Assembly (NCBI GenBank): GCA_022600535.1
Contig: JAHZKE010000012.1
Span: forward strand, 1-35,535
DNA from: Pseudomonadota bacterium
GTDB lineage: Bacteria > Pseudomonadota > Gammaproteobacteria > Tethybacterales > Persebacteraceae
Length of the DNA stretch: 35,535 nt
Direction of reading: 5' to 3'
The notes under the pieces are model-generated. The model was not told where the DNA came from, ran no database searches, and saw only the letters and a program-made list of their open reading frames with translations. Below, piece by piece: positions 1-35,535 of the stretch. The position numbers and the translations under genes were made by a program. How positions within the stretch are numbered: position 1 is the first letter of the stretch; each line of letters begins with the position of its first letter.

Positions 1-1
1 G

Positions 2-940
2 CAATATTCCGACGCTACCATGCCAACGGCGGCGGCGGGAGAAACGGTATTAAAGATATTATATTGTGGGGTGTGCGGTTCTGACCGTCACGCCTATCAC
101 GGCAAAGACCCGCGCCGGCAACCGCCGCTGATTTTAGGGCATGAAGCGGTGGGCGAAGCCGAAGATGGACAACACTATATTATCAATCCGCTGATTAGTT
201 GCGGGCATTGCCGTTATTGCATAGGTGGGCGGGAAAATTTATGCCTGCAACGCGAGTTAATTGGCATGAAACGCCCGGGAGCATTTGCCGAATATATCGC
301 CATGCCCAACAGTAATTTACTGCCGTTGCCCGCTGCCTTATCACCGCACGAAGCCGCATTTGCCGAACCCGCCGCCTGTGCGTGGCGGGTGGCAAACTTA
401 GCCGCCGCCCAGTTGCCGTATCCACTCTCCGAAGCACGGGCGTTGGTATTGGGAGCGGGCGCCATTGGTATTTTATCGGCGCTCTCCCTGTCTATTTGCG
501 GTTGTCGTCATATCACCATTACCGACACCCAAGCGGCCCGTTGCGCCGTTGCCGAACAAATCGGAGTCACTGGTATGTTGGCAGAAGAAGTTGCGGCAGC
601 AGACGAAAGTTACGATGTTATTGTTGATGCGGTCGGCGCTCCCAGTACACGTGCGCTTGCTTGTTCGCTTGCCGCCGCCGGTGGCGTGATTGTCCATATT
701 GGTTTAGAAGAAGGCGGTAGCGGTTTAGACACGCGCCGCTTAACTTTAGAGGAAATCACTTTTGTCGGTTCTTATACCTATACGCCGGCGCAATTTTCAG
801 CAGTCGTAGCACTATTAGCAGATGGGGCATTTGGCGATATCAGTGGTTGGAGTAGTATTCGTCCGCTGGCAGAAGGTGGTGCGGTATTTCAGGAACTTGA
901 TGACGGATTAGCACCAGCAAAAGTTATTTTGCAACCTTAA
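2..940 (+). CDS. Zinc-dependent medium-chain dehydrogenase (5' end cut by window edge)
   Basis: This is an NAD(P)-dependent alcohol/polyol/threonine dehydrogenase of the MDR family. The frame is open from base 2, and the residues before the first ATG at 20 read like the usual family N-terminus, so the true start probably lies outside the window. Visible are the catalytic zinc motif CGVCGSD followed by GHEAVG, the structural zinc cluster CGHCRYCIGGRENLC, and the Rossmann nucleotide motif GAGAIG near the middle. The substrate cannot be read from sequence; it most resembles threonine/sorbitol dehydrogenase-like members. It lies 24 bp upstream of an amine oxidase gene on the same strand, so the two may form a catabolic unit. 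Confidence 0.85.
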   Translation, partial: QYSDATMPTAAAGETVLKILYCGVCGSDRHAYHGKDPRRQPPLILGHEAVGEAEDGQHYIINPLISCGHCRYCIGGRENLCLQRELIGMKRPGAFAEYIAMPNSNLLPLPAALSPHEAAFAEPAACAWRVANLAAAQLPYPLSEARALVLGAGAIGILSALSLSICGCRHITITDTQAARCAVAEQIGVTGMLAEEVAAADESYDVIVDAVGAPSTRALACSLAAAGGVIVHIGLEEGGSGLDTRRLTLEEITFVGSYTYTPAQFSAVVALLADGAFGDISGWSSIRPLAEGGAVFQELDDGLAPAKVILQP

Positions 941-964
941 TTGTGATAACAACTTGGAGATTTT

Positions 965-2248
965 ATGACGACAACTTGGACATTTGAACCTTCCTATTAC
1001 GAAGCATCGGTCACGCGCCCACCGCTCACTGATGCATTAGCAGGAGATGTTGATGCTGATATTTGTGTGATTGGCGGCGGTTTTACTGGCGTTTCCAGCG
1101 CATTAACATTAGCCCAACGCGGGCGTAAAGTTGTCTTATTAGAATCGCGGGCAATTGGTTGGGGCGCTTCGGGTAGAAACGGCGGACAGATGATTCACGA
1201 TTTTGCCACGGACGATTTAACCGCGGTCGCACGGAGTGGTGGTGTGAGCGAAAAACAGTTGTTTGACTTATCGTTAGAAGCATTAGAATTAGTTGAGCAA
1301 AACATTACCGAACACAATATTGCTTGCGATTTCCAACGCGGTTACGCCGAAGCGGCGGTCAAGCCGGCGCATTTACGCGACTTGCAAGAATGGGCAGAAA
1401 TAGTTGAGCGTGATTATCATTATTCGGGCAATACTGTTTTAGATGCGGTGGGTTTTCGTGAAGTCGTTGCCAGTCGTGCTTATTGCGGAGGTTTGCTCAA
1501 CGATAGAAGTGGCCATTTACATCCGCTCAAATATGTTTTGGGGCTTGCCGCTGCCGCCAAAGCCGCCGGTGTTGCTGTTTATGAAAACACGTCCGCCTTG
1601 CGGATTGACGAAGGCAAAGACGGGGTTACCGTACACACTGCCAACGGTCGTGTGCGCTGTCGTCGTTTATTAGTGGCGGGAAATGCTTATTTAGAAGGAT
1701 TGCAACTTCCAGTCGCGGGGCACATTATGCCTGTCGGTACCTATATCGGGGCAACCCATCCTTTAGGAGATGAAGCCGATAGTTTGATTCGCGATAATCG
1801 TGGCGTTTGTAATACTAATTTTGTTTTAGATTATTTTCGTCTTAGTGCCGACCAACGTCTCCTCTTTGGCGGGCGGGTTAGCTATTCAGGACGTACTCCC
1901 GCCAATTTAAACGCTTCCTTACGTGCACGCATGTTGTCGGTATTTCCGCAACTAGAACATGCGCAATTTGAATATTTATGGGGGGGGTATGTTGCCATTA
2001 CCATTAACCGTTTCCCCGATGTGGGACGCATTGGCGATTCCATTTATTACGCGCAAGGGTTTTCCGGACACGGCGTCGCCCTCAGTGGTTATTGCGGCAA
2101 ATTAATTGCCGAAGCCATCTGCGGCGAAGAAGAAAAATTTGCTATTTTTGACCGTGTCAAACACCATTCTTTCCCCGGCGGTAAATTATTACGCACGCCC
2201 TTATTGGTTTTGGCAATGCTTTATTATCGTTTGCGCGATTTAATTTAA
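965..2248 (+). CDS. FAD-dependent amine/amino-acid oxidase, PuuB/OrdL-like (DadA family)
   Basis: This 427-residue flavoprotein matches the length and layout of gamma-glutamylputrescine oxidase (PuuB, about 426 residues). The N-terminal dinucleotide-binding motif VIGGGFTGVSSALTL lies near residues 35-50, followed by GRNGGQMIHDF, typical of the DAO fold. The C-terminal FAD contact is YYAQGFSGHGVALSG. A GGAGA ribosome site at 956-960 supports the ATG at 965. The stop overlaps the next start by one base (TAATG), implying cotranslation. A run of eight G (1980-1987) encodes Trp-Gly-Gly. The family oxidises secondary or primary amines; the exact substrate is unknown, and none of the other puu genes is present. 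Confidence 0.85.
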   Translation: MTTTWTFEPSYYEASVTRPPLTDALAGDVDADICVIGGGFTGVSSALTLAQRGRKVVLLESRAIGWGASGRNGGQMIHDFATDDLTAVARSGGVSEKQLFDLSLEALELVEQNITEHNIACDFQRGYAEAAVKPAHLRDLQEWAEIVERDYHYSGNTVLDAVGFREVVASRAYCGGLLNDRSGHLHPLKYVLGLAAAAKAAGVAVYENTSALRIDEGKDGVTVHTANGRVRCRRLLVAGNAYLEGLQLPVAGHIMPVGTYIGATHPLGDEADSLIRDNRGVCNTNFVLDYFRLSADQRLLFGGRVSYSGRTPANLNASLRARMLSVFPQLEHAQFEYLWGGYVAITINRFPDVGRIGDSIYYAQGFSGHGVALSGYCGKLIAEAICGEEEKFAIFDRVKHHSFPGGKLLRTPLLVLAMLYYRLRDLI

Positions 2249-3330
2249 TGGCACATGACCTCGCTCTTGACCTCACGATTATCGGTGCCGGCGCAGTTGC
2301 CGCTGCCACGGCACTTGCCGCCGCGCATTATCGTGTTCCGTTTGTGCAATGGATGCCGGCAACACAACAACCCAACAGTGCGAAAAGCGGGGGGCGGCGT
2401 TATGCTTTGTCGCGCAGTAGCGTTGATTTTTTACAAACAATGGGAGTGGAATTTCCTACGCTGCCAGTAGAACAATTTATTTTACATGCCGGAAAACGCC
2501 CGTTGGTATTGCAAGAAAAAAATAAACCGCTCTGTTATATGGCAGCAGAAGAACACTTAACACAAGCATTAGAAAATGCATTGCAAAAAATAAACGCCCG
2601 CCGTTTTTCTTATCAAGAAATGCGTTACGAAAAAAGTGATGCCGATGCCGTGCAAATTTGTATTGATGGCACCGTGCAACGCAGTGCATTATTGGCAGTT
2701 GCTGACGGCGCGCGTTCACCATTGGCGACACAAATCGGAATTTTTAGCAGTGTGACCGATTTTCATCAACAAGCAGTCGTTGCCGATGTGTTGGCACCGC
2801 AACTGCCTGCCAATAGCGCGAGCCAGTGGTTTGCCGATAACGATATTGTTGCCTTGCTCCCGACAGGGGAGGGCGTTTTTTCTTTGGTTTGGTCAACTAC
2901 CGCCGCGGAGTCAACGCTAACCCCGGCAGAACTCACCACCGCTTTGTGCCGCCGCACCGGTCTTACTGACATTCGCATTACCTCGGCAATCCGCACTTTT
3001 CCGTTAGCTGCGGTGCGGCGTAGTGCCCGTGTCGCCCCGCGTATTGCGCTATTGGGCGATGCCGCCGCAGTCGTCCACCCCTTAGCCGGACAAGGGTTAA
3101 ATTTAGGGCTTGCCGATGCAAAAACTTTATTGCAATGCGTGCACCGGCGCATAGAGCGCAATCTTTCTCTCGGGTTGGCAGCGTATAGTCGCGCACGCAC
3201 GCAACGCAGTAATCAACTGCAACAACTGACACAATTTTTACTGCCGCAGCAGCGGCGCGTTGCCTGTTTATTGACTGCCGCCCGCCTGCCTTTAATGCGC
3301 CAACTGGCAATTGCCGGTGCAAATTATTAA
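2248..3330 (+). CDS. UbiH/UbiF/VisC-family FAD monooxygenase
   Basis: This 360-residue protein is a flavin hydroxylase of the type that adds hydroxyl groups to the ubiquinone ring. Features are the N-terminal FAD motif DLTIIGAGAVAAATAL, in which the third glycine of GxGxxG is Ala; the RRYALSRSSVDFLQ segment; the DG-type motif VADGARSP; and the family signature LLGDAAAVVHPLAGQGLNLGLAD. The last normally reads GDAAHxxHP, so one His is replaced by Ala. It is somewhat shorter than E. coli UbiH (about 390). Which ring position it acts on cannot be decided. It overlaps the upstream oxidase gene by one base, so it is probably translated from the same mRNA although the roles look unrelated. Confidence 0.8.
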   Translation: MAHDLALDLTIIGAGAVAAATALAAAHYRVPFVQWMPATQQPNSAKSGGRRYALSRSSVDFLQTMGVEFPTLPVEQFILHAGKRPLVLQEKNKPLCYMAAEEHLTQALENALQKINARRFSYQEMRYEKSDADAVQICIDGTVQRSALLAVADGARSPLATQIGIFSSVTDFHQQAVVADVLAPQLPANSASQWFADNDIVALLPTGEGVFSLVWSTTAAESTLTPAELTTALCRRTGLTDIRITSAIRTFPLAAVRRSARVAPRIALLGDAAAVVHPLAGQGLNLGLADAKTLLQCVHRRIERNLSLGLAAYSRARTQRSNQLQQLTQFLLPQQRRVACLLTAARLPLMRQLAIAGANY

Positions 3331-3358
3331 TCTCTATACGGCACGCTCGTTGTTGCTG

Positions 3359-3376
3359 TGCTAAAATTTCCTTTAT
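3359..3376 (+). promoter_or_regulatory. Extended -10 promoter abutting the rnr start
   Basis: The extended -10 sequence TGCTAAAAT ends at 3367, nine bases before the ATG at 3377. With normal spacing transcription would begin around 3374, giving almost no leader. No Shine-Dalgarno sequence is present. No clear -35 is seen, as is usual for extended -10 promoters. An in-frame TAA at 3362 lies inside the box, so translation cannot begin further upstream. Confidence 0.5.
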
Positions 3377-4849
3377 ATGTATAACAGCCTTGTAGACGCG
3401 GTCGTGGCGGAGCGTGATTTTTTAACTGATTTTTCTCATGAGGAAGAAACAGAAGCAGCAAAAATAGCTGCATTGCCCCTTGATAGTTCTGCTTGTGTTG
3501 ATTGTCGCGAACAAGAATTTATTACCATTGACGGCGCCGATGCGCATGACTTTGACGATGCCGTCAGTTGTCGCCGCCAAGACGACAACATACTGCTCAC
3601 CGTCGCAATCGCCGATGTTTCCAGTTACGTCTTGCCGAATACGCCCTTAGATCGCGCCGCCCAAGCACGCGGCAATTCAATCTACTTGCCCGACCGTGTC
3701 ATCCCGATGTTACCGACCGTACTCTCTAACGGCATTTGTTCGCTACGCCCCTTAGAAGAACGTTTGTGTTTGTGTTGCGAGATGGAAATTGATGCCGAGG
3801 GGGTCAGCCAGCGTTATCGTTTTTTTCGCGCACTGATTTGCTCTAAAGCACGGATGAACTACGACGGTGCCGCCGCCATTATGCACGGCGATGTCGCCAG
3901 CGAATTTACCACCCCTGCTGTTTTGTGGGAGTTAGCGCAAATTTTACGCCGCCAGCGGCAGAGGCGCGGTGGTATGTTATTAGAACGCCCCGAAGCATAT
4001 TGCACCATTAGTGCCGATGGCGAATTGCACACCGGTTTTAGAGCGCGCGATATTGCCCACTATGCAATAGAAGAAGCAATGATTATGGCGAATCGTTGCG
4101 CTGCCGATTTTTTGATTCAACGCCGGCGCCCGACATTACACCGCACCCATGCCAGACCCTCAGCACTGAAAGTGCAACTATTAGCAGAAACCTTATCCCC
4201 GTTGGGGATTTCAATACCGAATCATCCGGCAGCTGCCGATTTTGCAACAGTGTTAGAAGCCGCCGAAGCGCGTGATGCCGCCTTATCCAACGCACTTACC
4301 CCGATGGTATTAGGAACATTAGCGCGTGCCGAATATAGCCCGAATGAAACCACCGGGCATTTTGGTTTAGCGTGCAAGCGTTATACGCACTTTACTTCAC
4401 CAATACGTCGCTACCCCGATTTATTAACCCACCGCGCCATTATCGCCGCGATGAGCGGTGCGCCCTCGCCCTTGGGACAGGAAGACCTCGTACAACTCGG
4501 CGCGCATTGCGGTGCAACCGAAGTCAAAGCCGATAAAGCAGGTTGGGATAGCCGCCAACGTTTATTGTGTGTCGGTGCGCAAAAAATGATTAATTGCGAA
4601 TACGAAGGATATGTTTCCGGCGTGACCCCCGCCGGATTTTTTGTTACCGTCGGCGATTTAGGAATAGACGGCATGGTGCGTTTCTCTTCCTTAGCGGGTT
4701 ATTGGGGTTGCAATGTGCAAAAAAGAATCATCACCGCGCCGGATAAAAAAACCATCATACGCGTTTCCGATAAAATTAATGTGCGCTTGGTTTCAGTAGT
4801 GCCGGAAAAAGGACGAGTCGATTTTATTGCCAGCGACTATGCGAAGTAA
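3377..4849 (+). CDS. rnr: RNase R/II-family 3'-5' exoribonuclease, short form lacking N-terminal domains
   Basis: This is a processive 3'-5' exoribonuclease of the RNB family. The catalytic motif IDGADAHDFDDAV lies at residues 51-63, with the four Mg-binding aspartates D52, D58, D60 and D61. HFTSPIRRYPDL, which carries the conserved active-site Arg, follows, and an S1 domain forms the C-terminus (EGYVSGVTPAGFFV). It aligns in mind with E. coli RNase R from just before the RNB domain to the end of S1. At 490 residues it therefore lacks roughly the first 220 (helix-turn-helix and both cold-shock domains) and the basic tail of the 813-residue enzyme. An in-frame stop at 3362 rules out a longer N-terminus. 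rlmB follows with overlap, as in the classical rnr-rlmB operon, which supports RNase R rather than RNase II. Confidence 0.85.
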   Translation: MYNSLVDAVVAERDFLTDFSHEEETEAAKIAALPLDSSACVDCREQEFITIDGADAHDFDDAVSCRRQDDNILLTVAIADVSSYVLPNTPLDRAAQARGNSIYLPDRVIPMLPTVLSNGICSLRPLEERLCLCCEMEIDAEGVSQRYRFFRALICSKARMNYDGAAAIMHGDVASEFTTPAVLWELAQILRRQRQRRGGMLLERPEAYCTISADGELHTGFRARDIAHYAIEEAMIMANRCAADFLIQRRRPTLHRTHARPSALKVQLLAETLSPLGISIPNHPAAADFATVLEAAEARDAALSNALTPMVLGTLARAEYSPNETTGHFGLACKRYTHFTSPIRRYPDLLTHRAIIAAMSGAPSPLGQEDLVQLGAHCGATEVKADKAGWDSRQRLLCVGAQKMINCEYEGYVSGVTPAGFFVTVGDLGIDGMVRFSSLAGYWGCNVQKRIITAPDKKTIIRVSDKINVRLVSVVPEKGRVDFIASDYAK

Positions 4850-5606
4850 GAAACAAGGACAAACACGTCATCCCGCCGCCAAAGACAACAGCGACAACAA
4901 CATTTATGTGTGTGGCATTCATGCAGTTGCGGCACTGTTACAACAACAGCGCGTCAATCATTTATATATCAGCGACAATAGCGGGGCATCCCTACAATCG
5001 TTGATAGACGAAGCCACGGCAACAGCAGTGCCGATGACACGCGAATCGCGGCAAGCACTCAGTATGCGCGTGCAAGAAGAACATCATCAAGGCGTTGTCG
5101 CCAAAGCATTATTGCCGGTGGGCGATATGGAAAGCATATTGGCAAGCGGAGCGCCGTTAGTGGTGTTAGACGGCGTAACCGACCCGCGTAATTTAGGCGC
5201 AATTATGCGCGTTACCCGCGCATTCGCCGCCGCCGCCGTCATTTTACCGGCACGGCGCAGTGCCCCCTTGTCTGTTGCCGCGATGCGTGCCGCCGCCGGT
5301 GCCGTGGCGGAAATCCCCTTATTGCGCGTGACCAACATTGCGCGCACCTTGCGCCAAGTCGATGCCGCCGGATATACCATTGTCGCGGCAGTAGAAGACG
5401 GTAGCGATACCTTATTTAGCGAAATTTTCCCGCAAAACACCTGTTGGGTGTTGGGAGATGAAGGCGTTGGCATACGGCGTTTAGTGCGCGAACACTGCCA
5501 CTTACATATCCGCATTCCCACCATCGCCGGCGAAGGCGGTTGCTTAAACGTCGCCAGCGCCTGCGCAGTTTGTCTATCTGCAGGGAGAAGCGCGTTGCGC
5601 GAGTAA
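4839..5606 (+). CDS. rlmB: 23S rRNA (guanosine-2'-O)-methyltransferase RlmB (SpoU family)
   Basis: RlmB methylates the ribose of G2251 in the 23S rRNA peptidyl-transferase region. The N-terminal substrate-binding part begins with YVCGIHAVAALLQQQ. The three SPOUT knot motifs are present: DPRNLGAIMRVTRAF, WVLGDEGVGIRRLV and a C-terminal motif around GGCLNVASACAVCL. In E. coli the last reads SLNVSVATG, so it diverges slightly here. The first in-frame TTG is at 4827, but the ATG at 4839 is preferred; it overlaps the end of rnr by 11 bases, indicating translational coupling. About 255 residues, close to the family norm of about 243-250. Confidence 0.9.
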   Translation: MRSKKQGQTRHPAAKDNSDNNIYVCGIHAVAALLQQQRVNHLYISDNSGASLQSLIDEATATAVPMTRESRQALSMRVQEEHHQGVVAKALLPVGDMESILASGAPLVVLDGVTDPRNLGAIMRVTRAFAAAAVILPARRSAPLSVAAMRAAAGAVAEIPLLRVTNIARTLRQVDAAGYTIVAAVEDGSDTLFSEIFPQNTCWVLGDEGVGIRRLVREHCHLHIRIPTIAGEGGCLNVASACAVCLSAGRSALRE

Positions 5607-5612
5607 GAAAAG

Positions 5613-5660
5613 TTAAATTTCCCTCCGACAGAGGGGAGCGCGGTATGGCGCGCGGGTGGA
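5613..5660 (+). repeat. REP-like hairpin repeat, copy 1
   Basis: The element opens with TTAAATTTCCCTCC, then GAGGGGA closing a first hairpin (TCCCTC with GAGGGGA). A second GC-rich hairpin follows (GCGC, loop, GCGC), and the element ends with GGGTGGA. The same plan is seen at 14264, 23928 and, shortened, 24091. It lies just after the rlmB stop and could act as a 3' hairpin. Confidence 0.55.
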
Positions 5661-5743
5661 TTTGAGAGTCAATTCCTTAGAAGGCGTGCTACAACATCAC
5701 AATCGGGCGGGGCAAAATACCATCGGTGCGGAATTTAATTTGT

Positions 5744-5778
5744 TTGCAATTTTATTTTTATTTATCTAAAATATTGCG
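5744..5778 (+). promoter_or_regulatory. Promoter with predicted leaderless start of the 5779 dehydrogenase gene
   Basis: A -35-like TTGCAA (5744-5749) and a -10 TAAAAT (5767-5772) are separated by 17 bp. The ATG at 5779 follows the -10 after only six bases, where transcription itself would be expected to start. No ribosome-binding sequence is present. Confidence 0.55.
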
Positions 5779-6897
5779 ATGAATACAACCCTCATCAAAG
5801 CTGCTGTTTGTCGTCGTTTTGGCGCGCCGCTACAAATAGAACAGTTACACCTTCCTGCCCCTTCTGCCACACAAGTACAAGTGCAAGTGAATGCCTGCGC
5901 GATTTGTCATTCGGATATTATGTATTTAAACGGCGCTTGGGGGGGCACTCCTCCCCTCGTGTTGGGGCACGAAATTGCCGGTAGAGTCACCATTGCTGGT
6001 GCCGAGAGCGGCTTTGAAGTTGGCACACGGGTGTTAGTAACCTTAATGCGTTCTTGCGGCAGTTGTATTACTTGTCGCCAACGGGCACCGGCACTGTGCG
6101 AAAACACGGCAGCACTTGCCACCCCACCCTTGCACGATGCCCAAGGGAACGCAGTGTACGCGGGGCTAAATGTTGGCGGTTTTGCCGAGCAAATTACCGT
6201 TGCCGCTTCGCAAGTCGCCGCGTTACCGGATTTTGTTTCCGATGCAGAAGCCGCACTATTGGCTTGCGGCGTATTGACGGGATGGGGCGCGGTTAAAAAT
6301 ACAGCGGCACTGCCGGCGGGGATGAATGTTGCCGTTGTCGGTTGCGGTGGTGTCGGGCTCAACTGTCTGCAAGCGGCGGCAAACACCGGTGCTGATGTAT
6401 TGTGTGCCATTGATTTACACGAGAGCAAATTACAGTTGGCGCAGCAATTTGGGGCAAACCATACACTCGATCCAACTGCTGCCGATGCCGCTGATACGGC
6501 GTTGCGGATTTCTAACGGGCGCGGTTTTGATTATGTTTTTATGGCAGCCGGGGGTGCGAAAGTAGTGGAATACGCGGCAGGATTGTTAGCCCCGTTGGGG
6601 ACATTAGTATTGGCGGGAATGCAAGCGAATGAAGATATTCCGCAACTCAATACCACCGCCATCGCGCATTATCAACAGCGGGTGTTGGGGAGCAAAATGG
6701 GCGGGGCGAATTTGGCAGATGACATCCCGCAACTTCTGCATTGTTATCAAGAGGGGCGTTTGAAGTTAAAAGAGTTAATCGGCGAATCGTATGCGTTGGA
6801 AAATATTAATCAAGCACTCGCGGTTGCCAGTAGCGGCAGTGCTTTGAAAAGTATTATCTTACCAACGGCGCCGGCGACACCGTTGGCAGCGGCTTGA
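5779..6897 (+). CDS. Zinc-dependent alcohol dehydrogenase (MDR family)
   Basis: This 372-residue NAD(P)-dependent alcohol dehydrogenase carries the catalytic zinc ligand Cys in NACAICHSD (around residue 43), GHEIAGR around residue 66, and the structural zinc cluster SCGSCITCRQRAPALC around 97-111. The Rossmann motif VAVVGCGGVGLN lies near residue 180. The layout is closest to class III-like or aryl/alkyl alcohol dehydrogenases; the substrate is not assignable. A run of seven G lies at 5939-5945. It is a single-gene unit with its own promoter. Its 3' end overlaps the opposite-strand hydroxyacid dehydrogenase gene tail-to-tail by 44 bp. Confidence 0.87.
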   Translation: MNTTLIKAAVCRRFGAPLQIEQLHLPAPSATQVQVQVNACAICHSDIMYLNGAWGGTPPLVLGHEIAGRVTIAGAESGFEVGTRVLVTLMRSCGSCITCRQRAPALCENTAALATPPLHDAQGNAVYAGLNVGGFAEQITVAASQVAALPDFVSDAEAALLACGVLTGWGAVKNTAALPAGMNVAVVGCGGVGLNCLQAAANTGADVLCAIDLHESKLQLAQQFGANHTLDPTAADAADTALRISNGRGFDYVFMAAGGAKVVEYAAGLLAPLGTLVLAGMQANEDIPQLNTTAIAHYQQRVLGSKMGGANLADDIPQLLHCYQEGRLKLKELIGESYALENINQALAVASSGSALKSIILPTAPATPLAAA

Positions 6898-8302
6898 GCA
6901 CTTTGCCCGGGTTGAGTAAATAATGCGGGTCTAATGCTTGTTTGATTGCCTGCATCATTGCCAATGCAGTCGGGTCTTTGTAGCGTTCTAACAGCTCAAC
7001 TTTTAATTGCCCGATGCCGTGTTCGGCAGAAAACGAACCGTCATAGGCGGCAACACAATCGTAGACAGCACGGCTCAGTTGCGTACTTAATTCGGGATGT
7101 TCTTGCGGGTCGGCATCTAAGGGGCGAACAGAGAGGTGTAAATTACCATCGCCCAAATGACCAAAACCGATAATATACAAACCGTCGCAGACGGCACGCA
7201 ATCGTTGTTCTACCTCTGCGATAAAAGCAGGTAAGGCGGCAACGGGCAAGGCAATATCATGGCGCAACCATTTGCCGTGGCGCGCTAAAATTAACGGCGC
7301 TTCTTCGCGCACCTGCCAAAACATTGCCCGCTGTGTTTCCGAAGTCGCCAGTTGTATGTTGTTGGCTAATTTTTCTTCTAACGCTTGCATCAGTAAGGCG
7401 TGCACGTGTTCGCTGTCGGTATCGGTGGTTTCTAATAATACCGTCCATGTCGGAATATCATTTTGATGCGGGAGGGTTGTTTGCGGTTGATGGCGGGCGA
7501 TGATTTTAAAAATTTCTGCCGGCAACATTTCAAACGCCGCCAAGGCATTATTGCTGTGCTGTTGGATTAAATTCATTAAGGCGAGGGCGGCTTGCGGCGA
7601 TGGCACTTCTACCCAAGCGGTAACGGGGTTTTGCGGGGGCGGGAATAATTTTAACGTAGCGGCGGTAATCACTGCTAAGGTACCTTCGGAACCAATGATT
7701 AACTCTTTTAAGTCGTAACCGCTGTTGTTTTTGTGCAAGCCCGATAACCCGGAAAAAATGCGTCCATCGGCTAATACGGCTTCTATCCCTAAACATAAAT
7801 GGCGCGTACTACCGTAGCGCAAGACATTGAGCCCGCCGGCATTGGTGGCGAGGTTGCCGCCGATTTGGCAACTCCCCTTTGCTCCTAATGAGAGCGGAAA
7901 AAATAATTGTGCTGCCGCGGCATGTTGGCGTAGTGTTTCTAAAATGCAACCGGCTTCCACTGTCATCGTGCGTGCCTGTTGGTCAATCGCACGGATTTTA
8001 TTTAATCGCCGCAGCGCGAGAATAATACCGTTACTATCGCCCGCGGCAGCAGGAATACCACCCGCACTCATCCCCGTGTTGCCGCCTTGTATGGTAACAC
8101 TGACACGTTGTTGATGACACAGCGTTAATACTTGCGCTACTTCGGCAGTGTTCGCGGGAAAGACCGCCGCCAACGCCGCCCCGCACACACTATGCGTCCA
8201 ATCCGTCAGTAGAGATTCTTCTAAGCCCGTTCCGCTTTTTACATAATCGCTACCGCAAATTGCGGTTAATTTTTGGATGAATTCTTTTGTGGCGTTAGTC
8301 AT
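6854..8302 (-). CDS. FAD-linked D-2-hydroxyacid dehydrogenase (GlcD / D-2-hydroxyglutarate dehydrogenase type)
   Basis: This 482-residue flavoprotein has the PCMH FAD-binding domain (QGGNTGMSAGG, QIGGNLATNAGG, NSGYDLKELIIGSEGTL) followed by the C-terminal oxidase domain with GFGHLGDGNLHLSV and SAEHGIGQLK. These are hallmarks of D-lactate, glycolate and D-2-hydroxyglutarate dehydrogenases. The whole-length pattern most resembles D-2-hydroxyglutarate dehydrogenase. The frame extends upstream to 8353, but the ATG at 8302 is chosen because it forms an ATGA overlap with the stop of the upstream nuclease gene. It is probably cotranscribed with fdxA and the AddB-like gene, possibly only by position. 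Confidence 0.87.
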   Translation of the reverse strand: MTNATKEFIQKLTAICGSDYVKSGTGLEESLLTDWTHSVCGAALAAVFPANTAEVAQVLTLCHQQRVSVTIQGGNTGMSAGGIPAAAGDSNGIILALRRLNKIRAIDQQARTMTVEAGCILETLRQHAAAAQLFFPLSLGAKGSCQIGGNLATNAGGLNVLRYGSTRHLCLGIEAVLADGRIFSGLSGLHKNNSGYDLKELIIGSEGTLAVITAATLKLFPPPQNPVTAWVEVPSPQAALALMNLIQQHSNNALAAFEMLPAEIFKIIARHQPQTTLPHQNDIPTWTVLLETTDTDSEHVHALLMQALEEKLANNIQLATSETQRAMFWQVREEAPLILARHGKWLRHDIALPVAALPAFIAEVEQRLRAVCDGLYIIGFGHLGDGNLHLSVRPLDADPQEHPELSTQLSRAVYDCVAAYDGSFSAEHGIGQLKVELLERYKDPTALAMMQAIKQALDPHYLLNPGKVLKPLPTVSPAPLVR

Positions 8303-10944
8303 GTTGCAGAATAGACGGCGGCAGGGCGGCGGCAAATCCCCGCTGCTGTGCAATTAATACAGGCATTGCCGAGTGTGCCATTGGCGGGTAAGGGCACGCC
8401 GCGGGCAATTTGTTTGAGCACCTGCCGCAAGCGTGCGGCAACGCGGCGCGGTGCTGCTTCACTACTAACAACTGAGGCATCTTTGTGCAGGGGGCGGCAG
8501 AGCATCATTTCATAAGTCGGCTCATGAGTCGGCACTGTTTCTTTCACTGTTTGCTGGACGAAAAAAGTATATAACGCCAGTTGGGGGAGTTCTGCTTTTG
8601 TTAACTCTTTTTTACTTGCCAGCGTGCCGCTTTTATAGTCAATCACCGCTCCCATGTTTGCTGCAGGGTTGCGGTCTAAACGATTTGGGGCTAAACGATC
8701 TAAACGATCTAAGCGCCCGTTTATTTCTACCCCGCGATTGTCTGGCAACGATAATGATAAAGCAACTGTGTACTCGGTTTCTTCTGTCTGCCAACCGTCA
8801 GCACGGCGATTATATTCCCAAGCCAAAAACCAATTACTATGCGCGAGCCAATAGGTACGTAGCAGCGCTAAGCCGGGGCGATTGCCGCGCAATTTGTCCA
8901 TAACAATATCTTGCCAGCAAAGTTGTAAGTCGGCAATCTCTTGCATATTGCTACTCGCTTGGCTAAATTGACTAAGCAAACTATGCAATAGTGTTCCTAT
9001 TAATGCCGGCGAGAGTTCATCCGTTTGCGGTAATTCCTGGTCTCTTAACTTAAGTAAGGTATTGACATAAAATAAATAAGGGCAAGTCATTAATGTATCT
9101 GCTGCTGAGAGCGGAAGCGTCGCCGGTAGAGACGGAGCAATCGCTTGTATCTTTTCCGGTGGCGATGGTATGTTGTCGGCAATGCGCGTATCGGCGGGGC
9201 AAGTGAGTGTCGTTAATTTTTCTTGTTGGCGGCAGGCAGTCGCAAACAAATACCAAAACGGGTTCGGCATGACGGGTTTGCCCGAGGTATCGCTAGTACA
9301 CCATACGGCAGCAATTTTGTGATGGGCAGCAAGCAAGTGACAGAACTGTTGCCGTTGTTGTTGCACCCGTGTTTCCCGCACCGGCAGTTGCAAAAGTTGC
9401 CGTTCATTTTCGCCAAGCCAACCGTGTTCCTCTGTTGTTGCCGGACCGGCATAACCGAGTAATAGCAGAGCGCTAAATTGTCGCTGCGTGCCAGGTTGGG
9501 TAAATTCAACACGGCTTTTTATACTGTGGTCGCTAATTGTTTCATTCGCTAACACCCCTTGCAACCAAAGTAAAAATTCATCAGCATTCATCGCGGTGGT
9601 GTTGTGTTGGGCGCATTGGTGCAAGCGTTGCTGTACGGCAATCGCAATCGTATCTTCCTGCCACGCGGCTAACATTTGTGCGGCATGGGTATAGAGCCAG
9701 TGCAACCATTGCGTTACCGTTGCTTTTTGTTGCGGTTGTTGCTGCCGCGCGGTGAGAATATCGTTCGTGAGTGTGATGAGTGCCGTATGGGTTGGCGGCA
9801 GCATTTTGAGTAATCCGGTAATACTATCGGGGACATTCAAAGTTTGATTTAAATACTGTCGCCATTGCTGTGCCGCCAGTGCAAATTCAGAAAACGAATG
9901 GTAAAACGGCGGTTGTAAAATATTGCTCAACGTGCGAATGTCAAATTCATCAAGGGTAATAGTGGCATACATTAATAAAGCCGCACCGGACGACAGCGAT
10001 TCGGCACGCCAACCGCTTTGATCGGTGATAAAAATATCCGCCGCTTCTGCCGCTGCCCGTAAGCGCCGCGCTAGTAAGCGGTCGTAGACGACAATACCGA
10101 TTTTGTCTGTTTCTGCGCTGTCGTGTAAAAAATGGCGCAAGGCATTGAGTGCCAAAGTTGCCGTGTCGGTGAGGGTGGCGGCGTTGCCTTCGTAGGCGCA
10201 ATAGTCGCTTACCTCCGTGGCAGTGCCAGTCAACGTGAATGATTGAATTAACTGCTGTTGTTGCGCGGTGTTTTCTAAATGCACCATTTCGGCATGGCAT
10301 TGCTGATAAAAAGCAAGCTGCGCCGGAGTCGTGTAGTCATTGGTGATTGCCAAAAAGGGCGGCAGTGTCGTGGCGAGCGTTTGCATGATCGGCTGTTGCC
10401 CAATGCGGATTTTATGCTCGTTGAGTAAATCCCATACGGCAGTGGCAACAGCGCCCTCGTGCGAACAAGAATGCTCCCCCCCTTGCAAACGGGTGAACGG
10501 ATTGTGTTGATGACTGTCGGGGAGGTGTTGGTCTATTTCTAAAAACAAGCGGGTTAATTTTTGCGCTAACTGTAGGCGGGCGGCATTGTTATTCGGGTAG
10601 CAATGCGGTTGCAGGAGTTCATAAATATGCCACAGCAGTTGTTGTTCATTGTCTTCGTGAATTTCTTCTAATAGCGGAATGGTCGCAATTAATGGCGCTG
10701 GTGGTGGCAAGACACTAGCGGCAGTCAACAAGCGGTTGATGGGGATAATCGGTGGTAATTTTTGTTGTCCGACAAATGCTTTTTTTAACTGCGTCGCAAT
10801 TATTGCGTCAGGCACAACGCAAAAAGTTGCCTCAGGCAACTGCTGCCAGCGGCTGAGTATCGCCGCGAAATCGGTACTGTTAGCGTTCAAGGTAGGAGAG
10901 TTTATCGGTCTTGTCTTTCCAATCGTCCGCATCGGCGGGGGCAT
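8299..10944 (-). CDS. addB: AddB-like PD-(D/E)XK nuclease with Fe-S staple
   Basis: The C-terminal third carries a RecB-type nuclease: H654, GRLDRLDRL from 743, VIDYKSG with D769 and K771, and Q788 in LPQLALY. Four cysteines, C621 (TCPYLFY) and C862-X2-C865-X5-C871, match the iron-sulfur staple that clamps the nuclease of AddB proteins. The N-terminal two thirds would be the degenerate helicase-like part; no Walker A motif is visible. In AddAB enzymes this subunit trims one strand at double-strand breaks before RecA loading. The partner helicase AddA is not in the window. The 5' end overlaps fdxA by 65 bases, and the start at 10944 lacks a clear ribosome site, so it is uncertain. A small LDR-coding duplication sits beside the active site. 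Confidence 0.8.
8676..8715. repeat. Short tandem-like repeat CTAAACGAT inside the AddB-like gene
   Basis: Three exact copies of CTAAACGAT occur at 8676-8684, 8691-8699 and 8700-8708, plus a diverged partial copy from 8709. On the coding (minus) strand they encode repeated Leu-Asp-Arg units within nuclease motif residues 743-757. Confidence 0.75.
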
Positions 10945-11203
10945 CTTTTTTTTCTACCAACACCGGCCATTGCTCCGATAATTCACGATTGAGTTCAATG
11001 AGATTTTCTTGCCCAGCGGGGACATCATCTTCGGAAACAATCGCATCCACCGGACATTCCGGCACACACAACGAGCAATCAATACACTCTTCGGGATCAA
11101 TCACTAACATGTTGGGACCCTCGTGAAAACAATCCACCGGGCACACTTCAACACAATCGGTATATTTACAGCGAATGCAACTTTCTAAAACAATATAAGT
11201 CAT
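10880..11203 (-). CDS. fdxA: 7Fe ferredoxin FdxA
   Basis: This 107-residue ferredoxin carries one 3Fe-4S and one 4Fe-4S cluster. The N-terminal cysteines are C9, C12, C17 and C21, and the second cluster motif [11 protein letters not shown] has C40, C43, C46 and C50. The long C-terminal tail after residue 60 is typical of the FdxA/Azotobacter ferredoxin I family. A GAGGAG ribosome site lies six bases before the ATG, one of the clearest in the window. Its physiological electron partners cannot be told. The 3' end overlaps the downstream nuclease frame. The minus strand has an A8 run in the Lys-Lys-Asp region. Confidence 0.95.
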
Positions 11204-11209
11204 TCCTGA

Positions 11210-11238
11210 CTCCTCTAATGGGTAAAATATTTATTTTA
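11210..11238 (-). promoter_or_regulatory. fdxA promoter -10 and ribosome-binding site
   Basis: On the minus strand TGTGCTAAAAT places an extended -10 (TAAAAT at 11238-11233), and GAGGAG (11215-11210) lies six bases before the fdxA ATG. Unlike several other genes here, this one has a leader of about 22 bases and a proper Shine-Dalgarno sequence. Confidence 0.5.
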
Positions 11239-11290
11239 GCACATCGGGCACGCGGGGAATGGCGCTGGAATTTATCCTAAACAGGCAGGA

Positions 11291-11301
11291 TGCGATAAAA
11301 T
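11291..11301 (+). promoter_or_regulatory. Possible -10 box for tRNA-Val
   Basis: TAAAAT at 11296-11301, preceded by TG at 11291-11292, lies 11 bases before the tRNA. No good -35 is visible. It may also serve the downstream elm1-msbA genes. Confidence 0.35.
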
Positions 11302-11312
11302 ACGGGCGTCTG

Positions 11313-11387
11313 GGACGCTTAGCTCAGTGGTAGAGCGCTGCCTTCACACGGCAGAGGTCGCTGGTTCAATCCCAGCAGCGTCCACCA
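11313..11387 (+). tRNA. tRNA-Val (anticodon CAC)
   Basis: A full cloverleaf can be folded by eye. The acceptor GGACGCT pairs with AGCGTCC; the D arm is GCTC/GAGC; the anticodon stem CTGCC/GGCAG closes the loop TTCACAC with anticodon CAC at 11345-11347; the T arm is GCTGG/CCAGC with loop TTCAATC. The discriminator A and the CCA end are encoded. Confidence 0.95.
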
Positions 11388-11446
11388 ATTTATTTTATTC
11401 ATCGCACTTTTTAAATCCATGGCAAGATACAGCAGACAGTAACACC

Positions 11447-12442
11447 ATGTCAGCAACACCAGTTATATGGACACTCACAGACGGTAGGAGCGGTATGCAG
11501 GCACAGGCAGAAGGGTTAGCGCAATGCTTAGCCGCGATGAGCGGCGGTGCGGTTGTGGCGGGGGCGAGTTACAGCAGTCGCTTGGGTAAATTGCTTCCGC
11601 CAAAGCTTGCCGCAACTTTAGGATTGTATCGCCTTGATATTTCCTCTGCGCGTGCGCCCAATATTGTCATTGGTTGCGGTATGGCAGCACAAGCGGCAGT
11701 ATTGGCGGTGAAAAAAAAATATCGTGCATACACCGTCTATATTCAACGCCCCAGTGGCAGTGTGCCAGCATTTGATGCAATCGTCGCTCCGCAACATGAC
11801 TATTACAACAAAACGCCACCGCAAAATCTTATTTGCACATTAGGGGCGGTCGGTAAAATAAATCCTTCTCTATTGGCAACACGGCGCTCGCAAGCGCGGC
11901 AGCGTTTTGGCGATGCACAGTGCATGATTGCCGTTCTCATCGGTGGCGATAATCGTGCCTATCGTATGGAAACACATCTGTTAATTGAACAGTTGAAAAA
12001 AATTGTAGCATTGACAAATGCCAAATTACTTATTACACTTTCTCGCCGTAGTGCAAACACCATGATGACTGACTTGCAGCAACACTTTGGCGATGGGCAT
12101 TACCTTTGGGACGGCAACGGGGAAAATCCTTATATAGATATTTTAGCCGCCGCCGATGGTTATTGTATTACCGCGGATTCAGTCAATATGATTTCCGAAG
12201 CATCTGCCAGCGGGCGGGCAGTGTATCTGTTGCCCTTAGTTGTTAAAGCCGGCGCGCGCGCGCAACGAGCACAACATAAGTTTAACCATTTTCATCAGGC
12301 ATTACGCGCCCGCGGCAATATTCGCTTATGGGAAGGGGAGTGGGAATTTTTTAGCGCCCCCGCTTTAGAAGAAACCAAACACGCCGCACAGCAAGTATGG
12401 CAACGCTACTTACACACTCGTAATAATTGCGATGAAAAATGA
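11447..12442 (+). CDS. ELM1/GtrOC1-family putative glycosyltransferase (DUF1022)
   Basis: This 331-residue protein has the family features TLTDGRSGMQAQAEGLAQ at the N-terminus, VLIGGDNRAYRM in the middle, and ITADSVNMISEASASGRAVY near the C-terminus, a glycosyltransferase-B-like nucleotide-sugar region. The bacterial family is named after plant ELM1 and is thought to act in surface glycan synthesis, but no reaction is established. The open frame reaches back into the tRNA; the ATG at 11447 is chosen because homology begins there. It overlaps msbA by 11 bases, so the two are probably coupled and the product may modify lipooligosaccharide before or during export. An A9 run at 11711-11719 encodes three lysines. 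Confidence 0.8.
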   Translation: MSATPVIWTLTDGRSGMQAQAEGLAQCLAAMSGGAVVAGASYSSRLGKLLPPKLAATLGLYRLDISSARAPNIVIGCGMAAQAAVLAVKKKYRAYTVYIQRPSGSVPAFDAIVAPQHDYYNKTPPQNLICTLGAVGKINPSLLATRRSQARQRFGDAQCMIAVLIGGDNRAYRMETHLLIEQLKKIVALTNAKLLITLSRRSANTMMTDLQQHFGDGHYLWDGNGENPYIDILAAADGYCITADSVNMISEASASGRAVYLLPLVVKAGARAQRAQHKFNHFHQALRARGNIRLWEGEWEFFSAPALEETKHAAQQVWQRYLHTRNNCDEK

Positions 12443-14177
12443 TCGTTTTGTATTGACCGGACGTTACCTGCGTAGCGTACTGCATTATTGGCAGGCGTTT
12501 AGCGTGATGTTATTGTGCATGGTGTTGACGGGTTTATTGCAACCGCTGTTGCCGTGGATGTTAGCGCCCTTATTAGATTCCGCCACTGATAAGAAAGAAT
12601 TTTTATTTTCACCGCAGTGGTTGCCGTTGTTGATGTTAGCGGTGATTGTACTCTTAGGGGCATTCTCTTATGGGCGCTCTTATTTAGGCGGTTGGTTAGA
12701 TGCCACCTTGCAGCGCGATTATCGCGTTAAGATGAGCAAGCAGTTATTGCAACTCCCCGTAAGCCACCTACAGCGTGATTCTTCCGGTTTGTTGACCTCT
12801 CGCTTTATGTTATTTTTGCCGCAACTGACAGGGGCAACTATGCCCGTGTGCATGGCATTGGTACAAGAAACAATCAAAGCCATCGGTTATATTGCATTAA
12901 TGTTTTATTGGCAGTGGCAACTGACATTAATTGTATTGTTAGTCGCTCCGCTCGGGGCGGGGATTATTCGTATTTTAGGGCGGCGCATGAAAATCGTTGC
13001 CGGTAAAGCGCAACAAGCAACTGCCGCCGGACAAAGCTGTTTGAATGAAGTCATCCACGCAACACCGGTCGTTAAAATGGCGGGCGAATCCGCAGCAGTG
13101 CAACGCTTAAGAGGAGTGTTTTCTTCTCTGCGCGGTAGTATTATTCGCACGCATGTTATTTTATCTGCCGGACAACCATTGACTCATATTTTAATCGCCT
13201 TCCCATTTGCAGTAGTCATTAGTTATATGGTGCAAGAGTTAGCCGCCGGTAACATTAGCGCCGGTGAAGCTGCTTCTTTTTTGACCATTATGTTATTGTT
13301 GCCAACACCGATACGCATTATCACGCGGGCGATGAATACATGGGAACAAATGTTAGTTGCGGCACGTGAAGTTTATGGATTTTTAGATGCCACCCCGGAA
13401 GTAGACGAAGGCACAGTGACCTGTACACAGACACGCGGGCAAATTGATTTTCAACAGGTTACCTTTCAATACCCCAATAGCGAAGCCCCAGTATTGCAAG
13501 ATTTATCGCTTTCTATTCGTGCCGGTGAAACAGTGGCATTAGTCGGGCGTTCTGGTGCCGGCAAAACGACATTGTGCAATTTATTACCGCGTTTTTATTT
13601 GCCCGCGCAGGGGCAGGTGTTGTTAGATGGTCGTGAAATTAGTCAATATACTTTGGCTTCTTTGCGACAACAAATTGCCCTTGTCACGCAAAAACCCCTG
13701 CTCTTTGACGATACCGTGGCGATGAATGTGGCATTTCCAGATACTCCCTCCGGCACACAACAACAAGAACGCTTAATGCAGGCATTACAAAACGCCGCCG
13801 CCGATGATTTTGTTGCCGCATTACCGCAGGGAGTAGATACGCGCGTTGGCGAAAATGGCTCTTTATTGTCAGGCGGGCAGCAACAGCGATTAATGTTAGC
13901 GCGGGCATTTTATCGCGATGCACCGATTGTTATTTTAGACGAAGCGACATCGGCATTAGATAGCGACACAGAAAGCAAAATTAAAACCGCAATGCAACGC
14001 TTGCTTGTCGGACGCACTGCGATTATCATCGCGCACCGTTTCACCACCATTAATTTTGCCGACCGCATTGCAGTATTAGATCAAGGCAAATTACTGGCAA
14101 TTGGTACGGTAGAAGAACTACGACAAACCTGCCCATTATTTGCCGAACTCTACAACGCACAAAAATTAGTAGAATAA
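12432..14177 (+). CDS. msbA: Lipid A export ABC transporter MsbA-type (permease-ATPase fusion)
   Basis: This 581-residue half transporter is the length of MsbA (582). An N-terminal six-helix membrane domain (about residues 15-310) is followed by the ATPase domain: Walker A GRSGAGKTT near 371, signature LSGGQQQR near 479, Walker B IVILDEATSALD near 500, and switch His in IIAHR. MsbA flips lipid A-core across the inner membrane. The position next to an ELM1 putative glycosyltransferase, and near gmd and a fucosyltransferase, fits an envelope role. Other lipid-linked or drug exporters of the same subfamily cannot be excluded. Its ATG lies inside the end of the upstream gene. Confidence 0.87.
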   Translation: MKNDRFVLTGRYLRSVLHYWQAFSVMLLCMVLTGLLQPLLPWMLAPLLDSATDKKEFLFSPQWLPLLMLAVIVLLGAFSYGRSYLGGWLDATLQRDYRVKMSKQLLQLPVSHLQRDSSGLLTSRFMLFLPQLTGATMPVCMALVQETIKAIGYIALMFYWQWQLTLIVLLVAPLGAGIIRILGRRMKIVAGKAQQATAAGQSCLNEVIHATPVVKMAGESAAVQRLRGVFSSLRGSIIRTHVILSAGQPLTHILIAFPFAVVISYMVQELAAGNISAGEAASFLTIMLLLPTPIRIITRAMNTWEQMLVAAREVYGFLDATPEVDEGTVTCTQTRGQIDFQQVTFQYPNSEAPVLQDLSLSIRAGETVALVGRSGAGKTTLCNLLPRFYLPAQGQVLLDGREISQYTLASLRQQIALVTQKPLLFDDTVAMNVAFPDTPSGTQQQERLMQALQNAAADDFVAALPQGVDTRVGENGSLLSGGQQQRLMLARAFYRDAPIVILDEATSALDSDTESKIKTAMQRLLVGRTAIIIAHRFTTINFADRIAVLDQGKLLAIGTVEELRQTCPLFAELYNAQKLVE

Positions 14178-14263
14178 AAAGTGTGTTCTACGTGCAGGTA
14201 GCTATAGCGAAAATGCAAAACAAAATAAAACGTAAATTTAAACCACAAAGCTAGTGCGGACTA

Positions 14264-14324
14264 TTTAAATTCCCCTCCGCCGGAGAGGTGGCGTGTTGAG
14301 CGAAGCGAAACATGACGAGGTGGT
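14264..14324 (+). repeat. REP-like hairpin repeat, copy 2 (longest)
   Basis: The element begins TTAAATTCCCCTCC, with GGAG closing a short hairpin. GTGGCGTGTT then pairs with AACATGAC around a GC-GAA-GC core, and it ends in GAGGTGGT. The remaining part of the 213-bp gap 14178-14390 between two convergent genes shows nothing else recognisable. Confidence 0.6.
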
Positions 14325-14390
14325 CTTGATGGGGCAATCATCATCGGCAGTTAGAGGTTCGCACAAAAAAACTTGCCGCGCTCTTTCATC

Positions 14391-15449
14391 TTATTGTTTG
14401 TTACTCATTGTCTTATTTTTATACAACGATTTAAATTTTTGGTGGTAATACAATTTTTCTGAAAGATAGCGTATTGCTTTGATGGGAGACCTTGCAATCA
14501 ATGTTCTTCGGCTATAAATAATATCGGCGCGTGCACTGTTCTCTGTTTGCAACGAAGAGGGCTGTGTATTAATAAAACGGGCAACAACTGAAAAAAAATT
14601 ATGTTCTTCTAAAACACGTCGCCGAGCTTCTATAATGGCGGGTAATCTTTTTTGATAAGAGTCGTTGCTGATTGCTTCTTGAATAATATGTGCTGTTTTT
14701 TCTACATCATTAATATCAATTTCAATCAAACTATCTGCTGGAAAATATTCGGTCGCATTGGGGCAACCATAATAAAAAGGCAGACAATACGCCAAAAAAG
14801 AATCTGCTAATTTTTCCGTCCAATAATGCGGACATACATGGTTTTCTACTGCAAGATGATAACGATAAGAATCCATTGCTTCACTTTTGTCTTTAAGGGG
14901 ATGCACGCCGTGCCCAAACCAATCTAGTGCAGGTAATAATTGACTCAATTTTTTCGTAAATTGATAGCGTTGGTTATGTAAGGTGTGCGTTTGTTGTTTT
15001 GTTGAGCATATTGTAGAAAGCGTGGCTGTTTTTTCCAGTGGAGGTACTTTCTTTAACGCATCATACGAATAATCTGCTTCTAAATTCATGCCATAGTACC
15101 AAGACGAGGCAGGGTGCATGGGGATTTTTTGTTGATGCCGTAGCACCCAATCTTCATGGCAAGTTAGTACGAATGCAAATTGCTTAGTAAAATCGCTACC
15201 GTATATTTTAACTGCTGACGGTTCATACGTAATTAATATGGTATTTTCTTTTGGGCAAGCAAGTTTTTCTTCACTAAATTTAGAGGATTGGTGGGCTTTT
15301 ACGTCATCATAAACAACAAGCCAATCGTAATTAGAGGCAGTGCGGTCTAATGTAAAACGAACATTTCCCCAACATCCCGATTTTGGTAATTGGCGGAATA
15401 AATTTCCTTTTACCCCAATGATTTTAACCAAGGGCGAATACTCATCCAT
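14391..15449 (-). CDS. Family GT10 (alpha-1,3/1,4) fucosyltransferase
   Basis: This 352-residue protein belongs to glycosyltransferase family 10, which transfers fucose from GDP-fucose to GlcNAc or Glc of surface glycans. The diagnostic C-terminal block is [20 protein letters not shown] followed by [14 protein letters not shown], corresponding to the donor-binding FxxxFENS...TEK region of known enzymes. No signal peptide or membrane helix is seen. The frame extends into gmd, but the ATG at 15449 overlaps the gmd stop by eight bases and gives the normal family length. A T8 run on the coding strand (14591-14598) encodes Phe-Phe. It is probably expressed with gmd, which makes its donor precursor. 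Confidence 0.85.
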
Positions 15450-16500
15450 TCTGTTTATTTTCTTTTTCCGCCGCAATATCTGCTTGCACCATTTCTGTAA
15501 CCAACGCATTAAACTGTACAGTCGCTTCCCAGCCCAGTATTGTTTTTGCTTTTGTTGCATCGCCTTGCAGAGAATCAACTTCGGTTGGGCGAAAATAACG
15601 CGGGTCTATTTTAATGCGTACCTTGCCGTTAGCATCATCAATTCCCACTTCATCAATGCCCGTCCCCTGCCAACAAATAGAGATTCCTATCTCGGCAAAA
15701 GCCGCATTCACAAAATCGCGCACCGAATAATTTTTTCCTGTCGCGAGTACAAAATCATCGGCGTGATCATGTTGCAAAATGCGCCACATTCCTTCAACAT
15801 AATCTTTTGCATGTCCCCAGTCGCGGCGTGCATCTAAATTACCAAGGTACAGTGTTTCTTGCAACCCAAGATGAATATGGGCAACGGCGCGGCTGATTTT
15901 ACGTGACACAAATGTCTCGCCACGCCGCGGGCTTTCGTGGTTAAATAAAATCCCATTTGCCGCAAACAAGCCATACGCTTGGCGGTAGTTAACGGTAATC
16001 CAATACGCATATAATTTTGCCGCCGCATAAGGGCTCGCGGGTAAAAACGGCGTGTGTTCATTTTGCGGCGGTGGCGCACTGCCATATAGTTCAGAAGTAG
16101 ACGCCTGATAAAAACGTGTTTTTTCTTCTAAGTGCAATATCCGCAACGCTTCCAACAAGCGCAGTGTTCCTAAGGCATCTGCATTGGCAGTATATTCAGG
16201 AGTTTCAAAACTAACTTGCACATGACTCTGTGCCGCAAGATTATAAATTTCATCGGGCTGTATTTGTTGCACCAAACGGATGAGATTAGTCGCATCAGTC
16301 ATATCCCCATAGTGCATAAAAAAGCGCGAGTCGTTATTTTCGTGCGGGTCTTGATACAAATGATCAACACGGGTCGTATTAAAACTGGAAGCGCGCCGTT
16401 TAATGCCATGCACAATATACCCTTTGGCAAGTAATAATTCTGCCAAGTAGGCACCGTCCTGTCCGGTGCAACCGGTAATTAATGCAATGCGATTAGTCAT
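15442..16500 (-). CDS. gmd: GDP-mannose 4,6-dehydratase
   Basis: Gmd converts GDP-mannose to GDP-4-keto-6-deoxymannose, the first step to GDP-fucose. It is an extended short-chain dehydrogenase. The NADP-binding motif [16 protein letters not shown] is at the N-terminus, then KRRASSFNT and RVDHLYQDP. The catalytic region is STSELYG with the YAAAK (Tyr-x3-Lys) pair. At 352 residues it has normal length. The ATG at 16500 is preferred over one nine codons upstream because homology starts there and a -10 box lies eight bases before it. The second enzyme, GDP-fucose synthase (Fcl/WcaG), is not in the window. Confidence 0.93.
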
Positions 16501-16514
16501 AGTGATAGATTTTA
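16501..16514 (-). promoter_or_regulatory. -10 box adjacent to the gmd start
   Basis: On the minus strand TAAAAT (16514-16509) is followed after eight bases by the gmd ATG at 16500, with no Shine-Dalgarno sequence between. This predicts a leaderless or nearly leaderless mRNA for gmd and the fucosyltransferase. Confidence 0.45.
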
Positions 16515-16573
16515 ACAAGTTATACAATAAATAAAAATAACGCTTGTATTGAAGTGTGTAATCCTTCGCTGTT

Positions 16574-17539
16574 TTAGCCGACAGACGTTGCCCGTTTCAG
16601 TCGGTCATGAATCGCTGCCCACTCCTCAGTTGCGGGCGGGGTGGCGATAATCATTTGGTTAATTGCAGTGTTGTCTAAAGCACGTAAGTGGCGATACAAT
16701 TCGTGTGCATATTGTGTTGCGTTGTTCGCCGCTTGCTGCCACACAGCCATATTTGCAGCGCCGGTGGGTTGGTGCGGCGAAAGCACACCGCATATCGTTT
16801 GCGGGTGTGCGTGTAAATACGCCTCTATCGCTTGCGGTGGCATAAGCAACAATGGCGTGCGCGGGGCATAGTGCCGTGCCAATGTGCCGGGGGCACTAAT
16901 ATCGGTGGGGGCTGTTGTTAGTGTAATGCCGATTGCGCGAATTTGTGCAGCGCTAATATTCCCCGGGCGGACAATAAAAACATCCTCGCCCGTAAAACCG
17001 ACAATGGTCGATTCTATGCCGACCGAACAATCGCCGCCGTCTAAAATTAATAAATCACTTAAATCGGCAAATTCATCGGCAACATGGCGGGCACACGTGG
17101 GGCTGACAGCACCAAAGCGGTTTGCCGAGGGGGCAACAACACCGCCGCCAAAGGCGCGTAATAATTGTTGGGCGAGCGGGTGTGCCGGCAGGCGCAGGGC
17201 AATTAAATCACCACCGGCTAAGTGTTGGAGGTGCGCTTGACGCGGTAACAACAAGGTCAATGGTCCCGGCATAAAGTGTTGCGCCAACTGTTTGGCAGCA
17301 GGGGGGATGTCCCGCGCCCATTCGCCAGCAGCATTAAAATCCGCCAAATGCACAATTACCGGGTGTGCACTCGGGCGTTGTTTGAGGCGATACAATGCGC
17401 TCACAGCAGCGGCGTTGGCGGCATCGGCGCCTAATCCGTAGACCGTTTCGGTTGCAAAAGCAACTAAGCCGCCGGCGCGTAAGCACTCGGCAGCAGCGTT
17501 GACATCGGTGCTAATAATGGGAGCAGGCGGGATGGTCAT
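16574..17539 (-). CDS. tsaC: L-threonylcarbamoyladenylate synthase, Sua5 type
   Basis: The enzyme makes threonylcarbamoyl-AMP for the t6A37 tRNA modification. The YrdC domain shows [26 protein letters not shown] (the KxR-type substrate site), [23 protein letters not shown] and [12 protein letters not shown] further C-terminal Sua5 domain of about 120 residues begins after [11 protein letters not shown], so this is the long Sua5/TsaC2 form rather than the short E. coli TsaC. The ATG at 17539 is chosen, giving 321 residues; the frame continues upstream without homology. It is divergent from pyrC with 81 bp between them, and 73 bp separates it from gmd. Confidence 0.92.
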
Positions 17540-17571
17540 ACCGTGCGGATTGATTTGAGAATAAATAGCGG

Positions 17572-17577
17572 TAAAAT
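17572..17577 (+). promoter_or_regulatory. -10 box upstream of pyrC
   Basis: CGGTAAAAT, with TAAAAT at 17572-17577, would give a leader of about 37 bases to the pyrC ATG at 17621. The same CGGTAAAAT string precedes rsmA and leuD. Confidence 0.4.
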
Positions 17578-17620
17578 AAACATTGTAGCGGTCACACAGC
17601 CGGGATTGCAAATTTTGATT

Positions 17621-18961
17621 ATGCCGAATGAATTAATTACCAACTGCCGTATTGTCAACGAAGGGCTTATTACCGAGAGCGATATACGGATTAAAGACGG
17701 ACGCATTGCGACCATTGCCACTGCCGGTACGGTATCGGCACAACCCGGCGAACACATAACCGATGCCAAAGGGCGGTGGTTATTTCCGGGATTGATTGAT
17801 GACCAAGTGCATTTTCGCGCCCCCGGGCTCACACATAAAGCTGATATTGCCAGCGAATCGCGTGCCGCCGTTGCCGGCGGTATCACCTCTTATATGGAAA
17901 TGCCAAATGTTAATCCCCCAACTTTAACCATGGCATTGTTAGAAGAAAAACGACAATTCGCAGCAGCGCAGTCGTTGAGTAACTACGCATTTTATTTGGG
18001 CGCGGCAAACGATAACATAGAAGACATTGCCGCTGCCGACCCGCAACGCATCGCCGGCATTAAAATATTTATGGGCGCGTCCACAGGCAATATGTTGGTA
18101 GATGACCCCGCCGCATTAGCCGCCATTTTTGCCCGCGCGCCGACAATCATCGCCACCCATTGCGAAAACAGCCGCCGGATTGCAACACGCTTTGAACAAG
18201 CGCAGCAACAATACGGCGATGACATTCCGGCAGCAGCCCATGCGATTATTCGCGATGAAATTGCTTGTTATGAATCTTCCTCGCAAGCCATAGCACTGGC
18301 AAAAGAGCACAATGCACGTTTGCACATTTTGCACATTACCACGGCAAAAGAGTTATCCTTATTTAGCGCCGGCATGGGTGACAAACAAATTACCTGCGAA
18401 GCATGTGCGCATCATTTATTGTTTGACGAGAGTGACTACGCCACCTTAGGCATGCGCTTGAAGTGCAACCCCGCAGTAAAAAGCCGTAGCGACCGCGATG
18501 CCATACGACAAGCAGTGGCAACCGGGCAGATTGATGTATTGGCAACCGACCACGCCCCGCACCTATTAGCAGAAAAAGAATTACCCTACGCAAAAGCCGC
18601 CGCGGGCTTACCGTTAGTAGAATACGCGCTACCGGCATTTTTAGAACTCGTAGCCGATGGCGTGCTCACCTTTGCCGATGTCGCCCGCGCCTCCGCGCAT
18701 CGGGTCGCAGATATTTTTGCCGTGCGCGAGCGCGGTTATATCCGCGAAGGGTATTGGGCAGATTTAACATTGGTAGAAGAAACCGCAGCAACAGCAAGCG
18801 GCGTGCGCGATACGGTATTAGCAAAATGCGCGTGGACGCCCTTTCGCGATTATCGTTTTCGCTATCGCGTTGCTAATACATGGGTCAACGGCAACTGCGT
18901 TTGGGCAAACGAAAAAATCCGCGAAGGCAGTCACGGCATGGCATTAGCGTTTGACCGTTAA
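17621..18961 (+). CDS. pyrC: Dihydroorotase (class I, COG0044 type)
   Basis: Dihydroorotase closes carbamoyl-aspartate to dihydroorotate in pyrimidine synthesis. The 446-residue amidohydrolase has DDQVHFRAPG (the HxR metal and substrate motif), IKIFMGASTG, ATHCEN, LHILHITTAKE and ATDHAPH, all metal-site motifs of the family. It is the longer class I type, unlike the about 348-residue E. coli PyrC. Allantoinase and hydantoinase relatives share these motifs, so the substrate is inferred. The frame opens at 17543, but the ATG at 17621 is where homology begins; no Shine-Dalgarno sequence is evident. leuD follows after 33 bp. Confidence 0.85.
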   Translation: MPNELITNCRIVNEGLITESDIRIKDGRIATIATAGTVSAQPGEHITDAKGRWLFPGLIDDQVHFRAPGLTHKADIASESRAAVAGGITSYMEMPNVNPPTLTMALLEEKRQFAAAQSLSNYAFYLGAANDNIEDIAAADPQRIAGIKIFMGASTGNMLVDDPAALAAIFARAPTIIATHCENSRRIATRFEQAQQQYGDDIPAAAHAIIRDEIACYESSSQAIALAKEHNARLHILHITTAKELSLFSAGMGDKQITCEACAHHLLFDESDYATLGMRLKCNPAVKSRSDRDAIRQAVATGQIDVLATDHAPHLLAEKELPYAKAAAGLPLVEYALPAFLELVADGVLTFADVARASAHRVADIFAVRERGYIREGYWADLTLVEETAATASGVRDTVLAKCAWTPFRDYRFRYRVANTWVNGNCVWANEKIREGSHGMALAFDR

Positions 18962-18981
18962 GCAATCCGCGCATTTAACGG

Positions 18982-18994
18982 TAAAATTAAAGAT
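18982..18994 (+). promoter_or_regulatory. -10 box abutting the leuD start
   Basis: CGGTAAAAT with TAAAAT at 18982-18987 lies seven bases before the leuD ATG. No ribosome-binding sequence intervenes, predicting a leaderless leuD mRNA. The -35 region is not clear. Confidence 0.45.
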
Positions 18995-19648
18995 ATGGAA
19001 AAATTTACCGTCATTGAGTCGCTAGCAGTGCCCTTAGACCGAGCCAATGTAGATACCGACCAAATTATCCCTAAGCAATTTTTGCGCTCTATTTCGCGTA
19101 CGGGCTTTGGCGATTTTTTATTTGATGAATGGCGCTATCAAGACCATGGCGAATTGGGCATGGATTGCACCAACCGTCCGCGCAATAAAGAGTTTATTCT
19201 CAATCAAGCGCAATATCAGGGCGCCCATTTGTTATTAGCGCGCGAAAATTTCGGTTGCGGTTCCTCGCGCGAACATGCAGTATGGGCATTATTAGAATAC
19301 GGCTTTCGTGCCATCATCGCGCCGTCATTCGGCGATATTTTTGCCAACAACGCAGTTAAAAACGGCTTGCTACCATTAGTGCTACCGTCCGCCGTCATTG
19401 AACAACTATTTGAACAATCATCCGCTCAATCCACCCTCGGTCATTTACGGGTAGATTTAGCCGCACAAACCGTCAGCACCGCCGCCGGCGATTCTTGGCG
19501 CTTTGATATTTTAGAAGAAACCAAACAACGTTTGTTATTGGGTTTAGACGATATTGCCGCCACCTTGCAACATACCGATGAGATTCGTGCTTACGAAAAC
19601 CAGCGCCGGGAGTCAGAGCCGTGGCTATTTGATTCAAAATCACTTTAA
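18995..19648 (+). CDS. leuD: 3-isopropylmalate dehydratase small subunit
   Basis: LeuD pairs with the iron-sulfur subunit LeuC to isomerise 2- to 3-isopropylmalate in leucine synthesis. The 217-residue protein shows the swivelling-domain motifs [13 protein letters not shown] near residue 18, [20 protein letters not shown] near 75, and [20 protein letters not shown] near 105. Length is normal (E. coli LeuD 201). It is followed by leuB after 12 bp. leuC, which normally precedes leuD, is absent: the gene upstream is pyrC. Confidence 0.95.
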
Positions 19649-19660
19649 TTTAAATTTTTT

Positions 19661-20734
19661 ATGTCACACAAAATATTATTATTGTCGGGAGACGGCATCG
19701 GGCGCGAAGTCGTCGCCGAAGCAGAACAAGTATTACTTGCTGTCGCCAAAGATGAAATTGAAATTGACCACGCCCTCATTGGCGGGGTGGCAATTGATAC
19801 CTGCGGCGAGCCGCTACCAGCAGCAACCGCAACCGCCGCCGCCGCCGCCGATGCTGTGCTCTTAGGGGCAGTAGGTGCCCCGCAATACGACCACCTCCCC
19901 AATGCACAAAAGCCCGAAAAAGGGTTATTGCAACTGCGTAAAGCCATGGGCGTTTTTGCTAATTTGCGTCCGGCAATTTGCTACGCCGAATTGGTAGATG
20001 CCTCCACATTAAAACCCGAATACGTGCGTGATTTAGATATTTTAATTGTGCGCGAGTTATTGGGCGATGTTTATTTTGGCGAACCGCGCGAATTGCAAAC
20101 CACCAACGGCGTGCGGCGGGCAGTCAACACCATGTGCTACGATGAAAACGAAATCGCCCGTGTTGCGCGGCACGGTTTTGAAGCCGCTCGCCGGCGACAA
20201 AAACGCTTGTGTTCGGTAGAAAAAGCCAACGTGTTAGAAGTCGGCATGTTGTGGCGCGAAGTCGTCAGTGCCATCGGACAGGAAGAATACCCCGACATAG
20301 AGTTATCGCATTTATATGTAGACAATGCCGCCATGCAATTAGTGCGCGCACCCAAACAATTTGATGTCATCGTTACCGGTAATATTTTCGGCGATATATT
20401 GTCAGACGCCGCCGCCATGCTCACCGGCTCTATTGGCATGTTACCTTCGGCATCGCTCAACGAAAGCGGCGGCGGTTTATACGAACCCGTGCACGGCTCC
20501 GCCCCCGACATTGCCGGCGAAGATAAAGCCAACCCGTTAGCAACCATTTTATCGGTGGCGATGTTGTTGCGTTACTCCCTGAACTTACCGCAAGCCGCCG
20601 CACACGTTGAACGCGCCGTGCAACAAACGCTGGCAGACGGCTACCGCACTGCCGACATTGCCGCCCCGGGAGCAGCAGTAGTGAGTTGCAGTGCAATGGG
20701 GGCGGCAGTGCGCGAACGCTTAACCGCTGTTTAA
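19661..20734 (+). CDS. leuB: 3-isopropylmalate dehydrogenase
   Basis: LeuB oxidises and decarboxylates 3-isopropylmalate to 2-ketoisocaproate using NAD. The 357-residue enzyme has the family motifs [15 protein letters not shown] at the N-terminus, [24 protein letters not shown], the catalytic Tyr/Lys region (NTMCYDE and SVEKANVLE), [12 protein letters not shown], and the NAD-binding [22 protein letters not shown] signature region. A GCC repeat around 19835-19850 encodes an alanine run before the [10 protein letters not shown] strand. It is cotranscribed with leuD, 12 bp apart. Confidence 0.95.
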
Positions 20735-20763
20735 GTGTAAAATAAACGCTTTAACACTTTTCC
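20733..20763 (+). promoter_or_regulatory. Hairpin with embedded -10 box between leuB and ilvI
   Basis: AAGTGT (20733-20738) can pair with ACACTT (20754-20759), extended by AAA/TTT around one bulge, and is followed by TTTT-like pyrimidines. The ascending arm overlaps TAAAAT (20738-20743), a good -10 box. The site may terminate leuB transcription, start ilvI transcription, or both. Confidence 0.4.
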
Positions 20764-20784
20764 CACCTCTTTTTTAATAATTTT

Positions 20785-22488
20785 ATGAATATTACTGGCG
20801 CCGAAATAGTTGTACGCACGTTGCAGGAATTAAATGTATCGCACATTTTTGGCTACCCGGGCGGAGCCGTGCTGTTTATTTATGACGAAATATTTAAACA
20901 AAATAAAGTCAAGCACATTTTAGTGCGGCACGAACAAGGCGCGGCACACGCTGCCGATGCGTATTCGCGCAGCACCGGCAGCCCCGGAGTATGTTTAGTC
21001 ACTTCCGGTCCCGGGTTAACCAATGCGGTTACCGGTATTGCCACCGCTTATATGGATTCGATTCCCTTGGTTGTGATTTCCGGACAAGTGCCCTCACACG
21101 CCATTGGTCAAGATGCCTTTCAAGAAGCCGATACCGTTGGCATTACCCGCTCGTGCACAAAATATAATGTATTAGTACAGCGAGTAGAAGACATTGCCCC
21201 GTTGATTCGTCAAGCATTTCACATCGCGCAAACAGGGCGCCCGGGACCCGTATTGGTGGACATTCCCAAAGACATCACCGCACAAATCGCCGCGTATGCA
21301 CCAGACAAATCGCCGATTGTCATGCGCTCGTACAACCCCGTTGCGAAAGCCAACAAGCAGCAAATCAAACGCGCATTGCAGTTGATTAAAAACGCTAAAC
21401 GCCCGATGATTTATACTGGCGGCGGTGTAATTTTAGGCAATGCCGCCGCCGAACTCACCAAGTTTGCCGATAAAACAAAATTCCCCGTTACCAATACCCT
21501 GATGGGATTAGGCGGCTATCCGGCAAATAAAAAACAATTTTTAGGCATGTTGGGCATGCACGGCACCTACGAAGCCAACATGGCAATGCAGTATTGCGAC
21601 GTCTTGCTGGCAATCGGTGCGCGCTTTGACGACCGCGTCATTGGCGACCCCACTCACTTTGCCCGCGAAAAACGGCAAATTATTCATGCCGATATTGATC
21701 CCTCTTCCATCTCTAAACGCGTGGCGGTAGATGTACCGATTGTCGGTTATATTGATGACATATTAAAAGAATTAAACAGCGGTATTGCCGCTTCCCTGCC
21801 CGAACCCAAACCATTAGCAGAATGGTGGAAGCAAATAGACGGCTGGCGCGCGAAAAAATGTATGAATTACAAAAAGGCAACCCGTATCATTAAACCGCAA
21901 CAGGTCATTGAAGCCCTGCACGAAGAAACTCGCGGTGATGCCTTTGTTACCTCGGATGTCGGTCAGCACCAAATGTGGGCAGCGCAGTATTATCCCTTTA
22001 ACAAACCGCGCCGTTGGATTAATTCCGGCGGCTTAGGCACAATGGGTTTTGGCTTACCCGCCGCGATGGGCGTGCAACTGGCACACCCCAAAGCGCAAGT
22101 CGCCTGTGTTACCGGCGAAGCCAGCATTATGATGTGCATTCAAGAACTTTCCACCTGCAAGCAATACCGCTTGCCATTGAAAATTATTAATTTAAATAAT
22201 CGTTATATGGGAATGGTGCGACAGTGGCAGGAATTTTTTCACGGCAACCGTTACGCCGAATCCTATATGGATGCCCTGCCGGATTTTGTAACACTGGCAG
22301 AAAGTTTTGGGCACGTCGGCATTCGCATAGAACACCCGAAAGATTTGAAAGCGGGCATCAAACACGCCTTTGCGCAAAAAGATAAATTAGTATTTTTAGA
22401 TATTCTCACCGACCCCACCGAAAACGTTTATCCTATGGTGGCAGCAGGGAAAGGGTTATCCGAAATGGTATTAGCGGAGGATTTATAA
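20785..22488 (+). CDS. ilvI: Acetolactate synthase (AHAS III type) large subunit
   Basis: This thiamine-diphosphate enzyme condenses pyruvate to acetolactate or acetohydroxybutyrate for valine, leucine and isoleucine synthesis. The 567-residue protein has FGYPGGAVL, the catalytic Glu50 in RHEQGAAHAADAYS, SGPGLTNAVTGIATAYMDS, GQDAFQEAD and INSGGLGTMGFGLPAAMG. The ThDP/Mg motif reads G444-E445-A446, then NN after 24 residues (LNNRYMGMVRQWQ), where relatives have GDG or GEG. The 3' end carries the GGAGG (22476-22480) used by ilvH. Confidence 0.95.
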   Translation: MNITGAEIVVRTLQELNVSHIFGYPGGAVLFIYDEIFKQNKVKHILVRHEQGAAHAADAYSRSTGSPGVCLVTSGPGLTNAVTGIATAYMDSIPLVVISGQVPSHAIGQDAFQEADTVGITRSCTKYNVLVQRVEDIAPLIRQAFHIAQTGRPGPVLVDIPKDITAQIAAYAPDKSPIVMRSYNPVAKANKQQIKRALQLIKNAKRPMIYTGGGVILGNAAAELTKFADKTKFPVTNTLMGLGGYPANKKQFLGMLGMHGTYEANMAMQYCDVLLAIGARFDDRVIGDPTHFAREKRQIIHADIDPSSISKRVAVDVPIVGYIDDILKELNSGIAASLPEPKPLAEWWKQIDGWRAKKCMNYKKATRIIKPQQVIEALHEETRGDAFVTSDVGQHQMWAAQYYPFNKPRRWINSGGLGTMGFGLPAAMGVQLAHPKAQVACVTGEASIMMCIQELSTCKQYRLPLKIINLNNRYMGMVRQWQEFFHGNRYAESYMDALPDFVTLAESFGHVGIRIEHPKDLKAGIKHAFAQKDKLVFLDILTDPTENVYPMVAAGKGLSEMVLAEDL

Positions 22489-22489
22489 A

Positions 22490-22969
22490 ATGCGGCGTAT
22501 TTTATCCATCTTAATAGAAAACCAACCCGGTGCGCTCTCACGGGTGGCAAATTTATTTTCCGCCCGCGGTTACAATATAGAATCCTTAACCGTCGCCCCG
22601 ACAGAAGACAGCACCCTGTCGCGCATGACCGTTGTTACACACGGCAACGATGCCACCACCGAACAAATTACCAAACAAGTCAATAAACTAATAGAAGTTT
22701 ATAAAGTCATTGACATCACCGAAGAAAAACACGTTGAACGCGAATTGATGATTGTCAAAGTACGCGCCGCCGGTGAAGGACGTGAAGAAATTAAACGCTT
22801 GGTGGATATTTTTCGCGCCGTGATTATTAACGTTACGCCGAAAACTTATATTATTCAAATCACGGGTAATCAGCAAAAATTAAATTCCTTCATTACCGCC
22901 TTAGGCAATAGCGCCATTCTCGAAATCGCCCGCACCGGTGCTTGCGGTCTAACGCGCTTAGATAAATAA
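22490..22969 (+). CDS. ilvH: Acetolactate synthase small regulatory subunit
   Basis: The 159-residue regulatory subunit activates IlvI and confers valine feedback inhibition. It has an N-terminal ACT domain (IENQPGALSRVANLFSARG and YNIESLTVAPTED) and the C-terminal ACT-like domain ending with GACGLTRLDK. Length is normal (E. coli IlvH 163). It starts one base after the ilvI stop with a strong GGAGG site inside ilvI, so the two are a coupled operon. Confidence 0.95.
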   Translation: MRRILSILIENQPGALSRVANLFSARGYNIESLTVAPTEDSTLSRMTVVTHGNDATTEQITKQVNKLIEVYKVIDITEEKHVERELMIVKVRAAGEGREEIKRLVDIFRAVIINVTPKTYIIQITGNQQKLNSFITALGNSAILEIARTGACGLTRLDK

Positions 22970-23006
22970 TCTGACTCGGGCAACTTTGTACGCCCCACCC
23001 GAACCG

Positions 23007-23927
23007 ATGGAAAACACAATGGAAAACGCAATGCTCACCGTGCGCAATTTACGTTTCGCCTACGACGAATATCTGTTGTTTGATGATCTCTCCCTCTCTT
23101 TACCCGCCGGCAAAATTACCGCATTAATCGGCGCCAACGGTGCCGGCAAAAGCACCTTGATGAACTGCATTGCCGGTACGCAACACCCTTTTTCCGGCGA
23201 TATTATTGTGGATGGCATGACCTACGCGCAAGAAGGCAACCAGATTCGCCGCAGTATCGGCTACTTGCCCGATAACTTTGGTTTATTTCCGCAACTCACT
23301 GCACGCCAGCATTTAGAATACGCCGCCGCCGCGCAACAACAAAAAAACGCCAATGCGATAGAACAAGCAATTGCCGTTACCGATTTAGCAGAACTGTTAG
23401 ATAAATTACCAACAGCACTATCCCGTGGGCAACGGCAACGAGTCGGCATCGCCATGACCTTAGTGCATCAGCCGCGTTTTATTTTGTTAGACGAACCCGC
23501 ATCAGGGTTAGACCCCGTCGCCCGTTCGGCATTGTCGCAGTTGTTAAAAGAATTAGCCGCCACCGGTGCAACCTTATTGGTTTCATCGCATATCTTAACC
23601 GAATTACGCGACTACGCCACGCATTATATTATTATGGATAAAGGGCGGATTATCCGCAACGGCGATTTATCGGATTCGTTGCAGTGGCGTTTAACAGTAA
23701 CAGAAGCGGGAGCGCAACAACGCAGTTTAGAATTATTAGCAAGCAATGAAGTCGGCAGTGAAGTTTCTCATCTGCGTCTTGAAGGCGAGTATATTTATTT
23801 TTCCCTACCGGCAACGGAAAACAGTAGCGGCTTATTACGACAATTAATTATGGCAGATATTGCCGTAGCAGAATTTACCCGCATCGGCACCGACATTGAA
23901 CAACTATATCAACAAAGCATACAGTAA
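23007..23927 (+). CDS. ABC transporter ATP-binding protein, orphan
   Basis: This soluble ATPase subunit has Walker A GANGAGKST near residue 42, the Q-loop region YLPDNFGLFPQLTARQ, a signature reading LSRGQRQRVGIA (Arg in place of the second Gly of LSGGQ), Walker B FILLDEPASGLDP, and switch His in VSSHIL. A C-terminal extension of about 90 residues resembles the regulatory part of CcmA/GldA-like exporters. Three ATGs (23007, 23019, 23031) are possible; the first is listed and none has a clear ribosome site. The frame also continues to a TTG at 22986. No permease gene is adjacent: the next gene is hisF on the other strand, so its partner must be elsewhere. Confidence 0.83.
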   Translation: MENTMENAMLTVRNLRFAYDEYLLFDDLSLSLPAGKITALIGANGAGKSTLMNCIAGTQHPFSGDIIVDGMTYAQEGNQIRRSIGYLPDNFGLFPQLTARQHLEYAAAAQQQKNANAIEQAIAVTDLAELLDKLPTALSRGQRQRVGIAMTLVHQPRFILLDEPASGLDPVARSALSQLLKELAATGATLLVSSHILTELRDYATHYIIMDKGRIIRNGDLSDSLQWRLTVTEAGAQQRSLELLASNEVGSEVSHLRLEGEYIYFSLPATENSSGLLRQLIMADIAVAEFTRIGTDIEQLYQQSIQ

Positions 23928-23977
23928 TTAAATTCCACACCGAGAGGAGAGGAGTAGCAAATGTTGCGGGGGGTGAT
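23928..23977 (+). repeat. REP-like hairpin repeat, copy 3 (degenerate)
   Basis: It starts TTAAATTCC immediately after the ABC ATPase stop codon. It contains a GCAA-ATG-TTGC hairpin and ends GGGGTGAT, matching the plan of the copies at 5613 and 14264 but diverged. Confidence 0.45.
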
Positions 23978-24054
23978 AAGGCGTAAATTGTAAGAAGTTG
24001 AATATTAAGATGAAAGAGTGAGAGCAAGACAGGAACTCAACTCACGCTCTGGGG

Positions 24055-24083
24055 CACTTCGACAGGCTCAGTGAGCGACTCAT
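24055..24083 (+). repeat. Dispersed CTTCGACARGCTCAG repeat, copy 1
   Basis: The core CTTCGACAGGCTCAGTGAGC also occurs, with an AAGCTCAG variant, at 31408-31435. It holds overlapping short palindromes. It is a widely distributed intergenic bacterial repeat type. Together with the repeats at 23928 and 24091 it fills most of the gap 23928-24128 between convergent genes. Confidence 0.6.
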
Positions 24084-24090
24084 CAACGTT

Positions 24091-24121
24091 TTAAATTCCA
24101 CACTGACGGAGGGGGATTTAA
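24091..24121 (+). repeat. REP-like repeat, copy 4 (short inverted form)
   Basis: The element is TTAAATTCC at one end and GGGGATTTAA at the other, an imperfect inverted repeat, with GACGGAGG inside. The right half is the reverse complement of the TTAAATYCCCCTCC opening of other copies. It looks like an internally deleted element. Confidence 0.5.
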
Positions 24122-24128
24122 CTATGAC

Positions 24129-24899
24129 TTAAATAGGACGCACGGGGATTTGGGCGTGTTGTAAATACGCCTTCACCTGTTGAACACTATAAATACGGTC
24201 GTGAAAAATACTAGCCGCCAATGCCGCATCGGCAAGCCCGGGTGCCAATACGGCGGCGATATGTTCGGGAGACCCCGCCCCCCCGCTGGCAATCAGCGGC
24301 AGCGGGGCGGCAGCGGCAATCGCTTTTGTTAGCGGTAAATCATAACCGTTTTGCACGCCATCGGAATCCATACTGGTTAGCAAAATTTCCCCCGCCCCGC
24401 GTTGTGCCGCTTCTGCCACCCACTCGCAAGCATCGCGTCCGGTGGCAGTGCGCCCGCCATGCGTTACGACTTCCCAACATCCTTTTTGACTTTCTTTCTG
24501 ACGAGCATCCACCGCCAACACAATACACTGCGCGCCAAAATGCGCGGCGCAATCGGTCAGTAACTGCGGATTGTTAACCGCAGCAGTATTAAAACTCACC
24601 TTATCGGCACCCGCTTTCAGCAAGCGTTCGGCATCGGCAACACTTTGCACGCCGCCGCCTACTGTGAGCGGAATGCTAATTTGTTCGGCAACCGTTTGCA
24701 CCGTCGTTAAAAAAGTAGCGCGTTTTTCTACACTGGCAGTAATATCTAAAAATACTAATTCGTCAGCACCTTCGCTATCGTAGCGCGCTGCCACGGCGGC
24801 AGGGTCGCCGGCATCACGAATATTGACAAAATTAACTCCTTTAACCACGCGCCCATCGCGAATGTCCAAACAAGGAATAATCCGCTTGACTAACGCCAT
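24129..24899 (-). CDS. hisF: Imidazole glycerol phosphate synthase cyclase subunit
   Basis: HisF uses ammonia from HisH to make imidazole glycerol phosphate and AICAR, linking histidine and purine synthesis. The 256-residue (beta/alpha)8 barrel has the N-terminal [18 protein letters not shown] with catalytic Asp12, the second catalytic Asp in [18 protein letters not shown], and the phosphate-binding [11 protein letters not shown]. It overlaps pheA by one base (TAATG), so it is coupled to pheA; no other his gene is in the window. Its product AICAR is the substrate of PurH, encoded about 3.6 kb away. Confidence 0.96.
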
Positions 24900-25981
24900 T
24901 AGTCAATTGCCTGCGGATACGAACCAAGAATTTTAATAAAAGAAGCCCGCTGTTTGACTTCTGCCAGTGCCGCCGTCAGTGCCGCATTTTGTTGATGTCC
25001 GATACAATCTATAAAAAATAAATATTCCCATAGCTGCCCGCGGGCGGGGCGGGATTCAAATTTTGTCATATTAATATTATTATCGGCAAGCGGTTTGAGC
25101 ACGCGAAACATCGCGCCCGCTTCTTCTTTTACCGACATAATAAACGAAGTTTTATCGGCGCCGCTAGGTTGTGGTTGTTGCTGCCCCAATATTAAAAAGC
25201 GCGTGCTATTGTTATTAAAATCTTCTATATTTTCGGCAAGTCGCGAGAGCTGATAAATTTCTTGCGCGGTATGCGAGGCAATAATTGCCATTCCCGCCGC
25301 TTTGCTGGTTGTGGCAAGTTTCGCGGCGGCGGCATTGCTGTCGGCAGCGTGCAGTGTTGCTTGCGGTGCATTTTTTTCTATCCAACCGCGGCATTGTTCT
25401 AACGCTTGCGGGTGGGCGTGAATTTCCTTGACTGTCGCCGGTGTTAATGTGTCATCGGCAGACAATAAATTATGACGAATGCGTAATACGGTTTCGCCGT
25501 TAATGACAAGCGGGGTGTGCACCAGTGCATCCATTGTCGCGCCGACAGTACCGGCGGCGGAATTTTCAAACGGCAGCACGGCAAAATCGCAATCGCCTTT
25601 TTCGGCAGTAAGCAAGGTCGCCTCAATGGTTTCCACGGGCGAGAGCACCGCGGCGTGACCAAACATTTTTAATGCCGCTTCGTGCGTGTAAGTACCGGCA
25701 GGACCTAAATAAGCAACTTGCACCGGTTGTTCGCACGCCAAACAAGCGGCGATAATTTCGCGATAAATTGCGGTAATGTGCGGTGCCAGTAAAGTGCTGT
25801 TTTCTTTTTGTCGCCGTAAAATTTGCGCCTCGCGCTCCACCACCGAAAAATACGGCATGTTTTGTTGGCGTTTTTCTTCGCCCACTTGCTGCGCCACTTG
25901 CGCGCGTTTTTCTAATAACGCTAAAATTTCATCGTCCAACGCATCAATTTGCGTACGATATTTTTTCAGGGTATCATTCAT
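24899..25981 (-). CDS. pheA: Bifunctional chorismate mutase/prephenate dehydratase (P-protein)
   Basis: PheA converts chorismate through prephenate to phenylpyruvate. The 360-residue protein has an AroQ chorismate mutase domain (about 1-85, with [19 protein letters not shown]), a prephenate dehydratase domain ([30 protein letters not shown], and the catalytic TRF in NNSTRFLIL), and a C-terminal ACT domain with the Phe-binding [12 protein letters not shown]. Feedback inhibition by phenylalanine is expected from the ACT motif. It lies five bases after soxB and one base overlapping hisF; the three seem to form one transcription unit. Confidence 0.95.
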
Positions 25982-25986
25982 TTAAA

Positions 25987-27231
25987 TTAATGCGCTACGG
26001 CGGCAGCAGCGGCTTCATCCACCAAATCACCGTTGACAAAACGCGACAAGGCGTAGGGAGCGGCTAATGTTCCCGCATGCCCCAGTGCCAGTGTTTCGGC
26101 AAATGCCGAGCCACTGCCCGGGGTCGCTTTAAAGCCCCCCGTGCCCCAGCCGCAGTTAAAAAATAATTCTTTCACCGGTGTTGCCGATAAAATTGGCGAA
26201 CGGTCGGGGGTAATGTCGGTAATCCCGCCCCATTGGCGTAAGATATTAACGCGGGAGAAAATCGGATATAACTCAATAATCGGTCCGGCAACATGTTCTA
26301 TTTGGTCAAAACTGCCGCGCTGACTATAAGAGTTATACGGATCGGAGCCGCCGCCAATCACCAACTCGCCCTTATCCGATTGACTAATATAGGCGTGGAC
26401 AGTATTGGACATCACCACGCAATCTAACACCGGTGCCAACGGTTCGGAAACAAACGCCTGTAGCGGCACCGTTTCGATCGGCAAACGAAAACCCGCCATT
26501 TCGGCTAACACCCCCGCGTGCCCTGCCGGCACCACACCGACCCGTTTATTCGCCGCAATCGCCCCGCGTGTGGTCTCTACGCCGATTACAGTATTGTCTT
26601 CAATCTTAAAGCCGGTCACTTCGCAATTTTCAATAATATCCACCCCCAACGCATCGGCAGCGCGAGCAAAGCCCCATGCCACTGCATCGTGGCGGGCAAC
26701 CCCGCCGCGCCGTTGCAATAACGCCCCCAACACCGGGTAGCGCCCATGTAAATTAATAAACGGCACCCACTCTTGCACTTGTTCCGGCGTTAGAATTTCA
26801 GCATCAACCCCGTGCACATAATTGGCACTGCCGCGCCGCGAAATCTCGCGCAAATCGCTCACCGTGTGCGCTAAGTGCAGCAACCCGCGCGGCGAAAACA
26901 TCACATTAAAATTAATATCGTTAGACAACCCGTGCCACAAATCTACCGAATGGTTATACAGCGCTGCTGAAGCCGGCAGTAAATAATTAGAACGAATAAT
27001 CGTCGTATTGCGTGCCGTATTGCCGCCGCCGACCCATCCCTTTTCTAATACCGCGATATTACGTCCGCCATAGCGCTTTGCCAAATAATAAGCAGTTGCC
27101 AACCCGTGCCCGCCCCCGCCGACAATAATAAAATCATAACTTTTTTTCGGTTCGGGTTTGCGCCACGCCTTCCGCCAATGCTGGTGATAGGTGAGGGCAT
27201 TTGAGAGTAAGCTAAAAGCAGAGTATTTCAT
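25987..27231 (-). CDS. soxB: Sarcosine oxidase beta-subunit-like FAD/FMN protein
   Basis: The 414-residue protein closely matches the beta subunit of heterotetrameric sarcosine oxidase, which demethylates sarcosine to glycine and hydrogen peroxide/formaldehyde products. Seen are the leading YSAFSLLSNAL segment, the FAD motif IIVGGGGHGLATAYYLAK near residues 35-50, EKGWVGGGNTARNTT, and RHDAVAWGFARAADALG, whose His181 corresponds to the residue that covalently holds FMN in this family. The C-terminal GGITDITPDRSP and GWGTGGFKATPGSG are typical. The alpha, gamma and delta subunit genes (usual order soxBDAG) are not present; pheA follows instead. Confidence 0.88.
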   Translation of the reverse strand: MKYSAFSLLSNALTYHQHWRKAWRKPEPKKSYDFIIVGGGGHGLATAYYLAKRYGGRNIAVLEKGWVGGGNTARNTTIIRSNYLLPASAALYNHSVDLWHGLSNDINFNVMFSPRGLLHLAHTVSDLREISRRGSANYVHGVDAEILTPEQVQEWVPFINLHGRYPVLGALLQRRGGVARHDAVAWGFARAADALGVDIIENCEVTGFKIEDNTVIGVETTRGAIAANKRVGVVPAGHAGVLAEMAGFRLPIETVPLQAFVSEPLAPVLDCVVMSNTVHAYISQSDKGELVIGGGSDPYNSYSQRGSFDQIEHVAGPIIELYPIFSRVNILRQWGGITDITPDRSPILSATPVKELFFNCGWGTGGFKATPGSGSAFAETLALGHAGTLAAPYALSRFVNGDLVDEAAAAAVAH

Positions 27232-27262
27232 GGAAAACAGTAAGACAAGGAATGAAAGATAA

Positions 27263-27292
27263 ATTTTATCAAATAAACCCCATTAACGTCAG
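27263..27292 (-). promoter_or_regulatory. Promoter for soxB-pheA-hisF
   Basis: On the minus strand a -35-like CTGACG (27292-27287) and a -10 TAAAAT (27268-27263) are 18 bp apart. The expected leader to the soxB ATG is about 24 bases and contains no obvious Shine-Dalgarno sequence. Confidence 0.4.
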
Positions 27293-27345
27293 AGACAGCG
27301 CGCGACTCATCAAAACAATGATTCCACTTTCTTGCAGCAGGGCGG

Positions 27346-27391
27346 TAAAATGACCTTGATGAAAAAAATACCGCGCCATTATGTTAAATAA
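27346..27391 (+). promoter_or_regulatory. rsmA promoter -10 and overlapping ten-codon upstream ORF
   Basis: CGGTAAAAT places TAAAAT at 27346-27351. An ATG seven bases later (27359) opens a small frame, MKKIPRHYVK, ending with TAA at 27389-27391. That frame runs across the rsmA ATG (27381) in a different phase. Transcription would start around 27358, so the small frame could be read leaderless. Confidence 0.4.
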
Positions 27392-28160
27392 GCGTTTAGG
27401 GCAACATTTTTTACGGGATACCGCAGTATTAACAGCAATTGCCGATGCCATACAACCCTTACCCGAACAAACTATTTTAGAAATCGGTCCCGGTGATGGC
27501 GCGCTCACCGAAGTATTACAACAATCGGGGGCGACCGTTATCGCTTTAGAAATAGACCAACGTTTTGCCGAAAAATTACAACAACGCTACCACCAACACC
27601 CGCGGATAAAAATCATCCACACCGATGCATTGGCGGCAGATTGGCAGGAACTGGCAGGGCAAAACGCCCGTTTGGTCGGCAATTTGCCCTACAACATTTC
27701 CACGCCATTACTCTTAAAAATGGCGCACAACGCGCATTGGTTGCAAGATTGTCATGTCATGGTGCAAAAAGAAGTTGGGCACCGCGTCTGTGCGGCAGCA
27801 AATAGTGCCGATTATGGACGGCTCACGGTATCCATGCAATTATGGTTTGCAGCACAGTGGTTGTTAGACGTTGCGCCGGAAGCATTTACCCCGCCGCCAG
27901 CGGTGGATTCCACCGTGTTGCGCTTGCAACCGCGCCCGCCCCAACCCACGCCGCCGGACTTTGAAGCCGTGGTAACGGCGGCATTTGGGCAGCGCCGCAA
28001 AACTTTAAAAAATTCCCTGTCGTCATCGACAATCGATTGGACGATAGATTGGCAACACTGCCCGATAGACAGCAGCAGGCGGGCGCAATCGTTATCGGTG
28101 GCGGAATTTATTGAATTAGCAAAATACTGTCGCCGCACACATGAATATTTTTCCGAGTAA
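27381..28160 (+). CDS. rsmA: 16S rRNA (adenine1518/1519-N6)-dimethyltransferase RsmA/KsgA
   Basis: RsmA dimethylates two adenines in helix 45 late in 30S assembly. The 259-residue protein has the start NKRLGQHFLRD, SAM-binding EIGPGDGALTEVL, ALEIDQRF, and the catalytic NLPYNIST motif, then the C-terminal helical domain with FTPPPAVDSTVL and AAFGQRRKTLKNSL. Length is normal. The start is preceded by CATT rather than a ribosome site, and a short ORF overlaps it. In the same direction fis and purH follow after 49 bp. Confidence 0.95.
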   Translation: MLNKRLGQHFLRDTAVLTAIADAIQPLPEQTILEIGPGDGALTEVLQQSGATVIALEIDQRFAEKLQQRYHQHPRIKIIHTDALAADWQELAGQNARLVGNLPYNISTPLLLKMAHNAHWLQDCHVMVQKEVGHRVCAAANSADYGRLTVSMQLWFAAQWLLDVAPEAFTPPPAVDSTVLRLQPRPPQPTPPDFEAVVTAAFGQRRKTLKNSLSSSTIDWTIDWQHCPIDSSRRAQSLSVAEFIELAKYCRRTHEYFSE

Positions 28161-28165
28161 AAAGG

Positions 28166-28171
28166 TATAAT
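28166..28171 (+). promoter_or_regulatory. fis promoter -10 box
   Basis: GGTATAATC carries a consensus TATAAT (28166-28171) five bases beyond the rsmA stop. It would give fis-purH a pyrimidine-rich leader of roughly 32 bases. Confidence 0.45.
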
Positions 28172-28209
28172 CAGAACTGTCTTTATTTTCTCTTTCTTCT
28201 GCAAAACTT

Positions 28210-28461
28210 ATGCAAAAACCCACCTCCCAGCAGCAACTATCCATATCGCTAACAGAAGCATTAAATAGTTATATGCGCGATTTGAGCGGGGAATCTTGCA
28301 ACAATTTATACCAAGCCACATTAGACGTTGTTGAAAAAGAGTTACTGCAATTTACGTTAGCGCACTGTCGCGGTAATATTTCGGCAGCAGCGAAAATGTT
28401 GGGCATGAGCCGCACCACACTCACCCGTAAAATCAGCGTCCACAAATTGCGAGCAAAATAA
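28210..28461 (+). CDS. fis: Fis-family DNA-binding protein
   Basis: Fis is a small nucleoid protein that bends DNA and adjusts rRNA and growth-linked promoters. The 83-residue product ends with the classic helix-turn-helix GNISAAAKMLGMSRTTLTRKI (about residues 57-77). The preceding helices (LYQATLDVVEKELLQFTL) form the dimer core. It is shorter than E. coli Fis (98) and lacks part of the N-terminal hairpin region. It joins purH without a gap (its stop ends at 28461 and purH begins at 28462), the fis-purH pairing known from beta- and some gammaproteobacteria. Confidence 0.9.
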   Translation: MQKPTSQQQLSISLTEALNSYMRDLSGESCNNLYQATLDVVEKELLQFTLAHCRGNISAAAKMLGMSRTTLTRKISVHKLRAK

Positions 28462-29991
28462 ATGCGCATTAAAAACGCGCTCATTAGCGTGAGCGACAAA
28501 ACGGGCTTGCCCGAATTAGCAACCGCGCTCATTGCCGAGGGCGCGAAAATCTACTCCACCGGCGGCACCGCAGCAGCACTCAAAGCGGCGGGGTGCGAAG
28601 TCACCGACGTCGCCACGCTCACGGGAGGTAACGAAATGTTAGGCGGGCGGGTAAAAACCTTACACCCGAATGTCCACGCCGCTATTTTGGCAGATATGCA
28701 CAACGATGCGCATGTCAAAGAACTTGCCGATTTAAAACTACCGAAGTTAGATTTAGTCGTCGTGAATTTTTACCCCTTTGAGCGCGTCGTTGCCGAATCG
28801 GCGCAACTGCCGGAAGTGATTGAGAACATTGACATCGGCGGACCGACCATGGTACGCGCAGCAGCAAAAAATTACACCTCTACCATTGTCCTAACCGACC
28901 CCAACGATTACCCGCTATTTGTCGGCTACTTAAAAAGCGGCGAATTAACCACCGACATATCGCTACGTTGGGCAGCCAAAGCATTTATTAAAGTCGCGCA
29001 TTTAGATGCGGCAATTGCCAATTATTTTAGCCGCAACGAAGAAGAGAGCGACAACTATCAAACACATCGCTTTTTACATTTAGAAAAAGTGGCAGATTTA
29101 CGCTACGGCGAAAACCCGCACCAAGCCGCCGCCTGCTATCGCTTAGAAGGTGACTCAAATGCCTTTACCCAGTTACTCGGTCCGCCGTTATCGTACAATA
29201 ATTTATTAGATGCCCATTCGGCATGTTTGGCGGCAAGCTGGCACAGCGCCCCCGTTGCCGTCATTGTTAAACACAACAACCCCTGCGGTATCGCCACTGC
29301 TGAAACCAGTAAAATAGCACTCACCCGCGCGTTGTATACCGATCCCGTCTCGGCATTTGGCGGTGTGGTGGCATTTAATTGTCCGATAGACGAAGACGTC
29401 GCGCAAATATTGCAGGAATCATTTTGGGAAGTCGTCATTGCTCCGCAAGTAACCGCCGCCGCAAAAAGTGTGTTGGCGTTGAAAGAACGCTTGCGTTTGT
29501 TAGTCGTGCCGTCGTATCAAGATTTACCGCAACAATTTACCAGTATGGGCAGGTTAATGTTAACGCAAGCGGCAGACCACGTGCACGATTTTGCCACCGA
29601 AAACGCCGTGGTAAGCAAGCGCATTCCCGATGCAGAAGAAATCGCAGACCTGCAATTTGCTTGGCGCGCCGCCGCCGCGGTGAAATCCAATTCCATTGTC
29701 ATTGCCCACAAATTAGCCACTGTCGCCATTGGCGCCGGACAGATGAGCCGCGTAGATAGCGCGCTGTTGGCATGTGAAAAAGCAAAGCGGCGCAAGGTCA
29801 AGCTAAACGGCAGCGTTGCGGCATCCGATGGTTTTTTCCCCTTTGCCGATGGGGTGGAAGTATTAGCGCAAGCAGGCGTTACTGCGATTGTTCAACCCGG
29901 CGGCAGTAAAAATGATGACGAAATCATCGCCGCCGCCGATGCCGCCAATATCTCAATGGTCATGACAGGCAAGCGGCACTTCCGCCACTAA
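28462..29991 (+). CDS. purH: Bifunctional AICAR transformylase/IMP cyclohydrolase
   Basis: PurH performs the last two steps of IMP synthesis. The N-terminal cyclohydrolase (MGS-like fold, about 1-190) has ALISVSDKTGL, YSTGGTAAAL, GGRVKTLHPNVHAAIL and NFYPFERV. The C-terminal transformylase has RYGENPHQAAA, LSYNNLLDAHSA, and the catalytic KHNNPCG. It ends with the family's HGxxFFPFAD-like SDGFFPFADG and TGKRHFRH tail. At 509 residues it is near the norm (E. coli 529). It begins directly after the fis stop codon, so translation is coupled. Confidence 0.96.
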   Translation: MRIKNALISVSDKTGLPELATALIAEGAKIYSTGGTAAALKAAGCEVTDVATLTGGNEMLGGRVKTLHPNVHAAILADMHNDAHVKELADLKLPKLDLVVVNFYPFERVVAESAQLPEVIENIDIGGPTMVRAAAKNYTSTIVLTDPNDYPLFVGYLKSGELTTDISLRWAAKAFIKVAHLDAAIANYFSRNEEESDNYQTHRFLHLEKVADLRYGENPHQAAACYRLEGDSNAFTQLLGPPLSYNNLLDAHSACLAASWHSAPVAVIVKHNNPCGIATAETSKIALTRALYTDPVSAFGGVVAFNCPIDEDVAQILQESFWEVVIAPQVTAAAKSVLALKERLRLLVVPSYQDLPQQFTSMGRLMLTQAADHVHDFATENAVVSKRIPDAEEIADLQFAWRAAAAVKSNSIVIAHKLATVAIGAGQMSRVDSALLACEKAKRRKVKLNGSVAASDGFFPFADGVEVLAQAGVTAIVQPGGSKNDDEIIAAADAANISMVMTGKRHFRH

Positions 29992-30004
29992 ACCATTGAG
30001 CTAT

Positions 30005-30018
30005 GCTACAATAAACGA
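30005..30018 (+). promoter_or_regulatory. Extended -10 abutting the nfeD-like start
   Basis: TGCTACAAT (TACAAT at 30007-30012) is an extended -10 box only six bases before the ATG at 30019. Transcription would start at or beside the ATG. No ribosome site is present. Confidence 0.5.
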
Positions 30019-30498
30019 ATGTTGTGGTGGTATTGGATAATTTTAGGCGCAGTTCTTTTAGTGAGCGATATTGCATTAATTAATATTTATTATTTGTTGT
30101 GGTTTGGGTTAGGTGCCTTAATCGTTGGCTTGCTGATGTTAGCCGTGCCGACATTGCCGCTAGCGTTGCAAATTACCCTATTTGGTGTGATTTCTACCGG
30201 GTTTTTGCTGTTGTGGTTGTGGGTATTGCGTCCGCACGGTGAAAAAAAATTACTCGCTGGCGCTAAAGAAGAACTCATCGGTAGCAATGCCGCAGTCGTG
30301 CGTTTTGCCAACGGTAGCGGCACCTTGCGTTTGCAAAAACCAATTGGCGGGCGTGATGTCTGGCGCTTTACCAGTAAAGATAATTTACGTGCGGGCGCAA
30401 CAGTGCAAATTTTTGCATTAGACGAAAACAGTAGAGTAGTACAGGCAACAGCAACACCAACAACATCGCCGACAGAAAAAACAAACAACGGAGAATAA
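30019..30498 (+). CDS. NfeD-like membrane protein
   Basis: This 159-residue protein has two or three hydrophobic helices in the first half (about residues 5-75, rich in Leu/Val/Trp) and a soluble C-terminal OB-fold domain containing LIGSNAAVVRFANGSGTLRL and GRDVWRFTS. This layout is the short NfeD family found next to stomatin-like genes, such as E. coli YbbK (QmcA)-YbbL-region proteins. The next gene starts three bases after its stop and encodes such a partner. It probably acts in membrane microdomains or membrane quality control. Confidence 0.85.
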   Translation: MLWWYWIILGAVLLVSDIALINIYYLLWFGLGALIVGLLMLAVPTLPLALQITLFGVISTGFLLLWLWVLRPHGEKKLLAGAKEELIGSNAAVVRFANGSGTLRLQKPIGGRDVWRFTSKDNLRAGATVQIFALDENSRVVQATATPTTSPTEKTNNGE

Positions 30499-30501
30499 CC
30501 C

Positions 30502-31359
30502 ATGACAAATGCTATCGTTAGTATTGCACTATTTATTTTTATATTGGTACTCATCGCCAAAGGCGTGCGCACCGTATCGCAAGGCGAAGAATGGGTAGTG
30601 GAGCGCTTTGGTAAGTATAAACGTACCTTGTTGCCCGGGTTGTCAGTCATCATCCCGCTGTTTGACCGCGTTGCTTATAAAGTCGTTACCAAAGATATTG
30701 TATTGGACATTGAGCGGCAGGAAGTCATTACCTCCGATAACGCCGTCATTAGTACCAGTGCAGTCGCGTTTATTAAAATTTCCGACCCCGTAACCTGTGT
30801 TTATGGTGTCGTCAATTACTCTATTGCGGTGCATAACTTAGTACAAACCGCATTGCGTTCGGTGATTGGTGAGATGTCATTGGATTCGGCATTATCTTCG
30901 CGCGAAAAAATTAAAACCAAGTTACGCGATATGGTTTATAGCGATATGCAAGCATGGGGCGTTGTTCTGAAAACAGTGGAAATTCAAGATATTCAACCCT
31001 CCGACTCAATGCAAAAAGCGATGGAACAACAAGCCGCCGCTGAGCGCGACCGTAAAGCAATGGTCACCCGTGCCGAAGGCGCCAAACAGTCGGCGATTTT
31101 AGAAGCCGAAGGACGATTAGAATCCGCCCGCCGCGATGCCGAAGCAGAAGTCGCCCTTGCCGATGCCTCTAAAAAAGCGATTATGTTAGTGCGCGAAACC
31201 ACCGACAACCCCGACATGCCATTGCAATATCTACTCGGGCAACGTTATGTAGACGCCATGAAAATGATGGCATCATCAGATAACGGTAAATTTGTAGTCC
31301 TACCCGCAGATTTACAAGAAGCAGTACGCGGCATGTTAGGAGCACGTAAACAAAATTAA
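30502..31359 (+). CDS. SPFH/Band 7 (stomatin/QmcA-like) membrane protein
   Basis: The 285-residue protein has one N-terminal membrane helix (about residues 4-20), then the SPFH domain starting VRTVSQGEEWVVERFGKYKRTL and continuing to ALRSVIGEMSLDS. An Ala/Glu/Arg-rich coiled coil (about 175-225) and a C-terminal VVLPADLQEAVRG follow. It is an inner-membrane scaffold that forms large oligomers, often with a protease or NfeD partner. It sits three bases behind the NfeD-like gene, so they form an operon. E. coli QmcA (305 residues) is the nearest familiar relative. Confidence 0.9.
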   Translation: MTNAIVSIALFIFILVLIAKGVRTVSQGEEWVVERFGKYKRTLLPGLSVIIPLFDRVAYKVVTKDIVLDIERQEVITSDNAVISTSAVAFIKISDPVTCVYGVVNYSIAVHNLVQTALRSVIGEMSLDSALSSREKIKTKLRDMVYSDMQAWGVVLKTVEIQDIQPSDSMQKAMEQQAAAERDRKAMVTRAEGAKQSAILEAEGRLESARRDAEAEVALADASKKAIMLVRETTDNPDMPLQYLLGQRYVDAMKMMASSDNGKFVVLPADLQEAVRGMLGARKQN

Positions 31360-31370
31360 AGACAAGTAGA

Positions 31371-31389
31371 GAGGGTGCATCCAACCCTC
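31371..31389 (+). terminator. Possible terminator hairpin after the SPFH gene
   Basis: GAGGGT and ACCCTC form a perfect six-base stem around a seven-base loop, 12 bases after the SPFH stop. No long T run follows, so rho-independent termination is uncertain. Confidence 0.35.
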
Positions 31390-31407
31390 CCTCATACTAA
31401 TTGAAGA

Positions 31408-31435
31408 CCCTTCGACAAGCTCAGCGCACGGACTC
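31408..31435 (+). repeat. Dispersed CTTCGACARGCTCAG repeat, copy 2
   Basis: CCCTTCGACAAGCTCAGCGCACGGACTC shares its core with the copy at 24055-24083. It lies between the SPFH gene and the tRNA-Pro 3' end. Apart from this repeat, the hairpin at 31371 and the tRNA, the gap 31360-31704 shows no other gene; 31550-31680 holds nothing I recognise. Confidence 0.6.
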
Positions 31436-31472
31436 AACCCCCTACAGTCGTAAAATTAAACGAAACATAAAT

Positions 31473-31549
31473 TGGTCGGGGTAGCGAGAATTGAACTCAC
31501 GACCTCCTGCTCCCGAAGCAGGCGCGCTACCAGGCTGCGCTATACCCCG
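31473..31549 (-). tRNA. tRNA-Pro (anticodon CGG)
   Basis: On the minus strand acceptor CGGGGTA pairs with TACCCCG. The D arm with GCAGCCTGGTAGCGC is typical of tRNA-Pro, and the anticodon stem CCTGC/GCAGG encloses TTCGGGA with anticodon CGG. The T arm GTGAG/CTCGC (one mispair) encloses TTCAATT. CCA is encoded at 31475-31473. Confidence 0.93.
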
Positions 31550-31690
31550 ATGGGTTGTATGGTAAAAGCGTTATTCTATCCGAAAAACAAGCGAATCAAC
31601 TATCCCCCCGCGAGTCGGGCGATTCCCGTTTTATCGCCAGCTACCGAGCGAGTAAATCCACCGCTTTTAATTTTTAAAGAGGATTGAGAG

Positions 31691-31704
31691 TAAAATCGCT
31701 TAAT
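31691..31704 (+). promoter_or_regulatory. -10 box abutting the glmU start
   Basis: TAAAAT (31691-31696) lies eight bases before the chosen glmU ATG at 31705. Transcription would start about one base before the ATG. This also argues against the upstream TTG at 31684 as the start. Confidence 0.45.
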
Positions 31705-33048
31705 ATGACCTTTGACGTTGTTGTTTTAGCCGCGGGAGCAGGGCAGCGTTTGCGCTCTAAAATCCCCAAACCACTGTTGCCGTTAGCCGGTAAGCCGTTG
31801 ATTTCCTACGTGTTGGAAACAGCACGAAAATTAGCACCGCAGCAGTTGGTCGTCGTCTGTCCGCCGGCAAGTGAATTTACCGCCACCTTGCGCCAGTATG
31901 ATACCGATTTTATCCGCACCGTACAAGCCACCCCCAGCGGCACCGCAGACGCCCTGCGTTGCGCCCTGCCGCATTTAGCAAGCACGGGGTGCGCGTTGGT
32001 TTTGTGTGCCGATGCACCGCTGTTATCGGTCGCCTCCCTGCGCAAATTATTACGCGCCGGGCAAAACGCCCCCGCATTATTAACCTTTACCACCGATACG
32101 CCAACAGGATACGGGCGCATTGTGCGCGATAAAAAAGCCGTCTGCCGCATTGTTGAACAACGCGATGCCAGCACCAGCGAGCAATTAATTAACGAAGTCT
32201 ATGCCGGCGCAATGGCACTGCCGACCAAACTGCTAAAAACCATGTTGGAAAAAATAGACGACCAAAACGCCGCTGGCGAACGCTACATTACCGACATCGC
32301 CGCCTTAGCCACCGCACAAGGGCTGAGCGTTAGCGCGGTGCAATGTTCGGCAGACGAATGCGCCGGCGTTAACACCGCCGCCGATTTAGAACACTTAACC
32401 CGCCTGTGGCGCCAGCAACAAAGCGCCGCCTTATTAGCGCGCGGCGTACGCTTGGCAGATGCCAACCGCGTAGACGTGCGCGGCACCGTGCGCTGCGGCA
32501 CGGATGTAGAAATTGATGTTAACGTGATATTAGAAGGCGATGTTGCCTTGGCGGACGATTGCCGCATCGGGGCGAACTGCATTTTGAAAAATTGCCGCAT
32601 TGGCGCCAATACCGTCATCGCGCCGTTTTCGCACATAGAAGACAGCATCATTGGCGAACGCTGCACGATTGGACCCTACGCCCGTATGCGCCCCGGCAGT
32701 GTGCTTGCCGCCGGTGTGCATGTCGGTAATTTTGTGGAAATTAAAAACAGCCGCTTGAAAGAAAACGTCAAAGCAGGGCATTTGGCATATATCGGCGATA
32801 GTAACATCGGCACGGGCAGCAACATCGGCGCGGGAGTCATCACCTGCAATTATGACGGCAAAGAAAAGCACCGCACCGTCATCGGCAACGATGTCTTTAT
32901 CGGCTCCGATAGTCAACTTGTCGCCCCCGTTAAAATCGCCGATGGGGCGTACATCGCCGCGGGGAGCACCATTACCAAAACCGTACCCGCCAACAATTTA
33001 GCCATCAGTCGCACGCCGCAACAAGTGCGCCCCCGTAAAAAATCCTAA
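31705..33048 (+). CDS. glmU: Bifunctional GlcNAc-1-phosphate uridyltransferase / glucosamine-1-phosphate acetyltransferase
   Basis: GlmU acetylates GlcN-1-P and then makes UDP-GlcNAc, the precursor of peptidoglycan and lipid A. The 447-residue protein has an N-terminal uridyltransferase with LAAGAGQRLRSKIPKPL (residues 8-24), CADAPLL and GYGRIVRD. From about residue 245 a left-handed beta-helix of hexapeptide repeats follows (IGANCILKNCRIGANTVI, IGSDSQLVAPVKI), with the acetyltransferase residues in HVGNFVEIKNSRL and NYDGKEKHRT. Length is close to E. coli GlmU (456). The frame opens at a TTG at 31684, but the ATG at 31705 fits homology and promoter. glmS follows five bases later. Confidence 0.95.
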   Translation: MTFDVVVLAAGAGQRLRSKIPKPLLPLAGKPLISYVLETARKLAPQQLVVVCPPASEFTATLRQYDTDFIRTVQATPSGTADALRCALPHLASTGCALVLCADAPLLSVASLRKLLRAGQNAPALLTFTTDTPTGYGRIVRDKKAVCRIVEQRDASTSEQLINEVYAGAMALPTKLLKTMLEKIDDQNAAGERYITDIAALATAQGLSVSAVQCSADECAGVNTAADLEHLTRLWRQQQSAALLARGVRLADANRVDVRGTVRCGTDVEIDVNVILEGDVALADDCRIGANCILKNCRIGANTVIAPFSHIEDSIIGERCTIGPYARMRPGSVLAAGVHVGNFVEIKNSRLKENVKAGHLAYIGDSNIGTGSNIGAGVITCNYDGKEKHRTVIGNDVFIGSDSQLVAPVKIADGAYIAAGSTITKTVPANNLAISRTPQQVRPRKKS

Positions 33049-33053
33049 ACGCC

Positions 33054-34886
33054 GTGTGTGGAATCGTCGCCGGCATCGCTAAAAGAAATATCAGTGCGAT
33101 ATTACTGGAAGGACTCAGACGTTTAGAATACCGCGGTTATGATTCCGCCGGTATGGCAATCATTAACCCGCAAGGAAAAATGCACTTTCACCGCGCCGTC
33201 GGTAAAGTCGCCGCTTTAGAAAAAAAGTTAAAACAAAAAAAATTACTCGGCAACATCGGCATTGCGCACACCCGTTGGGCAACGCATGGCATGCCCAGCG
33301 ACAACAACGCCCACCCGCAACTCTCCGACCACATTGCTGTTGTGCACAACGGCATTATTGAAAACTACCAAACCCTGAAAGACGATTTAATCAAGCAAGG
33401 GTATCAATTTCAATCCGACACCGATACCGAAGTCATCGCGCATTTAATCCATTCCTATTATGAGCAAGACCTCTACCAAGCAGTTAAAAAAGCATTAAAA
33501 AAATTGCAAGGCGCGTATGCACTCGCCGTTATTTCCCAACAGCAACCCCATACCCTATTTGCCGTGCGGCACGGTTGCCCTTTAGTTGTCGGTGCGGGGA
33601 TTGACGAATTTTATATTTCCTCCGATGCCTTGGCATTGCGGCAAGTGACCGATCAATTTTTCTACCCCAAAGATGACGATATAGTACGTTTAGACGAAGA
33701 AGGGTGCGTATTGATGAGCGGCAGTAAGGAGAGCAAAGGAAGTAAAAAGACCCCGAAATTTACCCGCGTAGACATGGACCCCACCCACGCCGAAAAAAAT
33801 AACTATCGGCATTTTATGGCAAAGGAAATACACGAACAACCCAGCGTCGCCCAAAACACCGCCGCCGCCTACTTAGGCAAGGAGCGCGTTTTAACCGAAG
33901 CATTTGGCATTAAAAGCCAGCAGTTACTCAAATCGGTTAAAGCAGTAACCATGGTCGCTTGCGGCAGTAGTTATTTTGCCACTATGGTCGCCAAACAATG
34001 GATTGAATCGTGGCTTGCCATCCCATGCAGTGTAGAAATCGCCAGTGAATTTTTATACCGCGACAATCACGTCTTAGACGGCTGTTTATTTGTCGCCATC
34101 TCGCAATCGGGCGAAACCGCCGACACCCTCGCCGCATTACGCAAAGCCAAAAAACAAAACTACATCGGTTGCTTTGGATTATGCAATGTCCCCAATAGCT
34201 CGCTCACGCGCGAAGTAGATTGTGTCATGATTACCCAAGCAGGATATGAAATAAGCGTTGCCTCTACCAAAGCATTTTTATCGCAGTTAGTCGCATTGCA
34301 ATTATTAGTATTAGCCATTGGGCATTATCGCGGCATAGACGCAAATATTGAAAAAAATGCAGTAAGAGCGCTCAAACAATTGCCGAGCATGATACAAAAA
34401 ATATTAGACCGCGAGAGCGAAATCATCACCTTAGCGCAATCCATTGTTAACAGTGAAAACATGTTATTTTTAGGGCGCGGCATACATTTTGCCATCGCCT
34501 GCGAAGGCGCGTTAAAAATGAAAGAACTCTCTTACATTCACGCCGAAGCGTATCCATCGGGTGAGCTAAAACACGGACCCTTAGCATTAGTCAGCGAACA
34601 AATGCCCGTCATCGCCATCGCCCCCAACAACACCCTGCTCAAAAAATTACAATCTAACTTAAAAGAAGTGACCGCCCGCGGCGGCAAGCTCTACGTCATC
34701 AGCGAAAACGACGTAACAGGATTAGACAACATCCAAGGCATCCTACGCATCCCCTCCGTTGCCGGCAGCATTATGCCGATGTGTTACACCGTGCCGTTAC
34801 AGTTATTAGCATATCACGTCGCCGTCATCCGCGGCAACGACGTAGACCAACCCCGCAACCTCGCCAAATCCGTTACCGTGGAATAG
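33054..34886 (+). CDS. glmS: Glutamine-fructose-6-phosphate aminotransferase (isomerizing), GTG start
   Basis: GlmS makes glucosamine-6-phosphate from fructose-6-phosphate and glutamine, the first step to UDP-GlcNAc. The 610-residue enzyme equals the E. coli length (609). The start codon is GTG, fixed by the fact that the catalytic Cys must be residue 2 (MCGIVAGI); after Met removal it is the N-terminal nucleophile. The glutaminase domain (GYDSAGMAI, HTRWATHG, HNGIIENY) is followed by two SIS domains (CGSSYFATM, SQSGETADT, LGRGIHFAIACEGALKMKEL) and the C-terminal DQPRNLAKSVTVE. No ribosome site is seen between glmU and glmS, so translational coupling is likely. Confidence 0.97.
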   Translation: MCGIVAGIAKRNISAILLEGLRRLEYRGYDSAGMAIINPQGKMHFHRAVGKVAALEKKLKQKKLLGNIGIAHTRWATHGMPSDNNAHPQLSDHIAVVHNGIIENYQTLKDDLIKQGYQFQSDTDTEVIAHLIHSYYEQDLYQAVKKALKKLQGAYALAVISQQQPHTLFAVRHGCPLVVGAGIDEFYISSDALALRQVTDQFFYPKDDDIVRLDEEGCVLMSGSKESKGSKKTPKFTRVDMDPTHAEKNNYRHFMAKEIHEQPSVAQNTAAAYLGKERVLTEAFGIKSQQLLKSVKAVTMVACGSSYFATMVAKQWIESWLAIPCSVEIASEFLYRDNHVLDGCLFVAISQSGETADTLAALRKAKKQNYIGCFGLCNVPNSSLTREVDCVMITQAGYEISVASTKAFLSQLVALQLLVLAIGHYRGIDANIEKNAVRALKQLPSMIQKILDRESEIITLAQSIVNSENMLFLGRGIHFAIACEGALKMKELSYIHAEAYPSGELKHGPLALVSEQMPVIAIAPNNTLLKKLQSNLKEVTARGGKLYVISENDVTGLDNIQGILRIPSVAGSIMPMCYTVPLQLLAYHVAVIRGNDVDQPRNLAKSVTVE

Positions 34887-34947
34887 GTGAGCGCAGTTTT
34901 TAGAACAAATAATTGAGATAGACCGCAGTTTTGCTGTAATTTATCGT

Positions 34948-34979
34948 TATAATAAAACATCAAGATTTATATTGGAGGA
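34948..34979 (+). promoter_or_regulatory. Promoter -10 and strong RBS for the DUF805 gene
   Basis: TATAAT (34948-34953) and the ribosome site GGAGGA (34974-34979) lie in the 98-bp gap after glmS. The ATG at 34985 is five bases after the ribosome site, a conventional arrangement unlike several other genes here. No clear -35 is visible at 17 bp. Confidence 0.5.
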
Positions 34980-34984
34980 AAAAA

Positions 34985-35356
34985 ATGTTCACAGCACTTA
35001 AAAAATATGCAGTTTTTAGCGGTAGGGCACGCCGAAAAGAATATTGGTTGTTTATGTTGCTATGTTTTATCCTCAATATAGCTGGGAGTTTTATTGATGT
35101 GGCATTGGGAACATTTAATGCGCAAACAGGTTTAGGTGTTGTTGGTTTAATTTTACTTTTTGCTATTCTCCTTCCCTCTATAGCAGTGTCTATTCGCCGA
35201 CTTCACGATACCGACAGGAGCGGTTGGTGGTTTCTCATTGGCTTCATTCCAATTTTGGGAATGATAGTGTTACTAATCTTTGCTTGCTTGGATGGAACAG
35301 TTGGTCCTAATCGCTTTGGTGAAGACCCGAAAGCAGAAGAGAGAGTACTTGTTTAA
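34985..35356 (+). CDS. DUF805 family membrane protein
   Basis: The 123-residue protein matches the DUF805 (YhaH-like) family. It begins with a short cytoplasmic segment containing FSGRARRKEYWLF, then a membrane helix (about 22-42), a second (about 52-68), the loop SIRRLHDTDRSGWWFLIG, and a third helix (about 82-103), ending GPNRFGEDPK. These RxxRxEYW and RRLHD motifs define the family. Its function is unknown; it is probably an inner-membrane protein. It has its own promoter and sits between glmS and a restriction-modification gene. Confidence 0.9.
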   Translation: MFTALKKYAVFSGRARRKEYWLFMLLCFILNIAGSFIDVALGTFNAQTGLGVVGLILLFAILLPSIAVSIRRLHDTDRSGWWFLIGFIPILGMIVLLIFACLDGTVGPNRFGEDPKAEERVLV

Positions 35357-35376
35357 TAATTAATCACTGAATTAGA

Positions 35377-35388
35377 TAAAATAAATAA
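35377..35388 (+). promoter_or_regulatory. -10 box abutting the hsdM start
   Basis: TAAAAT at 35377-35382 is six bases before the ATG at 35389, with only A/T-rich sequence and no ribosome site between. This predicts a leaderless hsdM mRNA. Confidence 0.45.
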
Positions 35389-35535
35389 ATGTACGAAGCC
35401 GCCTTTAAAAGCATTGACGACACCCTGTGGAAAGACGCAGGGTGTAGCAGCGAATTAGATTACATTGAACAAACCAGTTGGATATTGTTTTTAAAATACC
35501 TTGACGATTACGAAAAAGAAAAATCCGCCGCCGCC
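35389..35535 (+). CDS. hsdM: Type I restriction-modification DNA methyltransferase HsdM, N-terminal fragment
   Basis: The first 49 codons are present; the gene runs off the window. The sequence begins MYEAAFKSIDDTLWKD and continues ELDYIEQTSWILFLKYLDDYE, the N-terminal helical domain of HsdM-type N6-adenine methyltransferases that contacts the specificity subunit. The methylase motifs (such as NPPF) would lie beyond the end. A full type I system would include hsdS and hsdR downstream. It has its own promoter 6 bp upstream. Confidence 0.85.
   Translation, partial: MYEAAFKSIDDTLWKDAGCSSELDYIEQTSWILFLKYLDDYEKEKSAAA

Follow-up and report, generated by a model that had tools for sequence, protein, structure and literature searches.

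We found that the gene at positions 3377-4849 (+) of the window, i.e., the whole 35,535-nucleotide stretch of DNA analyzed, encodes a short form of RNase R of 490 amino acids. As indicated by the open reading frame, Pfam and NCBIfam matches, the AlphaFold2 model and fold matches, the protein has the RNB domain with its catalytic aspartates and the S1 domain of an RNB exoribonuclease, and lacks the helix-turn-helix (HTH), the two cold-shock domains (CSD1 and CSD2) and the Lys/Arg-rich C-terminal tail. The observation of a naturally trimmed RNase R, with which the original prediction began, is thus confirmed. We consider it probable that the protein is an RNase R by descent, that HTH, CSD1, CSD2 and the Lys/Arg-rich tail had already disappeared in an ancestor from which the order descends, and that what remains is a compact RNB-S1 enzyme with a predicted 3′–5′ exonuclease activity, its domain loss having been tolerated during genome reduction. 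The trimming appears to reflect such tolerance in shrinking genomes and does not seem to point to a new function.

The reading frame of rnr starts with an ATG and is preceded, 15 bases before this codon, by a TAA in the same frame (positions 3362-3364, +), as had been stated for position 3362 in the original prediction; the open frame measures 494 codons. The unrelated neighbor on the 5′ side, a gene for a UbiH-family hydroxylase (2248-3330, +; ORF, Pfam, NCBIfam), ends only 46 bp ahead of rnr. Since the frame is closed by the TAA and the upstream gene ends at 3330, there is no space for an HTH and two CSDs. Pfam searches of the 490-aa protein gave RNB (PF00773, residues 42-359, 301 bits; positions 3500-4453, +, with the corresponding genome match C116:3500-4453) and S1 (PF00575, residues 408-483; positions 4598-4825, +), no other domain, and none ahead of RNB. 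The S1 match is weak (25.2 bits, cut-off 22); the S1 fold was well modelled by AlphaFold2. Alignment to the NCBIfam RNase R profile TIGR02063 begins at profile position 211 of 711, and its score of 450.9 bits lies under the cut-off for full-length equivalogs (597.85). The RNase II model TIGR02062 reached 171 bits vs. 451 bits for RNase R, which is thus the nearest of the RNB families, and the best solved relative by sequence was E. coli RNase R (5xgu). The catalytic motif IDGADAHDFDDAV starts at residue 51. All four catalytic aspartates, D52, D58, D60 and D61 (3530-3559, +), are present, so that their retention, predicted together with that of S1, was verified by alignment and Pfam. Counted in the alignment to E. 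coli RNase R, these residues and Y103 correspond to D272, D278, D280, D281 and Y324 (E. coli numbers of D272, D278, D280 and Y324 as given in the accessible part of PMC10579198). From the motif start to the end the protein has 440 residues, and it stops 7 residues past S1.

The AlphaFold2 model of the window protein, based on an alignment (A3) of this protein with pieces from 57 of 80 named full-length loci, had a mean pLDDT of 92.9 and a pTM of 0.90. In the model, the first 39 residues (3377-3493, +) form two helices (residues 2-12 and 21-32; block pLDDT 90-97), which by structural alignment are the linker that follows CSD2 in full-length enzymes. The top Foldseek match, with a TM of 0.91 on the query, was E. 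coli RNase R, and VIA-align gave a Z of 51 over 482 residues with B. subtilis RNase R (8cdu). In the VIA-align alignments, the model is matched to 8cdu from its residue 3, opposite residue 209, and its first aligned residue lies opposite residue 223 in Mycoplasma RNase R; for E. coli RNase II (2ix1), model residue 1 is paired with residue 156. These positions indicate that the window protein begins in the linker after CSD2; in our reading of the domain order in the available parts of PMC12320835 and PMC10023572, the start point is the CSD2/RNB hinge region.

The order is represented in the collection by five genomes (the window's genome, G000, and G001, G002, G003 and G004). Complete rnr genes were present in G000, G002 and G004, and all three are short; their open frames measure 494, 485 and 498 codons, respectively. 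G002 and G004 belong to two other genera of the order and carry the same truncation, their proteins being 50% and 39% identical to that of the window. In G001 a contig ends within rnr and leaves only its S1 end, and the search of G003 (assembly 85% complete) gave no RNase R. A full-length gene in relatives had been named as a finding that would speak against the truncation; within the order none was found, and three of three complete genes are short. The 80 named relatives, obtained through their similarity to the short proteins, were without exception full length, with at least 204 open residues 5′ of residue 1 of the window protein.

Among the 369 genomes of the class draw, 342 had an RNase R match and 343 matched a profile (A5) of HTH, CSD1 and CSD2 built from 14 named relatives; genomes matching both were counted as full length on those matches. 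Comparison of the two tables revealed 13 RNase R-matched genomes in which the A5 match was absent or weak (E above 1e-10). These comprise nine short forms, namely the three of the order and six more (G010, G035, G043, G289, G285 and G179), as well as G029, G156, G097 and G137; G285 and G289 were not among the RNase R matches listed and were assigned to the remaining six of the 342. The nine short forms have open frames of 485-541 codons with RNB and S1 as their only Pfam domains, the S1 match of G010 (20.6 bits) lying below the cut-off of 22. Their genomes all measure 0.9-1.7 Mb and belong to the about 49 matched genomes (counted by hand) that do not exceed 1.7 Mb. The distance from the upstream stop to the catalytic motif is 52-62 codons in eight short forms and 93 in G179. 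None of the nine has a long basic tail, their ends lying 432-458 residues past the start of the motif. Six of 79 named full-length relatives (L097, without a strict motif, was left out of the 80) end within 460 residues of this point, so that tail loss by itself is not special. G156 was rejected as a short form, being a 302-codon piece, and so were G097 and G137, with 29% identity and frames of 554 and 1413 codons, which probably encode other RNB proteins. The 3.5-Mb genome G029 encodes a 640-aa RNase R (L139:2003-3925, +) whose front end was only weakly recognized (part of CSD2); it may stand midway in the loss of the N-terminus. A second, divergent RNB protein of 590 aa, with RNB as its sole Pfam domain, is encoded in the window's genome before an aroE-like gene (C113, L002:760-2532, +). 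A divergent RNB match was present in all five genomes of the order, and the search of the window's genome gave no RNB gene beyond rnr and this second one.

The gene directly after rnr in the window encodes an rlmB-like 23S rRNA 2′-O-methyltransferase (4827-5606, +; ORF, Pfam, NCBIfam), as expected for the rnr-rlmB position, and overlaps the 3′ end of rnr if its TTG start is used. As read from translations, rlmB is next to rnr in seven of eight short loci (G000, G004, G010, G035, G043, G285 and G179) and not in the inspected locus of G002, G289 being left out of this count. On the 5′ side, the neighbor is UbiH-like in the window, pilin-like in G002 and, in G004, an ORF whose translation looks like the last part of a succinate dehydrogenase/fumarate reductase flavoprotein. 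Two families of the order have a pilin-like gene in the neighborhood of rnr, in G002 5′ of rnr (L036:6725-7459, −) and in G004 beyond rlmB (L026:3-593, −), and these two genes have similar N-termini. Elsewhere in the window, positions 14001-16000 have a GC content of 0.41 vs. about 0.50 in the rest and include a 395-aa ORF (14391-15578, −), which is glycosyltransferase-like and lies beside a GDP-mannose dehydratase-like ORF (names from translations).

Published work on the domains of these enzymes, of which parts were available to us, suggests what the short form may do. The CSDs, which swing off at a duplex, are described as a first barrier and a surface for loading, and the tri-helix wedge of RNB together with S1 as the elements that open it (PMC12320835, PMC10023572). 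In the accessible part of PMC10023572, human Dis3L2 with deleted CSDs still degrades single strands processively, with fivefold better productive binding, and shows lower processivity at a duplex and more fall-off near it. The RNB domain alone, from E. coli or P. syringae RNase R, rescues a cold-sensitive P. syringae rnr mutant (PMC10579198, in part). According to passages of PMC12320835, B. subtilis RNase R is fixed at 16S helix 23 by its HTH, a domain on which the recruitment of HslUV or Lon also depends; to associate with the ribosome together with SmpB, RNase R requires its K/R tail. On the basis of these three papers, we infer that the window enzyme would be an active exonuclease without HTH- or tail-based targeting. 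It would digest RNA as other RNB enzymes do, with S1 and the RNB wedge region alone holding and opening the substrates, the CSD barrier and loading platform presumably being gone. S1 would be its sole RNA-binding domain, and substrates would be screened less. As CSD-deleted Dis3L2 is weaker at a duplex, equal performance of the short form on structured RNA is not assured. Because the HTH and the tail are absent, 30S anchoring, SmpB binding and feeding of HslUV or Lon, as in full-length RNase R, would not be expected. PNPase of the same genome probably takes part in bulk 3′–5′ decay. SmpB was found in all 18 genomes searched, which include short-form and comparison genomes, and PNPase likewise in 18 of 18 (above cut-off in 17); their retention suggests that trans-translation itself has probably not been lost. 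The predicted altered substrate selection or partner proteins can be kept in part: a changed choice of substrates or a loss of partner contacts may fairly be deduced from the domain-deletion papers, and new partners would be conjecture.

A different role of the trimming should be considered here. Loss of the front domains may itself have been selected, opening the channel to substrates otherwise screened out or freeing the enzyme from proteolysis, for RNase II-like or constitutive rRNA/tRNA work. Such a specialized enzyme, which we regard as unlikely, would be in line with the near-identical cut point of the nine short forms, with the presence of just one other and divergent RNB protein in the window's genome and with the fivefold better productive binding of Dis3L2 without CSDs (PMC10023572, in part). 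However, the cut point may merely mirror the domain boundary, and the confinement to small genomes and the faster evolution of the short forms fit a tolerated loss at least equally well.

This faster evolution was seen in comparisons with PNPase. For 36 pairs of short forms, the RNB/PNPase divergence ratio ranged from 1.19 to 2.01 (median 1.48), vs. a median of 1.19 for 10 pairs of comparison genomes and 1.05-1.20 for the six of these pairs without G029; the ratios are pairwise and the pairs non-independent. The raised ratio indicates that constraint on the short forms is changed or weaker, and it could reflect a changed role or a weakening constraint. Together with the long branches of several short forms, it might be taken to mean that short rnr is a decaying gene heading for loss. 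Yet the open frame and the checked catalytic residues are kept in nine of nine short forms from several families: no variation was seen at 12 conserved residues (the four aspartates, Y103, R344 and R345 among them) in these or in five of five comparison proteins. Differences between the window gene and that of G002 number 208, 155 and 320 at the first, second and third codon positions, respectively, in 482 codons, as expected for a protein under selection. Given this excess at third positions and the rnr-rlmB order kept in seven of the eight short loci inspected, we judge decay to be quite improbable.

The HTH/cold-shock part might also be encoded elsewhere and work in trans, as in a split gene, which we hold to be highly improbable. 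It is true that G002, a member of the order, has one free cold-shock protein recognized by PF00313, but no PF00313 match was found in the other four of the five genomes, including that of the window, so that the proposed check for a free cold-shock protein gene gave a negative answer. Profile A5 had no match in G000 or G004 and a weak one (5.4e-4) in G002. PF08206 gave nothing above cut-off in the five genomes of the order; its weak matches lie in a Rho-like protein in G000 (name from translation) and in a 78-codon cold-shock-protein frame in G002. A separate upstream ORF with the cold-shock domains, another finding that had been named as speaking against the truncation, was thus not found with either PF08206 or A5. 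With PF00313, the 14-sequence N-terminal profile and, above its cut-off, PF08206 all negative in G000, a trans-acting front half was rejected for this genome; at an assembly completeness of about 96%, there is a small chance that a piece is missing. Finally, there is next to no chance that short rnr is a sequencing or assembly artefact, an objection raised in advance to which the 116 contigs of the window's assembly lend some substance, as the same truncation recurs in two other genera of the order behind different 5′ genes, which excludes a common assembly error at the start, and in other families, including the one-contig genome G179.

We also asked how often the loss took place. An RNase R tree was built from 63 chosen rows, i.e., the nine short forms, G029 and 53 full-length proteins. 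In this tree the order's three proteins group with good support and the other short forms lie elsewhere, which makes three changes. When the nine short forms were held together, p-AU was 0.82 and the likelihood was better; as a single short clade has the higher likelihood, the RNase R tree cannot decide between one and several origins. Long branches may attract each other in this tree. Genomes of the window's class pair in it with Methylophaga and Stenotrophomonas, which places the source of the window among the gammaproteobacteria as GTDB defines them. In a PNPase tree of 16 of the genomes, one clade of short-form genomes was disfavored (p-AU 0.027), and at least two independent losses of the front domains are likely. 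G010 adjoins the window's order in the PNPase tree (85/86), so that G010 and the order may share a single loss. We put forward tentatively, as a possibility that falls somewhat short of an even chance, that several small-genome gammaproteobacterial lineages converged independently on an RNase R reduced to RNB and S1, about 480-520 residues long, which begins at the CSD2/RNB hinge and lacks the ribosome- and protease-targeting ends, with SmpB and PNPase kept. In these lineages RNase R would no longer be tied to trans-translation or to the turnover of 30S subunits, and natural selection would have kept the RNB-S1 core as the smallest unit.

So far, engineered deletions have been the main way to ask how far RNase R needs CSD and HTH for its work on structured RNA and ribosomes. 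The several lineages in which these domains are naturally and heritably missing provide compact enzymes for such tests, and the short forms predict which quality-control tasks small-genome bacteria have abandoned. In the literature searched (titles and starts of abstracts, mostly non-subscription) there was no description of an N-terminally trimmed RNase R in Gammaproteobacteria, and the RNase R passages of PMC4131195 contain nothing on N-terminal trimming. The reading as a minimal form was right about the intact active site and S1, and missed the tail loss, the sharing of the short form within the order and its recurrence in other small-genome families. The uniqueness that it implied does not hold, since RNB enzymes with minimal accessory domains, Haloferax volcanii RNase R and Deinococcus radiodurans RNase II, are already described in the accessible part of PMC12320835. 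The window form adds a variant to this known kind of minimal RNB enzyme; what makes it of interest is that it recurs and that it provides a natural test of the accessory domains.

Compared with RNase R of E. coli and B. subtilis, the window form agrees in the RNB core residues, in S1, in rlmB as the next gene and in being matched best by sequence and fold, and differs in its 490-aa size and in the absence of HTH, CSD1, CSD2 and the Lys/Arg-rich tail. E. coli RNase II (2ix1) has a similar RNB and S1 fold (Z 39.9) but contains two CSDs. D. radiodurans RNase II (2r7d) resembles the window form in being a natural RNB enzyme whose accessory domains are minimal (PMC12320835, in part), yet its fold match to the model (Z 39.7, 22% identity) is far below that of RNase R proper. 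H. volcanii RNase R is likewise a natural RNB enzyme, with rudimentary accessory domains; it is archaeal, consists mostly of the RNB domain and is likened here by its description only, as given in passages of PMC12320835. Judging from the parts available, the RNB-only RNase R of PMC10579198 and the CSD-deleted Dis3L2 of PMC10023572 are near-equivalents engineered in the laboratory, whereas the window form is natural and inherited.
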